From Methanobrevibacter sp. (GTDB lineage: Archaea > Methanobacteriota > Methanobacteria > Methanobacteriales > Methanobacteriaceae), in the NCBI GenBank assembly GCA_022775905.1, contig JALFJX010000025.1, forward strand, positions 1 through 64,000: a DNA stretch of 64,000 nt. The letters are read 5' to 3'. Under the pieces are notes generated by a model. It was given only the letters and a program-made list of their open reading frames with translations, had not been told where the DNA came from and searched no databases. Numbering within the stretch: position 1 is the first letter of the stretch; every line of letters begins with the position of its first letter. This document shows, in pieces, positions 1 through 64,000 of the stretch. The position numbers and the translations under genes are program-made.

Positions 1-787
1 ATTAAAACTAGATTATTGAATAACCGTGTTGAGCAGTATAATACTAAGCGCAGCTATTGGGGTGAGGATGAAAGGCAGCCTAGAACAGATGGAATCAACA
101 CTGGCCTTGATCTTGTTGATGCACTTCCTCCAGTAATCAATAAGACAATAGCTAATGCCCGTTATGCTGTGAAACTTGACGGTTATACATCAGGTGTTTT
201 GAAAAACAGAATTGATAAAGCTAATGTTAATATTGTATTGGTGGATAAGGAAAATAAATTATCTGCTGAACAGAAACTTACTTTAATTTTATGGGCAAGA
301 AAAATTGACATCTCACAGGTTGCCAAAAATATTCTTCAGGCAGGAATGGTTGATGGTGAAGGGTTAATTAAACCTGTTGAGAGATGGGACAAATCCATAG
401 GAAAGTATATTAAACCTGTCTTTTTAGAAATTGGTGCTCATGGTTATGGATTAAAGAAAGAATTTAATGATGATAATGAAGTGCAGCTATTCCTTCATGA
501 GATGCCAAAAGATATTGTTAACGGATCTCCTGAGGAGTTTGATAATTATGTTAGTGTTGAAGAGGGAACATTAACGGTTAAGTATGAACCTGAAGAGGTC
601 ATTAACTTCATGTATAATGAGATTTACTGTGAAGCTCAAAGCATTATCCTTAATTGTCTTGATGATATACAAGTGCAACTTGGAGAGAAATCAAGTGGAA
701 AGGATTAATAAGGACAATATCATTGAAGTAAAGCCATCACTTGACAGTAACGGCCAACCTATTGTCACTGAACTTTGTTTTAAATAA
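1..787 (+). pseudogene. Prophage portal-like protein remnant (5' end outside window)
   Basis: The frame is open from the first base, so the true start lies upstream. It encodes about 235 residues to a stop at 706-708. The reading then continues in another frame to a stop at 785-787 (IIEVKPSLD...), which suggests a frameshift near 675-705. The pattern of a segment with PPVINKTI, then QAGMVDGEGLIKP, then EEVINFMYNE followed by a helical segment resembles phage portal proteins, but I recognise no decisive motif. No other phage gene follows: the next gene is an adhesin on the other strand. It may be the end of a prophage remnant. The identity is an inference. Confidence 0.4.
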
Positions 788-954
788 TTCATAAGATAAT
801 ATTCGTTTTAAACATATAAAGATACTGAAAATAGTTAGTTTTCAGTAAAATAAAAAAAGTAATTAGGATTAAAAAATCCTAATTAAAAAGTGTTTAATTG
901 TTTTCTAATGCTCAATATATATTTAATCTTAATAATAAACAATTACACCAATTC

Positions 955-1020
955 TTTCCAGTACAATACCCAATTAACTAATCATTAGTAACTATCTAAT
1001 TTTTTCCAGTACAATACCCA
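955..1020. repeat. Two direct copies of an 18-nt repeat
   Basis: The 18-mer TTTCCAGTACAATACCCA occurs at 955-972 and again at 1003-1020. Each copy is followed by a related stretch containing CATTAGTAA. This looks like a tandem duplication with a unit of about 48 nt that has begun to diverge. It lies just downstream of the adhesin stop codon, between that gene and the prophage-like remnant. Two copies only; not CRISPR. Confidence 0.7.
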
Positions 1021-1050
1021 AATTAAGCTAATCTACCATTAGTAAATTAT

Positions 1051-3759
1051 TTAGCTTTTTCTTCTAGGTATAAATACACAAGAGAGTAATGTAATGATTA
1101 AGACAAGTACAGGAATACCAGTAACAGGACTATTTTCAACAAAAATAGCTGCATTATTGTTATTTAAGCCATTTTCATTATAACTATCACCAATATTACT
1201 GTTATTGTTTGCCTTATTATTATCTGCTTTATTGTTGTTATTAGTATTATTGGTACTATTGGTATTGTTTGTTCTATTGGTGTCATTTGATATGACTTGG
1301 ACTTCTGTACTATTAATTGTAATATTGTCAATTTCATGGGTATTAACAACTATTGCATTAGTAAAATTACCTTCTTTTACTGCTTTAAAGTATAATGTAA
1401 TGTTGGCGGTTTGATTAGGTTCTAAAGTATTAAGATAATAAAATGCATTATTTTTATCGTTCACAGTCCAGTTATCACCACTAAATTTAATATATCTTAA
1501 ATTTTCTGGAATATTCTCATTAAAGTAGACTTTAGTAAGATTATAATCACCGATATTTTTAACCACAACAATATATGAAAGTTCATCACCTAATTTAACA
1601 GCAGTAAGGTTTGGGGTTTTATTTATAAAAATTTTTGCTTCAAATATAGGTAGCTCTAAAGTCTGATAATCAATAGTAGCATATAATGTGTTATTTGTAG
1701 TGCTTTTAGAATATAATGTATTTAATTTATTATTTACCAAAGCCCCGGTTTCAGGATCATACACACCGGTTTTTGCAGTGAAACTTACATTACGTATTGG
1801 TAAATACTGGTTAAAACCATTAATATTTTTACCATCAGTATATTGGGTTAAACCGGCAGTCAAATTATATGTATTACCAACAAACATAACTGTTTCATTA
1901 CTTACAAAGGTCATTAAAACCCAATTATGATTAACAATACCATTTTCACTATTATTGGTATATCTGTCAATTGGATTTTTATTAGAACCCCACCAGTTAT
2001 AGGTCAAATTAACACTATTTTCCCAATAACCATTGCTAACAACATCATGGTTATTATTATCAGGATTATCTATAATAACACAGTTACTAATATTACCACC
2101 ACATATACTTATAGCACCTGCTTCAGGAGCGGTGTTGTTAATGAATATATTGCCTTCTATGATATCAATACCATAGTTATATTCTCCTTGTTTATTACAA
2201 GAGATTGCACCAGCTTCTGAACGTGCAGAGTTATTAACAAATGTGGAATTATATATTCTACCAAGATCCTCATCAGAGATATATATTGCTCCAGCTTCTT
2301 CTGCGGTGTTATTATAAAATGTAGAATTAATTACAGTAAAATAATGATAACCATATGGTCTGTGGGAAATAGCACCACCTTGTTTAGATGCAGTACAATT
2401 AATGAATCTTGAAGATCTGACTGTAACATTAACATTAATACCATCATTAAGTATTGCACCACCATCATATATTAATGCAGTACAATTAATAAAGGTACAG
2501 TTATTAACATTAGATGCAGTACCATCATCATACCATATTGCACCACCTCCAGAAGCGCTAGCGTTAATAAAACTGCAGTTATTAAAGTCTAGGATATTAG
2601 TTTCAGAATTTATGTATAATGCTCCACCATCATCACCACTACTTGTATTAATAAAGCTGCAATTATTAAATATTATACTTCCATCTTCAGAACCACTATA
2701 TGAGTATATTGAACCACCATCAGATTCGGAATGTGAATTAATAAATTTAGAATTTGATATTGTAGTATTGTAAACATCGCTTTCTAAATAGATATCTGAT
2801 CCTTCATTAGCATAATTATTATTAAACAAACAATTATTAATAATTAGGTTCTCACTTGCATCGTCGATTGTCCCATAGGAACAGTTATTATTAGTAAAGT
2901 TTGAATCAACTATTGTTGTATTGATATTATCATCAGTACAGATAGCAGATCCTGAAAACACTACGTGAGTATAATTACTGATTAAATGATTATCATTAAA
3001 GAGACAATTTGATATGTTAAGATTAGAATCTTTAGAAAAAATTCCACCACCATTAACTGTAGCCTTTTCTTTATAATTATCATCAGCACTGAAGTTAACA
3101 TTAGAATTAGTGAAATTAGAATTATTAATATTTGCTGTAGAATCTAGAAGATGAATAGTTCCTCCATTAACAGATAAGAATTTAGTATAGTTAACTAAAT
3201 TTATATTAACTGTATTGTTATTAAAACTACACCCATTAATATTTAATTTACTATTGTTAGCAAATATCGCTGTTCCAGATTCATTGTTCATACCATTTAT
3301 TAGTTTTAAATCATTTAATTCCAAATTTGAATCACTTATATTAAATATCCTAGCAAGATTTGATCCATCCAATGTATGTCCATTACCATTAATAACTAAA
3401 GTTTTACCATTAATTGTAATGCCATTAGGTAGATTGTCATTTTCAGCATATTTATAATCCCTATCTAAATCGATTGTTCCATTTGTATTAGAATCAATTA
3501 ATTTTTGTAAGTCACTGAAACTACCGCCATTGCCATTATCATTTAATATAATTTGAGAGCCATCTCCAGAATTGAGTTTAGTATTATAATCACCTGCAAT
3601 GTTTGAATTATTATTTAAATCCAAATTAGAACTTTGAATACTATCACTATATGAATCGGTACCATTGATTAAACTACTGTCTGTAGCGGATACACCAACC
3701 AAACAAAGAGAGAATAATAGAATAATACTTACTATGAGGATTAATTTCTTTTTTAACAT
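1051..3759 (-). CDS. Adhesin-like surface protein (beta-helix repeats, C-terminal anchor)
   Basis: This 902-residue secreted protein starts at an ATG preceded by a strong AGGAGGTGA site. Residues 1-25 form a signal peptide ending near VSAT. From about 80 to 600 there are many short Asn-rich turns of the type NNCSF.N or GGAI, typical of right-handed parallel beta-helix proteins (PbH1/Pmp-like repeats). An NWWGSNKNP motif closes the helix. Residues about 710-825 look like a DUF11-type beta-sandwich (KVGDELSYIVVVKNIG-like). A low-complexity Asn/Asp/Thr linker then leads to a C-terminal hydrophobic segment (about 875-897) followed by RRKS, which should anchor it in the membrane. Such adhesin-like proteins are abundant in gut Methanobrevibacter and are thought to mediate contact with host glycans or bacteria. 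Unlike the two adhesin genes near 35-38 kb, this one is intact. Confidence 0.9.
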   Translation of the reverse strand: MLKKKLILIVSIILLFSLCLVGVSATDSSLINGTDSYSDSIQSSNLDLNNNSNIAGDYNTKLNSGDGSQIILNDNGNGGSFSDLQKLIDSNTNGTIDLDRDYKYAENDNLPNGITINGKTLVINGNGHTLDGSNLARIFNISDSNLELNDLKLINGMNNESGTAIFANNSKLNINGCSFNNNTVNINLVNYTKFLSVNGGTIHLLDSTANINNSNFTNSNVNFSADDNYKEKATVNGGGIFSKDSNLNISNCLFNDNHLISNYTHVVFSGSAICTDDNINTTIVDSNFTNNNCSYGTIDDASENLIINNCLFNNNYANEGSDIYLESDVYNTTISNSKFINSHSESDGGSIYSYSGSEDGSIIFNNCSFINTSSGDDGGALYINSETNILDFNNCSFINASASGGGAIWYDDGTASNVNNCTFINCTALIYDGGAILNDGINVNVTVRSSRFINCTASKQGGAISHRPYGYHYFTVINSTFYNNTAEEAGAIYISDEDLGRIYNSTFVNNSARSEAGAISCNKQGEYNYGIDIIEGNIFINNTAPEAGAISICGGNISNCVIIDNPDNNNHDVVSNGYWENSVNLTYNWWGSNKNPIDRYTNNSENGIVNHNWVLMTFVSNETVMFVGNTYNLTAGLTQYTDGKNINGFNQYLPIRNVSFTAKTGVYDPETGALVNNKLNTLYSKSTTNNTLYATIDYQTLELPIFEAKIFINKTPNLTAVKLGDELSYIVVVKNIGDYNLTKVYFNENIPENLRYIKFSGDNWTVNDKNNAFYYLNTLEPNQTANITLYFKAVKEGNFTNAIVVNTHEIDNITINSTEVQVISNDTNRTNNTNSTNNTNNNNKADNNKANNNSNIGDSYNENGLNNNNAAIFVENSPVTGIPVLVLIITLLSCVFIPRRKS

Positions 3760-4396
3760 ATTTTCACCTCCTTGTAAACTGTATAGACAATTAAAACAAT
3801 ATTATATTTTTACAATTGAAATAAATTTTAAATTATTAAATAAAATACTATTTTTATTAAATAATATTGAATAAACATTCATCATTAAGCAAAAAACTTA
3901 ATGAGTATACTATGTATTATTTAATATTTAAAAGTTTTTACTATTTAAAATCAAATAAACCATAAGTTTAATAAAATAAAATTTAAAAAATCAACTAAAT
4001 TATGATTGAATACCTAAATAAATTGTTTAATAACATTTAAAAACTTTTTTAATCAATTAAGTAAAGATAAAATTAGAAATTAATAAAATGATAAAAATTA
4101 GATTCTAGCTAAATAAAAAATCATTAAATAAAAATACATAATTAAACTTAAAATATAAAAATATTAAACAAAAAAATCAATTTGAAAGGAAAAATAGATT
4201 AAATAAAGAAAAAATAAAGAATAAATAGAAAAATAAAGAAAAATAAAACCTAAAAACAAAGACAAAAACAAAAAACCATTAAATAGGAATAAGCAATTAA
4301 ATTAAGAATAAATTTTAATTAAAACTATAAAAACAGCAAAAATCCATAAAATAATAAAAAAATAAAAAAAGTAAAATTGAATTAAAATAGTTTAAA
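3760..4396. other. Long adenine-rich intergenic region, no gene seen
   Basis: This 637-bp stretch lies upstream of the adhesin gene and downstream of the ClC pseudogene. I see no ORF with homology and no tRNA. About 4140-4380 is strikingly A-rich on the + strand (runs of AAATAAAGAAAAAATAAAGAA type), so strand composition is strongly skewed. The adhesin promoter, read leftward, should lie around 3780-3900. Confidence 0.6.
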
Positions 4397-5445
4397 TCAA
4401 TATATTAACTTAATATTAAATAATAATGAAAATCCACATCCAATTATAATTCCACAAAAGATTACTGGGAAGAAATGACCTCCTTTCCATCCAGTTTTAA
4501 TACAAATATTAGTAAGGAGCAACTTTGCAAGTCCAATAGTAATTAAAATAATTGGACTGTATACTGCATAAGTTTCAAGAATTAATTCCATATTTGTTTC
4601 ACCAGAAAACAGAGTCAATGGTGATATTATACCGAAAATGCCTAATATTAATCCCCCAATTAAACATGTAATTAGAATATTATCTTTGAATTTCATTTTT
4701 CCAAGTATTTTTTCAGTATACTTATCAAAGAGTAAATATATTATTCCAAATAATGAACCGATAATTGCTAATGGTACTCCAAGTATTCTCTCAAAGTTAC
4801 TTATATCATATCCGCCAACATGAGGAAAACCTAGGGGTGCACCGAAAAATTCTCCAATAATATAAAAGACAAGTAGAGCTCCTAAAATACAGAAAATATT
4901 ACTATATGTCTTTTTTTCACTGTTTTCCTGATTTTCTATTAGAGCCACCAGACCGTATAATGGTGCTACAAATATCAAAGAGAATACTGAGTTGATACAT
5001 ACATCACAGATATCATAAATATTTTTCTTAAAAAAAGTCATGAATTTTGATAGCCACATGCAGAGAGCTATTATGATGTCGCATAATCCGGCTTCAGGTC
5101 AGATACTCCCTCCAAATATTATGGGAATCAGTGCACTGACAAATATTAAAAGTATATTTTCATTTCGCAATTTTTTTCCTTTTTTCTGTCTGAGAGCATT
5201 ACATTCATTTCGTAAACGGATTCACAGTATTTACTCTTAATCAGACCTAAAATTAATCCTCCTACCAGATATATTATAATTGGATAAACTTTTAAGTCAA
5301 ATTGTCCTGGAAGATAATCCCATAAAAATGCAGTTCCAATTTTCATTAATTTCAAAAATAACCAAACAATAACTGCAAAAATCATCCCCATTAAAAAGCA
5401 TCCGGCATAATAGGTTAAATTTTTTCTTGATATTATCATAGTCAT
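4397..5445 (-). pseudogene. Broken ClC-family chloride channel/transporter
   Basis: Read leftward, an N-terminal part (from a likely ATG at 5445, MTMIISRKNLTYY, then hydrophobic helices) and a C-terminal part (TGWKGGHFFPVIFCG near 4440-4500) together match a ClC anion channel/exchanger of multi-pass membrane type. They are separated by two lesions. One is a frameshift around 5146-5165. The other is an in-frame TGA at 5101-5099 inside the conserved filter motif, which reads GGSI-stop-PEAG where GGSIGPEAG is expected (GGA to TGA would explain it). The C-terminal ORF alone starts at MWLSKF and lacks the pore-forming N-terminal half, so it is very unlikely to work. Confidence 0.85.
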
Positions 5446-5600
5446 ACTATTTAGTTTATAGTTATTAAATAGGTGGAATATTCTTTTTTGTGATTGTAAA
5501 ATAAAAATGATGCATGGAGTAAAATTAGGATTTGTTTTCAATTTCGCTTTGATAATATTTATTAATAATATTTGATAGAATAACAGTTATCTCTACAAAT

Positions 5601-6330
5601 AGTAAAAAACACCATGAAGCTAAACCTTTTCTTAAATGGGTTGGGGGAAAAACAATTAATTTCTACAATTGAAGAGCGATTGCCTCAAGAGATTAAAGAA
5701 TCTAAAAATATTGATTAATATGTAGAACCATTTATTGGTGGAGGAGCTTTATTTTTCTATTTAATGAATAATTATAAAATTAAAGAATCTTATATTTTTG
5801 ATATTAATAAAGAACTTATTTTGACATATAATGTTATTAAAAATAATCATAGAGAATTAATTGAAAAATTATCAATTTTACAAGAAGAATATGTGCCTAG
5901 AAATCAAGATGATAGAAAAGAATATTATCTTATTAGGAGTACTTTTAATAATGATATCGTTGATTTTGAAAATTATTCAGAAGAACATATCACCAGGGCA
6001 TCTTATACTATTTTCATGAATAAAACTTGTTTTAATGGTTTATTTAGTTAATCAAAAAGGAAAATTTAATGTTCCTCATGGAAGATATAAAAATCCTTTG
6101 ATTTGTGATAAAGAAAATTTACTTGCTGTATCTAAATTATTAAAAAATACAAACATTATTAATGCTAGTTTTCTAAAATCTGAAAAAAAATCATTGATGA
6201 TAGTTCTTTAGTGTATTTAGATTCTCCATATAGGCCATTGAATAAAAAATCTAATTTTAATAATTATGCAGGATTTCAATTCACTGATGAAGATCAAATA
6301 AAAGTAGGGGATTATTATTATAGAAATTCA
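5601..6330 (+). pseudogene. Remnant of DpnII-type adenine DNA methyltransferase (GATC)
   Basis: Joining three frames gives a D12-class (Dam/DpnM-like) methyltransferase: AKPFLKWVGGK at about 5619, VEPFIGGGALFF (SAM-binding motif I), FDINKELILTYNVI, NKTCFNGLF, and VYLDSPYRPLNKKS at about 6210, where DSPY stands for the catalytic DPPY. Lesions: a frameshift near 5655, TAA at 5716-5718, a frameshift near 6045 and another in an A8 run near 6183-6190. The final part of the enzyme is missing. The reading runs straight into the nuclease remnant, so a deletion has removed the M/R junction. It would have protected host GATC sites from the partner nuclease. Confidence 0.85.
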
Positions 6331-7027
6331 AATTTTAAACAGTTTAAACAAAATCGGTGGAGAAGATATTGAAACTAAATTTGGAGAGATTTTGGAAAGA
6401 TATCCTGAAGTTGTGGTTATTTTACCAAATATTCTAGCTGTTCGTGATAAAAAATTAGATGTTTTAGATCTAGACAGTGGTGAATTTAAAAATATTGAAT
6501 TTAAAAGTAAAAAATTTAATAAAGATGAGATAATTAATTTTTGTAAGGAATTTGGATTATTAGATATGTTTTCTCATATAGATGATTTGTATTCTTATCT
6601 TGTTGGTACTCAAGTAGGATTGGATACTCATGCGAGGAAAAATCGTAGTGGTAAGGTTTTTGAAGATATTGTAGGAAAATTACTTGCTGAAAAAATTAAA
6701 GATAAATCTGAATTAAGGTTAGGTAAAGAAGATACCATTCCTTTTGAGAGAACTAAACGATGGGATCATGTTATTTATAAACATGATGATCCGGTAATAT
6801 TTTTTGAATGTAATTTTTATAATGCTAGTGGAAGTAAACCTATTGAAGTAGCACATACTTATGCAGATTTATAAAAACAATTAAATGATTCTCAATATAC
6901 ATTTATTTGGGTCACTGATGGTAAAGGATGGAATAAGATGTCTAAATCATTGAAAGAAGTTGCTCCAGATATAAATTATATTTTAAATTATAGAATGCTT
7001 ACAAAATGTATTAATAATTTTATTTAA
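6331..7027 (+). pseudogene. Remnant of DpnII/MboI-type restriction endonuclease
   Basis: From about 6346 the sequence reads KIGGEDIETKFGEILERYPE, then GTQVGLDTHARKNRSGKVFED, then ECNFYNASGSKP. These match the DpnII restriction enzyme family, including the GLDTxxRKNRSG block and the FxExNFYxGSGSK block. TAA at 6872-6874 interrupts the protein after YADL; the same frame then continues QLNDSQYTFIWVTDGKGWNK to a natural end at 7025-7027, which matches the family's C-terminal WxTDGxGW. The first 50-80 residues are absent. Both M and R are dead, which is the safe order for loss of a restriction system. Confidence 0.85.
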
Positions 7028-7575
7028 ATTAATGGTAGTTTTGTGATGAATAAATCCCTAACTGTATCCATTGAATCTAATTTTATATATTTGATAGCTA
7101 GTTATTACTAATTAATGGTGAATTGATGGAGAAAATTAAATGTTCTAATTAAAAATGAAAACTTAAATGAATTAAAAGTGATATGTAAGTCACGTTTAAA
7201 AGGGATATTATTTTATATAATATTCAAAACAATTTAATACGTTAATTTCTAAATTATTAACTTAAAGAAATGAATTGAGAAGAAGCATGGGGTGTTTCAT
7301 GAAATAAAAAAAGATTATTCTTTTATGGGATATTAGTTGTTTATCTTATATAAACTTGTATTCATTATATGCGCTTAAACAAAAGCTTGAATATAATCAT
7401 TTTTTATTTTATTTTTTTAGAAACATTTTTATTATACTAATTAATTAAGTTATTCCATAGGTTTTATTCTATATCTCAATATAGCTGTCTACAAGTTTTA
7501 ATGTATTCGTACTATTTTTATATTTTCATAAAAATGTAAATAAACCTTTTTTTAATTTATTCGGAGGTTTTAATT
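7028..7575. other. Intergenic region with decayed duplication, otherwise no gene seen
   Basis: Apart from the fumarase-like fragment at 7057-7185, I find no supported gene in this 548-bp stretch. It ends in the ribosome-binding site GGAGGTTTT for the original start (ATG 7576) of the MATE gene. Confidence 0.5.
7057..7185 (+). repeat. Decayed copy of the fumarase beta promoter and first codons
   Basis: The stretch CCATTGAATCTAATTTTATATA..., then GGTGAATTGATGGA, then AAATTAAATGTTCTAATTAA, closely follows the promoter and 5' end of the intact gene at about 9108-9230. Only the first 25 or so codons are recognisable, and the reading frame is broken. The two copies bracket the MATE transporter gene. 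Confidence 0.75.
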
Positions 7576-7660
7576 ATGAATTTTATATTGAGGGATTGTT
7601 ATTAGTGCAACTGATTTAATTAACAATCCTCGTAAAAGTATCATAGGATTAAGTATTCCT

Positions 7661-8923
7661 ATGATTGTATCTTTACTTTTAACAATGATTAATAATGTTG
7701 CAGATGCAATGTGGGTTAGTGGTTTAGGTTCAGATGCACTTGCGGCAATAGGTATTGTAACACCAATTTTTATTATAATAATTGGTTTGGGAATTGGAAT
7801 TTCAGCAGGAGTAAACTCATCTGTGGCTCGTTTTATAGGAAAAGGAGATTTAAAACAAGCTGGAAATAGTGGAGTTCATGGATTAATTATTAGTATTATT
7901 ATAAGTATTATTATCCCGGTCATTCTTTTGGTCTTTTTAAAACAGATTTTAATAGCTATTGGTGGTGCAAGTGTTTTAGATCTTGCATATGATTATGGTT
8001 TTTGGATTATTATAGGAGCATTTTCGGTTATTGTTCAGTATGTTTTCAGTGGTGTTTACAGATCTGAAAATAAAGGAATTAAATCAAATTTTCCATTAGC
8101 TCTTGCAGCTATTTTAAACATCTGTCTAGATCCAATTTTTATTTATACCTTTAATATGGGAGTTGCTGGAGCTGCAATAGCTACAGTTTTATCAAATATT
8201 ATATCTTTAATGCTTTTCATTTATTGGAGATATATAAAAGGAGGAGAATTATTAGATTTAAATACTTATAATAAAAACATGTCCATTTATAAAGATATTA
8301 TCTCAGTGGGTGTTCCTGCAAGTATGGAACAGATTTTAATGTCTTTGTTTTCAATGATTATTAATGTAATTCTGGTTATGGTTGCAACTACAGAAGCAGT
8401 AGCTGTTTATACAACTGTGTGGAGATTAATTAGTATTGGTGTTATGATTCCTGTTGGATTTGGAACAGGTTCAATTAGTATTTTTGGAGCATTATTTGGT
8501 GCCCGTAAAAGTGAAACAATTCTAGAATCATTTAAATTCACTCAAATTATTGGATTTGTAGGTTCTGTATTAATGGCTATTATTTTAGCTATTTTCTCTC
8601 CACTATTGGCATTGCTCTTTGGTGGTGCTGGACTAAATGACCAAATTATATCTATAACAGTTTTACTTTCATTATATGTTGTATTTTCAAGTTGGAGTAT
8701 TGTTTCAGGCTGTATCTTGCAGAGTTTTGGTCGTGGAGATTACAGTCTCTATTTTACATTCTTTAAACAGATTATTCTAACATTAATTTTTATATTTTTA
8801 TTTATAGGTTTAAAAGAAACTGGTGTTTATTATGGAATTATTGCAGCTAATTTTGTTGGTGGTGTAATTGAAATAATCTTCACTTATATCTATGTAAAAA
8901 GGATTCAAAAGTATTATAAATGA
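7661..8923 (+). CDS. MATE-family multidrug efflux transporter (5' end probably frameshifted)
   Basis: A 420-residue multi-pass membrane protein with about 12 hydrophobic helices. Features such as NNVADAMWVSGLGSDALAAIG near the N-terminus, a repeat of this half-pattern around residue 215 (SVGVPASMEQILMS), and VSGCILQSFGRGDY are typical of MATE Na+/H+-coupled drug antiporters. Homology extends upstream of this ATG in the same frame (TDLINNPRKSIIGLSIP from about 7610), but a TGA at 7589-7591 closes the frame and no ATG, GTG or TTG lies between. An ATG at 7576 with a good GGAGG site reads only nine codons in another frame. A one-base indel near 7580-7600 probably separated start from body, so the protein may start internally and lack part of helix 1. 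Confidence 0.8.
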   Translation: MIVSLLLTMINNVADAMWVSGLGSDALAAIGIVTPIFIIIIGLGIGISAGVNSSVARFIGKGDLKQAGNSGVHGLIISIIISIIIPVILLVFLKQILIAIGGASVLDLAYDYGFWIIIGAFSVIVQYVFSGVYRSENKGIKSNFPLALAAILNICLDPIFIYTFNMGVAGAAIATVLSNIISLMLFIYWRYIKGGELLDLNTYNKNMSIYKDIISVGVPASMEQILMSLFSMIINVILVMVATTEAVAVYTTVWRLISIGVMIPVGFGTGSISIFGALFGARKSETILESFKFTQIIGFVGSVLMAIILAIFSPLLALLFGGAGLNDQIISITVLLSLYVVFSSWSIVSGCILQSFGRGDYSLYFTFFKQIILTLIFIFLFIGLKETGVYYGIIAANFVGGVIEIIFTYIYVKRIQKYYK

Positions 8924-9167
8924 TGCTATTTAATTCTTTTTTATATTATTTTTTGCATTTTTTTATAACTCAGAATAGTATAAATATAATTCCATTAGAA
9001 TCTATATAATTTCTAGAACTTTTTTTACCTTTTCTAAAATTTCAGTTCATAATATCCGATTATGTAATGTTTTTATAGGGCATTATTTTTCAGATTGCTA
9101 TTTTTATCCATTAAATTTATTAAATCTAAAAATTTTATATATTTATATATTATTAAAGGTGGAATTG

Positions 9168-9689
9168 ATGGAAAGAAAATTAAATGTTCCAATTAAAGAT
9201 GAAAATTTAAATGAATTGAAAGCTGGAGATGTAGTTTACCTGACAGGTAATATTTTAACTGCAAGAGATCAGGCTCACAAAAGAATTCTTGAAAATGGCG
9301 CACCATTGGATATTTCAGGTGCTGCTTTGTTTCATGCAGGTCCTATAGTTACAGAGGAAGATGGAAATTATAAGATGGTTGCTGTTGGCCCCACAACTTC
9401 AATGAGAATGAATCCTTATCAAAGTGATGTTTTAGATTTAGGTGCTAAAATTGTCATTGGTAAAGGTGGAATGGATGATACTGTAAGGGAAGCATTAGTT
9501 AGAAATAATGCGATTTATGTGGTGGCAACAGGAGGCTGTGCTGCATTATATGTGGATGCAGTTGAGGAAATTGAAAGTGTTGACTGGTTGGATTTAGGAA
9601 TGCCTGAAGCTATCTGGAATTTGAAAGTTAAAGATTTTGGACCTCTTATAGTGGCTATGGATAGTGAAGGTAATAGCTTGTATGATTAA
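9168..9689 (+). CDS. fumB: Fumarate hydratase (class I), beta subunit / C-terminal domain
   Basis: A 173-residue protein matching the beta subunit of the two-subunit [4Fe-4S] fumarase/tartrate dehydratase family. Together with a separately encoded alpha subunit it hydrates fumarate to malate in the incomplete reductive TCA route of methanogens. Diagnostic stretches are [20 protein letters not shown], the [12 protein letters not shown] motif, and IGKGGM followed by [10 protein letters not shown] chose the ATG at 9168 because AAGGTGG precedes it at good distance; a GTG nine bases upstream is also in frame. A TATA-like TTTATATATTTATATATT lies just upstream. The alpha subunit is not in this window. 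Confidence 0.92.
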
Positions 9690-9767
9690 AAATAAATATT
9701 TATATATAGTTTAATTTCATATTATATTTTAATAAAATTAGTGATTGTAAATTATGGTTGTGTTATT

Positions 9768-10097
9768 ATGGCTGATATTAATGAATTAGCAGAAAAGAAA
9801 TTAAAATCCAGAATGACAAAAATTAGAAAGTGTAACAGAGAAAGTGAAGAAAAAGTAAAATTCTCAGAAAAATTAGGTGTTTCCTTTGATGTGGAATTCC
9901 ATAATAAGAACCCTGATAAGCTTGCTGATGGTATAACTTTCATTACTACTCCTGAAGGTAGGGTTTTATTAGCTGAATATTACTATGAAATTCCTGAAAC
10001 TCAAGAGTATACTTCTATACCTATTGATGAGAAAAAATTAAAATCAATATTAGAATTCTTTGATGATTATAAATTAGAATTGGATGACTCTGATTAG
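9768..10097 (+). CDS. Conserved hypothetical protein, small and charged
   Basis: A 109-residue soluble protein of unknown function, with no signal peptide or membrane segment. The N-terminal 35 residues are rich in Lys/Arg/Glu and probably helical. A middle part reads DGITFITTPEGRVLLAEYYYEIPE, and the C-terminus is acidic. Its stop abuts the start of the PLP enzyme gene (TAG then ATG), so the two are probably co-translated. I chose the ATG followed by GCTGAT rather than an upstream GTG. No function can be assigned. Confidence 0.75.
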   Translation: MADINELAEKKLKSRMTKIRKCNRESEEKVKFSEKLGVSFDVEFHNKNPDKLADGITFITTPEGRVLLAEYYYEIPETQEYTSIPIDEKKLKSILEFFDDYKLELDDSD

Positions 10098-11252
10098 ATG
10101 ATAGTTAATAATTCTTTAGAGGAAGTTAAGAAAAGAGAAAATGCTCTTTGCATAATCAAAAATTTTGTTGAAACAAAAGGACGTTCTTTTTTATTTGATT
10201 TAACTGGCTTAGCAGGTGGATTTATCGCATCATCTTCTGATTTAAGTCTTTTAGAAACTTATGTTGGTCCTGCAATATTTGAAGATGCTATTCAAGAGGT
10301 TGGAAAAGAACATATGGGTGGGGAAAAAATCCTTGCTGTAAATAGGACTTCTTCAGGTATACTTGCCACAATATTATCTTTAGTTAGTAAAGATTCAAAT
10401 GTAGTGCATTATCTTGCTGAGCTTCCAGCACATCCATCTATTCCAAGAAGTTGTAATTTAGTCGGTGCTAATTATTTTGAAACTGATGTTTTTGAAGAGT
10501 TTTCAATACCTGATAATACTTCATTAGTTGTGGTTACTGGTTCTACTATGGATCATAAAGTAATTGATGAAGATGAATTTAAAAAGGTAATTGAAATGGC
10601 ACATGCAAAGAGTATTCCTGTTATGGTGGATGATGCTTCGGGTGCAAGACTTAGGACAGTTGTATTTGACCAGGAAAAAGCATGTGATTTAGGTGCTGAT
10701 ATTGCAATTACAAGTACAGATAAATTAATGCCAGGTCCAAGAGGAGGATTAATGGCAGGTCGTGAAGATTTAATTGATGAAATTAAGATTAAAGTTAATC
10801 AATTTGGTCTAGAAGCTCAACCACCAGCAGTTCTTGCAATGGTAAATGGTATTAAAAATTTTAAAGAAGAAAATTTAATTAAAAGTTTCACAAAAAAAGA
10901 TGAATTATATGATTTATTATCTGAAAGGTTTAGTAATTTTAATAAATCACCTACTGGAGTTATGATTTATCCGGAAGGTCTAAGAGATGAAATCACTGTT
11001 TCACATAATTTATCAGATGATGATTTAGCATATGTATTTTCATTTATTTTATTAAAAGATTATGGGATAATAACAATTCCACCAGTTTCAATGCCTGGTG
11101 CATCTGCTACAATAAGATTTGAATTATCATCAAGTGATGCAATTAATTTAGATTTAAATGATTTAAATAAAAAAATAGTATCTTCATTTGAAAAATTACA
11201 AGAAGTAATTACAAATGAAGAAAAATGTAGGGAGATTGTATTTAATTTTTGA
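10098..11252 (+). CDS. PLP-dependent enzyme of the MJ0158 / SelA-like family
   Basis: A 384-residue fold-type I pyridoxal-phosphate protein of the archaeal MJ0158 family, related to selenocysteine synthase SelA and to cystathionine synthases. The likely PLP region includes VMVDDASGAR (Asp binding the pyridine nitrogen) and the Schiff-base lysine in TSTDKLMPGPRGG around residue 213. Its substrate is not established; no selenocysteine machinery is visible here. The start follows directly on the previous stop. The 3' end overlaps the convergent birA gene by 11 bp. Confidence 0.85.
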   Translation: MIVNNSLEEVKKRENALCIIKNFVETKGRSFLFDLTGLAGGFIASSSDLSLLETYVGPAIFEDAIQEVGKEHMGGEKILAVNRTSSGILATILSLVSKDSNVVHYLAELPAHPSIPRSCNLVGANYFETDVFEEFSIPDNTSLVVVTGSTMDHKVIDEDEFKKVIEMAHAKSIPVMVDDASGARLRTVVFDQEKACDLGADIAITSTDKLMPGPRGGLMAGREDLIDEIKIKVNQFGLEAQPPAVLAMVNGIKNFKEENLIKSFTKKDELYDLLSERFSNFNKSPTGVMIYPEGLRDEITVSHNLSDDDLAYVFSFILLKDYGIITIPPVSMPGASATIRFELSSSDAINLDLNDLNKKIVSSFEKLQEVITNEEKCREIVFNF

Positions 11253-12159
11253 TTATACATTCTCCAGAAATTACTTTTTCTAAGGTTCCATCAATTTTTT
11301 CAACAATTAGAGCTCCTTCTCTATTAATGCCTATTACGTATCCATCGTAATATTTATTGAATGGTTCTCTAACTTCTACAATTTTTCCAATAGAGTAAGA
11401 ACGTTTTCTCCATTCTTTTAGGATTGCTTCAAAGCCCTCATTATCGAATAAATCACTAATGTTTTCAAATTCTTCTAAAAAGGTTTTAATTAAATAACTT
11501 TCACTTATTCGCTCACCAAGTTCTTTTTCAATTGTGGTACTTCCTTCTTTTAAAGTTTCTGGGAAATTATCAATATCAACATTTACATCAATACCAACAC
11601 CGACAATAACATTTTCAATGGTGTTGAATTTTGCAATAGCTTCAGTTAAGATACCACAAGTTTTTTTACCATTAATGAATATGTCATTTGGCCATTTGAT
11701 TTCTGGATTTTCAATTCCGATTTTTTCAAGAGTTTTTGCAACTGCAACTCCGGTAGCTAATGTTATTAATGGAAGTTTTGAATGGTCAACATGAGGATTT
11801 AGAACTATTGATAACCATACACCACCTAGTGGGGATTCCCATGATTTTCCAGATCTTCCTTTTGCTGCTGTTTGTCTTTCAGAAATTATAACACTACCAT
11901 CCGGAGCACCGTTTGCTGATAAGAATTTAGCTATAGTATTGGTTGATTGGACTTCTTTGAATACATATAGGTTTTTCCCGATGTATTTAGTATTCAAATC
12001 TTTTGAAATTTCATCAGCTTTAATGTATTCTGTTTTTTCTTTTCCAATTTCTTCAACTATATTTATGAAATCATTGACATCTACTTGTTTTATTTCGTCA
12101 ATGGTCTCATTAGAAAGTTTACCTTCCTTTTTTAATAAGTTTATTATTTCTTCTTTCAT
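11242..12159 (-). CDS. birA: Biotin--[carboxylase] protein ligase (BirA)
   Basis: A 305-residue biotin protein ligase that attaches biotin to the carrier subunit of pyruvate carboxylase. After about 60 residues of helical N-terminal extension, the catalytic domain shows QSTNTIAK, the biotinyl-AMP-binding GRSGKSWESPLGGVW, and KWPNDIFINGKKTCGILTE. The C-terminal small SH3-like domain is present (REPFNKYYDGYVIGINREG). It lies 14 bp downstream of pycA on the same strand, so ligase and client carboxylase are probably one operon. The N-terminus is short of a clear DNA-binding motif, so repressor activity is doubtful. Confidence 0.93.
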   Translation of the reverse strand: MKEEIINLLKKEGKLSNETIDEIKQVDVNDFINIVEEIGKEKTEYIKADEISKDLNTKYIGKNLYVFKEVQSTNTIAKFLSANGAPDGSVIISERQTAAKGRSGKSWESPLGGVWLSIVLNPHVDHSKLPLITLATGVAVAKTLEKIGIENPEIKWPNDIFINGKKTCGILTEAIAKFNTIENVIVGVGIDVNVDIDNFPETLKEGSTTIEKELGERISESYLIKTFLEEFENISDLFDNEGFEAILKEWRKRSYSIGKIVEVREPFNKYYDGYVIGINREGALIVEKIDGTLEKVISGECIIKN

Positions 12160-12173
12160 AAAAAATCCCTAGT

Positions 12174-13661
12174 TTATTTTTGCATATTATTTTTTGCCAT
12201 GTTTTGATATGACCCTACTGCTGCAGATATTGCAGCTATTTTTTTAGCTGGCATAAATGTTGATTTTAATTTATTAACATACTCAAGGTCTTCTGCAATA
12301 ACATTTTCCATTTCGGCTTCAATACCTTTTTTATAAGTATCAATAAAGTGAGTGTTCAAATCACCTGAAATAAAGTTAGGGTTTCTTAAGATAGCTTTAT
12401 GGAATGGTATTGTTGTTTTAATACCTAAGATAATATATTCGCTTAATGCCCTTTTCATTCTGTTAATTGCATCGTTTCTGTCACGACCGTAAGTAATTAA
12501 TTTAGAAATCATTGAATCATAAAATGTTGGAATTGTATAATTCATGTATACTCCACTATCTAAACGTACACCTGGACCTCCGGGGGATCTGTAACCTGTA
12601 ATTTTACCAGGATTTGGTGCAAAATCATTAAGTGGATCTTCAGCATTAATACGGCATTCGATAGCATGTCCTGTTACTTTAATGTCTTTTTGATTATAAC
12701 TTAATTCATCACCGTTAGCTATTAAAATTTGTTGTTTTATTAAGTCAGTATTAGTAACAAGCTCGGTAATTGGGTGTTCTACCTGAATACGTGTATTCAT
12801 TTCAAGGAAGTAGTATTGTCCATTATCGTATAAGAATTCAACAGTACCTGCACTTGTATATCCGATATATTCAGCAGCTTTAACTGCACTTCTTCCCATT
12901 TCTTCCCTTAACTCTTCAGTCATAATTGGGGATGGTGCTTCTTCTAAAAGTTTTTGATGTCTTCTCTGGATTGAACATTCACGATCGCCAACGTGGATTA
13001 CATTTCCATGTTCATCTGCTAGAAGTTGGAATTCAATGTGACGTGGTTTTTCAAGGTATTTTTCGATAAATACTGTTGAATCTCCAAAGTTTGTTGATGC
13101 AACGGATTGGGTAGATTCAATTGCACGTACAAGTTCATCTTCTTCATAAACTGCACGCATACCAATACCTCCACCACCTGCGGAAGCTTTAACAATTACG
13201 GGGTATCCAATTTGACGAGCAATGTCTTTTGCTTCTTCAATATCACTAATACCTTCAGGTGTACCTTCAATTACAGGAACGCCTGCTTTTTTCATAAGTG
13301 CTTTGGAAGTAATTTTATCTCCCATTTTATTAATAACATCTCCGCTTGGTCCGATTAGCTTAATTCCATTCTTTGCACATTCTTCACCAAATTTAGAATT
13401 TTCAGCTAAAAATCCATATCCTGGGTGAATAGCATCAGCACCAGATTCAAGTGCGATATTTATAATTTTTTCAATATTTAAGTAAGATTTTGCAGGGGAA
13501 GGGTTTCCTAGAGGATAACTTTCATCTGCATAATTTGTATAAAGAGAAGTTTTATCAGCATCAGAGTATATGGATACAGTGTTAATATCAAGTTCGCGAC
13601 ATGCACGCATAACTCTTATTGCAATTTCTCCTCTATTTGCAATTAATACTTTTTCAAACAT
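12174..13661 (-). CDS. pycA: Pyruvate carboxylase subunit A (biotin carboxylase)
   Basis: A 495-residue ATP-grasp biotin carboxylase that makes carboxybiotin for conversion of pyruvate to oxaloacetate. It has the typical N-terminus [18 protein letters not shown], the [10 protein letters not shown] motif, the glycine-rich ATP loop [12 protein letters not shown], the [12 protein letters not shown]-type motif (here [12 protein letters not shown]), and [12 protein letters not shown] prefer ATG 13661, preceded by GAGGTTT, over a TTG four codons upstream that overlaps that site. The carboxyltransferase/biotin carrier subunit (PycB) is not in this window. The first gene of a leftward operon with birA. 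Confidence 0.94.
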
Positions 13662-13861
13662 TTGAAACCTCAAAGTAATTTTTCATTAATAATATAATTA
13701 TATATTAAATTATATATTAAATATTTGATTTTATAACATTTCTAGAAAAACTAATTTTGAATTTATTCATGTTTTTTAGATTAATTTAAAGGATTTATGT
13801 TAAGTTTTAAATTATATGGTTGTTATAGTATTATTGGTATAATAAAAAAGGAAGTTTATTC

Positions 13862-14683
13862 ATGGCGAGAAAAGACGGGAAGAAAATTTATCCAAAAGAT
13901 CCAGAACATATATTAATGCCATATTTGATGCGTACAAAACATGAATCCGAAGTTTATTTAAATCAAGAAATAGACATTACCGGTATTATCAATTGGGTTG
14001 ATGAAAAAAATAAAACTTCAGAATATAGATTAACTTTTTTTAATGTATTAATAGGTGTTGTTGCTAAAACTATTTACTCAAGACCTAAATTAAATCATTT
14101 TATTAAAAATGGTAGTTTCTATGAAAGACATGATGTAAGTATGGCGTTTGTTGCCAAAGATAAACTTTCAGATGATGCGGCAGAAAAATTAATTGTGTAT
14201 AAGGCAAAAGAAAATGATACTCCTTTGGAAATTGCTGAAAATATAGTTAAAGATGTTCATAGAGCAAGAAGTAGTGGAAATGAGTCTGAGGAGTTATATT
14301 CTAAAATAGCTTCATTACCTAAGCCTATTTTAAAACTTGTTGGTTGGGGAGCACATCTTCTTGACAAAAGGGGATTTTTGCCTAATGAAATGATGGAAAA
14401 TGATTTTAACTTTGCTACTGTTCTACTTTCTAATTTGGGAAGTATTAAATGTAGATCAGCATACCATCATTTAAATGAATATGGAACTAATTCCATTGTG
14501 ATTACTATTGGAACAATCTATGAGGAAGATGGTCGTTACAAAGTAGATATTGGTGCTACTTTAGATGAAAGAATCGCTGATGGATTTTACTTTGCTAAAT
14601 CATTAAAACTTGTTGAATATATCTCTTCCCATCCAGAATTGCTTGATGAAGAAGTAGGTAAAAAAGTGGAAATAGTTCATTAG
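13862..14683 (+). CDS. E2-like (2-oxoacid dehydrogenase / CAT-fold) acyltransferase, atypical active site
   Basis: A 273-residue stand-alone domain of the chloramphenicol acetyltransferase/dihydrolipoyl acyltransferase fold, without lipoyl or E1/E3-binding domains. It matches the E2 catalytic domain in overall layout: LTFFNVLIGVVAKTIYSRPKLN near residue 60, TVLLSNLGSI around 187, and the terminal motif LDERIADGFYFAKSLKLV around 230-250. In true E2 enzymes this last motif is DHRxxDG with a catalytic His; here Glu replaces it (DERIADG) while Asp-Gly are kept. The partner gene starts 10 bp downstream and encodes an acyl-CoA ligase, so an acyl-CoA may be the donor. The natural substrate is unknown. 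Confidence 0.8.
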   Translation: MARKDGKKIYPKDPEHILMPYLMRTKHESEVYLNQEIDITGIINWVDEKNKTSEYRLTFFNVLIGVVAKTIYSRPKLNHFIKNGSFYERHDVSMAFVAKDKLSDDAAEKLIVYKAKENDTPLEIAENIVKDVHRARSSGNESEELYSKIASLPKPILKLVGWGAHLLDKRGFLPNEMMENDFNFATVLLSNLGSIKCRSAYHHLNEYGTNSIVITIGTIYEEDGRYKVDIGATLDERIADGFYFAKSLKLVEYISSHPELLDEEVGKKVEIVH

Positions 14684-14693
14684 AGGAAAAAAC

Positions 14694-16412
14694 ATGGCAT
14701 TTTTAGAATTAGATACATCAAAAGTGAAGACACCATGGTATGGTTCATATGAGGATATACCTGAACATTTAGATTATCCTGATTACTCAATTTATGAAAC
14801 AATACGTAGAACTTGTGAAAAATATCCTAATGAGATTGCTTATGATTATTTTAACAGAAAAGTAACATACGGTGATTTTTTAAAAGAGATAGATATGATT
14901 GCAAAATCATTTGTTGCAATTGGAGTTAAAAAAGGGGATAAAGTTACTCTTGTCATGCCAAACACTCCTGAGGCAATCATTAGTTTCTATGCTTTAAATA
15001 AAATTGGTGCAATTTCAAATATGGTTCATCCATTATCATCACAAAATGAGATTAGACATTACATTGAATTATCTAAAAGTGTTGCTGTCTTGACAATTGA
15101 TGCAACATTTGCTACTGTTTACAATATTGTTCCTGGAACCACTGTTCAAAATATCATTGTAGCAAGTCCTAGTAACTCAATGATTTACATGAAACCTATT
15201 TATAAAACTACACAACTTACTTCAAACAGGATTCCTAGGGAAAAAGGAATTATTAAATGGTGGAGATTTAGAAGACTTGGTAGAAAGGTTGATTATGGTG
15301 TTGATGAATACACTGATGGATCATACCCTGCAACTATTCTATATAGTGGAGGAACAACTGGAAAACCTAAAGGGATTGTTTTATCAAATTTAAATTTCAA
15401 TGCATTGGCATTATCCAGTCTTACATTTGTTAAAATAGGTGTGGGGGATAAGATACTTGCAATTATGCCTATTTTCCATGGTTTTGGTCTCGGAGTCTGT
15501 GTACATACCTGTATGTCAGTAGGTGCTCAAAGTATTTTAATTCCAAGATTTGATAATAAAAAGTTCCATAAACTTCTCAAGAAACATAAACCTACAGTTT
15601 TAGCTGGAGTTCCTACATTATGGGAAGCAATGATTAATAATCCTAAAATGAAAAATATGGATTTATCATTTTTGAAAATAATGATTTCTGGAGGAGATTC
15701 ATTATCTGTTTCACTTAAACATAAAATGGATGCATTTCTAAAAGAACACAATGCAGACATTCAAGTAATGGAAGGTTATGGTCTTACAGAATGTGTGACT
15801 GGAAGTTGTCTAAACCCACAATATAGATGTAAGGATGGCAGTGTTGGAATTCCATATCCTGATATATTCTATAAAATTGTAAAACCTAATACTTGTAAAG
15901 AAATTCCATATGGTGAAGAAGGTGAAATATGTCTTTCAGGACCTACTGTCATGTTGGAATATCTAGATGAACCTGAAGAGACTGCAAATACATTGAAAGT
16001 CCATGAAGATGGATTAACTTGGTTGCATACAGGTGATTTGGGCCATATGGATGAAGAAGGATGGGTTTACTTCAAGTTAAGAATTAAAAGAATGATTGTT
16101 TCTAATGGATATAATATTTATCCGAGTCAATTGGAAAATATTATTGATGCACATCCTAATGTTAGTGTTTCAACTGTTATTGGAATACCTCATCCATATA
16201 AAAGGGAAGTTGCAAAGGCATTCATTGTATTGAAAGATGGTATTGAACCTACCGATGAAGTGAAACAAAACATTTACAATTATTGTAAGCAGAACATTGC
16301 TAAATATGCACTTCCAAAAGAGTTTGAATATCGTGATGAATTACCTAAAACTCTTGTCAATAAAGTTGACGTGATTCGTTTAATGGAAGAAAGTATAAAT
16401 GGAGCTAATTGA
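14694..16412 (+). CDS. Acyl-CoA ligase (AMP-binding, long/medium-chain fatty-acid--CoA ligase type)
   Basis: A 572-residue member of the ANL adenylate-forming superfamily. The phosphate loop YSGGTTGKPKGI sits around residue 217, the HGFGLG motif follows, MEGYGLTE lies around 357, and the hinge/A8 motif HTGDLGHMDEEGW...RIKRMIVSNGYNIYP lies around 447-478. The C-terminal catalytic lysine region is PKTLVNKVD. It should activate a carboxylic acid to acyl-AMP and then acyl-CoA. Substrate class is uncertain; methanogens lack fatty-acid synthesis of the bacterial kind. Co-operonic with the E2-like acyltransferase upstream (10 bp gap, GAGGAAAAA site). Confidence 0.9.
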   Translation: MAFLELDTSKVKTPWYGSYEDIPEHLDYPDYSIYETIRRTCEKYPNEIAYDYFNRKVTYGDFLKEIDMIAKSFVAIGVKKGDKVTLVMPNTPEAIISFYALNKIGAISNMVHPLSSQNEIRHYIELSKSVAVLTIDATFATVYNIVPGTTVQNIIVASPSNSMIYMKPIYKTTQLTSNRIPREKGIIKWWRFRRLGRKVDYGVDEYTDGSYPATILYSGGTTGKPKGIVLSNLNFNALALSSLTFVKIGVGDKILAIMPIFHGFGLGVCVHTCMSVGAQSILIPRFDNKKFHKLLKKHKPTVLAGVPTLWEAMINNPKMKNMDLSFLKIMISGGDSLSVSLKHKMDAFLKEHNADIQVMEGYGLTECVTGSCLNPQYRCKDGSVGIPYPDIFYKIVKPNTCKEIPYGEEGEICLSGPTVMLEYLDEPEETANTLKVHEDGLTWLHTGDLGHMDEEGWVYFKLRIKRMIVSNGYNIYPSQLENIIDAHPNVSVSTVIGIPHPYKREVAKAFIVLKDGIEPTDEVKQNIYNYCKQNIAKYALPKEFEYRDELPKTLVNKVDVIRLMEESINGAN

Positions 16413-16730
16413 TCTTCATTTATCTTATTATCTTCGTAAAAAAATTAATATTTTGAATTCATTGGTTTTTGTTCTTAAACAAACAATATTTTGGCTAATA
16501 ATTTTATTTTAAGGCCATTTTTTTCTATTTTTACTGTAAAAAACAATACATTTATATAGTGGGTATTACATACTTTATATTAATATATTCTCTGAGTATA
16601 AAAAAGTTGGTAGCATAAGAAGCTACGGATATTATAACTGATATAATATCTATGTAAATGTGTAAATTTAATTAGTGATATATAAATGTAGGGAAATCTT
16701 TATATACTTTATATTACATATTTTAATATA
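16413..16730. other. Intergenic region with two TATA elements and two hairpins
   Basis: The TATA-like TTTATATA at 16551-16558 and TTTATATAC at 16699-16707 are each followed by the similar string TACTTTATATTA. Between them lie a short hairpin (GTAGC/GCTAC, 16610-16626) and a perfect 9-bp hairpin (16628-16636 with 16642-16650). The upstream promoter could make a small RNA or a leader; the downstream one would start only a few bases before the next ATG. Confidence 0.5.
16699..16707 (+). promoter_or_regulatory. TATA box for a near-leaderless mRNA
   Basis: TTTATATAC is centred about 28 bp before the ATG at 16731. The archaeal spacing of about 25 bp to the transcription start puts the 5' end within a few bases of the start codon. 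No Shine-Dalgarno-like site is visible before this ATG. Confidence 0.55.
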
Positions 16731-17558
16731 ATGTATAAAGATGAGCTATCTATATTTATTCCAAATTCATTTCTTTCTGAGTCTAAAGATCTCAAAATTC
16801 GTACTTATAAAGTAGGCATTTTAGGCAGAGCTTTAGCTATTTTTCAAGCAGACAATGTTGTTATTTATAATGATGACAATGTTAAAAATGAAGAAGGAGA
16901 AATGGATGGAGAGTTTATTGCAGAAATTTTGAGTTATATGAATACTCCTCAATACTTGAGGAAACAAGCATTTCCTATAAGATCAGAATTAAAGCATGTT
17001 GGAATTCTTCCACCTCTTAGGACTCCTTATCATCCTGTTAATAGTCAACCAGACGTGGGCGATTATAGACAAGGGTTTACTGTTAAGAGAAATAAGAAGG
17101 GAACTTACGTGGATATAGGTATGGACAAACTTGCATTCTGTAAAGAGCAACTTTCTGTTAAAAGAATTTTTGACTTTAAGATTACTAAAATTGCTAAGAA
17201 AGAAGTAATAGTCACACCTGATAAACCAGATGACGTTTACTGGGGATATAATGTTATATCTTCTACTAAGAGTCTTAAAAATAGCTTAAAATTAATTAAA
17301 CCTGATCTTGTTGTAGAAACTACAAGATATGGAGATTATATTAATTCTATTTTTGATGAATTAAAACCAAAATTGGATGAATCTAAAAGTATTGCTATTT
17401 TATTTGGTGGCCCATATTCTTCAATTCAAGAAGATGTTTCTAATCCAAACTGGGATTTAATTAAATTAAATACCATTCCTGGACAAGGAACTGAAACTGT
17501 TAGAAGCGAAGAGGCTGTTGTCGCTACACTTTCTTTATTCAATTGTATGAGATTTTAA
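16731..17558 (+). CDS. SPOUT-family RNA methyltransferase, MTH1 type
   Basis: A 275-residue protein of the archaeal/eukaryotic SPOUT family first seen in M. thermautotrophicus MTH1 (Pfam RNA methyltransferase family formerly DUF171). The knotted SAM-binding C-terminal region includes ILFGGPYSSIQED and NTIPGQGTETVRSEEAVVATLS. An internal beta-barrel insertion lies around residues 85-165 (GDYRQGFTVKRNKKGTYVDIG). It sits immediately upstream of the L3 operon, the usual archaeal position, which suggests an rRNA substrate; related proteins are thought to modify rRNA uridines. Target here is inferred. Confidence 0.88.
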   Translation: MYKDELSIFIPNSFLSESKDLKIRTYKVGILGRALAIFQADNVVIYNDDNVKNEEGEMDGEFIAEILSYMNTPQYLRKQAFPIRSELKHVGILPPLRTPYHPVNSQPDVGDYRQGFTVKRNKKGTYVDIGMDKLAFCKEQLSVKRIFDFKITKIAKKEVIVTPDKPDDVYWGYNVISSTKSLKNSLKLIKPDLVVETTRYGDYINSIFDELKPKLDESKSIAILFGGPYSSIQEDVSNPNWDLIKLNTIPGQGTETVRSEEAVVATLSLFNCMRF

Positions 17559-17897
17559 TTCTCGTGATTTATTAGTTTTACACTCTAATAGATAACTTGC
17601 TCAACTTTTTATACATGGATATTTTTAGGACTTTCTAAAAATAATCTTAGCACAGAATTATTTATACATTGAATATATTTTTTATTGTGCTCCAATTGGA
17701 TTTAACTCAATAGAGTATATTAAAATTTAATATTTATCTAGTTGTAGGCTTGCTTACAGCTATTTATTAACTCGATGGGATTATAACTATTATGATCTTG
17801 TTAAAACTTATTAATAGTCATTAAATTGATTATTAAGCTATAAAAAATTAAAATAATTTAAAAATAAGGAAAAATATTAATAAGGAGGTTAAATTAA
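17559..17897 (+). promoter_or_regulatory. Promoter and structured leader of the L3 ribosomal operon
   Basis: The TATA-like TTTATACA at 17661-17668 predicts transcription from about 17690, leaving a leader of some 205 nt before L3. It holds three stem-loops: 17740-17761 (10 pairs, two G-U), 17779-17797 (7 pairs) and 17812-17835 (9 pairs, one G-U). A strong AGGAGG precedes the L3 ATG. Such leaders often bind a ribosomal protein for autoregulation; that role is inference. Confidence 0.6.
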
Positions 17898-18908
17898 ATG
17901 GTAAGACATCACCAGCCAAGAAAAGGGTCTGTTGCTTTTAGTCCAAGGAAAAGAGCAGCTAAAGAAACCCCTAGAGTAAAATCTTGGCCTCAAATTGATG
18001 AACCAAAATTACTCGGCCTCGCAGGTTATAAAGTCGGTATGACTCATGTTATCATGACTGATTCCGATAAAAACTCCCCTACCCAAGGTATGGAAGTTTT
18101 CACTCCAGTAACTGTATTGGAAGTACCTCCAGTCGTAGTAATGGGAATTAGAGCTTATGAAAAAACTTCTCGTGGATTGAAAGTAATCACCGAAGTTCTT
18201 GCAGACAATTTAGATGAAGAACTTTCAAGGAAAATTTCTCTTCCTAAAGAATACAATAAATCTGAAGCTATTGCAAAAATACAAGGTGCATTAGAAAACA
18301 CAGAAGAAATTAGGGTATTAGTACACACAAATCCAAAAGTAACTAGCGTACCTAAGAAAAAACCAGATATATTCGAATGTGGTATTGGTGGATCCAATGT
18401 CGAAGAAAAATTAAATACTGCATTAGAATTATTAGGTAATGAAGTTAAAGCTAGTGAAATCTTCAACGAAGGTGAATTTGTTGATGCTATCGCAACTACC
18501 AAAGGAAAAGGATTCCAAGGTGTAGTTAAAAGATGGGGAATTAGAATTCAATATGGTAAAGCTGTAAGAGCAGGTAAAGGTAGACACGTAGGTTCTATCG
18601 GACCTTGGACTCCTAGAAGAACCATGTGGACTGTAGCTCAAGCAGGTCAAATGGGATACCATAAAAGAACTGAATTCAATAAAAGAATTTTAAAAATCGC
18701 ATCAGCAGATGAAGTTGACCAAATCAACCCTGATGGTGGATTTGTAAAATACGGACTTGTCAAAAACGATTATGTTTTAGTTAAAGGATCCCTCGCTGGA
18801 CCTTCTAAAAGGTTAGTAATCTTAAGACAACCTATCAGACCTAATAATAAAGCTGAGGATATCCCTCAAATTAATTACATAAGTACAAAATCTAAACAAG
18901 GGGTATAA
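17898..18908 (+). CDS. rpl3: Ribosomal protein L3 (uL3)
   Basis: A 336-residue archaeal uL3 of the large subunit that organises the peptidyl-transferase region. It starts MVRHHQPRKGSVAFSPRKRA and has the archaeal/eukaryal long form. The conserved loop around residues 200-255 reads TKGKGFQGVVKRWG, then GKGRHVGSIGPWTPRR and AQAGQMGYHKRTEFNKRI. The first gene of the long ribosomal operon, preceded by the strongest ribosome-binding site in the region (TAAGGAGGTTAAATTAA). L4 follows after 2 bp. Confidence 0.98.
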   Translation: MVRHHQPRKGSVAFSPRKRAAKETPRVKSWPQIDEPKLLGLAGYKVGMTHVIMTDSDKNSPTQGMEVFTPVTVLEVPPVVVMGIRAYEKTSRGLKVITEVLADNLDEELSRKISLPKEYNKSEAIAKIQGALENTEEIRVLVHTNPKVTSVPKKKPDIFECGIGGSNVEEKLNTALELLGNEVKASEIFNEGEFVDAIATTKGKGFQGVVKRWGIRIQYGKAVRAGKGRHVGSIGPWTPRRTMWTVAQAGQMGYHKRTEFNKRILKIASADEVDQINPDGGFVKYGLVKNDYVLVKGSLAGPSKRLVILRQPIRPNNKAEDIPQINYISTKSKQGV

Positions 18909-18910
18909 TC

Positions 18911-19675
18911 ATGAAAGTTAACGTTTATTCTATTAATGGGGAAGTTAAAGAAGAAATCGAACTTCCAGCTATTTTTGATGAAGTATACAGACCAGATTTG
19001 ATCAAAAGAGCTGTACTCTCCGCACAATCCGCTAGAGTACAACCTTGGGGTAACGATCCTATGGCGGGTAAAAGAACATCTGCTAAAGGATGGGGTTCCG
19101 GTAGAGGAACTGCTAGAGTACCTAGGATTAAAAACGGTTCTAAAGCAGCATTCGTACCAATGGCAATTGGTGGTAGACAAGCACATCCTACTAGAGCTGA
19201 GAAAAATCATCATGAAAAAATCAACATAAAAGAAAGAAGACTTGCAATCAGATCTGCTGTTGCAGCAACTACTAATAAAGATATTGTTGAAAACAGAGGT
19301 CACAAAGTTGCAGATTTAGAACAAGTTCCTATTATTGTTGAAGATGAAATCGAAGCTGTAAAAACTGCTAAACAAACTCGTGAAATTTTCCAAAACTTAG
19401 GTGTTTACGATGATGTCGTACGTGCTAAAGAAGGAAAAAGAATCAGAGCTGGTAGAGGTAAAACTAGAGGAAGAAAATACAAAAAAGTAAAAGGACCTCT
19501 TGTAGTTGTTGGTGAAGATAAAGGTATCCATTTAGGTGCAAGAAACCACGCTGGTGTAGACGTAGTGGTTGTTGAAAACTTAAATGCTGAATTATTAGCA
19601 CCAGGTACCCATGCAGGAAGACTTACCATTTACACTAAATCAGCAGTTGAAAAATTAGGAGGTTTATTCCAATAA
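18911..19675 (+). CDS. rpl4: Ribosomal protein L4 (uL4, L4e/L1e type)
   Basis: A 254-residue archaeal uL4. The conserved extended loop lies at about residues 45-95 (QPWGNDPMAGKRTSAKGWGSGRG, then GGRQAHPTRAEKNHHEKIN), which reaches into the exit tunnel. The second part RAGRGKTRGRKYKKVKGPLVVV and the C-terminal APGTHAGRLTIYTKSAVEKL are typical. It follows L3 by 2 bp and is translationally coupled. In other organisms uL4 can autoregulate this operon. Confidence 0.98.
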   Translation: MKVNVYSINGEVKEEIELPAIFDEVYRPDLIKRAVLSAQSARVQPWGNDPMAGKRTSAKGWGSGRGTARVPRIKNGSKAAFVPMAIGGRQAHPTRAEKNHHEKINIKERRLAIRSAVAATTNKDIVENRGHKVADLEQVPIIVEDEIEAVKTAKQTREIFQNLGVYDDVVRAKEGKRIRAGRGKTRGRKYKKVKGPLVVVGEDKGIHLGARNHAGVDVVVVENLNAELLAPGTHAGRLTIYTKSAVEKLGGLFQ

Positions 19676-19697
19676 TTTGGAAAAATAGGTGATTATT

Positions 19698-19958
19698 ATG
19701 AATGCATACTCAATTATTATTAAACCTCATGTTACTGAAAAAACCATGAACTTAATTGATCAAAATAACGAAATTACTTTTGTCGTAAATCGTGAAGCTA
19801 ACAAAGGTCAAATCAAAAGAGCTTTCGAAGCTTTATACGAAGAAAAAGTAGCTAAAGTTAATACTCACATTACTACTAAAGGTGTAAAAGTAGCATACAT
19901 CAAACTTGTTGAAGAAGAAATGGCAGAAGAACTTGCTGTCAGAATAGGTGTATTCTAA
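19698..19958 (+). CDS. rpl23: Ribosomal protein L23 (uL23)
   Basis: An 86-residue small uL23 at the exit of the peptide tunnel, where it contacts the signal recognition particle and SecY. It shows the conserved IIIKPHVTEKTMNLID, NKGQIKRAFEALYEEKVAKVNT and a basic C-terminus. I chose the ATG at 19698, nine bases after a GTG in the same frame, because GGTGAT then sits at the right distance. Confidence 0.96.
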   Translation: MNAYSIIIKPHVTEKTMNLIDQNNEITFVVNREANKGQIKRAFEALYEEKVAKVNTHITTKGVKVAYIKLVEEEMAEELAVRIGVF

Positions 19959-19970
19959 GGAGGAATTTGA

Positions 19971-20696
19971 ATGGGAAAACGATTAATACATCAAAGAAGA
20001 GGAAGAGGAACTCCTGCACACCGTGTTGCTTCTCATCGTTTCAAAGATAAAATTAGATACAGATCTTACGATGCATTAGAAAAAGAAGGTAGCCTCAAAG
20101 GTAAAGTCATTGACATTTTACATGACCCAGCAAGAACCGCTCCTATTGCAGAAGTAAAATTCGAAAATGGTGAAAAGAAATATATCTTAGCACCTGAAAG
20201 CATTCAAATTGATGATGAAATTGAATGTGGTATTTCTGCTCCTATCAAATTTGGTAACACTTTACCACTTGCTGAAATTCCTGAAGGTACTCCAATCTAT
20301 GATATTGAAAACACTCCTGGTGACGGAGGACGTTTTGTAAGATCTTCTGGAACTTACGCTTCTGTAGTTACTCATGACGCAAACCAAGCTGTTGTTGAAT
20401 TACCATCTGGTGAATTAAAATACTTAAACCCTAAATGCCGTGCAAGTATCGGTGTTGTTGCTGGTGGAGGTAGAAAAGATAAACCATTCCTTAAAGCTGG
20501 TAAAAGATGGCATGCTTATAAAGCTAAAGGTAAGAAATTCATGACTGTTAGAGGAGTAGCAATGAATGCTGTAGACCACCCTCACGGGGGAGGTAACAGA
20601 CAACATCCTGGTCGTCCAACTACTGTTTCAAGACATGCACCACCAGGAAGAAAAGTTGGTTCAATTGCAGCTAAGAGAACAGGTTTAAAAAGATAG
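19971..20696 (+). CDS. rpl2: Ribosomal protein L2 (uL2)
   Basis: A 241-residue archaeal uL2, essential for subunit association and the peptidyl-transferase centre. It begins MGKRLIHQRRGRGTPAHR. The KOW/OB region reads GKVIDILHDPARTAPIAEVKF, and the catalytically important C-terminal loop reads RGVAMNAVDHPHGGGNRQH, with the conserved His residues. GGAGG precedes the ATG. Confidence 0.98.
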   Translation: MGKRLIHQRRGRGTPAHRVASHRFKDKIRYRSYDALEKEGSLKGKVIDILHDPARTAPIAEVKFENGEKKYILAPESIQIDDEIECGISAPIKFGNTLPLAEIPEGTPIYDIENTPGDGGRFVRSSGTYASVVTHDANQAVVELPSGELKYLNPKCRASIGVVAGGGRKDKPFLKAGKRWHAYKAKGKKFMTVRGVAMNAVDHPHGGGNRQHPGRPTTVSRHAPPGRKVGSIAAKRTGLKR

Positions 20697-20711
20697 ATAG
20701 AGGGTGTTTCA

Positions 20712-21122
20712 TTGGCAAGAAAAATATTTAAATATAAAGGTTATACTCTTGAAGAGCTTCAAAAATTGTCTTTAGAAGAAGTAATGGAATTATTCCCTGC
20801 AAGACAAAGAAGATCTTTAAAAAGAGGATTCTTACCAAGACAACAAATTGTTTTGGATAAAATGAGAAAATTAAATAAAGAAGGAACTAAAGATGGTCGT
20901 CCTGTTGTTATTAGGACCCATTGCAGAGACATGATTGTTATACCTGAAATGGTTGGAACCACTTTCGGTATTTATGATGGTCAAAATTTTGTTGAAGTCA
21001 CAATTGCACCAGAAATGATTGGTCATTACTTTGGTGAATACGCACCAACAAGAAAAAGAGTTCAACACGGAGACCCAGGTATGGGTGCTACCAGATCATC
21101 CATGTTTGTACCACTTAAATAA
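20712..21122 (+). CDS. rps19: Ribosomal protein S19 (uS19)
   Basis: A 136-residue archaeal uS19 with the usual N-terminal extension ([34 protein letters not shown]). The conserved core reads [30 protein letters not shown] and [17 protein letters not shown]. It starts with TTG: AGAGGGTG lies at proper distance and the archaeal consensus begins MARK. The protein sits in the head of the small subunit. Confidence 0.97.
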
Positions 21123-21134
21123 GGAGATTAAAAC

Positions 21135-21599
21135 ATGGCTAACAAATATGCTTATAATAAAGAAGTTGATGAAGCAAAAACTGCACGTGCTATGGCAAGA
21201 TCTCTTAAGATTTCTCCAAAACACTGTGTTGAAATTTGCAGCGCAATCAGAGGAATGGAAGTAGGTAAAGCAAAAGCTTACTTAGCAGATGTTATTGAAA
21301 TGAAAAAAGCAGTTCCTTTCAAAAGACACAACAAAAAAGTTGGTCACAGAAAAGGACTCAAAGGTTGGGCATCCGGTAGATACCCTGTAAAAGCTGCTGA
21401 ACAAGTTTTAAAAGTTTTAGAAAATGCAGAAGCTAACGCAGAGTACAAAGGTATGGACACTGAAAAATTAGTCATTGAACATATCTCCAGCCACAAAGGT
21501 GTTGTAATTCCTGGATATATCCCAAGAGCATTCGGTAGAATGACTCCATTCAACACACCTACTACTCATATTCAAATTGTATTGCAGGAGGCTAACTAA
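21135..21599 (+). CDS. rpl22: Ribosomal protein L22 (uL22)
   Basis: A 154-residue archaeal uL22 with the exit-tunnel hairpin. Core stretches: [71 protein letters not shown], and the tunnel loop [14 protein letters not shown]. The TAA stop shares its last base with the ATG of S3. Confidence 0.97.
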
Positions 21600-22351
21600 T
21601 GATAGAAAAAGATTTTGTCACAGAGGGCCTTAGAAGAACCAGAATTGACGAATACTTAGAAAAAGAACTTGAAAGAGCTGGATACGGGGGTATGGAAGTT
21701 CAAATTACTCCTTTAGGAACCATGGTTGTTGTTTACGCAGAAAGACCTGGTATGGTTATTGGTAGAGGAGGAAAAAATGTTAGAGCTATTACCAACACTC
21801 TTAAAACTGAATTCGGATTAGACAATCCTCAAATTGAAGTTAAAGAAGTTGAAGTTCCTGAACTTAACCCTAAAATCATGGCTTACAAAATATCCAATAT
21901 GTTACAAAGAGGTATGCACTTCAGAAGAGTTGCTTACTCAACCATTCGTAGAATTATGGGTGCAGGAGCTCAAGGTGTAGAAGTAACTATTTCTGGTAAA
22001 ATTAGAGGTTCTAGATCTGCTGTAGCTAAATTCGTTGAAGGATACATCAAAAAATGTGGTGAACCTTCAATCAGATTAGTTGAAGAAGGTTTTGCTACCG
22101 CTCAATTAAAACCTGGTGTTTTAGGTATTTATGTAAGAATCATGCCTCCAGAAACTGTATTACCTGATTCCGTTGAAATTCTTCCTCCTAAAATGATTAT
22201 CGAAGAAGATGGTGAAGTTGTCGAAGAAGAAATCGATGTTGAAACTGAAGAAGTCATTGAAGAAGAAATCATTGAAGAAGTTGAAGATCTCGACGAATTA
22301 GAAGAAGTTGTCGAAGAAGAATCTACTGAAGAAGTAGAGGATGAATCTTAA
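21599..22351 (+). CDS. rps3: Ribosomal protein S3 (uS3), with acidic C-terminal tail
   Basis: A 250-residue uS3 at the mRNA entry of the small subunit. The KH domain carries PGMVIGRGGKNVRAIT around residue 55. The second domain shows GAQGVEVTISGKIRGSRSAVAKF. From about residue 200 the protein becomes a run of Glu/Asp (about 50 residues, EEVVEEE-like). This tail is much more acidic than the rest and is unusual for an rRNA-binding protein. Start overlaps the L22 stop by one base. Confidence 0.97.
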   Translation: MIEKDFVTEGLRRTRIDEYLEKELERAGYGGMEVQITPLGTMVVVYAERPGMVIGRGGKNVRAITNTLKTEFGLDNPQIEVKEVEVPELNPKIMAYKISNMLQRGMHFRRVAYSTIRRIMGAGAQGVEVTISGKIRGSRSAVAKFVEGYIKKCGEPSIRLVEEGFATAQLKPGVLGIYVRIMPPETVLPDSVEILPPKMIIEEDGEVVEEEIDVETEEVIEEEIIEEVEDLDELEEVVEEESTEEVEDES

Positions 22352-22364
22352 ACGAGTTGGAACA

Positions 22365-22571
22365 ATGGCGATTTTAAGAAGTAAAGAAATTTGGGACATG
22401 GAAGTTGATGAGATTCAAGAAAAATTAGTTGAACTCAGAGCTGAATTATCCAAAAACATTTCTAAAAGTGCAGCTGCTGGGGTAAATGAAAACCCTGGAA
22501 AAATCAGAGAATTAAAAAGAACTATTGCTCGTGTTCTTACAATAATGAACGAAAAACAAAGGGAGAATTAA
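22365..22571 (+). CDS. rpl29: Ribosomal protein L29 (uL29)
   Basis: A 68-residue two-helix uL29 near the tunnel exit: MAILRSKEIWDMEVDEIQEKLVEL and the later KIRELKRTIARVLTIMNEKQ. An in-frame ATG at 22341 overlaps the S3 end, but the archaeal consensus begins MAIL and GAGTTGGA precedes it. Confidence 0.95.
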   Translation: MAILRSKEIWDMEVDEIQEKLVELRAELSKNISKSAAAGVNENPGKIRELKRTIARVLTIMNEKQREN

Positions 22572-22910
22572 ATGTCAAAAATTTGTGATGTATGTGGGCT
22601 TCCTGAAGAACTTTGTGTTTGTGAAGAAATTGCACGTGAAGTTCAATCTTTAAAAGTTTTTACTGTTAGAAGAAGATTTGGAAAACTCATGACTATTATC
22701 GAAGGTATAGATGAACATGACATCGATATCAGAGAACTCACAAAAACCCTTAAAGCAAAATGTGCTTGTGGTGGAACCGCTAAAAACGGTCAAATAGAAC
22801 TCCAAGGTGATCATAAAGTTAAGGTCAAAAAAGTTTTATCTGACTTGGGTTTTTCATCTGATACTATTGAGATTCGTGAATCTAAAAAGAATAATAAGAA
22901 AAGAAGATAA
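22572..22910 (+). CDS. Translation initiation factor aIF1 (SUI1)
   Basis: A 112-residue homologue of eIF1/SUI1, which checks start-codon pairing in the initiation complex. The N-terminus has a four-Cys knuckle (CDVCGLPEELCVC, residues 5-17) found in many archaeal aIF1 proteins. The SUI1 fold follows: FGKLMTIIEGID, then LTKTLKAKCACGGTAKNGQIELQGDHK. Starts directly at the L29 stop. Confidence 0.96.
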   Translation: MSKICDVCGLPEELCVCEEIAREVQSLKVFTVRRRFGKLMTIIEGIDEHDIDIRELTKTLKAKCACGGTAKNGQIELQGDHKVKVKKVLSDLGFSSDTIEIRESKKNNKKRR

Positions 22911-22994
22911 TTCATCTATTCGATATGTTTTTCAATTAAATTATTGTGATTCTGCATAATTTATTGTAAATGTTATATTAAGAGATGACTGAAT

Positions 22995-23273
22995 ATGATT
23001 ACTTCAAATAATTTAGTGCATCATGAATTTATTGGATTAAAAGTTCATGCTGTTAATCCGAAGAATCCTTCTCTTAATTTAAAAGGAACAGTTATTGATG
23101 AGACAAAAAATACCATTAATATTGAAGAAGAGGATAACAGCGAAAAAATGATTCCTAAAAATGGAACATTTTTCGTGTTTGAACTTCCTAACGGGGAAAA
23201 AGTTGAAATTGATGGTAATATTTTGTCTATTCGTCCTGAAGATAGAATAAAAAAAAGATTTAAAAAAATATAA
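22995..23273 (+). CDS. rnp1: RNase P protein component 1 (Rpp29/POP4)
   Basis: A 92-residue archaeal POP4 homologue that binds RNase P RNA and helps mature tRNA 5' ends. Sm-like core: [35 protein letters not shown] and [31 protein letters not shown]. An 84-bp gap separates it from aIF1, larger than elsewhere in this part of the operon. Its place between L29/aIF1 and S17 is typical of archaea. Confidence 0.95.
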
Positions 23274-23284
23274 ATGGTGATAAT

Positions 23285-23602
23285 ATGGTTGGGCTTAACG
23301 TTCAAGAACCAGAAACTACATGTAATGATCCTAACTGCCCTTTTCACGGAACTTTAGCTGTAAGAGGTCAAGTTCTCGAAGGAATCGTAGTAAGTAACAA
23401 AGCAGAAAGGACTATTACTGTTGAACGTAGTTACTATAAATTCATTAAAAAATATGAAAGATACGAAAAAAGGAAATCTAAAATCAATGTTCACAAACCT
23501 GATTGCTTACATGTGAATGTTGGTGATTCTGTAAAAGTTGCAGAATGTAGACCATTAAGTAAAACTAAACATTTTGTTTTAGTTGAAGTTAAAGGAGAGT
23601 AA
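23285..23602 (+). CDS. rps17: Ribosomal protein S17 (uS17)
   Basis: A 105-residue archaeal uS17 with OB fold. The N-terminal extension [17 protein letters not shown], then [43 protein letters not shown] and [22 protein letters not shown], match the family. A small-subunit body protein. Confidence 0.97.
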
Positions 23603-23607
23603 ATATT

Positions 23608-24006
23608 ATGAAACCATTAACCTCAAGCGTAACTAAAGCATTACCAATTGGAGCAACTCTCCAATGTGTTGACAATACTGGTGCTCGTGAAATCGAAATC
23701 ATTTCCGTAAAAGGATTCAAAGGTGTAAGAAGAAGACTCGACGTTGCTGGTGTTGGAGACTTAGTTGTTGCTTCTGTTAAAAAAGGAACTGCTGACATGA
23801 GAAGAGAAGTTGTCAACGCAGTTGTAGTTAGACAAAAAAAGGAATATAGACGTGCTGATGGTCTTCGTGTTAAATTTGAAGATAATGCTGCTGTTATTAT
23901 TACTCCAGAAGGAATTTTAAAAGGATCTGAAATTAGAGGTCCTGTTGCTAAAGAAGCAGCTGACAGATGGCCTAGTGTAGGTAGTGCGGCTAATATTTTA
24001 GTATAG
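23608..24006 (+). CDS. rpl14: Ribosomal protein L14 (uL14)
   Basis: A 132-residue uL14 located at the subunit interface and GTPase factor-binding side. Signature: [75 protein letters not shown]. Ends GSAANILV, as usual. AAGGAGAG precedes the ATG. Confidence 0.98.
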
Positions 24007-24014
24007 GTGAAAAA

Positions 24015-24365
24015 ATGTCAATTCAACCAAGAAAACAAAGAAAAGCTCGTTATACTGCTCCTGCTCACTCACGTGGTAAATACTTAAGTGCTTCTGTAAG
24101 TAAAGATTTAAGGGAAAAAGTCGGTAAAAAATCTTTACCTGTTAAAACAGGAGACAAAGTTAGAGTTGTCCGTGGAGACTTTAAAGGACATGAAGGAGAA
24201 GTTCTCACTGTAGATTACACTTCTTACAAAGTTACTATTGAAGAAGTTACTTTATCCAAACCTGATGGAACTGCTACTTTCCTTCCAGTTGATCCATCTA
24301 ACTTAGTAATTATTGATGCAGATTTAGACGACGATAGAAGAATTAAAAATAAAGGAGATAATTAA
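24015..24365 (+). CDS. rpl24: Ribosomal protein L24 (uL24)
   Basis: A 116-residue archaeal uL24. N-terminal [20 protein letters not shown], then the KOW motif [43 protein letters not shown]. It initiates large-subunit assembly and lies at the tunnel exit. Confidence 0.97.
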
Positions 24366-24366
24366 T

Positions 24367-25095
24367 ATGGCTAAAATGGGATCTAGAAAACATCTTAAAA
24401 GATACAAAGCACCTAAATCTTGGCCTATTCATCCTAAAGAAGATACTTGGACTGTAAAACCTTCCGCAGGTTCTCACTCCATTAGCAAATCTATTCCATT
24501 AACTTTAGTTATTAGAGATGTTTTAAAATTAGCTGACAATGCTAGAGAAGCAAAAAGAATCATCAACTCTGGTAACGTTTCTGTAAATGGAATTGTTGTT
24601 AAAGATTATAAATTCCCAGTAGGATTTATGGATGTTCTTGACATTCCTAAAACTGAGGAATCTTATAGAGTTCTTTTAGATAGAAAAGGAAGATTACAAT
24701 TAAAATTAATCGAAGACGCAAGTGCTAAATTATCCAAAATTGTTAATAAAACCACTATTAAAGGTGGAAAAACTCAATTAAACCTTCATGATGGTAAAAA
24801 CGTTATCATTGAAGAAGATGCTTACTCTGTTGGAGATGTAATTTGTTTAAAAGTACCTGAACAAGAAATTGTTGAAGTATATCCTTTACAAGAAGGAGCT
24901 ACTATCCTTGTTACTGGTGGTAAACACACTGGTGAATTAGGTACTGTATCTGAAATCATCGAAAACAAATCTACTAACCCTAACACTATTATTATTAAAA
25001 ATAGTGCTAATGATGAATTCTTAACTTTAAAAGAATATGCATTTGTAGTTGGTACTGATGCACCTGTAATCGATTTATTGGAGGTTAATCAATGA
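24367..25095 (+). CDS. rps4e: Ribosomal protein S4e (eS4)
   Basis: A 242-residue eS4, absent from bacteria. Start [25 protein letters not shown]4-like RNA-binding region [30 protein letters not shown] around residues 60-90; C-terminal KOW region [15 protein letters not shown]. The last four bases overlap the L5 start (ATGA). Confidence 0.97.
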
Positions 25096-25604
25096 ACCCA
25101 ATGAACGAAGTACGTATCGAAAAAGCTACTGTAAGTATTGGTGTAGGAGAAGCAGGTGAAAAATTATCCCGTGCTATTTCTCTCTTAGAAAGTATGTTCG
25201 ATCAAACTCCTGTTAAAACTTTTTCCAAAGTTACTAACCCAGAATGGGGAATTAGGAAAAAACAACCTATCGCATGTAAATTAACTTTACGTGGAGATAA
25301 AGCAGATAAAGCTATTGATATGGTATTAGAAGGAATTAGTAGAAATATTAAACCTACTCAATTTGATGCACAAGGAAACCTTTCTTTTGGTATTAAAGAA
25401 CATATTGATATTCCTGGTATGAGATATAACCCAGATATTGGTATTTTCGGTATGAACGTTTCTGTTACTTTTGAAAAACCTGGTTACAGAATTTCTAAAA
25501 GAAAAATCCAACAAAAGAAAGTTCCTCAAAAACATAGAATTTCTAAAGAAGAAACTATGAAATTTATGGAAGAAAATTTCAAAGTAAATTACGTAACTGA
25601 ATAA
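25092..25604 (+). CDS. rpl5: Ribosomal protein L5 (uL5)
   Basis: A 170-residue archaeal uL5 that binds 5S rRNA in the central protuberance. Conserved parts: [46 protein letters not shown] and [29 protein letters not shown]. The start overlaps the stop of S4e; an ATG three codons further in is also possible. Confidence 0.97.
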
Positions 25605-25614
25605 GGTGATAATT

Positions 25615-25758
25615 TTGCCAAGAAAATACGGAAAAGCTGCTAAAAAATGTAGTCGTTGTGGAGATCACTCCGCTATGATTAGTAGATACGGATTAAATTT
25701 ATGCAGACAATGTTTTAGGGAAATTGCTCCTAAAATTGGATTTAAAAAATATAATTAG
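25615..25758 (+). CDS. rps14: Ribosomal protein S14 (uS14, zinc type)
   Basis: A 47-residue zinc-binding uS14 of the small-subunit head. It starts with TTG (GGTGAT lies seven bases upstream) and reads [20 protein letters not shown], then [20 protein letters not shown]. The four zinc cysteines at residues 12, 15, 30 and 33 are all present. The short length and TTG start make it easy to miss. Confidence 0.96.
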
Positions 25759-25769
25759 AGGTAATTACT

Positions 25770-26162
25770 ATGAGTCTTATGGATCCTCTCGCTGATGCTT
25801 TAACTAACATTAGAAATAACGAATTACAAGTAAATGGTTCTTGTGTTATTTCTCCTGCTTCCAAATTAATTGGACAAGTTTTAAGCACAATGCAAAAAGA
25901 GAATTATATTGGTAATTTTGAATATGTTGATGACAATAGGGCAGGTAAATTCACTGTTGAATTAATCGGTAACATTAACAAATGTGGTGTTATCAAACCT
26001 CGTCATGCTGTTAAGAAAGATGAATTTGAAAAATTTGAAAAAAGATATTTGCCAGCAAAAAACTTTGGTATTTTAATCGTAACCACTCCTCAAGGAATTA
26101 TGACTCACAATGAGGCTAAAGAAAGAGGAATCGGTGGACGTTTGTTGGCTTACATGTATTAG
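25770..26162 (+). CDS. rps8: Ribosomal protein S8 (uS8)
   Basis: A 130-residue archaeal uS8 binding the central domain of 16S r[18 protein letters not shown] at the start and the C-terminal [31 protein letters not shown] are diagnostic. Its position between S14 and L6 is conserved. Confidence 0.98.
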
Positions 26163-26170
26163 GTGATAAT

Positions 26171-26707
26171 ATGGTAGTAGCTGCAGCTATAAGGGAAGAA
26201 ATTGCAATCCCTGAAGGCGTTGAAGTTATAATTAATAATAACGAGGTCTCTGTAAAAGGACCTAATGGAGAAGATTCCAGAAAATTTACATATCCTAATG
26301 TAAGTATTAAAGAAGAAGAAGATGTTGTTGTTTTAGAAACAACATTTCCTAAAAAGAAAGATAAAGCAATGATTGGAACTACAAGAGCACACATTAACAA
26401 TATGATTATTGGTGTTACTGATGGTTTTACTTACCATATGAAAATCGTATTTGCTCACTTTCCAATGACTGTAAAAGTTCAAAAAGATACTGTAGTAATT
26501 GACAACTTCCTCGGGGAAAGACACCCAAGAACTGCTAAAATCGTAGGTTCTTCTAAAGTAGCAGTTAAAGGTGATGCGGTAACAGTTACAGGTATTAATA
26601 AGGAACATGTTGGTCAAACTATGGCTAACTTAGAACAAGCAACTAAAATTAAAGGAAGAGATCCTAGAGTATTCCAAGATGGAATATACTTAATTAGCAA
26701 AGAATAA
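26171..26707 (+). CDS. rpl6: Ribosomal protein L6 (uL6)
   Basis: A 178-residue archaeal uL6 near the sarcin-ricin loop. Two repeated alpha/beta domains: residues about 8-85 ([42 protein letters not shown]) and 90-175 ([24 protein letters not shown], then [19 protein letters not shown]). Confidence 0.98.
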
Positions 26708-26721
26708 ATTTGGTGATTTAA

Positions 26722-27051
26722 ATGGCTAATAAAAGATTTAAAAGACAAGAATATGCTCGTTATAAAAAACTTGGAATCAAATGGAGACGCCCTAGAGGTA
26801 AAACCAGTAAAATGAGAAGATATGAAGCTGGTAAACCTGATATGCCAGCAATTGGTTACAGAACCCCTAGAGCTATTAGGGATTTACACCCTTCAGGATT
26901 CAAAGATGTTCTTGTTCACAATATGCAAGAATTAGAAGACTTAGACCCAGCTACTGAAGCTGCAAGAATAAGTGCTTCTATCGGGAAAAGGAAAAAAGAT
27001 TTAATGCTCGCAAAAGCATTAGAACTTGGTATTAAAGTTTTAAATAAATAA
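26722..27051 (+). CDS. rpl32e: Ribosomal protein L32e (eL32)
   Basis: A 109-residue eL32. Key blocks: RFKRQEYARYKKLGIKWRRPRGKTSKMR, AIGYRTPRAIRDLHPSGF, and ARISASIGKRKKDLMLAKALELGIKVLN. It is on the short side for the family, lacking extra terminal residues seen in eukaryotes, but all conserved blocks are present. Confidence 0.96.
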   Translation: MANKRFKRQEYARYKKLGIKWRRPRGKTSKMRRYEAGKPDMPAIGYRTPRAIRDLHPSGFKDVLVHNMQELEDLDPATEAARISASIGKRKKDLMLAKALELGIKVLNK

Positions 27052-27177
27052 ATCATAATTATAAGTCAATCAATTCCGGGGTTTTATGAATTGATATGAC
27101 TATTAAATTATTAAATTAAAAAAAGGGAATTTAGATAAAATATCTAAATCAGCTATGCTGTATGGAGGATTATATAT
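27052..27177 (+). promoter_or_regulatory. Two perfect or near-perfect hairpins inside the ribosomal operon
   Basis: This is the widest gap of this part of the operon (126 bp). It holds a long hairpin at 27065-27100 (AATCAATTC pairing with GAATTGAT, extended by GTC/GAC) and a perfect 9-bp inverted repeat ATTTAGATA-AAA-TATCTAAAT at 27129-27149. GGAGG then precedes the L19e ATG. They may mark a terminator/restart, an RNA processing point or a protein-binding site. Confidence 0.6.
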
Positions 27178-27633
27178 ATGAATCTTACAACTCAAAAAAG
27201 ATTAGCTGCTAGCATCCTCAAAGTAGGACTTAATCGTGTATGGATTGACCCAGAAAGATTAGAAGAAGTTTCTATGGCGATCACTAGGGAAGGTGTAAAG
27301 CAGTTAATTAATGATGGAGCTATTAAAGCTAAACCTCAAAAAGGTATTAGTAGCTACAGATCTAAAAAAATTAAAGAACAAAAAGCAAAAGGAAAAAGAA
27401 AAGGTAGAGGTAGTATTAAAGGAGCTAAAAAAGCACGTACTCCTAAGAAAAAAGCTTGGATGACTACCATCAGAGCTTTAAGGAAAGATCTTAAAGAAAT
27501 GCGTGAAGAAGAAGTAATTGATGTTACTACCTACCGTAAATTATACAAAATGGCTAAGGGTGGCGCATTCAGAAGTAAATCTTACATGAGAAACTATGCC
27601 CGTGACCATGATTTAATTAAAGGAGATGAGTAA
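27178..27633 (+). CDS. rpl19e: Ribosomal protein L19e (eL19)
   Basis: A 151-residue eL19, rich in Lys/Arg. NLTTQKRLAASILKVGLNRVWIDPERLEEV at the N-terminus, GRGSIKGAKKARTPKKKAWM in the middle and MAKGGAFRSKSYMRNYARDHD near the end are characteristic. It has its own strong GGAGG site after a hairpin-rich gap. Confidence 0.97.
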   Translation: MNLTTQKRLAASILKVGLNRVWIDPERLEEVSMAITREGVKQLINDGAIKAKPQKGISSYRSKKIKEQKAKGKRKGRGSIKGAKKARTPKKKAWMTTIRALRKDLKEMREEEVIDVTTYRKLYKMAKGGAFRSKSYMRNYARDHDLIKGDE

Positions 27634-27635
27634 AC

Positions 27636-28217
27636 ATGGCACATGGAACTAACTATAAAGTAGCTTTCAGAAGAAGAAGAGAAGGTAAAACTGATTACGC
27701 AGCAAGAATGAAATTAGTTAACTACGACAAAGCTCGTTTAGTTGTTAGAGTTTCTAACTCTCATGCTACTGTTCAAGTTATCAATTACGCTCCTGAAGGA
27801 GATTTAACTGTTGCTTCAGCTGTAAGTAAACAATTAGCAAAATACGGTTACTTAGGACACACTGGAAACATTACTGCATTCTATTTAACCGCTTATCTCT
27901 GTGCTAAAAGAGCTTTAGCTCAAGGTGTTGAAAATGCAATTTTAGACATTGGTTTAAAATCCCCAATTAAAGGATCCAAAATCTTCGCAGCTCTCCAAGG
28001 TGCTGTTGATGCAGGTTTAGAAGTCCCTCATGGTGATTTCATCTTCCCAGATGAAGACCGTATTAATGGAGGACACATTGCTGCATATGCAGAATCCTTA
28101 GATGCAGAAGAAGTTGCTAAAAAATTCTCAAAGTATTTCGAAAGAGGTCTCGATCCTAAAGATTTACCTGCAAACTTTGAAGAAACTATTAAAAATATTG
28201 ATGAGGCAGAGGAATAA
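27636..28217 (+). CDS. rpl18: Ribosomal protein L18 (uL18)
   Basis: A 193-residue archaeal uL18 that binds 5S rRNA with L5. [44 protein letters not shown] and the C-terminal [22 protein letters not shown] are conserved. The start follows the L19e stop by 2 bp. Confidence 0.97.
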
Positions 28218-28219
28218 GT

Positions 28220-28861
28220 ATGAGTTTTAATATTGATGAATGGGAACCTAAAACTAAATTAGGTACCTTAGTTAAAGATGGAACCATTACTGATATCGAT
28301 GAAATCTTCGAAAAAGGTCTCCCTATTATGGAATTAGAAATTGTCGATGCATTAATTCCTGATTTAGAAGAAGAAGTAATGGATGTTAACTTAGTTCAAA
28401 GGATGCACAAATCTGGTAGAAAAGTTAATTTCAGAGTAATTGTTGCTGTAGGTAACAAAAATGGTTACGTAGGATTAGGCCAAGGTAAAGCTAAAGAGGT
28501 TGGTCCTGCTATTAGAAAAGCTGTAGACAACGCTAAATACAATCTTATTAAAGTAAGAAGAGGTTGTGGAGATTGGGGTTGTGTATGTGGAAGAGAACAC
28601 ACAGTACCATTCAAAGTACAAGGTAAAACCAGTAGTGTAAGTGTAAACTTAATCCCTGCACCTGCAGGAGTAGGTTTAGTAATTGGTGATGTTGGTAAAA
28701 CTATCTTAAAACTTGCTGGTATTCATGATGTATGGTCTCAATCTTTCGGACAAACTCAAACTACTGTAAACTTCGCTAATGCAGTATTTGCTGCTTTAAA
28801 AGAATTAAGTAATGTAAAAGCAAGTCAAGAAGACCTCAAAAAAATGGGCGTTAACTACTAA
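28220..28861 (+). CDS. rps5: Ribosomal protein S5 (uS5)
   Basis: A 213-residue archaeal uS5. The double-stranded-RNA-binding-like region reads [33 protein letters not shown], followed by the Cys-rich archaeal segment [21 protein letters not shown] and [23 protein letters not shown]. Involved in decoding accuracy. Confidence 0.98.
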
Positions 28862-28872
28862 ATGGTGATTAT

Positions 28873-29331
28873 ATGTTTTTAGTTATTAGAGTTAGAGGAA
28901 CTACTGGTGTTATCCAAAATATTGCTGACACCTTAGATATGTTAAGACTTAACAGAATCAGCCACGCAGTACTCGTTGATGAAAACCCTAGTTACGAAGG
29001 TATGCTTCAAAAAGCTAAGGATTACATCACCTGGGGTGAAGTTGATGCAGATTGTTTAGCTGCTATCATCGCTAAAAGAGGTAGACTCCCAGGTAATGTA
29101 AAAGTTACTGACGAATACGTTGCTGAAAATACTGATTACAAAGACATCGCAGATTTAGCTAAAGCAGTTGTTGAAGCTAAAGTTAAATTAGCTGATGTAG
29201 GAATCAAACCTGTATTCCGTTTACACCCTCCTAGAAAAGGATACGAAGACATTCGTTTATCCGTACAAGAAGGCGGATCCTTAGGTTACAGGGGAGAAAA
29301 TATTAAAGATCTCGCAAAGAAAATGCTTTAA
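28873..29331 (+). CDS. rpl30: Ribosomal protein L30 (uL30, long archaeal form)
   Basis: A 152-residue uL30. [44 protein letters not shown] is the conserved core; the C-terminal half carries the archaeal extension ending [28 protein letters not shown]. Confidence 0.96.
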
Positions 29332-29346
29332 ATCAGGTGTATATTT

Positions 29347-29784
29347 ATGATTAGAACAAAACGTAAAATTAACAAACAAAGAGGTTCTAGATCCAACGGT
29401 GGAGGCTGTACCAAAAAACGTAGAGGTGCAGGTAACAAAGGTGGTAAAGGTAAAGCAGGTATGGGTAAACAACACTGGACCTGGACTGTAATCCACGATC
29501 GTGACCACTTTGGTAAACACGGTTTCAAAAGACCTCAAAAAATGATTAATAAAGTCAATGCTGTTAATTTAAACTACTTAGAAGAACAAGCTGATAAATT
29601 ACTCGCAAGCGGTAAAGCATCTCAAGATGGTGGTGCTATTGTAATTGATGTAACTGAATTAGGTTACGACAAAGTTTTAGGTAAAGGTAAAATTACCAAA
29701 ACTTTCAAAATTTCAGCTCCTCAATTTTCAGCATCTGCTGTTGAAAAAATTGAAGAATTAGGAGGAGAAGCTATAGAATTATAG
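29347..29784 (+). CDS. rpl15: Ribosomal protein L15 (uL15)
   Basis: A 145-residue archaeal uL15. Gly/Lys-rich N-terminus (KRKINKQRGSRSNGGGCTKKRRGAGNKGGKGKAG) followed by the globular C-terminus with GKGKITKTFKISAPQFSASAVEKIEELGGE. Its final codons form one arm of a perfect hairpin with a T-tract, so it probably ends a transcription unit. Confidence 0.97.
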   Translation: MIRTKRKINKQRGSRSNGGGCTKKRRGAGNKGGKGKAGMGKQHWTWTVIHDRDHFGKHGFKRPQKMINKVNAVNLNYLEEQADKLLASGKASQDGGAIVIDVTELGYDKVLGKGKITKTFKISAPQFSASAVEKIEELGGEAIEL

Positions 29785-29801
29785 CTTTTTTCTCTTTTTA
29801 T
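29768..29801 (+). terminator. Hairpin plus T-tract overlapping the L15 stop codon
   Basis: AAGCTATA (29768-29775), loop GAAT, TATAGCTT (29780-29787), then TTTTCTCTTTTT. The stop TAG lies in the 3' arm. It separates the ribosomal genes from secY. Confidence 0.65.
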
Positions 29802-29816
29802 TATTAGAGGAAAAAA

Positions 29817-31178
29817 ATGTCCGCACTAGAATTTTTAGAGCCTGTCTTTAAAGTTATCCCTGAAGTTAAATCTCCTGTTCACAGAGAAGACTTCAATGAA
29901 AAACTCAAATGGACTGCTCTTGTTTTAGTTTTATATTTTATATTAACTCAAATTCCGTTATATGGGTTAGCTCCTGGAGCTATTGATTCATTTGCTCAGT
30001 TAAGAGCAGTTATGGCAGGAAGTTTCGGTTCTATTCTTACTTTAGGTATTGGTCCGATTGTTACTGCATCTATTGTTTTACAATTATTAGTTGGTTCAAA
30101 TCTTTTGGATTTAGATTTGTCTTCTCATAAGGATAAATCACATTTCCAAGCTACTCAAAAGATTCTTTCCATTGTTTTTACAGTATTCGAAGCAAGTGTT
30201 TTGGTATTAACTGGTAACTTAGTTCCTATGGATGGTTCTTATACCTTGATATTAATTGCTCAACTTGTTGTTGGTGCATTAGTAATTATTTACCTTGATG
30301 AAGTTGTTTCAAAATGGGGATTCGGTAGTGGTATTGGTTTATTCATTGCAGCTGGTGTATGTCAAGCTATTATTGTAGGTACATTCAGTATCTTAAATGG
30401 TTCTGACGGATTGTTAGCAGGTATTATTCCTAAATTTATCCAACTAGCTTCTGCTGGTACTTTTGACTTTTCAATATTGATTCCATTAATTGCAACCATT
30501 ATTGTATTCTTAGTTGTATTGTATGGTGAATCAATGAAAGTGGAAATCCCTATTTCTCATGGTCAAGTTAAAGGTCACGGTAGAATTAGAGGATCTGTTG
30601 GTAAATATCCATTAAAATTTGTTTACTCAAGTAATATGCCTGTAATTTTAACAAGTGCATTACTTGTAAATGTTACTTTATTTGCAAATGTTTTCCAAAA
30701 AATTGGTGTTCCAATTTTAGGACATCTTCAAAATGGTAAAGCTGTTGATGGTATTGCTTGGTTATTGTCCACACCTAACTTAACCATGTTTATTACAGAA
30801 CCTATTCACGTTCTTGTATATGCAGTATTCTTCATTGCATGTTGTATGTTATTCTCATACTTATGGGTAGAAATCAGCGGATTAAATGCTAAAAAGATTT
30901 CTGAGCAACTTCATAAATCTGGTATTCAAATACCTGGATTCAGAAGTAGTAAACGTCAATTATATAAAATTTTGAAAAAATATATTCCTGCACTTACCAT
31001 TATCAGTGGTATTTATGTAGGTCTTATTGCTTTCCTTGCAGATTTAACTGGTGCTTTAGGTGGAGGTACTGGTGTATTGCTTACTGTAGGTATTCTCCAT
31101 AAACTTTATGAAGAAATGGCTCAAGAGCAACTTATGTCCGCAAATCCTGTTTTAAGGAAAGTTTTAGGAGGAGATTAA
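29817..31178 (+). CDS. secY: Protein translocase subunit SecY (Sec61 alpha)
   Basis: A 453-residue channel protein of the Sec translocon with about 10 transmembrane helices, starting MSALEFLEPVF. TM2a/plug region around residue 60 (SFGSILTLGIGPIVTASIVLQLL), KWGFGSGIGLFIAAGVCQAI and the C-terminal GGGTGVLLTVGILHKLYEE are typical. GAGGAAAAAA precedes the ATG. With the insertase-like protein downstream this makes a membrane-insertion cluster. Confidence 0.98.
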   Translation: MSALEFLEPVFKVIPEVKSPVHREDFNEKLKWTALVLVLYFILTQIPLYGLAPGAIDSFAQLRAVMAGSFGSILTLGIGPIVTASIVLQLLVGSNLLDLDLSSHKDKSHFQATQKILSIVFTVFEASVLVLTGNLVPMDGSYTLILIAQLVVGALVIIYLDEVVSKWGFGSGIGLFIAAGVCQAIIVGTFSILNGSDGLLAGIIPKFIQLASAGTFDFSILIPLIATIIVFLVVLYGESMKVEIPISHGQVKGHGRIRGSVGKYPLKFVYSSNMPVILTSALLVNVTLFANVFQKIGVPILGHLQNGKAVDGIAWLLSTPNLTMFITEPIHVLVYAVFFIACCMLFSYLWVEISGLNAKKISEQLHKSGIQIPGFRSSKRQLYKILKKYIPALTIISGIYVGLIAFLADLTGALGGGTGVLLTVGILHKLYEEMAQEQLMSANPVLRKVLGGD

Positions 31179-31200
31179 TTTCTCCTTTTTTTCTTTTAAC
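31169..31200 (+). terminator. Hairpin plus T-tract around the secY stop codon
   Basis: AGGAGA (31169-31174) pairs with TCTCCT (31181-31186); the stop TAA is in the loop. TTTTTTCTTTT follows. Stem is short (6 bp). Confidence 0.5.
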
Positions 31201-31216
31201 AATATGGGGGATTAAA

Positions 31217-31777
31217 ATGAAATTAGTAGTATTAACCGGTATTCCTGGTTCTGGAAGTACAACTTTACTTAATAAAGCTTTAGAAAAAGTTGAATATGTT
31301 CACTTAAATTATGGGGACATAATGACTGAAATTGCTATTAAGGAAAATATTGTTGAAGATAGAGATTCTTTAAGAAAATTACCAGCTGAAACACAAAAAG
31401 AAATTCAAGCTAAAGCAGCTAAAGAAATTAAACAAAGATCTGAAAATGATAATGTTATTGTAGATACTCATTGTACTATTAACACACCTGCAGGATTTTT
31501 ACCAGGTCTCCCAATTTGGGTTTTAGAACAATTACAACCAGATCTTTTTATTTTAATTGAAGCTAACGCTGATGAAATCATTTACAGAAGATTAAATGAT
31601 GAAACTCGTCAAAGAGATGTTCAAAAAGCTAAAGAAATTCAATTACATCAAGAAATGAACAGAGCAACTTCTATGGCTTATGCAACTTTAACAGGTGCTA
31701 CTGTTAAAATCGTAGAAAACCATGATAATCATTTAGATTCATCTGTTTCAAAATTAGTTGATGTTTTAAATTTATAA
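31217..31777 (+). CDS. adkA: Adenylate kinase (archaeal type)
   Basis: A 186-residue archaeal adenylate kinase interconverting 2 ADP with ATP and AMP. P-loop VLTGIPGSGSTTLLN at residues 4-18, the AMP-side IVDTHCTINTPAGFLPGLP, and the lid-like segment NDETRQRDVQKAKEI. GGGGG precedes the ATG. Found after secY in many archaea. Confidence 0.95.
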   Translation: MKLVVLTGIPGSGSTTLLNKALEKVEYVHLNYGDIMTEIAIKENIVEDRDSLRKLPAETQKEIQAKAAKEIKQRSENDNVIVDTHCTINTPAGFLPGLPIWVLEQLQPDLFILIEANADEIIYRRLNDETRQRDVQKAKEIQLHQEMNRATSMAYATLTGATVKIVENHDNHLDSSVSKLVDVLNL

Positions 31778-31797
31778 ATTATTAATAGAGGTATATT

Positions 31798-32376
31798 ATG
31801 TTTGATATTATGGGAATGGTTTACGGTGTTTTAAACGCTATTTTCAATCCGATTCTTGCTATGGATCCAAATCCAAGCAATCCAGCTTTAACTGTATTGA
31901 TTATTGCATTCATTGTATCTTTAATTACAACTGTTGCTAATAAGTATTTGGTTGATCAAGATGCATTAAATGAAAAACAATTAAAAATGAAAGAGTTCAA
32001 TAAAGAACTTAGAGATGCTCAAAAAAGAGGAGACGGTAAAAAACTTGCTGAACTCCAAGCTAGACAAACTGAAATCATGAAAGAAAATACTGCAATGATG
32101 TCAGAACAATTCAAACCAATGATTGTTACTTTTGTCCCAATTATTTTAATATTCTTTTGGATGAGAGCATCTGCAATTAATGATTTAGTAGTAATATTAC
32201 CAACTACTGTTTATTGGGTTACTTTAACTCCACTTTGGCATGTTGTAGGTAGTATTTTCTATGGTGGTGAAGCTACCATTCCATATGGAATTGGTTGGTT
32301 GTTATGGTATATGATTTGTACTTTTGGCATGAGTCAAATATTAAGAAAATTCCTAGGATTCAAACAAGGGTTCTAA
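31798..32376 (+). CDS. EMC3/TMCO1-like membrane protein insertase (DUF106)
   Basis: A 192-residue protein of the archaeal DUF106 (Ylp1) family, related to YidC/Oxa1, EMC3 and TMCO1. It has three hydrophobic segments (around residues 28-48, 103-125 and 160-180) with a charged coiled coil between the first two (KQLKMKEFNKELRDAQKRGDGKK), a hallmark of the insertase fold. Location between adkA/secY and L34e is conserved. Role in membrane-protein insertion is inferred from family. Confidence 0.88.
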   Translation: MFDIMGMVYGVLNAIFNPILAMDPNPSNPALTVLIIAFIVSLITTVANKYLVDQDALNEKQLKMKEFNKELRDAQKRGDGKKLAELQARQTEIMKENTAMMSEQFKPMIVTFVPIILIFFWMRASAINDLVVILPTTVYWVTLTPLWHVVGSIFYGGEATIPYGIGWLLWYMICTFGMSQILRKFLGFKQGF

Positions 32377-32396
32377 ATAACCCTAAAAACTATACC

Positions 32397-32404
32397 TTTA
32401 TAAA
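32397..32404 (+). promoter_or_regulatory. TATA box upstream of L34e
   Basis: TTTATAAA preceded by CTATACC lies about 90 bp before the L34e ATG in a 115-bp gap, with a second AT-rich element near 32419. It suggests an internal promoter for L34e-cmk-L14e. Confidence 0.5.
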
Positions 32405-32491
32405 TAATGAGTAATAGATATATAAATATTCTATTTTGAATACGCTATTACACAATTATTCAAATTATTAAAAATTATTATAGGTGATTAA

Positions 32492-32758
32492 ATGCCTGCT
32501 AATAGGTTCAGATCAAGATCATATAAAAGAGTTCATAAAAACACTCCTGGTGGAGAAAATGTTTTAAGATACAAAAAGAAAAAACCATCTAAGCATGTTT
32601 GTGCTGAATGTGGTGCAGTATTACATGGTGTTCCTCGTGGACGTCCATATGAAATTGGAAAATTATCAAAAACCGCTAAAAGACCTAGCCGTCCATACGG
32701 TGGGTACTTATGTTCAGCTTGTGCTCGTAAACTTTTCAAAAACGAGGCTAGAAAATAA
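32492..32758 (+). CDS. rpl34e: Ribosomal protein L34e (eL34)
   Basis: An 88-residue eL34 with two CxxC zinc motifs (HVCAECG around residue 38 and LCSACARK around 75). [15 protein letters not shown] at the start and [28 protein letters not shown] in the middle are diagnostic. Its stop overlaps the cmk start by one base. Confidence 0.97.
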
Positions 32759-33279
32759 TGATAATTACAATCGGCGGGTTAGCTGGAACTGGAACAACAA
32801 CACTTGCCCAAGTGTTAAGTGAAAAATTGAATGTTCCTTATATTTCTGCAGGTTTTATCTTTAGAGAAATGGCTGCTGAGAGGGGAATGAGTGTTCTTGA
32901 ATTCAGTGAATTTGCTGAAGGTAATGATGAAATAGATAAGGAAATTGATAAGCGTCAAGCTGAAAAAGCTAAGTCTACAGATAATTTGATTCTTGAAGGA
33001 AGATTGTCTGCATTTTTTGTTGATAATGCTGATTTGAGAATTTGTTTAATGACTCCATTTGATGTTAGATCCAAAAGGATTGCTGAAAGAGAGAACAAAT
33101 CTGTTGATGTAGCTAAAAGCGAAATTATTATTCGTGAAGAAAGCGAAGTTTTAAGATACAAAGAAATCCATAATATTGATATCAGTAATATGGAAATCTA
33201 TGATTTAATTATAAATACTGATAGCTTTGATCCAGAAAGCATATCAGAAATCATTACAACAACATTAAAGGTGATATAA
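32758..33279 (+). CDS. cmk: Cytidylate kinase (archaeal CMK)
   Basis: A 173-residue P-loop kinase that phosphorylates CMP/dCMP. ITIGGLAGTGTTTLAQVLSEKL holds the Walker A loop; ISAGFIFREMA and LEGRLSAFFVDNADLRICL are typical of the archaeal type. Starts in the L34e stop codon (TAATG), and L14e begins on the base after its stop. Confidence 0.95.
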   Translation: MIITIGGLAGTGTTTLAQVLSEKLNVPYISAGFIFREMAAERGMSVLEFSEFAEGNDEIDKEIDKRQAEKAKSTDNLILEGRLSAFFVDNADLRICLMTPFDVRSKRIAERENKSVDVAKSEIIIREESEVLRYKEIHNIDISNMEIYDLIINTDSFDPESISEIITTTLKVI

Positions 33280-33501
33280 ATGGCATCAATCGAAGTAGGT
33301 AGAGTATGTGTTAAAACTGCTGGTAGAGAAGCAGGCGAAAAATGCGCAATCGTTGAAATTATCGATGAAAACTTTGTAGAAGTAATTGGTGAAGCTGTAA
33401 AAAACAGAAGATGTAACATCGCTCACTTAGAACCAACTGCAGATTCTATCGATGTTTCTGGTGATGCAGAATCTATCAAAGCAGCTTTAGCTGGCTTATA
33501 A
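33280..33501 (+). CDS. rpl14e: Ribosomal protein L14e (eL14)
   Basis: A 73-residue archaeal eL14 consisting of the SH3-like/KOW domain: EVGRVCVKTAGREAGEKCAIVEIIDENFVEVIGEAVKNRRCNIAHLEPT. Eukaryotic versions are longer. Confidence 0.95.
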   Translation: MASIEVGRVCVKTAGREAGEKCAIVEIIDENFVEVIGEAVKNRRCNIAHLEPTADSIDVSGDAESIKAALAGL

Positions 33502-33507
33502 ATTTAA

Positions 33508-33541
33508 ATGAATAATTTAATTTATTCATATCTTTTTTTAT
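33508..33541 (+). terminator. Hairpin plus T-tract after L14e
   Basis: ATGAATAA (33508-33515), six-base loop, TTATTCAT (33522-33529), then ATCTTTTTTTATTT. It separates L14e from cbf5. Confidence 0.6.
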
Positions 33542-33579
33542 TTAACTATTTTTTTATTTAATATTCAAGGGTTTATTTT

Positions 33580-34545
33580 ATGAAGTTCAATATGGTAGTC
33601 AAGTCTAAAAGTTTTACTTCTCCTGAGTTTGGATGTAAACCGGAGGAAAGAGAAATTTCTGAATATATTTCTAAAGGAGTTATTAATTTAGATAAGCCAT
33701 CTGGTCCAACTTCTCATGAAATTGATTCTTGGGTTAAAAGAATTTTACCGTTGGAAAAATCAGGACATGGTGGAACATTAGATCCTAAAGTAACTGGAAT
33801 TTTACCTGTTGGTTTGGATGATGCAACCAGAGCGATTCAATTATTATTGACTGCTCCTAAGGAATATGTATGTTTATTAACATTCCATCAAGATGTGCCT
33901 GAAGATAGAATTCGTGAAGTGTTTGCTGAATTCACTGGTAAAATTTATCAACTTCCACCTGTAAAATCTGCTGTAAAACGTGAATTAAGAACACGTAATG
34001 TGTATTATGCTACCATTTATGAAATTGATGGTCGTGATGTTTTATTCAGAATAGGTTGTGAAGCTGGAACTTATGTTAGAACTTACTGCCATAATATTGG
34101 TGAAGCTTTGGGTGTTGGAGCACATATGGCTGAACTTAGAAGGACACAGGTAGGTTCATTCAATGAAAAAAATAATTTGGTTACATTACAGGATGTAACT
34201 GATGCATATCATTTCTATATTGAAGATGGGGATGATTCATTCTTGCGTCAAGCAATTATGCCAATGGAAAGGGCTGCGGACTATCTACCAAAAATCATTG
34301 TTAAGGATTCTGCAGTTGATGCAATTTGTCATGGTGCTGATTTGGCATGTGGTGGAATTGCAGAACTTGCTGATAATATTCAAAAGAATGATATTGTGGC
34401 AATATTTACACTTAAAGGTGAATTAGTTGGTGCAGGTCGTTCTTTATTAACTTCAAATGAAATTTTAGAATCTGACTCAGGTTTTGCAGTTAATGTTTCT
34501 AAAGTATTGATGAAGCCAGATACTTATCCAAGATTCTGGAAATAA
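33580..34545 (+). CDS. cbf5: tRNA/rRNA pseudouridine synthase Cbf5 (TruB family)
   Basis: A 321-residue dyskerin/Cbf5 homologue, the catalytic subunit of H/ACA ribonucleoproteins; in archaea it also makes pseudouridine-55 in tRNA. NLDKPSGPTSHEIDSWVKRIL and the catalytic Asp in GHGGTLDPKVTGILPVGL (about residue 65) are clear. RIGCEAGTYVRTYCHNIGEALG follows, and a PUA domain ends the protein from about 235. Usual last gene of the super-operon. Confidence 0.96.
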   Translation: MKFNMVVKSKSFTSPEFGCKPEEREISEYISKGVINLDKPSGPTSHEIDSWVKRILPLEKSGHGGTLDPKVTGILPVGLDDATRAIQLLLTAPKEYVCLLTFHQDVPEDRIREVFAEFTGKIYQLPPVKSAVKRELRTRNVYYATIYEIDGRDVLFRIGCEAGTYVRTYCHNIGEALGVGAHMAELRRTQVGSFNEKNNLVTLQDVTDAYHFYIEDGDDSFLRQAIMPMERAADYLPKIIVKDSAVDAICHGADLACGGIAELADNIQKNDIVAIFTLKGELVGAGRSLLTSNEILESDSGFAVNVSKVLMKPDTYPRFWK

Positions 34546-34669
34546 TTTTCTTGTATTTTTGACCCAAGTGGTTAAAATACTAATGTTTAAATTAAATAAA
34601 GAGGTAATATTTCTTTTGTGAATATTATTTTATGTTGATTGTTATATTTTATATATGAGGTTTGTTATT

Positions 34670-35916
34670 TTGATTAGAAAAATAGGTTTATTTTGTGTTT
34701 GATTTTAATATTTGTTTCAGTTAATTCAATTCAAGCAGCTGATATTAATGCGACTGATTCATCTATAAGTCCTATTGATAATAATTCTATTCAAAGTGAT
34801 GTTAATTCTCATTTAAATACATCACTTGATGATTCTTTAAATGAAACTATCAAAAATAAAACACAGTTAACATCACCAACAACTAGTACTTATTATAAAG
34901 GGTCTTATCATATAACTCTAAAAGATTCAAATAATACTGTTTTAGGAAATAAAACTGTTACTTTGAGGATAAATAATATTAATTATACTGCTATAACTGA
35001 CAGTAACGGTGTTGCTAATTTCAATTTAAAACTCAATCCTGGAAATTATAAATCAACTATTGTTTTTACTGGTGATGATACATATGAATCTTGTAATTTA
35101 ACTTCTAATTTTAAAGTATTGTCTACAATAAAGGCTAGCAATATATCAAAATATTATAAAGGAAGTAAAAAGTATAGTGCAACCTTCTTTAAGAGTGATG
35201 GGAACTATTTGGCAAATAGATATGTTAAAATTACTGTTAATGGAAAATCATATTCTGTTAAAACTAGCAGTAAAGGTTTTGTAAGTATATCTGTAAATCT
35301 AAAGCCAGGTACCTACAAAATTGTTTCTTCAGATCCAATCACAGGTATAAGTTAACAACAACATTTAAAATTTTATCAACAATAAGTTCAAGTAATCTCA
35401 ATAAGGTTGCAGGAGATAACAAGAAATTTACAGCAAAATTCTTTAAAAGCAATGGGAAAGTTTTAGCTAAAAAATATGTTAAAATTAAAATTAACAGTAA
35501 GACTTATAAAATTAAAACAAATTCCTATGGTAATGTGATTTATATTTAAAAAAACTTAAAGCAGGTACATATAAGATTGTTTCCTATAATAATGACGGTT
35601 TGTCAAAAAAGTCATAGTTAAAATTTTTAAAAGGAAAGCATCTACAAAATTAACTTCTAGCTTTTACACATTCCGTTCAAATGATACTAAAGAAGTTAAG
35701 ATTAAATTATCCACTAGTTTAAACGATGATTCTAATTCAGGAAAAATAATTAAAATCAAAATTAATGGAATAACCTATTCTAAAAAGACTAATAGCGAAG
35801 GTATTGTGAATTTCAAGTTACCTTCGCTGGAAAAAGGCATTTACAAAGTGGAATATAGTTATGGTGGAAATTATTATTTTGTTTATATTTTAATTATTTT
35901 TATATCTTTGTTTTAA
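34670..35916 (+). pseudogene. Broken adhesin-like protein (Ig-like repeats)
   Basis: A TTG start with GAGG (34657-34660) begins a signal peptide (MIRKIGLF) whose frame is lost in a T-run near 34690; the rest (CLILIFVSVNSIQAADI) continues in the next frame. Three to four Ig-like repeats of the form TYYKGSYHITLKDSN...KTVTLRINN...YTAITDSNGVANFNLKLNPGNYK follow, each with the lysine-rich KYYKGSKKYSATFF pattern. Further lesions occur near 35345, 35548 and 35608, where the reading must switch frames. It ends at TAA 35914-35916. There is no recognisable membrane anchor at the end. Product cannot be made intact. Confidence 0.82.
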
Positions 35917-36092
35917 TATATTTGTAAGAATAATATTACAAGTATAACTTATATGTAATTGATTGTATATTTATTCATATGAGTTATAATTGTTGAGGGG
36001 TATCGGAAGATTGTGCTTTTGCCTAAATTAATATTTTATACTCCCATTATAATTGATTATTATAATGTTATTGACTGTAAAGGGAGGTGAAA

Positions 36093-37856
36093 ATGATTAA
36101 ACACAAGTTAATTGGACGCAAAATGTTGTTATTCACACTTTTCATAATGGTTTTACTTGGAACAATATCTATTGTTAGCGCTAGTGATTCAATTGCAGAT
36201 AATTCTTCTGATGATAGTGTTGAGCCTTTAATTTCAGATTCTATTGATGAGGATAATGTTGTTGGGGATGAATCTGATGATTCTAATGCAATATCAAATG
36301 ATGATGCTTTGGAGGCATCTTCTGATAGTAGTCCTTTCATTCCAGATAGTCCTGGACATTATAATCATACATATGATTTAGAACCTTTCATGAAGATGTA
36401 TCAAATATTCTCTCACATTTTGAATCCGTAAGTGGGGGTGTTACTACTGAAGGTGGTGGTTCTGATGAATTCCATGTATATTGGGCTCCTGAATATGTAA
36501 CTGAAGGCCAAACATTCCATATTGTTGTTGATGTTAAAGATAGATTATTTTCTAGTGTAAAAATTTCAATTCCATCTATTGGGATAAAAAATCTAAATTT
36601 AGATAAATATTCTGATGGACATTATTTTACTTACACTGTTGATGGTAGTAAAGTTACTCCTGTTGTTAAAGATGATACTATTGATATTAATCCTCAAGGA
36701 GCAAGTCATGTTTACGTAGAGGGGTTTTATATTTATAAAGAAAATAATATTACTTTAAGTATTAACTCTTCTTTAATTAAAATTGGAAACTCTGTTAAAT
36801 TAACTCTTACTGTTAAGGATCTTACAGACAATATTCCTATAACTTCAGGAACAGTAGAATATTATCTTTCTAACGGTACAAAAATTGGAAGCAGTGCTCC
36901 TGACGGATCATTTGTATATACTCCTAGCAAAACTGGAAATTACACTTTCTATGCGAAATATATTCCTGATGAAAATTCAAATATTTATCTTGAATGCACT
37001 TCAAACAATGTTGATTTGGAAGTAGTTCCTTTGAATACTGTTGTCAGTGCTGATAAAGTGGTAAATAAGACTAATTCAATTATGGATATTCCGGTTTCTG
37101 TTGTGGGTGAGTTTGGTGTTTCTGTTGCTAATGGTACTGTGAAATCTACTATTGATGGTACTGGTATTCTGCTACTGTTAATGATGGTAAAGTCATATTT
37201 AAGGATGTTAGGTTACTGGGGAAGTAGGTACTTTCAATTATGATGTTGATTATGTTGGAAATGATTATTATCTGGATTCTGTAGGTACTTTAATCATTGA
37301 AACTATTGAAATCCTTCTTGCAATAGTGGTTTTGAATACTACAACTACAAGTAAGAATGTCTCTGGTCATGAGGGTGATAAAGTAAATATTACAGCAGAT
37401 ATTGTGGATGAGGAGAGTAACCCGGTTCAGAATGGTACTGCTACATTAACTCTCAACGGTAACAATTATACTGTTGAAGTTAAAAATGGTAAAGCAGTAT
37501 TTACTGATGTCGTTTTACCTTCTGAAAATACAACAGCTGTAATTAAATATGCTGGAAATGATAATTATAATCCATCTTCAACTACAATTAATGTTACTAT
37601 TATCGCTGATCCTGAACCAAGTCCAGAACCTATTCCTGATCCTGAACCAATTCCTGTTGATCCAACTCCAGGACCAAGTCCTAATCCTAATCCTAATCCT
37701 GGACCAGATAACAATGAATCTAATTCAGTAAATGGTGGTTCTGATGAAAATGGCTCTGTAGAGAATAACATGCATAATACAGGTAATCCAATCTTTGCTA
37801 TATTATTGGTATTGCTTGTTTTAGTTTCAAATGTCTCTTTAAGATGTAGAAAATAA
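36093..37856 (+). pseudogene. Broken adhesin-like protein with Pro-rich stalk and C-terminal anchor
   Basis: An ATG after GGGAGGTGAAA starts a signal peptide (KMLLFTLFIMVLLGTISIVSA) and an acidic Ser/Asp linker. The frame stops at 36429-36431, but coding continues in a neighbouring frame (SVSGGVTTEGGGSDEFHVYWAPE onward) through Ig-like repeats to about 37170; two further switches near 37165 and 37215 are needed to reach the last ORF. That part has one more Ig-like repeat (SGHEGDKVNITADIVDEES), a Pro-rich stalk with PEPIPDPEPIPVDP and PNPNPNPGPD, and a hydrophobic anchor IFAILLVLLVLVSNVSL before RCRK. At least three frameshifts. Confidence 0.85.
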
Positions 37857-37861
37857 ACACT

Positions 37862-37892
37862 TGGAAGATTTTATCTTCCATTTTCTTTTTTT
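37862..37892 (+). terminator. Perfect hairpin plus T-tract after the adhesin pseudogene
   Basis: TGGAAGAT (37862-37869), loop TTT, ATCTTCCA (37873-37880), then TTTTCTTTTTTT. The terminator is intact although the gene is broken. Confidence 0.7.
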
Positions 37893-38003
37893 AGCATATA
37901 TTTATTAATTTAAAATAAGACTATTTTTCCTAATTTATATTATATTAATAGTGATTGGTAATTTTTTAAGGGTATTTTAAAAAAGAGAAAAGAAATGGAA
38001 AAG

Positions 38004-39767
38004 CTAGAAAGCTCCTCCACCTCCACCACCGGATCCTCCTCCACCACTACCGAATCCGCCTGAGTCAGATGGATTTGCTGAACTTGCACCGGTTGCAAAT
38101 GCAGTGTTCATCATTCCATATCCTCCATAATAATGATACATGAATATGTCATCATCATAGTCGGATATGTTTGGTACTTGCAGTTTCATGGATTCGTAAA
38201 CCTTGTCTGCTACTCCAAGAGCCGCACCATAAATTAAGTACTTCTTCCAAACAACTATTGATTCTGGAGGGTGTTCTTTAATTAAACTGTTGTCCTTCAA
38301 GAACTTCTTCAAGTTTTCCCATTTGAGATAGTAGACTCTACCCTCTTCTGTCCATCTTCCAAAAATATCTGCTGGTGTCATCATCAATGCCACGGAAAAT
38401 ATTGCTAGAATTACACCTGCAATCATACAATAAAATCCATTTCTCAGTTCTGTTATGAATCCTAGTACTGTTATTGCAATTCCAAAGATGATTCCAAGGG
38501 CTCCAATAATGTTAATCATTGTAGTACCTTTGTCCTCAAAGTATCTTGAAACATCCATCTGATTTTCAACGCTGTCTTCCCAGTCACCAACTTTTTCCAT
38601 AAACCATTTTCCGTTGATTTCAGAGGATAATTGACCATTTAATGTTGAAAGATTTAAAATGTTGTTTGTAGCAAAGTGTTGCAATGTATCAAAAATGATT
38701 TTTTCACTTTCACTTAATCCTTCATTGCTGTTAAATGTTAATATCAAATCTTTTGTTTCAGTATCGATGTCTTCCTGCACATTCAACTTAAGGGCTTTTT
38801 TCTCTATGAGATTCATAATCGAAGCTTCAAAACCTTTCATATTAGGTTTTCCAATGCTCATTTTATTTTCAATAAATGCATTAACCACTTCTGGTGGATC
38901 ATTTGTCGGTAAGTCTCTTTCATATATTCCCTCATAATTTACCTTAGGTTCCCTACCATATCTAAGATATGTGTAGATTGCACCTATCGGGCTTAAAATG
39001 GATAATAATCCTAAGACTAAATAAGTGTTGTTCCAAAAGTTACGTCCATTGATGCTGTCTTCCAAGTTTTTCATTATCATGTCACGACCATCTTGGTTGA
39101 CATGCTTTGCGTTTGGAGCATTTGTGAAATCATCAACTGGCATTAGGACAAGAACTTCATAATATTCTCCTTTCGGGATATATGAACTTTCAGTTGTGAT
39201 TGTATCTCCTTTTAATGATGAAGTGTCGTTATAGTCTTGTGGATTTAAATAGTATTCATTTCCACTATCTCCTGGTAAATGGATTGTTGATTGCAAATTA
39301 TTGACTGGAACATCCCATTCTTCACCCCATAGTTTGTATTGAAGTCCACCAACATCATTAAAGAGGGTCACTACTCCTTTCATATCATACATGATTGTAA
39401 CAGTTACATCACAATCTTTTATGCCTTTTGTATGTGCTTCATCGGAATATAAATAAATTTTCAAGTGTTTATATCCATCATCATCGCTTACTTCATACTC
39501 GGCATATGCACCGTCTGTATAAATTTCAATATTATCAATACTTTCTCCGGATTTCAGAGGTATATCTCTGTATACTCCATTAAAAGCACCATCAAATGAA
39601 TAATCGTACTGTTCTTCTACATGTAGTAGGCCATTATTTTCAACCGTCAAGTCTATAATTGCTTGATCTATTAAATAACTTCTATCGTCATCTGCTGACA
39701 CGAATGTTACTGTTGAAAATAATAATAAAAAAAGTAAGATTATGACAAATGTTTTTTTAACATTCAT
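38004..39767 (-). CDS. DUF2207 membrane protein with Gly-rich C-terminus
   Basis: A 587-residue DUF2207 protein. Residues 1-25 form a signal peptide ending in VSADD. The extracellular DUF2207 domain runs to about 235 (DLTVENNGLLHVEEQYDYSFDGAFNGVYRDIPL near the start). One transmembrane segment follows (around 248-268), then a cytoplasmic part, then two adjacent transmembrane segments (about 418-468). The tail is nearly pure Gly/Ser ending GGGGGGAF. The gene follows lemA by 15 bp with GAGGG before the ATG. LemA/DUF2207 pairs are common in bacteria and archaea; their function is not established. Confidence 0.88.
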   Translation of the reverse strand: MNVKKTFVIILLFLLLFSTVTFVSADDDRSYLIDQAIIDLTVENNGLLHVEEQYDYSFDGAFNGVYRDIPLKSGESIDNIEIYTDGAYAEYEVSDDDGYKHLKIYLYSDEAHTKGIKDCDVTVTIMYDMKGVVTLFNDVGGLQYKLWGEEWDVPVNNLQSTIHLPGDSGNEYYLNPQDYNDTSSLKGDTITTESSYIPKGEYYEVLVLMPVDDFTNAPNAKHVNQDGRDMIMKNLEDSINGRNFWNNTYLVLGLLSILSPIGAIYTYLRYGREPKVNYEGIYERDLPTNDPPEVVNAFIENKMSIGKPNMKGFEASIMNLIEKKALKLNVQEDIDTETKDLILTFNSNEGLSESEKIIFDTLQHFATNNILNLSTLNGQLSSEINGKWFMEKVGDWEDSVENQMDVSRYFEDKGTTMINIIGALGIIFGIAITVLGFITELRNGFYCMIAGVILAIFSVALMMTPADIFGRWTEEGRVYYLKWENLKKFLKDNSLIKEHPPESIVVWKKYLIYGAALGVADKVYESMKLQVPNISDYDDDIFMYHYYGGYGMMNTAFATGASSANPSDSGGFGSGGGGSGGGGGGAF

Positions 39768-39782
39768 AATAATCCCTCACAT

Positions 39783-40340
39783 CTAAAATTCTACTTTAGG
39801 AACTGCCCTTTCCGCTTCAGGAGCTTGGAAATATTCTTCTGCTTTAAAACCAAATGCTTTTGCAAGCCAGCTGCTTGGGAATTGTTGACATGCATTATTG
39901 TATTTTAATACAACATCATTATAGAATTGTCTTGAATAAGCAATTTTATCTTCGGTTTCACTTAATTCACTTTGTAATTGTTGGAAATTACTGTTAGCTT
40001 TTAAATCAGGGTAATTTTCAGCAACAGCGAAAAGTGATTTTAATGCGCCGGTTAATTGGTTATCTGCAGCACTTGTCTCTTCGACGGATGAAGCATTCAT
40101 AACTCCTGCTCTTGCTTTTGTTACTTCTTCAAGAACGCCTTTTTCATGAGCAGCATAACCTTTAACTGTTTCAACAAGATTTGGTATTAAGTCGTTTCTT
40201 CTCTTAAGTTGGACATCAATCTGTGCATAACTGTTTTTAACACGGTTTCTAAGTCCAACAAGGTTATTGTACATGTGTATTAAAGTAACTATAATAAATA
40301 TAACTACTATTATAATTACTATTGTTTGTAGTAAATCCAT
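39783..40340 (-). CDS. lemA: LemA family protein
   Basis: A 185-residue LemA protein: an N-terminal transmembrane helix ([20 protein letters not shown]) followed by a long alpha-helical domain. Conserved elements are VDVQLKRR-like [62 protein letters not shown] and the terminal [26 protein letters not shown]. It is the first gene of a two-gene operon with the DUF2207 protein. Exact function unknown. Confidence 0.94.
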
Positions 40341-40472
40341 GATATCACTAATCTTTAATATTATTTATAGAGAATATAAACCTTGTTTTTTTTTTTAAGT
40401 TTATTAATGAGAACAATCTAATTATTAGTATAAGTAATATATTTTTGGAAAACACTACTTTTAATCAATACC

Positions 40473-40480
40473 TTTATATA
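40473..40480 (+). promoter_or_regulatory. TATA box for tRNA-Ser
   Basis: TTTATATA preceded by AATACC (BRE-like) lies about 75 bp upstream of the mature tRNA, so the precursor has a leader of about 50 nt. Confidence 0.55.
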
Positions 40481-40554
40481 GTTGAATGTAGATATATTAT
40501 TTTATCATATTATTCTAGACAATATGATTTGCAAGTATTTGCTAACTATTTTAT

Positions 40555-40639
40555 GCCGAGATAGTCTAGCCTGGTAAGGCGCGAGACTGGAAATCTCGTG
40601 GGCGTTCAGCCCTCCTGGGTTCAAATCCCAGTCTCGGCG
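40555..40639 (+). tRNA. tRNA-Ser (anticodon GGA)
   Basis: The acceptor arms GCCGAGA and TCTCGGC pair perfectly, with discriminator G at 40639. The anticodon arm GCGAGACTGGAAATCTCGTG presents GGA, reading UCC/UCU. A long variable arm (GGGCGTTCAGCCC) and GGTTCAAATCC T-arm confirm a type II serine tRNA. No 3' CCA is encoded and there is no intron. Confidence 0.95.
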
Positions 40640-40822
40640 TTTATTAGTTTTTAACTATATTTTTTTAACTTTATAAAATACTTGTTAGACTGATATTTTT
40701 GCACTCTTAGTTATTTTAGTAACTAAGTTTATAACTGTTGAAAGAACTGTGTTTTGTTAATCAAAACATTCGAATCTATTACTTACGTCTCGTAGATTCG
40801 CTCTATAAATGGAGGTTATAAG
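40640..40822 (+). promoter_or_regulatory. Structured leader of the S13 operon with three perfect stem-loops
   Basis: Between tRNA-Ser and S13: CTTAGTTA/TAACTAAG (40706-40727), TGTTTTG/CAAAACA (40750-40768) and CGAATCTA/TAGATTCG (40771-40800). All arms are perfect. GGAGG then precedes the S13 ATG. I see no strong TATA box in the gap, so the tRNA and S13 may share a transcript. A role in autoregulation or processing is inference. Confidence 0.6.
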
Positions 40823-41272
40823 ATGGAAGACGATTTTAAGCATTTAGTGCGTATTTCAAGAAAGGACGTAAATGGTAACAAAACCATTGAACAAGCTTTA
40901 ACTGAAATTAAAGGTGTAGGAATCTCTTTATCTAAAACTATGTGCCGTATTTTGGACTTAGATTTAGATGCTAAAATTGGATACATCGCTGACGAAGATG
41001 TTTTAAGAATTGAAGAAATTTTAGAAAACCCTCAAAAATTTGACATTCCTAGATGGATGTTAAACCGTAGGGAAGACTATGAAACTGGTGATGACATTCA
41101 CTTAATTGAATCTGATCTTGATATGACTTTAAGAGATGATTTAAACAGAATGAAAAAGACCAGAAGTTACAAAGGTAGAAGACACGAAGTTGGTTTACCT
41201 GTTAGAGGTCAAAGAACCAAATCTACTTTCAGAAAAAGTTCTTCAGTTGGTGTAAAACGTTCACGCGGATAG
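40823..41272 (+). CDS. rps13: Ribosomal protein S13 (uS13)
   Basis: A 149-residue archaeal uS13 in the small-subunit head. [36 protein letters not shown] at the N-terminus; the basic C-terminus [21 protein letters not shown] binds tRNA and rRNA. Confidence 0.98.
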
Positions 41273-41335
41273 ACATAGAACTTTTTTTTAAGAAATTTAA
41301 TATTTTAAATTCAATTTTATAAAGGAGATGTTTTA

Positions 41336-41875
41336 ATGGGACAACCTAGAAAATCAAGGAAAAAGTATAATACACCACCACATCCTTGGAATGCGGAAAG
41401 AATTAAAAATGAAAATAAATTAATGACTAAATACGGTTTAAAAAATAAAAAAGAAATTTGGAAAGCTGATACTTTAGTCAGAAGATACAGTAGAGAAGCA
41501 AGATACTTACTCGGTTTTGCTACTGATCAAATGCAAGAAGAAAAATTAGAATTATTAGGACACTTAGCTAGAACTGGTGTTTTGCCTGAAGGCGCTGCTC
41601 TTGAAGAAATCTTAGACTTAAATGTAGAAGATATTTTAAGAAGAAGATTACAAACTATTGTTTACAATAAAGGTTTAGCTCGTACTCCTAAAGAAGCAAG
41701 AATGTTTGTTGTACACGGACACATAGCTTTAAATGGTAAAAAAATCAACTCACCAAGTTATGTAGTTTTAAAAGGTCAAGAAGATGATATCGGATTCTAC
41801 CGTTCTTCACCTGTAGCTAAACAAATTGAAGAGTACAACAATGGTAAAACTGATAAAGTTAATACTGAGGAATAG
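41336..41875 (+). CDS. rps4: Ribosomal protein S4 (uS4)
   Basis: A 179-residue archaeal uS4 that starts small-subunit assembly. [22 protein letters not shown] at the start and the S4 RNA-binding domain [43 protein letters not shown] are conserved. Confidence 0.98.
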
Positions 41876-41886
41876 AGGGTGTAATT

Positions 41887-42279
41887 ATGGCAAAAGATGA
41901 AAAATGGGGTATAGCTAATATTTACTCATCATTCAATAACACTATTATTACTGTAACAGACATTACTGGTGCTGAAACTATTTCCCAATGGTCTGGTGGA
42001 AAAGTTGTACGTGCAGACAGACAACAAGCTTCACCTTTCGCAGCTATGGCTGCTGCAACTAGAATTGCTGATGATGCAAAAGAAAAAGGATTCGTTGGTT
42101 TACATATCAAAGTAAGAGCTCCTGGTGGAAACGGACCTAGAAGTCCGGGTCCTGGTGCACAAGCTACTATCCGTGCTTTAGCAAGAGCTGGAATTAAAAT
42201 AGGAAAAATAGAAGATATTACTCCAATTCCTCACGATGGTACTGGAAGACCTGGTGGTAAAAGAGGAAGAAGAGTTTAG
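41887..42279 (+). CDS. rps11: Ribosomal protein S11 (uS11)
   Basis: A 130-residue uS11 near the mRNA exit. [39 protein letters not shown] and the C-terminal [20 protein letters not shown] are universal landmarks. Confidence 0.98.
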
Positions 42280-42294
42280 ATGGATGGGTTTAAT

Positions 42295-43098
42295 ATGGAG
42301 ATAGAAGTTAAAAGTCAAAAGGATGATGAAATTGTATTCATCATTCGTGATGCAGAAGTACCTTTTGTTAATGCAATTAGAAGATGTGCTATGGTAAATG
42401 TACCAAAAATAGCTATCGAAGATGTAAATATTATTAGAAATGATTCCGCTATGTTTAATGAGGTGCTTGCTCATAGACTTGGTTTAACTCCTTTAGTTTC
42501 TGATCTTGATGCTCTTGAAGGATTATCATTACCTGAAGATGATGATTGGGAAGAGTTCACTAATGGAATCATGTTCACTTTAAAGGAAGAAGGACCTAAA
42601 GTAGTTTATTCAAAGGATTTAATATCTTCAGACTCAAAAATTAAACCAGTATACGATACCATTCCTTTAGTAAAACTTAAAGAAAACGAAGAACTCAATA
42701 TTGAAGCTGTTGCAAAAGTAGGATACGGAAAAGAACATGCAAAATGGATGCCAACCACTGTTTGTGCTTACAAACAATATCCTGAAATCACTTTCAATGA
42801 TGATTTGGAAATTGATTATGACTGTGCATCTGCATGTCCTAGAGGTGTTTTAAAATCTGACAAAAGGTCTAAAAAGATTAAGATTTTGGACATTGAAAAC
42901 TGTGCTATGTGTAAAAGCTGTGTTAGAGCTTCAACTAACGGATACATTAACGTAGGGTATCGTGAAAATGATTTCATATTTAGAATAGAAACTGATGGAT
43001 CAATGCCTCCTAAAGAAGTTTTATTAAAAGCTTGTGAAGTATTAGGTGAAAAAGCAGATAAGTTTATCAGATTTAGTGAAGAAGGAGGAAGTAAATAA
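42295..43098 (+). CDS. rpoD: RNA polymerase subunit D (Rpo3), with Fe-S domain
   Basis: A 267-residue homologue of bacterial alpha/eukaryotic RPB3. It pairs with subunit L to nucleate polymerase assembly. The N-terminal domain has VPFVNAIRRCAMVNVPKIAIEDVNI and LAHRLGLTPLV. A ferredoxin-like insertion has DCASACPRGVL and NCAMCKSCVRAS, supplying Cys for a [4Fe-4S] cluster, as in several archaea. ATG 42280, directly after the S11 stop, is an alternative start; I prefer 42295 because GATGGATGGG lies just upstream. Confidence 0.95.
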   Translation: MEIEVKSQKDDEIVFIIRDAEVPFVNAIRRCAMVNVPKIAIEDVNIIRNDSAMFNEVLAHRLGLTPLVSDLDALEGLSLPEDDDWEEFTNGIMFTLKEEGPKVVYSKDLISSDSKIKPVYDTIPLVKLKENEELNIEAVAKVGYGKEHAKWMPTTVCAYKQYPEITFNDDLEIDYDCASACPRGVLKSDKRSKKIKILDIENCAMCKSCVRASTNGYINVGYRENDFIFRIETDGSMPPKEVLLKACEVLGEKADKFIRFSEEGGSK

Positions 43099-43463
43099 TG
43101 GCTAAAAAGATTATAAAAACTAATCCTAACCTTATTGAACTTATTAATAAACTTTATGAACAATCAAGAAGTGAAGATGTAGCTATCTGGAAAGATGTTG
43201 CACAAAGGCTTGAAAGGTCTAATAGAAGAACCGCTGAAGTAAATTTGTCTGATATTGCAAGACATGCTGAAGCTGGTGAAACTATTTTAGTACCAGGTAA
43301 AGTTTTATCAAATGGTAATTTAACAGAAAAAGTAGATGTTGTAGCATTAAAATTCTCAGCAAAAGCACAAGAAAAAATCGAAAGTGCTGGTGGAGAATGC
43401 ATCGCTATTGACGAAATAATCGAATCTAATCCTAAAGGATCAAACATTAGGATTATGGAATAG
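43098..43463 (+). CDS. rpl18e: Ribosomal protein L18e (eL18)
   Basis: A 121-residue eL18, structurally related to uL15. [45 protein letters not shown], then [34 protein letters not shown]. Its ATG overlaps the last base of the rpoD stop. Confidence 0.96.
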
Positions 43464-43471
43464 GTGTTATT

Positions 43472-43894
43472 ATGATTATTGATGGAGAAGGCTGCATTTT
43501 AGGAAGATTAGCTAGTGTAACTAGTAAAAATCTTTTAGAAGGCGAAGAAGTAATTATTATTAATGCTGAAAAAATTATGTTAACTGGTAATAGGGATTGG
43601 GCTTATGCTAAATACAAACAAAGAGTTGACAGGGCAAGTATTTCTAACCCTCGTGACTTAGGTCCTAAATATCCTAGAAGACCAGATGATATATTTAGAA
43701 GAACTGTAAGAGGAATGTTACCTTTCAAAAAATCTAAAGGTAAAACTGCATTCAAAGGTTTAAAAGCATTTGTTGGCGTACCTGCTGAATATGCTGATGC
43801 AGAACTCACTTCAGTTCCTGAAGCAGAATACAAAAACATTAAAAAAGGTATCGAGTTAGGAGAAATCTCCAAACTTTTAGGAGCTACCTTTTAG
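43472..43894 (+). CDS. rpl13: Ribosomal protein L13 (uL13)
   Basis: A 140-residue archaeal uL13. [80 protein letters not shown] are conserved. Confidence 0.97.
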
Positions 43895-43912
43895 ATAGAT
43901 GGATGTGTAATT

Positions 43913-44314
43913 ATGGTTAAAGTTATTCATACTAGTGGAAAACGTAAAACAGCTATCGCAAGAGGTACTGTTCGTGAAGGAACTGGTAAAGTTAGAATTA
44001 ACAGAGTTCCTTTAGAACTTTATTCTCCTGAGCTTGCTAACTTAAAATTACAAGAACCATTAACCTTAGCTGGCGACTTAGCTAATGAAGTGGATATCAA
44101 TATCCATGTTATTGGTGGAGGAGTAATGGGTCAAGCTGAAGCTGCACGTATGGTTATTGCAAAAGGACTTGTTCAATGGTCACAAGATATGGATTTAAAA
44201 GAAAAATTCACTCAATACGACAGAACTATGTTAGTTGGTGACCCAAGACGTTCCGAACCTAAAAAATACGGTGGTCCTGGTGCAAGAGCTCGTAAACAAA
44301 AAAGTTACAGATAA
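43913..44314 (+). CDS. rps9: Ribosomal protein S9 (uS9)
   Basis: A 133-residue uS9. [30 protein letters not shown] starts it; the end [24 protein letters not shown], with Tyr-Arg reaching the P-site tRNA, is diagnostic. Confidence 0.98.
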
Positions 44315-44362
44315 TTCCTTCTGTACTTTTATATTTTATTTAAATTAAAAAAGATGATGTAA

Positions 44363-44533
44363 ATGATTCCTATTAGATGTTTAAGTTGTGGAAAACCTGT
44401 ATCAGCATACTTTGATGAATATAACAAAAGAGTAGCTGCTGGTGAAAAGTCTAAAGATGTTTTAGATGATTTAGGTTTAACTAGATATTGTTGTAGAAGA
44501 ATGTTAATTTCCCACGTGGAAACTTGGGAATAA
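44363..44533 (+). CDS. rpoN: RNA polymerase subunit N (Rpo10)
   Basis: A 56-residue zinc-binding polymerase subunit, homologue of RPB10. [20 protein letters not shown] has the CxxC pair and [13 protein letters not shown] has the adjacent CC, together forming the atypical zinc site. Preceded by AAGATGATG-type sequence. It joins with subunits D, L and P in the assembly platform. Confidence 0.97.
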
Positions 44534-44608
44534 TTTTACATACGTAGGGATATTTTTTAATAAAAATATAATCTTGGTAAAATATATGCCTAAATGGAAG
44601 TAATATTC

Positions 44609-44791
44609 ATGGATGTTGAAAAAAAATTAACAAGGTTTGAAAGGGCTAGACTTCTCGGAGCAAGAGCAATTCAAATATCAATGGGTGCTAAACCTTTAGT
44701 AGAAATTAAAGATTCTTTAGATCCTATAGATATTGCTTACGAAGAACTCAAAGCTGGAGTTTTACCATTAGATGTTATTAGATATGAATAA
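44609..44791 (+). CDS. rpoK: RNA polymerase subunit K (Rpo6)
   Basis: A 60-residue homologue of RPB6/omega: [29 protein letters not shown] and the end [10 protein letters not shown]. An in-frame ATG five codons upstream exists; the chosen one fits the family length and has GGAAG upstream. Confidence 0.95.
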
Positions 44792-44809
44792 ATAGTTTTT
44801 CTATTTATT
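44787..44809 (+). terminator. Perfect 9-bp hairpin across the rpoK stop codon
   Basis: AATAAATAG (44787-44795), loop TTTTT, CTATTTATT (44801-44809). The TAA stop is in the 5' arm. No long T-tract follows. Confidence 0.5.
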
Positions 44810-44851
44810 CCTAATATTTATTTAAAAAAAATAAAAAATACCAATATAACT

Positions 44852-44860
44852 CTATAAATA
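44852..44860 (+). promoter_or_regulatory. TATA box upstream of enolase
   Basis: CTATAAATA lies 66 bp upstream of the enolase start, after the rpoK hairpin, suggesting a separate promoter for the enolase-to-prenyl-synthase gene set. Confidence 0.5.
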
Positions 44861-44926
44861 GACTTACTGATTTTTTCGGAGTATAGGTTAGTTGGTAATA
44901 AATTAATTGGCACTGAGGTGTTTTTT

Positions 44927-46171
44927 TTGGTTAGTATAATAGAGGACGTCCAAGTTCGAAAGATTTTGGACAGCAGAGGAAACCCTACTATCGAAGTAGA
45001 TGTAATTACTTGGAACAGTAAGGGTAGAGCTGCAGCACCTAGCGGAGCAAGTACTGGTTCACGTGAAGTAGTACCTTATCCTAAAGGTGGAATTGATGAA
45101 GTTGTTAGTGAAATGGAAGATTTGATTGCTTCTGAACTCATTGGAATGGATGCTGAAGATTTAGCAACTATTGATGAAGTATTGAAAGAAGTTGATGGAA
45201 CCGATAATTTATCTGCTATTGGTGGTAATACTACTGTTGCTATCTCAATGGCAGTAGCTAAAGCAGCAGCTGCATCTTATAGTATGCCATTATATAAATA
45301 CATTGGTGGAAATTTAGTAAATGAATTACCTTTCCCTTTAGGAAATATGATGAATTGTGGAGCACATGCAGGTATTAATGCGCCTGATATTCAAGAATTT
45401 CTAGTTGTTCCTGTTGGAGCTACTAATGTTGGTGATGCAATTTTTGCAAATGCTTCTGTTCATAAAAGATTAAAGGAATTAATTCAAACTAAAGATTCAA
45501 ACTTTACCGGAGGTAAAGGTGATGAAGGTGGATGGGTGCCTAATATTTCAAATGAATCTGCTTTAGAAATTCAAGCCCAGGCTTGTGAAGAAGTAGGGGA
45601 TGAATTAGGTATTGAAATTAGACCTTCACTTGATATTGCTGCATCCGAATTATGGAATGCAGAAGAGCAAAAATATATTTATGCTCAAGATGGTATCAAA
45701 AGAGATACCGGAGATCAAATTGATTTCGTAAAAGATATTATTGATACTTACAATATGTTTTATGTGGAAGATCCATTTGATGAATCTGACTTTGGAGGAT
45801 TTTCTCAATTGACTGCAAAAGTTGGGGATAAATGCCTTATTTGCGGTGATGATTTATTTGTAACAAATAAAGATTTATTGGCTAAAGGTATTGAAATGAA
45901 AGCAGCTAATGCTATCATAATTAAACCAAATCAAATTGGTTCATTATCTGAAACTTATGCCACTGTCAAATTGGCTAAAGAAAATAATATTGTCCCTGTG
46001 GTATCACATAGATCCGGTGAAACTACTGATGAAACTATTGCTCATTTAGCAGTTGGTTTTTCATCTCCGTTGATAAAAACTGGAGCTATTGGTGGGGAAA
46101 GAATAGCTAAATTAAATGAACTAATTCGTATTGAAGAAGAACTTCCAAATCCAACTATGAGTAAATTTTAA
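44927..46171 (+). CDS. eno: Enolase
   Basis: A 414-residue enolase converting 2-phosphoglycerate and phosphoenolpyruvate. [17 protein letters not shown] at the start, [17 protein letters not shown], the acid/base region [19 protein letters not shown] for Mg2+, and catalytic Lys in [14 protein letters not shown] followed by SHRSGET are all present. I chose the TTG at 44927 because GAGGTG ends seven bases before it; a GTG three codons upstream falls inside that site. Confidence 0.97.
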
Positions 46172-46190
46172 TAGATTTGGGGAGATAATT

Positions 46191-46385
46191 ATGTCAAAAA
46201 TAACAATTGATTATGATAAATGTGATGGTGCAGACTGTGCAGAATGTTCTGATGTTTGTCCTATGGAAGTATTAGTTCTTAAAGGAGACAAAATTGAAAT
46301 TGTCGATCCTTCAGAATGTAGTTATTGTGAAGTATGTATGGACGTATGTCCAAATGATTGTATTATAATTGAAGATGATTTTTAA
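46191..46385 (+). CDS. Small 2[4Fe-4S]-type ferredoxin
   Basis: A 64-residue ferredoxin-like electron carrier. The second cluster motif CSYCEVCMDVCPNDC is complete. The first (CDGADCAECSDVCP) has Cys-x4-Cys-x2-Cys-x3-Cys spacing, one of the usual first spacings being altered by two residues, so its cluster may be atypical. It lies between enolase and S2, as in other Methanobacteriales. Confidence 0.92.
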   Translation: MSKITIDYDKCDGADCAECSDVCPMEVLVLKGDKIEIVDPSECSYCEVCMDVCPNDCIIIEDDF

Positions 46386-46397
46386 ATAGGTGATAAA

Positions 46398-47000
46398 ATG
46401 GCAAATGATGAATTATTAATAGATTTAGATAATTACTTAGCAGCTGGTTTACACATTGGTACTCAACAAAAAACCAGCGACATGGAAAAATACATATTCA
46501 GAGTAAGATCTGATGGTTTATACGTATTAGATATTCAAAAAACTGATGAAAGAATCAGACAAATCGCAAAACTCTTAGCAAAATATGACCCAGAAGATAT
46601 TTTAGTAGTAGCAACCAGACAATATGGTCAAGCTCCTGTTAAAAAATTCGGAGAAATCACCGGTGCAAAAACTATTCCTGGTAGATTCATCCCTGGTACT
46701 TTAACCAACCCAAATTATGCTAAGTTCATTGAACCTAAAGTTATTGTTGTAACTGACCCAAGATCTGATGCACAAGCAGTTTTAGAATCCAAACAAAACG
46801 GTATTCTCGTTGTTGCATTATGTGATACTGAAAACTTACTCAGTTTTGTTGATATTGCAGTACCTGTTAACAACAAAGGTAGAAAAGCTATTGCTTTAGT
46901 ATACTGGTTACTTGCAAGACAAATCTTAAGAGAAAGAGGAGACATTCCTGAAGACGGTGACTTAGATATTGATTCCACTGACTTTGAACTTAAATTTTAA
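46398..47000 (+). CDS. rps2: Ribosomal protein S2 (uS2)
   Basis: A 200-residue archaeal uS2. [56 protein letters not shown]-like [35 protein letters not shown] and [25 protein letters not shown] are diagnostic. Confidence 0.98.
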
Positions 47001-47009
47001 GTGAGTTAA

Positions 47010-47858
47010 ATGTTAAGACAACCTGCCGTAGCTGGATCATTTTATCCAGATGATGTTGAAAATCTAAAAAGACTCATTGAGAGTTGTTTTTTAGAGGAAT
47101 CAGGTGTTGGTTTTATACCTGAATTGAATAAATTTGAAGGTAAAGATTACCCTATCAACGTTATGGTTCCACATGCAGGTTATCAATATTCTGGTGCAAT
47201 AGCTTCTCATAGCTATTGCAATATCGTTAAAAATGGTTTTCCTGAAGTTTTTATTATTATAAGTCCAAATCATACTGGTTTTGGTAGTGAAATTTCTGTT
47301 TTTAATGAAGGTGTTTGGATGACACCTTTAGGAAATGTTGAAGTTGATAATGAATTTGCTGATGAGATAATTTCAATTTCAGATATTGCAAGTTCAGATT
47401 TCCATGCTCATGTTCATGAACATAGTATAGAAGTTCAACTACCTTTCCTTCAATATTTTTCTTCCGATTTTAAAATAGTTCCGATTACTATGGGAACACA
47501 AACTTTTGTAACTTCAAATGATTTAGCAAATGCTATTTTTGAAGCTGGAAATAAGTTAGGTAAATCCTATTGTGTTATTGCAAGTACAGATTTATCTCAT
47601 TTTAACAATCAGGAAAAAGCAAATAAAGTTGATGGCTTTGTTTTAGAAGATATTGAAGAAATGAATGAATTCAAATTGTTTGAAGAAGTCGTTCAGTATA
47701 ATATTACCATGTGTGGTTATGGTCCTGTAATGACCAATATTTCACTTTCTAAGAGAAATGGGAAGAATTCTTGTGAAATATTAGCATATCAAACTAGTGG
47801 TGATGTCACTGGTGATTATAGCTCTGTTGTTGGATATGCTTCAGGAGTTTTTAAATAA
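47010..47858 (+). CDS. MEMO1 family protein
   Basis: A 282-residue member of the MEMO1 family, related to extradiol dioxygenases. RQPAVAGSFYPDD, the metal-site His in VPHAGYQYSGAIASHSY, SPNHTGFG, HEHSIEVQLPFLQY, and STDLSHFNN are present. The family's biochemical role in archaea is unsettled. Directly upstream of mevalonate kinase. Confidence 0.93.
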   Translation: MLRQPAVAGSFYPDDVENLKRLIESCFLEESGVGFIPELNKFEGKDYPINVMVPHAGYQYSGAIASHSYCNIVKNGFPEVFIIISPNHTGFGSEISVFNEGVWMTPLGNVEVDNEFADEIISISDIASSDFHAHVHEHSIEVQLPFLQYFSSDFKIVPITMGTQTFVTSNDLANAIFEAGNKLGKSYCVIASTDLSHFNNQEKANKVDGFVLEDIEEMNEFKLFEEVVQYNITMCGYGPVMTNISLSKRNGKNSCEILAYQTSGDVTGDYSSVVGYASGVFK

Positions 47859-47870
47859 AGGTGTTTTTTT

Positions 47871-48833
47871 ATGATCGCAAAGGCTTCCGCTCCGGCAAAA
47901 ACTATATTATTTGGTGAACATTCAGTTGTTTATGGTGAACCTGCAATTGCAGGAGCAGTTAATAAAAGGGTTTATGTTACAATTAAAGAGTCAAAATCTG
48001 ATAAATCTATTTTTAGAGCTCCAGATATAGGATTTGAAGCAGAATTAATTTCTAGGCAAAAAAAATACATTTTAACAAAAGGAAAACCAGGTATTATTAG
48101 ATATATTTTAGAATCTCTTTACAGAGCACATGACCACTCTCCAATCGACATAACATTATCATCAAATGTCCCTATTGGTTCAGGGCTTGGTTCATCAGCA
48201 GCAGTTACTGTAGCTACACTTGCTGCATTATATAGATATCACAATATTCGTTTTAATAAAAAATCTTTAGCTCATGATGCTCATATGGTAGAACAAGCAG
48301 TTCAGGGGACTGCTAGTCCACTTGATACTTTAGTTTCTACATATGGTGGTCTTATTTACTTATCCAGAAATAAAAAGGTTGAACACTTTAAAGTAAACTT
48401 CAATGCTCCATTAGTTGTAGGTTTTACAACTAAACATGGAAATACTGGAAAGATTGTTAAGGATGTTAAAAATTTAAAGAATAAAAATCCAAAAATTATT
48501 AATCCTGTCATTACTGCAATGGGTAATTTAACCAATTATGCTAAACAGGCTATTTTGAAAAAGGATTATAATAAAGTTGGAGAATTAATGAATATTAATC
48601 ATGGTTTTTTAGATGTTATTGGCGTTAATACATTAGAATTATCTCGTATGGTATATAATGCAAGGGATGCAGGAGCTATTGGTTCTAAAACTACTGGTGC
48701 TGGTGGTGGAGGAAGTATTATTGCACTTTGTCCGGGGAAAGTTGATGAAGTTGCAAATGCTATTGCTCGTGATGATAATATTTTAAAAGTCAGATTTACT
48801 AGAAGAGGAGTCTCTTCAAGGGTTTATAAGTGA
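47871..48833 (+). CDS. mvk: Mevalonate kinase
   Basis: A 320-residue GHMP kinase phosphorylating mevalonate to 5-phosphomevalonate for isoprenoid (archaeal lipid) synthesis. KASAPAKTILFGEHSVVYGEPAIA, the ATP loop NVPIGSGLGSSAAVTVA around residue 105, and the C-terminal KTTGAGGGGSIIAL are characteristic. First of three consecutive isoprenoid genes; IPK follows after 4 bp. Confidence 0.95.
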   Translation: MIAKASAPAKTILFGEHSVVYGEPAIAGAVNKRVYVTIKESKSDKSIFRAPDIGFEAELISRQKKYILTKGKPGIIRYILESLYRAHDHSPIDITLSSNVPIGSGLGSSAAVTVATLAALYRYHNIRFNKKSLAHDAHMVEQAVQGTASPLDTLVSTYGGLIYLSRNKKVEHFKVNFNAPLVVGFTTKHGNTGKIVKDVKNLKNKNPKIINPVITAMGNLTNYAKQAILKKDYNKVGELMNINHGFLDVIGVNTLELSRMVYNARDAGAIGSKTTGAGGGGSIIALCPGKVDEVANAIARDDNILKVRFTRRGVSSRVYK

Positions 48834-48837
48834 TTTC

Positions 48838-49638
48838 ATGATTATTTTAAAAATTGGTGGCAGTAGTTTAACAAATAAGGATTCATCTACAAGTGAAGTT
48901 AATTTTGAAAGTCTTAAAAGAATAGCTTTTGAAATCAAATCATCTTTAGATAATTCTGCTAAAGAGTTAATCATTGTACATGGTGCTGGATCATTTGGAC
49001 ATCCTCCTGCTAAAAAATATAAAATTGGCGAAGTATTCGATAAATCCGAGTACCCTCAAAAAAGAATTGGATTTTGTGAAACTCAGAATGCTGTTAAAAA
49101 ATTAAACATGCATGTATGTGAAGCATTCATTGAACAAGGTTTACCTGTTGTTGCAATACCTGCTTCAAGTTTCATGACAGCCACTAATAAAAGAATAACT
49201 AATGGTAATTTAGATTCATTTAAAAATTATTTGGAAAAAGGTTTTATTCCAGTAATTTATGGTGATGTGGTATTGGATGATGAATTGGAAATTTGTGTTA
49301 TTTCCGGTGATCAATTGATACAATACCTGGCAATGAATTTAAACCCTGATCAAGTAATTCTTGGAACCGATGTCGATGGTGTGTATAACAAAAACCCAAA
49401 AACACATGATGATGCTGTATTTTTCGATAAGTTCTCTTCACTTGAAGACTTGGATACTTTGGAAGGAACTACAAATATAGATGTCACCGGTGGAATGGTT
49501 GGGAAAATCAAGGAATTATTATATTTGGCAGATTTAGGAATTGAATCCAAAATAATAAATGCTGAAGTTGAGAATAACATTTTTAAAGTATTGGAAAATG
49601 AAGATGTAAAAGGAACTGTAATTTCAAGGGGAAATTAA
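48838..49638 (+). CDS. ipk: Isopentenyl phosphate kinase
   Basis: A 266-residue amino-acid-kinase-fold enzyme that converts isopentenyl phosphate to IPP in the archaeal alternative mevalonate pathway. [30 protein letters not shown] (with the catalytic His that distinguishes IPK), [10 protein letters not shown] and [13 protein letters not shown] fit the family. Followed by idi2 after one base. Confidence 0.94.
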
Positions 49639-49639
49639 C

Positions 49640-50686
49640 ATGATTTCAGATAGAAAATTAGAGCATTTATTAATTTGCGAAAATTATGATGTTTCATTTA
49701 AGAATAAAACTACTGGTTTTGAGGATATTGAATTAATCCATAATGTTTTGCCGGAAATTGATAAACAAGAAATTGATTTGTCAACATCTGCTTTTGGTAA
49801 GAAATTAGATTCACCATTATTCATTACTGCTATTACTGGCGGACATCCTGCTGCAAAAGAAATTAATAAACAATTGGCTATTGCAGCTGAAACTAATAAT
49901 ATTGCATTAGGTGTTGGATCTCAAAGAGCAGCATGTGAACATCCTGAGCTTGAGGATACTTATACTGTTGTTCGTGAAAATGCTCCTAATTGTTTACTTG
50001 TTGGTAATATTGGAGCACCTCAATTAAATTTAGCTGAAAAAGCTGTTGATATATTGGATGCAGATATTTTAGCTATTCATTTAAATCCTCTTCAGGAATC
50101 TATACAACCTGAAGGTGATTTGGATGCAAGAGGATATCTTGATTTAATTAATCAGATCACAAGTGCTGTTGATATTCCTATCGTTGCAAAAGAAACTGGT
50201 TGTGGTATTTCAGCAGAATCAGCAGAAGCATTGGTTGGTGCTGGTGTTGACTTTATTGATGTTGAAGGTGCTGGTGGAACTAGTTGGGCTGCTGTTGAAA
50301 CATACAGGGCTGAAGATAGATATTTAGGTGAAACATTTTGGGATTGGGGAATTCCAACTGCAATTAGTACTGCTGAAGTTACTAATGCTGTTAATGTTCC
50401 TGTAATTTCATCTGGAGGAATTCGCAGTGGTCTTGAAGCTGCAAAAGCAATTGCTCTTGGGGCAGATGCTGTTGGTATGGCTTTACCATTCTTAAAAAAT
50501 TCCGTTTCACAAGAACAATTAAACAAATTCATTTCAAGATTCAATGATTCCTTAAGAATTGCAATGTTTTTAGTAGGTGCTAGTAACATTGAAGAATTAA
50601 AAGAAGCTAATTTAGTTATTCGTGGAAAAACAAGAGAGTGGCTTAATGAAAGAGGTATTAACACAAAAAATTATTCAAGGAGATAA
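49640..50686 (+). CDS. fni: Isopentenyl-diphosphate isomerase, type 2 (FMN)
   Basis: A 348-residue type 2 IPP isomerase. [18 protein letters not shown] at the start, [55 protein letters not shown], and [27 protein letters not shown] match the FMN/NADPH-dependent TIM-barrel family. It makes dimethylallyl diphosphate for the prenyl synthase two genes on. Confidence 0.95.
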
Positions 50687-50689
50687 AAC

Positions 50690-52033
50690 ATGAGCGTAGA
50701 AATAATCGCTATTGGAGGATACCAAGAAGTTGGGAAGAACATGACTGCGGTCAAAATTGGTGAAGATGTCATCATTTTTGATATGGGTATCCATTTGGAC
50801 AGAATTAGTATGCATGAAGATACAGATATCGACAGAATGCATAGTCTAGATTTAATTGAAAGGGGAGTTATTCCTGACGATACCTTAATGAAAGATGTTG
50901 ACGGAAAAGTTAAAGGAATAATCTTTTCACACGGTCACTTAGACCACATTGGTGCAGTTGCTAAATTAGCACACAGATATGATGCACCTTTAATTGGAAC
51001 TCCGTATACTGCTGCTTTAATTGAAAAACAAATTAAAGGGGAACGTAAATTCAAAGTAAACAATCCAATCAGACCTTTAAATGCAGGTAGTAAATTAAAA
51101 CTTTCAAAAGATATTACTTTGGAATTTGTTCAATCAACTCACAGTATTCCGCAGGCAGTATTTCCGGTTTTACACACTCCGGAAGGAATCATTGTTTATG
51201 CTTTAGATTTTAAATTTGACAATCATCAAAAAGTATCTCCACCACCTGATTACAAAAGGTTAAGAGAATTAGGTAGGGAAGGAGTACTTGCTTTAATTGT
51301 AGAATCAACTAACGCTGCAAATTATAAAGAGGTTAAAACTCATTCCGAACGTATTGCTCGTAATATATTGGAAGATGTAATGAGAGGACCTCTTCAAGAA
51401 AAAACTGGTATGATTGTTACTACATTTGCATCTCATGTAGAACGTATACAAGCTATTGCAGACATTGCTAAAAAAAGCCACAGGGAAATATATTTCCTTG
51501 GTAGATCCATGGAAAGATTCTGTGGTATTGCACAAAAATTAGGTATTTTAAAATTACCTAAAAACGCTAGTATCTACGGATCCCCTAAAGCAATCAATAA
51601 GGCTTTAATGAGAGCTGATGAAGATAGGGCTAACTATTTACTCGTAACTACAGGACACCAAGGGGAACCTGATGCATTACTTCCAAGAATTGCTAATGGA
51701 AGAACTCCATATAATATCAAAAAAGGCGATAATGTAGTTATTTCAGCGAATGTTATTCCAAATCCTACTAATGCTGCAAATAGACATATCATGGAAAGAA
51801 GATTAAAATTAAAAGGTGCAAGAATTTATCCTAATGCTCACGTTTCTGGACACGCTGGAAGAGAAGACCACAGAGAATTCTTACGTATGTTAAAACCACA
51901 ACATATTATCCCAGCACACGGAGACTTAACCATGCTTGCAGCTTATGCAGAACTTGCAGAAGAAGAAGGATATAGAATCGGATATGATATTCATATATTA
52001 AGAAATGCGCAAGCACAAGTTTTTAAAAGTTAA
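50690..52033 (+). CDS. RNase J (archaeal beta-CASP ribonuclease)
   Basis: A 447-residue metallo-beta-lactamase/beta-CASP RNase of the archaeal RNase J type (5'-3' exoribonuclease). GGYQEVGKNMTAVKIGEDVIIFDMGIH, the zinc motif SHGHLDHIGAV around residue 84, HSIPQAVFPVLHTPEG, STNAANYKE, and the C-terminal VSGHAGREDHREFLRMLKPQHIIPAHGD are present. Sits inside the isoprenoid operon, 3 bp after fni. Confidence 0.95.
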   Translation: MSVEIIAIGGYQEVGKNMTAVKIGEDVIIFDMGIHLDRISMHEDTDIDRMHSLDLIERGVIPDDTLMKDVDGKVKGIIFSHGHLDHIGAVAKLAHRYDAPLIGTPYTAALIEKQIKGERKFKVNNPIRPLNAGSKLKLSKDITLEFVQSTHSIPQAVFPVLHTPEGIIVYALDFKFDNHQKVSPPPDYKRLRELGREGVLALIVESTNAANYKEVKTHSERIARNILEDVMRGPLQEKTGMIVTTFASHVERIQAIADIAKKSHREIYFLGRSMERFCGIAQKLGILKLPKNASIYGSPKAINKALMRADEDRANYLLVTTGHQGEPDALLPRIANGRTPYNIKKGDNVVISANVIPNPTNAANRHIMERRLKLKGARIYPNAHVSGHAGREDHREFLRMLKPQHIIPAHGDLTMLAAYAELAEEEGYRIGYDIHILRNAQAQVFKS

Positions 52034-52046
52034 ATGAGGGATGTAT

Positions 52047-53027
52047 ATGAGTGATATAAAAGAAGTACTTGGAAATTATTCCAATGATATTACAAAAACA
52101 ATCGAAGAAGAATTAGCAATAATTACTCCTAATAACCTTGCTGAAGCATCAGTTTATCTTACAAGAGCTGGTGGTAAAATGCTCAGACCAGCTTTAACCT
52201 TAATCACTGCTGAAGCAGTTGGTGGAGCTCGTGAATCTGCATTAAAATCTGCAGCAGCAATTGAATTAATCCATACATTTTCACTTATTCATGATGATAT
52301 CATGGACCAAGATGACATGAGAAGAGGAATGCCTTCTGTACATAAAGTTTGGGGTGATGATGTGGCTATTCTTGCAGGAGATACATTATTTTCAAAAGCT
52401 TTTGAAATGATTATTGGAACTGAAGGAACCAGTTCAGATCAAAACAATAAAGCTTTAGCTACTGTTGCTGATGCTTGTGTAAAAATCTGTGAAGGTCAAG
52501 CATTGGATATGGGCTTTGAAGAAAGATTTGATGTAACTGAAGATGAATACATGGAAATGATCTTCAAAAAAACTGGTGCATTGATTGCAGCTGCTACAAA
52601 AGCAGGAGCTATTATGGGTGGAGCATCAGAAGAAGTCATTAATGCAATGTATGAATATGGACGTTTAATTGGTCTCGCATTCCAAATTCAGGATGATTAT
52701 CTTGACCTTGCAGCTGATGAAGAAACATTAGGTAAACCTATTGGCTCTGACATAGGCAAAGGTAAAATGACTATCATAGCAATTAAAGGTTTAGCTAGTG
52801 ATGAATCTGGTAGATTACTTGAAATCTTAAAAGATGATGAAAACTCAGATGATGATATAGCTGAAGCAATTGAAATTTTAACTGATTGTGATGCTATTGA
52901 ATATGCTCGTAATTTGGCATTAGGATCTGTTAATAAAGCTAAAGAAGTACTCGAAATATTAGATGATTCTTCATTTAAACAAGTACTTGTTGACATTGCA
53001 GATTTTGTACTTGAGAGAAGTGCATAA
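52047..53027 (+). CDS. idsA: Short-chain trans-prenyl diphosphate synthase (FPP/GGPP synthase)
   Basis: A 326-residue polyprenyl synthase. First Asp-rich motif [21 protein letters not shown] around residue 85, second [19 protein letters not shown] around 215, and [17 protein letters not shown]. In Methanobacteriales such an enzyme makes both FPP and GGPP for ether lipids; product length here is inferred. GAGGG lies six bases before ATG 52047, so I prefer it over ATG 52041. Confidence 0.95.
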
Positions 53028-53055
53028 CTTCTCTCACTTTTTTTATATTTTTTTC
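53013..53055 (+). terminator. Perfect 9-bp hairpin over the idsA stop codon plus T-tract
   Basis: GAGAGAAGT (53013-53021), loop GCATA, ACTTCTCTC (53027-53035), followed by ACTTTTTTTATATTTTTTT. The stop TAA begins in the loop. A convincing terminator of the operon. Confidence 0.75.
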
Positions 53056-53287
53056 TTTGTTTGTTGATTGTATATTTGTCATATGTTAATCATGATTAAT
53101 TATGATATTTCATGATTAATCGTGATAATTTTTTTTTTAGATATTTGAGCTTAAATTTTAAATTGAACAATTAAAAATAAATATTTTTTTTATAATAGTT
53201 TTAAATATATTAATTTTTAAAATAAGTTTATTTTATTTTTGTATTTGTTACTTAAACTCTTTAAAAGCCGTAGGTTCAAGAGGCAAG

Positions 53288-53634
53288 ATTTATATATGTA
53301 ATATCATATATACAGTATTAATTATTTAATTAAACCTCTTAATTAAGTAATTGACATGTAATAGTTTGGGAGTATTTTGGAGATATAACATAAGATAATG
53401 GATTGATTAGGACAAATTTAACCGTGTGGTTGGGTTTGATTGTATTATCAAATATGTTTTAGAAGTGAAATAAGTTTTGACATTATTTTAAGATAATGTG
53501 AAAATTTAGATTTTAACTTTAAGATTGATGGAAATTTTATAGGTAAGTCTAAGATTAAACTTTTTTTTATAACTATGGTGTTCTCAAGTGGGAACACTTG
53601 TTTACTCCCTTAACTACTTTTTTGGAGATATATT
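53288..53634 (+). promoter_or_regulatory. Promoter and long structured leader of the FdhA-like cluster
   Basis: TTTATATA at 53288-53295, preceded by GAGGCAAGA, predicts a start near 53318 and a leader of about 315 nt. It contains an 11-pair hairpin with three G-U pairs (53413-53438), a perfect 7-bp hairpin (53480-53499), and two mutually exclusive stems just before the gene (GTGTTC/GAACAC, 53578-53597; CAAGTG/CACTTG, 53585-53600). The region 53056-53287 is AT-rich and shows no gene. Confidence 0.55.
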
Positions 53635-54641
53635 ATGTTGGAGATTAAGCATACATTATGCCCTACCTGTAGTGTTGGTTGTTGAGTTAATATAGTTTTA
53701 AAAGAAGGTGAAGTTGTAGGGACTTTCCCATATAAAAGACATCCGGTTAATGCTGGTAAAAATTGTTTAGGTGGGAGAACTTCAATTGATTGCTATTTAA
53801 ACAAATTTACAGACATTAATGTTGACAATGCAATTGCAGATGCTTTAAAAGAGTTAAAATCTGCTGATGCATCCAATGTTACTGTAATTTGTTCCGGTAA
53901 CAATGATGTTGATGAAGTCAAAGCTATTAAAGAGTTTGCTGATGCTAAAAATTTCAATTTAGCATTCTATGCAGATAATTTGAAAGAGTTTGCTGATGTT
54001 GCAACTTATGATGAAGTTGAAGAAGCAAGCAATGTTATCGTCATTGGTGACCTCTTATTTGAAAATCCTTTAATTGGTAGAAGAATTGTTCATGCAAAAC
54101 AAAATGGAGCAAAAATTTCTGCATTAGGCAAAACAGAAGAATCTGTTACATTTAATATTGCTGATGAAACTTTAACACTTCTGTTGCTGAATTCTTAGAT
54201 GCTGTTGATGTCGATGAATCATCTGTAATTGTATTTAATTATGTTGATTCTGCTGATGATTTAGCTAAAATTGAAGCACTCAACTGCAAAAAATTACCTG
54301 TATTTAGTAAAGCTAACTCAAAAGGTACATTTGATATTGTTGAAGCTAAATCATTGGATGAACTTGTTGAAGTATTGGACAGTACTAAAGTATTGTTAGT
54401 ATTCAATGATGATATTGTGGATGAAATTGATTTTGATTTTACAAAAATATCTAAAATTATTGTTGTTGCTCCATGTGAAAACAACACAACAAAAGCTGCA
54501 GATATTGTTATTCCTATCAAAACATGGCTTGAAAAAGATGGATCATTTGTAAATGCAATGGGTACTTGTCAAGAGTTTGTTTCTATTGTGGAATCTGATA
54601 CATTAAGTGAAATCGAAGTGATTGGAAAATTAAATAGTTAA
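53635..54641 (+). pseudogene. Broken FdhA/FwdB-like molybdopterin-oxidoreductase fragment protein
   Basis: A reading frame of about 335 residues with one repair. The N-terminus KHTLCPTCSVGC has the CxxCxxxC part of the [4Fe-4S] motif of formate dehydrogenase alpha and related subunits. TGA at 53683-53685 follows where Gly is expected (C-G-V-N). Coding resumes VLKEGEVVGTFPYKRHPVNAGKNCLGG and runs to a stop at 54196-54198; a one-base loss near 54178 moves the rest (SVAEFLDAVDVDE) into the next frame, ending PIKTWLEKDGSFVNAMG. The protein is far shorter than true FdhA (about 680 residues), so it is a reduced paralogue resembling the Flp (formate-dehydrogenase-like) proteins of Methanothermobacter; that link is from memory. 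Confidence 0.7.
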
Positions 54642-54654
54642 ACAGGTGATTGAT

Positions 54655-55799
54655 ATGAGTTATGTTTTAGCAAAATCTCAAAATGATGATATTCTTAGTG
54701 TAGGTGAATGTGGTGGAGCTGTAACCAGTGTCCTTAAATATTTACTTGATGAACAACTTGTTGGTGGTGTTATTGCATTACGTCCTTGTGATGATGTTTA
54801 CGATGCTACTCCTGTTTTTGTAACTGATTCAGAAGAGTTAGTAAGTACTGCTGGATTTTACCACTGTGCTCCTACAATGATTGGAGATTTAATTGAACAA
54901 TATGTTGATGATGACACTAAACTTGCTGTCATAGTTAAACCTTGTGACATGAGAGCAATGCATGAACTTATCATTAGACATAAAATTAACGGAGATAATA
55001 TTTATTTCATTGGTTTGAACTGTGGTGGAACTGTTTCACCAGTCAGCGGTAGAAAAATGATTGATTTATTCTATGAAGCTGACCCTGATGATGTTGTAAG
55101 TGAAGAAATTGATAAAGGTAAATTTATTATTGAACTTGCAGACGGAACTGAAGAAGCAGTTAAAATCCACGATCTTGAAGCTGATGGATATGGATGTCGT
55201 AAAAACTGTCAAAGATATGATGTAAAAATCCCTAGAGGAGCAGATATTGCTTGTGGAAACTGGGGGGGGCTGAAGATGGATGGACTTTTGTTGAAATTAA
55301 CAATGATAAAGGTCAAGAATTAATTGATGGTGCTAAAAAAGCGGGAATTCTTGAAACTAAAACTCCTGCTGATGCAGCAGTTGAAGCAAGAAGTAAAGTT
55401 GAAAACATCATGATTAAAATGGCTAAAAAGAACCAAGAAGCAACATATCCAACTGTAAGTGCAATGACTGAATGGAGTCGTTGTATCAGCTGTTATGCTT
55501 GCCGTGACATCTGTCATGTCTGCTGGTGTTTCCATAACTGTGAATTAAACAAATCTTACTTCAAAGATGAAGCAAATGTACCTCCAAGTCCTATTGCTTT
55601 CCAAGGTGTAAGGTTATCTCACATGAGTTTCAGTTGCTGTGACTGTGGTCAATGTGAAGATGTATGTCCAATGGACATTCCTGTATCATTAATATTTGAC
55701 AAATTGCAGAAAAAATACTGTGAAAGAACTGGTTACTATGCTGGAGTTTCTGAAGATATCAAACCTCCTTTATACAGTCCAGAAAAAACAGAATTCTAG
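54655..55799 (+). pseudogene. FdhB/FrhB-family F420-linked iron-sulfur subunit, frameshifted in a G8 run
   Basis: An F420-dehydrogenase beta-type protein of about 381 residues in two frames. The first half has GECGGAVTSVLKYLLDEQLVGGVIAL, KPCDMRAMHELI and NGLNCGGT-like FIGLNCGGTVSP. The frame breaks at TGGGGGGGGC (55261-55270): eight Gs where six or nine would keep reading ACGNWG...AEDGWTFVEI. The second half carries two ferredoxin clusters (CISCYACRDICHVCWCFHNC; CCDCGQCEDVCPMDIP). It would pass electrons between F420 and an iron-sulfur chain. I prefer ATG 54655 (AGGTGATTG before it). Confidence 0.85.
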
Positions 55800-55810
55800 A
55801 GGTGTTTTGT

Positions 55811-56215
55811 ATGTCTGAAGAATTAAAAATTGTAGGTTTATTATGTAATTGGTGTTGTTATGGTGGAGCAGATACTGCAGGAACTGCACGTATGCAATAC
55901 CCACCAAACATTAGAATTATTCGTGTAATGTGTTCTGGAAGAATTAGCCCTTCAATGATTTTCAAAGCATTCCAAGAAGGTGCAGACGGAGTATTTGTAG
56001 GTGGATGTCATATCGGGGACTGCCACTATGATGCAGGTAACTACAATTGGTCCAGAAGATCCAAAATTGTTGAAGACATTCTCGAAGAATTCGGAATCGA
56101 AAAAGAAAGATTCCTCTATGAATGGATTTCAGCATCCGAAGGTGAAAAATTCCAAACAACTATGGATGAATTCTATAAAATATTGACTAAATTGGGGCCA
56201 TTAGAATTAGAATAA
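55811..56215 (+). CDS. MvhD-like iron-sulfur subunit (F420-nonreducing hydrogenase delta family)
   Basis: A 134-residue MvhD-family protein. [62 protein letters not shown] and [15 protein letters not shown] are conserved; the Cys residues bind a [2Fe-2S] cluster. In methanogens MvhD connects a hydrogenase or formate dehydrogenase to heterodisulfide reductase HdrA for electron bifurcation. AGAGGTG precedes ATG 55811. Intact, although both genes upstream are broken. Confidence 0.92.
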
Positions 56216-56797
56216 TCAATTTTAATGACTGTAAATGTAAATAGCTATTTTTATAGTTATTTACTTCTCCTCTTTCATTGTCTTTCTAAGATTAGTATTC
56301 TATTTACTAATGTTAGAAAAATAGTTAAGTAGAGAATATTTAATTGTTTTTCGAATTAATTAAATCTATATTGATACTTATTATTAGCCGATAACTTTTG
56401 GTCATCAGCATTGCTAATTGTTATCAATTTTTCTCCATCGATGTAGAAATAATTAATCAAATAAAAAAAGAGAAATATATGAAATTCATATAGGTTTCTT
56501 TCACTGTCTACAATAATTATTAAAGCTTCTCCCTTTAATAGCTATCCATTTTTTATTCATATGCAATCCATTTTCATATTGTATTAAATAATGTAATTTT
56601 TACTTAATTATATTATTACTTTTTATATTAATTATTTTATTTTATTTTGTTTAATATTTTGTATTACTTTTTATATTAGTTATTACTTTTTTTTATTTTT
56701 TTATAATTTAGTAATACTTTTATTTTTTTGTTCTGAATAACTTTATAAACTTGAAAATTAGTAAATTATATATGAATATATAATATTTGGTAATATT
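56216..56797. other. AT-rich intergenic region, no gene seen
   Basis: A 582-bp gap. It holds the terminator-like hairpin at 56237-56264 and the TATA box TTTATAAA at 56742-56749 for the next gene. About 56580-56740 is dominated by T/A runs (TATTACTTTTTATATTA repeated loosely three times). No supported ORF or RNA gene. Confidence 0.6.
56237..56275 (+). terminator. 12-pair hairpin after the MvhD-like gene
   Basis: GTAAATAGCTAT (56237-56248), loop TTTT, ATAGTTATTTAC (56253-56264) with one G-U pair, then a pyrimidine-rich TTCTCCTCTTTC. Confidence 0.65.
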
Positions 56798-57682
56798 GTG
56801 AGTTGTTACAAATATTGGGGCAAGCTTGAAGAAATTGCTGACAAGTTATCTTCACTAGGTGATGTGGATAAGTATGGTGATTCTGCATTGGATAATGTGG
56901 ATATGAATGAAATTATGGAAATTTTGGAAGATGTTGGAATCATTGCGCACGATAAAACTATTGATTTTGATTCTGCAAAGCATATTCTTGATGATGAGAA
57001 AATGAATAAAGTTTTAAAATTAATCAGAAAATTTTATGTTTATGTGGGTGCAAGACTTGAAACTGAAAAAACTATTGAAATGTTGGAAGCTGATGATTTG
57101 GATACAAATTTAGAATCATTTGAGTTCTATGATCGTTATGTTGGATTATTAAACAATTAAAGTCAATTAGCTAAATTCAATGAAAACAAAACATTCGTAT
57201 TCTTAGGTTCAGGTCCACTTCCAATTACTTTAATGATGTTCCATGAATTGTTTGGATGCAAATGTATTGGAATTGAACAACAAGAGGATGTTGCTGAACT
57301 TTCAAGAAAACTCCTAAAGAAATTGGGGCTTGAAAATGACATTGAAATTGTTGTTGGTGATGAAACTACAATTCAGGATTTGGAATATGATATTTTAATG
57401 GTTGCTGCTCTTGCAGAACCAAAAGATAGAGTATTTACTAATATCTGGGAATATGTTGATGAAAATACTCCTGTAATTTATAGAACATATACTGGAATGA
57501 GAGCAATTTTATACTCTCCAGTTTTAGATAAGGATACAAGAGGGTTCCACAAAGAAGTAATGCTCTTGCCAACCGGAAATACAAACAATACTTCTGTTTT
57601 AATTAGAAAATGGTTTGATTTCTCAATTTATGTCTATGCTTTGCATATGACTTTTTTTACTTTTTTTAGATATTTTTATTAA
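56798..57682 (+). pseudogene. Nicotianamine synthase (archaeal, MTH675-like), one internal stop
   Basis: Starts with GTG (MSCYKYWGKLEEIADKL). The family core is present in two ORFs: IAHDKTIDFDSAKHILDDEKMN...LIRKFYVYVGARL before, and the SAM-binding FVFLGSGPLPITLMM, VVGDETTIQDLEYDILMVAALAEPKDRVF, YRTYTGMRAILYSPV after. They are separated only by TAA 57158-57160, at a position where Glu stands in the Methanothermobacter protein as I remember it (GAA to TAA), with no frame change. The end may also be altered: after SVLIRK, 20-odd residues of Phe/Tyr-rich sequence follow. The enzyme joins aminopropyl groups from SAM to make a nicotianamine-type metal chelator. Confidence 0.88.
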
Positions 57683-57706
57683 TTATTTTTTTCATAATAT
57701 ATGCTC

Positions 57707-58492
57707 ATGAAAGGAATTCTGGGAGCTATCTGTGGAGATATTATTGGATCAACTAGGGAGTTTAATCCAATTAAAACAAAAGATTTTGAATTTTTTAAAG
57801 ATGAATCAACATTTACTGATGATACTGTAATGACATTGGCTGTTGCAAATTGGTTAATTGATGATAAAAATTCTGATGATGTTTTAATTAATAAATTGCA
57901 ATATTGGGGCAATACTTATCCTTATGCAGGTTATGGTGGAAGCTTTAGAAAATGGTTGGTTGAAGATGATCCAAAACCTTACGGTAGCTGGGCCAATGGG
58001 TCTGCAATGAGGGTTTCACCATGTCCATGGGTTGCAAATTCATTGGATGAATCCCAAAAATTAGCTAAAAGGTCAGCTATTGTAACTCATAATCATCCTG
58101 AAGGAATAAATGGTGCACTTGCAACTTCTGATGCAATTTATCTTGCAAGAACAGGAGGAAGTAAGGAAAAAATTAAAAAACACATTGAAAAAGAGTACGG
58201 TTATGATTTGGATAGAACAATATGTGAAATTAGGCAGGATTATTCATTTGATGTTTCATGCAAAGGAAGTGTTCCGGAATCAATTATTTGTTTTTTAGAG
58301 GGAAATTCATATGAAGATACGATAAGAAATGCAATTTCGCTTGGTGGTGATGCTGATACTCAAGCAGCTATTGCGGGCAGTATTGCATCTGCATATTGGG
58401 AAATCCCTGAGGATATTGTAAATAATTCATTAAATCGTTTAAATGATGATTTACTTGGAGTTTTAATTAATTTTGAAGAAAAATTTATGTAG
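57707..58492 (+). CDS. ADP-ribosylglycohydrolase family protein (DraG-like)
   Basis: A 261-residue ADP-ribosylglycohydrolase. GAICGDIIGSTREFNP at the N-terminus, the metal-binding STFTDDTVMTLAVANWL, and the C-terminal SLGGDADTQAAIAGSIASAYW are the family's Mg2+-binding motifs. It should remove ADP-ribose from proteins or small molecules; no ADP-ribosyltransferase partner is visible here. An in-frame ATG two codons upstream is possible. The last 8 bp overlap the convergent TrmB gene. Confidence 0.9.
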   Translation: MKGILGAICGDIIGSTREFNPIKTKDFEFFKDESTFTDDTVMTLAVANWLIDDKNSDDVLINKLQYWGNTYPYAGYGGSFRKWLVEDDPKPYGSWANGSAMRVSPCPWVANSLDESQKLAKRSAIVTHNHPEGINGALATSDAIYLARTGGSKEKIKKHIEKEYGYDLDRTICEIRQDYSFDVSCKGSVPESIICFLEGNSYEDTIRNAISLGGDADTQAAIAGSIASAYWEIPEDIVNNSLNRLNDDLLGVLINFEEKFM

Positions 58493-59279
58493 ATTGTTTT
58501 TTATTTTTTTTCTGTTTATTTTCTATTTTATGCAGTTGGTTCATGAATCTTTCATCGTAATTTCTTGCAATGTCTTCATATTTGTTCCAGATTCCGATTG
58601 CAGATTTTGGAAGAACAGTTCTTTTGTCTTCACTGAATTTGGTATATGTATGCATCATTTCCTTCGAATCGGCAATCAATACTTTAACAAAAGGGATGTC
58701 TGCTTTTTGAACTGGAATGTCATGGTCTTTGAAGAATTTAACAATGTGGAATGTTTCTTCATTAATGCAGCATGTTGGAGATGCAAGAATATTGACATTT
58801 AGATTTTTTCTCTTTTTAAATACCTTCACTAATGCTTCACCTTCGCCTTCAAACAGGAATCCAATTCTCATATTTACTGAAGTTTTAGCACGTGTAATTA
58901 TTTCCAATTCTTGACTTATAATTCTCTCAACTCCATAAATTCTCCAAATAGGAGCTTGAACCTGGCTCATGCCGTTTTCATATACATTAGTAAGTCTTGT
59001 TATTGTGTCATCCAATTCAGATGTTAATTTGTTTTTTTCAAGAGTCAATACTTCAACCGGTGATCTTACGGTATATGTTAGTGGTCTTCCGTCTTCAACA
59101 TATATGTAGTTTTTCTGAATTAATCCCTTAAGAACATCATATATTTTACTTCTAGGAATGCCTGATTTTTCTGCTATTTCTGTTGCATTCGATGAGATTA
59201 AGGAAGTGAGTGTTACATATGCTTGCGCTTCATACATAGTGAGTCCTATTCCTTTGAGTACTGATATATTTTCATCCAT
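58485..59279 (-). CDS. TrmB-family transcriptional regulator
   Basis: A 264-residue archaeal TrmB-type regulator. The N-terminal winged helix reads [47 protein letters not shown], followed by a coiled segment and a C-terminal domain ([22 protein letters not shown]) of the PLD-like effector type. Divergent from hcp with a 119-bp shared region, so hcp is a likely target. Its signal is unknown. Confidence 0.9.
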
Positions 59280-59315
59280 ATTTATTATTATGTTGTAAGT
59301 CCATATATGATAATT

Positions 59316-59352
59316 ACTATTACTACTTGAATAGTGACAATATCTTTAAATA
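59316..59352 (+). promoter_or_regulatory. hcp promoter with inverted repeat upstream of TATA
   Basis: TTTAAATA (59345-59352) is the probable TATA box. Just upstream an inverted repeat ACTATT-8 bp-AATAGT (59316-59335) sits where archaeal activators bind, a candidate operator for the divergent TrmB protein. Confidence 0.45.
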
Positions 59353-59398
59353 CTCTTTTGGACTACCTTTAATTAACGATATTTACGAGGTAATTATT

Positions 59399-60706
59399 AT
59401 GTCAGAAGGATTAGATATGTTCTGTTATCAATGTTCCCAGACCGCTAAGGGAACTGGGTGTACTGTTAAAGGTGTTTGCGGTAAAAATGCAACTGTTGCA
59501 AGATTACAAGATAATTTAATCTTCACCATGAAAGGAATCAGTGCATACAACTACAACGCAAATGTTTTAGGAAAATACAACCCTGAAATTGATGCATTTT
59601 TAACTAAAGGTTTATACACTACATTAACCAATGTCAACTTTGATGCTGAAGACTTAGTTGCTCTTGCATTAGAAGCAGGTAAAGTCAGTGTTGATGTAAT
59701 GAGATTACTCAAAGATGCACACATTGAAGCATACGGTGAACCAAAACCTGTTGAAGTAAAAGTCGGTGCACAAGAAGGACCTGCAATTATTGTAACTGGT
59801 CACGACTTAAAAGCTTTAGAAGAATTATTAAAACAAGTTGAAGGAACAGACATTAAAGTTTACACTCACTCTGAAATGTTACCTGCCCATGGATACCCTG
59901 GACTCAACAAATATGAAAACTTAGTTGGTCAATTAGGTGGAGCATGGCATGATCAAAGAACAGTCTTCAAAAAATACAATGCAGCTATTGTTGCAACCAG
60001 TAACTGTGTATTGCCTGCACTTGATGCATACAAAGAAAGAATGTTCACTATGGATGTAGCTAAACTCGAAGGTGTAAAAACTATTGAAGATTATGATTTC
60101 TCAGAAGTAATTGAATGTGCAAAATCTTTAGGATCATTAGAATCTGAAGAATTAACTACTCTTACTACTGGTTGGAGTGCAGGCGCTATTGTAGAGCATG
60201 CTGATGCAATCAAAAAATTAGTTGAAGAAGGAAAAATCAGAAGATTCTTCGTTGTTGGTGGATGTGACAAAGCAGCAAAACACAACAACTACTACAGAGA
60301 ATTCGTACAAAACTTACCGCAAGATACAGTTATCTTAACATTAGCATGTGGAAAATACAAATTCAATGACTTAGACTTAGGTGACATTGAAGGAATTCCA
60401 AGATTACTCGATGTAGGACAATGTAATGATACCATTGTTGCAGTAGATGTGGCATTAGCTTTATGTGAATTATTCGACATGGAATTAAATGAATTACCAT
60501 TAACTATTGTTCTCAGTTGGATGGAACAAAAAGCAGCTGCAGTACTCTGGGCTTTACTCTACCTTGGAAAAACTGACATGTGGATTGGACCTGTACTTCC
60601 TGCATGGTGTAATGAAGACATTTTAAATGTCTTAGTTGGAAACTACAACTTAACTCCAACTTCTGGTAATGCATTAGTTGATATCAAAAAGATTATGGGG
60701 GAATAG
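59399..60706 (+). CDS. hcp: Hybrid cluster protein (Hcp, hydroxylamine reductase family)
   Basis: A 435-residue hybrid cluster protein. N-terminal cluster motif [23 protein letters not shown] (Cys spacing CxxC-x7-8-C-x5-C), then hybrid-cluster ligands in [33 protein letters not shown] and ACGKYKFN. It reduces NO or hydroxylamine and protects against nitrosative stress. The ATG at 59399 has CGAGG before it; upstream in-frame codons are not typical of the family. Length is shorter than the 550-residue bacterial form, as in the anaerobic archaeal class. Confidence 0.95.
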
Positions 60707-60708
60707 TT

Positions 60709-61038
60709 GTGAATGATGATATTAAAGCTAAGGCTTTAAATATCCAATTTTTATTGGACTATCAAAAAGATAGTGTCGTCAGCCGTGAAGTGCTTAAAAA
60801 AGAGCTAGGTACAATTACATTCTTTGCGTTTGATCAAGGTCAAGGATTATCTGAACATTCTGCTCCTTTTGATGCGTTTGTTCAAGTTATTGATGGTGAA
60901 GCCGAAATCACAATTTCTGGAAAAACACACACTGTTAGCTCTGGAGAATTTATTATAATGCCAGCTAATGAACCTCATGCACTTCAAGCTGTAATATCTC
61001 CATTTAAAATGATTTTAACCATGATTAAATCTAATTAA
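60709..61038 (+). CDS. Cupin-domain protein
   Basis: A 109-residue single-domain cupin starting with GTG two bases after the hcp stop. Motif 1: SEHSAPFDAFVQVIDGEAEI; motif 2: GEFIIMPANEPHALQA with His for metal binding. The proteins are co-translated, so a role in the same stress response is plausible but unproven. Confidence 0.9.
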   Translation: MNDDIKAKALNIQFLLDYQKDSVVSREVLKKELGTITFFAFDQGQGLSEHSAPFDAFVQVIDGEAEITISGKTHTVSSGEFIIMPANEPHALQAVISPFKMILTMIKSN

Positions 61039-61088
61039 TTTCATTTTAAATTTCTATACCTGAATAAAATAATATACCACATTACATT

Positions 61089-61134
61089 AACCATGAGGAT
61101 ATTGGATGTGCGTTTACCAATATGTTTCATGGTT
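61089..61134. terminator. Two-tier hairpin between convergent genes
   Basis: AACCATGA (61089-61096) pairs with TCATGGTT (61127-61134) and inside it ATATTGG pairs with CCAATAT (61099-61105, 61117-61123). A T-tract follows on the + strand. It ends the hcp-cupin unit and could also serve the leftward methyltransferase. Confidence 0.65.
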
Positions 61135-61186
61135 TTTGTCGTTTTTAATCTCTCTTTTTATCATATGAAAAACACGGATTTGGTAG

Positions 61187-61999
61187 CTATTGTTTCCACC
61201 AAATCAAAATCCAATCTGCTTTGTCTTTGACATTATAATATTTTTCAGTTTCTTCATTGTATGTAAGAACTCTTTTTAGATATTCTTTTAGAAGCTCTTT
61301 TTCATTGTCATTGTATAAGTCAGTCCTGAATTTTCCATTACCTGCAGCTTCATCAATGCTGTCGTATTCACGGTAGTTATTGAGGTCAAACCTTTCAATA
61401 TTTGCATAAATCCCTAAATTGAACATTATGTTGAAAAAGTAGTTATAATCAGGGAAATCTTCTGTTTTAATTCCAATTTCATTTTCGAAATCCTTTTCGA
61501 TTTTCTTGTTTTCAGGTCCAAAAATTGTTATGAAGACATATTTGTTTGCAATTTTATTAAGTTCTTCTAAAGTTTTATCAATTGGAATGATTCCATTAAG
61601 TGATCTTGAGCATACTACTACATCAACATCTCCAATATCTTCATAGGTTATCTCTTCAATAGGTTTTAGAATGGTTTCGATATTTTCCACATCATTTTCA
61701 ATAGCTCTTTTTTCAAGATATTCAAGCATTTTGGGTGATGAATCAACTCCTATTACTTTTTTAACTTTTTTAGCTATTGGTATGGTTATTGATCCTTCAC
61801 CGCAGCCAACATCCAAAACTGTGTCATTTTTATCTAAAATTAATTTATCAAATAATGCGTCCTGATAGTCATCTTTTCTTGTTCGTTTATAAAATCCCGG
61901 TGCTGCTTTGTCCCAATCTTTATTGATTTTGTTTTCTAAGCGTTCACCCCAGAATTTTACCCAGTCAACATCATTCGGATCATCAATGCATTGTTTCAT
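61187..61999 (-). CDS. Class I SAM-dependent methyltransferase
   Basis: A 270-residue Rossmann-fold methyltransferase. The SAM motif VLDVGCGEGSITIPIAKKVKKVIGVDSSPKMLEYLE lies around residue 60, and DVDVVVCSRSLNGI forms motif II. The first 50 residues are aromatic and charged (CIDDPNDVDWVKFWGERLENKINKDWDKAAPGFYKR). Substrate not identifiable. Its start overlaps the stop of the aldo-keto reductase by one base (TAATG), so the two are one operon. Confidence 0.88.
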   Translation of the reverse strand: MKQCIDDPNDVDWVKFWGERLENKINKDWDKAAPGFYKRTRKDDYQDALFDKLILDKNDTVLDVGCGEGSITIPIAKKVKKVIGVDSSPKMLEYLEKRAIENDVENIETILKPIEEITYEDIGDVDVVVCSRSLNGIIPIDKTLEELNKIANKYVFITIFGPENKKIEKDFENEIGIKTEDFPDYNYFFNIMFNLGIYANIERFDLNNYREYDSIDEAAGNGKFRTDLYNDNEKELLKEYLKRVLTYNEETEKYYNVKDKADWILIWWKQ

Positions 62000-63009
62000 T
62001 ATTCCACCTTTGTTTTACCGGTCAATACGTTTTGATAGTCTTCATAGTTTTCTTTCATAAGTTCTGGAATATCAAGTTCATAGGGGCATTTGTCAACACA
62101 TGAGTAACATTCAGTACAGTCTTTTGTTTTTTCCATAAGTTTTTGTGTTTTTTCATCTAAATTAGGTTCAGTTGGAAAACGCCTAATCCATAATGACATT
62201 CTGCAGCATAAACTGATGTTAATTTCTTCAGGACATGGCATGCAGTATCCGCAGCCTCTACAGAAGTTCACTCCTAGTTCTTTTTTATCATTTTCAATAT
62301 CTGCTTTCAAATCATCAGTTAAAATGGTATTTTTATCATAGGATAAGAATTCGTTAAGTTCTTCTAGTTTTTGAATTCCCCAAATTGGCAATACATTATC
62401 GAATTGGTTCATATATGCAAAGCTGGCTTTGGAATTTTTGATTAATCCGCCACCCATTCCTTTCATTGCAATAAAACCAACATCCATTTGTTTACATTTT
62501 TCAACAAGTTCCAATTCTTCTTCACCGCTTAAGTATGAAAATGGATATTGCATTGTTTCATAAAGTCCACTGTCTAATGCTTCATGTGCATGAGTGATTT
62601 TATGGGTTGTGATTCCAATGTGTTTTACTTTTCCTTCTTCTTTTGCTTCAAGCATTGCTTTATATAATTCATCATCTGCTTTTGGACAAAATGAAAGGTT
62701 GTGGAATTGATATAAGTCAACATAATCTGTTCTTAATTCTTTAAGTGATGTTTCTAAATCATTCCAAAATTCTTCAACTGTTTCCATTCCGGTTTTTGTT
62801 GCAATGTAAATGTTTTCACGAACATCTTCAAATGCTTTTCCGAGTTTTCCTTCACTGTCAGTGTAGAAACGTGCAGTATCATAAAAGTCAATTTCATTGT
62901 CATATGCAGTTTTTAATATTTCAATGGAATCTTCTTCATTTCTTCTCTGAATTGGAAGTGCTCCAAATCCGTTTTTGTTTACTTTTAAATTTGTTTTTCC
63001 AAGTCTCAT
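61999..63009 (-). CDS. Aldo-keto reductase with C-terminal 2[4Fe-4S] ferredoxin domain
   Basis: A 336-residue fusion. Residues 1-235 are an aldo-keto reductase barrel (MRLGKTNLKVNKNGFGALPIQRR; active-site region NEIDFYDTARFYTDSEGKLGKAF; catalytic Lys in IATKTG; the usual His region VDLYQFHNL). The C-terminus has CRGCGYCMPCPEEINI and CTECYSCVDKCPYELDIPEL, a ferredoxin pair. This fusion is common in anaerobes and suggests ferredoxin-linked rather than purely NAD(P)H-linked reduction. Substrate unknown. Confidence 0.92.
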   Translation of the reverse strand: MRLGKTNLKVNKNGFGALPIQRRNEEDSIEILKTAYDNEIDFYDTARFYTDSEGKLGKAFEDVRENIYIATKTGMETVEEFWNDLETSLKELRTDYVDLYQFHNLSFCPKADDELYKAMLEAKEEGKVKHIGITTHKITHAHEALDSGLYETMQYPFSYLSGEEELELVEKCKQMDVGFIAMKGMGGGLIKNSKASFAYMNQFDNVLPIWGIQKLEELNEFLSYDKNTILTDDLKADIENDKKELGVNFCRGCGYCMPCPEEINISLCCRMSLWIRRFPTEPNLDEKTQKLMEKTKDCTECYSCVDKCPYELDIPELMKENYEDYQNVLTGKTKVE

Positions 63010-63036
63010 TGTATCAATCCCTTTTTTTAAATTAAA

Positions 63037-63621
63037 TCAATCAAAATTAATTTTTAGTTCGAATAGGTTTTCATTTTCATTAAGAGTCTTTATCAATCTT
63101 TCATCTAAATCGGTATTGTTGTCATTATAATCAATTTCATTTAATTCACTTCTGGCTTCAAAAGCTAATTGATTATTGTCTAAACAGAATTCATTATTCT
63201 CATTATTTATGTTGCCTCTAGCATCGAGTCTAATCCATTTGCAGGAATTTTCTATGTATACAGTATTCAATGCATGGATCATATGACCTTGGTTCCCAGT
63301 TTCAGACAATGAGAGAAGTTGGTAACTAATTCCTGATGGGATGTTATTTGCTCTAAGAATGGCTGCAAGAAGGCAGGATTTTGTCCAGCAAATTCCAGTT
63401 TTATTCTTAAGCACATCACTGGCAGTCCTTGAAACAACATTTGCTCCAATATCCCAGGAATGTGGAATTTCGTCACGAACAAACATGTAACTTCTTTTTA
63501 TGTAGTCATTCTTATCTGTTGATTGATTTTTTAATTCTCTGACCTTTTCCTGGATGATTGGGTTCATATAATCTATGCTTTGTGTTTCGTTTAAATATTC
63601 TGTAATAGTGGAATTGTCCAT
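63037..63621 (-). CDS. Transglutaminase-like cysteine protease superfamily protein
   Basis: A 194-residue protein with the transglutaminase core triad: Cys in KTGICWTKSCLLAAILRANNIPSG (about residue 77), His in GNQGHMIHALNTVY, Asp in KWIRLDARGN. No signal peptide, so probably cytoplasmic. Activity could be proteolytic or cross-link forming; not assignable from sequence. Confidence 0.9.
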   Translation of the reverse strand: MDNSTITEYLNETQSIDYMNPIIQEKVRELKNQSTDKNDYIKRSYMFVRDEIPHSWDIGANVVSRTASDVLKNKTGICWTKSCLLAAILRANNIPSGISYQLLSLSETGNQGHMIHALNTVYIENSCKWIRLDARGNINNENNEFCLDNNQLAFEARSELNEIDYNDNNTDLDERLIKTLNENENLFELKINFD

Positions 63622-63636
63622 TTTAATTCACCATTT

Positions 63637-64000
63637 CTAATAACCATTTAATTTTAATATTATATATAGTATGAAAATAATTAATAATAAAAGTAGGGAA
63701 GTTTTAGTTGAGAAAAATTTGCTTTTTCTGAATTCCTGGTCTTCAACATCTCCTTTTTTTAATATTCTTTCTTTTTCAAAGGAACATTTTTGGTATATTG
63801 ATTCTATGTCCTTTGAAAGCCTTCCATGTTCATTTAACATGTTAATTGTTTTATTCAGGTATTTTATGGCTTCACGGTCATTTCCAAGATTGACACAACA
63901 GAATGCAGACTTGTAATTGAAATTTGTAATTAACTCTAGATTGTCCTCGATTTTGCTTTCATAATTTAAGCAATTTTTGTATTCATTTAATGCATCTTTG
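63637..64000 (-). CDS. TPR-like protein with C-terminal membrane anchor (5' end outside window)
   Basis: The leftward frame is open to the window edge, so the N-terminus is missing; at least 120 residues are present. NYKSAFCCVNLGNDREAIKYLNKTINMLNEHG has the TPR helix pattern. A basic linker leads to a C-terminal hydrophobic helix (SLLLLLIIFILYIILKLNGY). A tail-anchored TPR protein is the best description; function unknown. Confidence 0.7.
   Translation of the reverse strand, partial: KDALNEYKNCLNYESKIEDNLELITNFNYKSAFCCVNLGNDREAIKYLNKTINMLNEHGRLSKDIESIYQKCSFEKERILKKGDVEDQEFRKSKFFSTKTSLLLLLIIFILYIILKLNGY

Follow-up and report, generated by a model that had tools for sequence, protein, structure and literature searches.

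The window (the whole 64-kb stretch of DNA analysed here) is archaeal, as indicated by its archaeal L3, and it carries two adjacent genes, one for an acyltransferase-like protein and one for an AMP-forming acyl-CoA ligase (Table 1). The transferase matched PF00198 (2-oxoacid_dh) with 28.5 bits against a cut-off of 23 bits. This was the only Pfam domain matched in its 273 residues, and no lipoyl domain was found, in agreement with the earlier note on this DNA. The same note had pointed to the sequence LDERIADG (residues 234-241), in which Glu replaces the catalytic His of E2 and CAT enzymes (DHRxxDG) and the Asp-Gly pair is retained, and both statements were borne out. The ligase had AMP-binding (PF00501, 271 bits) and AMP-binding_C domains, with FadD-type long-chain models as the nearest ones, although their scores stayed under the respective cut-offs. 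Its motifs (P-loop-like, YGxTE, TGD and Lys) were intact and conserved among the ligases adjacent to other members of the transferase family, so that the description of an intact ligase in one operon with the transferase also holds.

Table 1. Features of the transferase-ligase locus (positions in the window)
Feature	Position	Strand	Remark
Segment of about 2.8 kb without counterpart at the orthologous position in three relatives (empty site)	13731..16517		
E2/CAT-fold (predicted) acyltransferase-like gene	13862..14683	+	273 aa, Glu at catalytic-His position
Lys99	14156..14158	+	nearly invariant, 130/132 rows
S-N-L-G-S, residues 190-194	14429..14443	+	Ser190 aligned with the E2/CAT Ser/Thr of the oxyanion site; Ser194 nearly invariant
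Y-H-H-L loop, residues 201-204	14462..14473	+	His202 invariant, His203 nearly invariant
D-E-R-I-A-D-G motif, residues 235-241	14564..14584	+	Glu236 codon 14567-14569
10-bp spacer with AGG-type ribosome-binding sequence	14684..14693	+	
AMP-forming acyl-CoA ligase, catalytic motifs present	14694..16412	+	572 aa
Ligase ATP-binding motif YSGGTTGKPKG	15342..15374	+	
Ligase motif PKTLVNK with C-terminal catalytic Lys	16344..16364	+	

Structure prediction, which the earlier note had proposed as a check, confirmed the E2/CAT fold at the level of a model: the AlphaFold2 monomer calculated with 55 family rows reached a pLDDT of 91.2 and a pTM of 0.89, and Foldseek agreed, with the E2 cores of Listeria and Bacillus at the top (1e-15; matches including 3mae and 1b5s) and CATI with chloramphenicol (3u9f) lower down at 2e-12. 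In a profile-profile alignment with canonical archaeal E2 (six catalytic domains), Glu236 lay opposite the catalytic His with 98.5% probability. The same alignment placed YHHLN, in the stretch after SNLG, opposite FTPII, with a two-residue insertion and hence a register of plus or minus one. The hhalign comparison with two approximate CAT sequences was weak (7.7% probability). Combined with the CAT pocket residues given in PMC12549896, the E2 alignment sets the YHHL loop against CAT residues 170-171, next to the pocket residues 168, 172 and 173.

The transferase shares with the E2 catalytic domain (PF00198) the fold, the D-x-R-x-x-D-G frame and the SNLG/TNIG strand, but differs from it in the Glu or Asp at the His position, in the YHHL loop with its insertion and in an extra helical segment at about residues 141-178; it also lacks lipoyl and E1/E3-binding parts, and its partner is the ligase and not E1. 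With CAT (PF00302) it has in common the stand-alone size, the fold (3u9f) and the lack of a lipoyl domain, whereas HHxxxDG is changed to DExxxDG (DERIADG here) and the sequence relation is weak. The CatA-like O-acetyltransferase family 3 (NF040638) matched residues 213-252 only, with 14 bits, far below its cut-off of 275 bits. Members of the family are named E2 by Pfam, and the name of PF00198, taken literally, would make the protein the E2 component of a 2-oxoacid dehydrogenase complex. This assignment is contradicted by the missing catalytic His and by the absence of lipoyl and peripheral-subunit domains in the 273 residues, and it was ruled out, with practically no probability left to it, by the genome itself, where we found no other PF00198 match and no match to E1_dh (PF00676) in a search that was positive in 13 of 14 controls.

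To follow position 236 across homologues, genome contigs were scanned, which yielded 80 loci, mostly from MAGs of gut Bacillota (Erysipelotrichaceae, Bacilli, Clostridia) but also from two horse-faeces archaeon MAGs and one Methanocorpusculum MAG. More distant members came from 348 genomes of the phylum to which a Ruminococcaceae member belongs. The degenerate peptide patterns used in the search left out residue 236, so the selection was not biased towards Glu. All 82 rows of the first alignment had Glu at this position, as did all 110 once members from further genomes were added; in the enlarged sample of 132 rows, which include a Vescimonas protein at 26% identity, there were 120 Glu, 12 Asp and no His. 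Some loci overlap, and the 132 rows correspond to 124 distinct sequences, with Glu in 118, Asp in six and His in none. The Asp forms (DDRxADG) were tandem transferase paralogues in three genomes (L190-L192, L198-L200).

Asp235, Arg237, Gly241 and His202 were present in every one of the 132 rows, Ser194 in 131 and His203 in 127. At residue 61 (14042-14044) this transferase has Asn where 113 of the 132 family rows have His, a difference that is possibly related to the substrate. In the profile search of 392 genomes, family members scored E values below 1e-50. With no intermediates, the next matches were weak ones with E values of about 1e-9 to 1e-6, a group within which the canonical E2 enzymes fall. 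The members have a carboxylate at the His site, a YHHL-type loop and the residues D235, R237 and G241, and the protein of the window shows all of these.

The replacement of His by Glu is thus a family trait of E2-like transferases, in a branch not previously filed. The earlier note had asked whether orthologues conserve the Glu or have His instead; orthologues with His were not found, and a local mutation or sequencing error was ruled out, since the carboxylate is universal at this position. As judged from the alignments, the family is broad and centred on gut Bacillota, and YHHL appears as a second invariant motif accompanying the Glu swap. The family is apparently uncharacterised: the Vescimonas protein, the sole member seen in an annotated record, is a 'hypothetical protein' there, and in the literature searched, with most subscription journals outside its coverage, we found no description of a natural Glu-type E2/CAT family.

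E3BP (protein X) is an E2 relative without the catalytic His. As this residue is missing in all members of the family, and as a loss of the E3BP type is known among E2 relatives, the transferase could be a pseudoenzyme, that is, a regulatory or acyl-CoA/acid-binding partner of the ligase. However, the site is not drifting. Position 236 is always occupied by a carboxylate, Asp235, Arg237, Gly241 and His202 are invariant and Ser194 is nearly so, a combination that, at the level of sequence, does not look like the pattern of a dead enzyme. We therefore regard a pseudoenzyme as improbable, and the pure substrate-binding role suggested in the earlier note as unlikely.

The ligase cluster was the most widely shared neighbour of the transferase, found in 31 loci either before or after the transferase gene. 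A ligase match (E ≤ 1e-60) was present in 29 of 30 transferase genomes, in 28 of them at 42-68% identity, whereas the Methanocorpusculum genome (L018, G131) had, away from the transferase gene, a tandem array of three ligases (C2:30302-35497) with 37-38% identity. Among 392 genomes drawn from one phylum, a close ligase occurred in all ten close-branch transferase genomes and in six of the 382 others (Fisher P = 3.8e-16). Divergent transferases were seen in two further Methanobacteriaceae genomes, together with ligases at 43-49% identity. For 24 adjacent pairs, the two proteins diverged together (Mantel r = 0.81, 0 of 2000 permutations), for which shared species history is partly responsible. 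The pairing is not universal, as the close ligase was absent from a divergent branch of 16 Bacillota genomes. In that branch (L102-L117; DERICDG/DERVVDG) the transferase lies among ABC transporter, lysyl-tRNA synthetase-like and other genes. In two genomes of the deepest branch (L139, L118, L119; DERIAEG/DERIGEG) the adjacent ligase is of a different kind (31-33%), possibly a second partnering.

Taken together, we infer a strong functional pairing of transferase and ligase in one acylation module, and the acyl-transfer system suggested in the earlier note gains support from both co-occurrence and co-divergence. Alternatively, the acyl-CoA made by the ligase could be hydrolysed by the transferase, with Glu236 activating water, in a thioesterase or CoA-recycling role. 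Atf1p, an HXXXDG enzyme, does hydrolyse acyl-CoA efficiently in vitro (PMC5484351), but a ligase-thioesterase pair would presumably amount to a futile cycle, and the His-His motif on the acceptor side is conserved; we consider such a role very improbable.

The segment containing both genes is missing at the orthologous site of three relatives, in which the flanks are continuous, with matches resuming at 13730/16518, 13732/16496 and 13730/16497. The empty site is clean and lies between pycA and an RNA-methyltransferase gene. Among the 37 genomes of the genus searched, the transferase was present in this genome and absent from the other 36. In the tree, the window transferase clustered with those of the two archaeon MAGs from horse faeces (support 99) within a mainly Bacilli set (support 96); these MAGs are likely other Methanobacteriaceae (L3 identity 81-84%), and the nearest homologues outside Methanobacteriaceae are from Bacillota. 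Composition gives no sign of transfer, because the G+C contents of the transferase (30.5%) and the ligase (32.0%) are like that of the window (31.5%). At the ends of the insert, the search for direct repeats gave just a 10-base match at chance level, and no mobile element was seen there. Given the confinement of the pair to this genome within the genus, the empty site and the Bacillota homologues, it is likely that the pair was gained by horizontal transfer from gut Bacillota, a direction that we infer; loss in all other members of the genus is less likely. The transferase probably entered methanogens more than once.

In CAT, the general base is His195, and its change to Ala lowers kcat about 9e5-fold (quoted in PMC5986005). 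In E2o, Asp374, one residue ahead of the His, matters as much as His375 itself, Trp is tolerated at position 375, and E2 activity is not absolutely dependent on its His (PMC5986005), so the analogy with CAT is not secure. Asp374 of E2o is kept in the family as Asp235. In 1994 Lewendon et al. (cited in PMC12549896 and PMC5484351) reportedly replaced His195 of CAT by Glu and proposed it as a general base. That study shares with the present family the Glu at the same position and its proposed role, but concerns a laboratory replacement, whereas here the carboxylate is universal in a natural family. With this precedent, the E2o data and the retention of Asp235, a carboxylate base acting on amine, alcohol or thiol acceptors is plausible by analogy. 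New chemistry, one of the options in the earlier note, does not follow from the swap, as a conserved carboxylate can serve as a general base. The protein can be viewed as a conserved and presumably active form of a fold and a type of reaction that are already known.

CAT is a homotrimer with its active site at the subunit interface. In S. aureus CAT, the acceptor pocket is lined by the residues matching CAT-III 168, 172 and 173, and the partner protomer supplies the catalytic His; by the equivalences Ser142/Ser148 and His189/His195, the two numberings are 6 apart (PMC12549896). Since the YHHL loop aligns beside these pocket residues, His202 and His203 may form part of the pocket wall on the acceptor side, opposite Glu236 of the adjacent protomer, within a register of plus or minus one residue. 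The invariant His202 would thereby be a candidate for the other active-site His that the earlier note had named as a refutation. This arrangement could also mean that the base has been relocated, with His202 (or His203) being catalytic, Glu236 orienting or charging it, and the dyad formed across the trimer interface. Both His residues always occur alongside a carboxylate at position 236, and the position of the loop fits; on the other hand, the two-residue insertion makes its register imprecise, and Glu by itself could suffice, as the CAT precedent suggests. We consider a relocated base possible but doubtful.

We favour, with a probability of roughly 60%, an acyl-CoA-dependent acyltransferase in which a carboxylate replaces His and which forms with the ligase a module gained from Bacillota. 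The ligase would convert a carboxylic acid via acyl-AMP to acyl-CoA, with a fatty acid as the likeliest substrate, and the transferase, probably a trimer, would pass the acyl group from CoA to a small-molecule or lipid acceptor. Glu236, in the place of the general-base His of CAT, would deprotonate the acceptor, and Asp235, Ser190/Ser194 and the His202-His203 pair, expected from the neighbouring protomer, would complete the site. The module, common in gut Bacillota, would have entered this gut methanogen horizontally as a 2.8-kb operon. Methanogens do not use fatty acids to build their own membrane lipids. A further, tentative proposal, to which we give rather less than even odds, is that a natural E2/CAT clade has given up catalysis by the His in favour of a carboxylate together with an invariant His that faces it across the site at the trimer interface, and that, with its ligase, it makes a novel acylated product, also in methanogens. 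As a lead, Chang et al. reportedly described in 2021 fatty-acid-amide gene clusters of gut clostridia, which likewise couple fatty acid activation to acyl transfer.

The His of E2, CAT and other HxxxDG enzymes is treated as a hallmark for calling members active or dead. If a broad gut family has a universal carboxylate at this site, that rule is unsafe. The Glu-type family would be a parallel in nature to the CAT experiment of 1994, and it points to an uncharacterised acylation module common to gut Bacillota and methanogens.

Apart from the ligase, the neighbours in Bacillota (GT4 glycosyltransferase, GDPD, metallophosphatase, flavodoxin, MFS) vary and indicate no single acceptor. The GT4 glycosyltransferase recurred upstream of the transferase (a cluster in ten loci; L005, L011, L046 and others), which may hint at a glycolipid acceptor. 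In one locus (L034), a gene for an aminoacyl-tRNA editing-domain protein (6776-7348) directly followed the transferase. We also noticed in a congener a CAT-like protein of 216 aa (L091) in which the His is kept and the Asp is lost (SHVFIFG).
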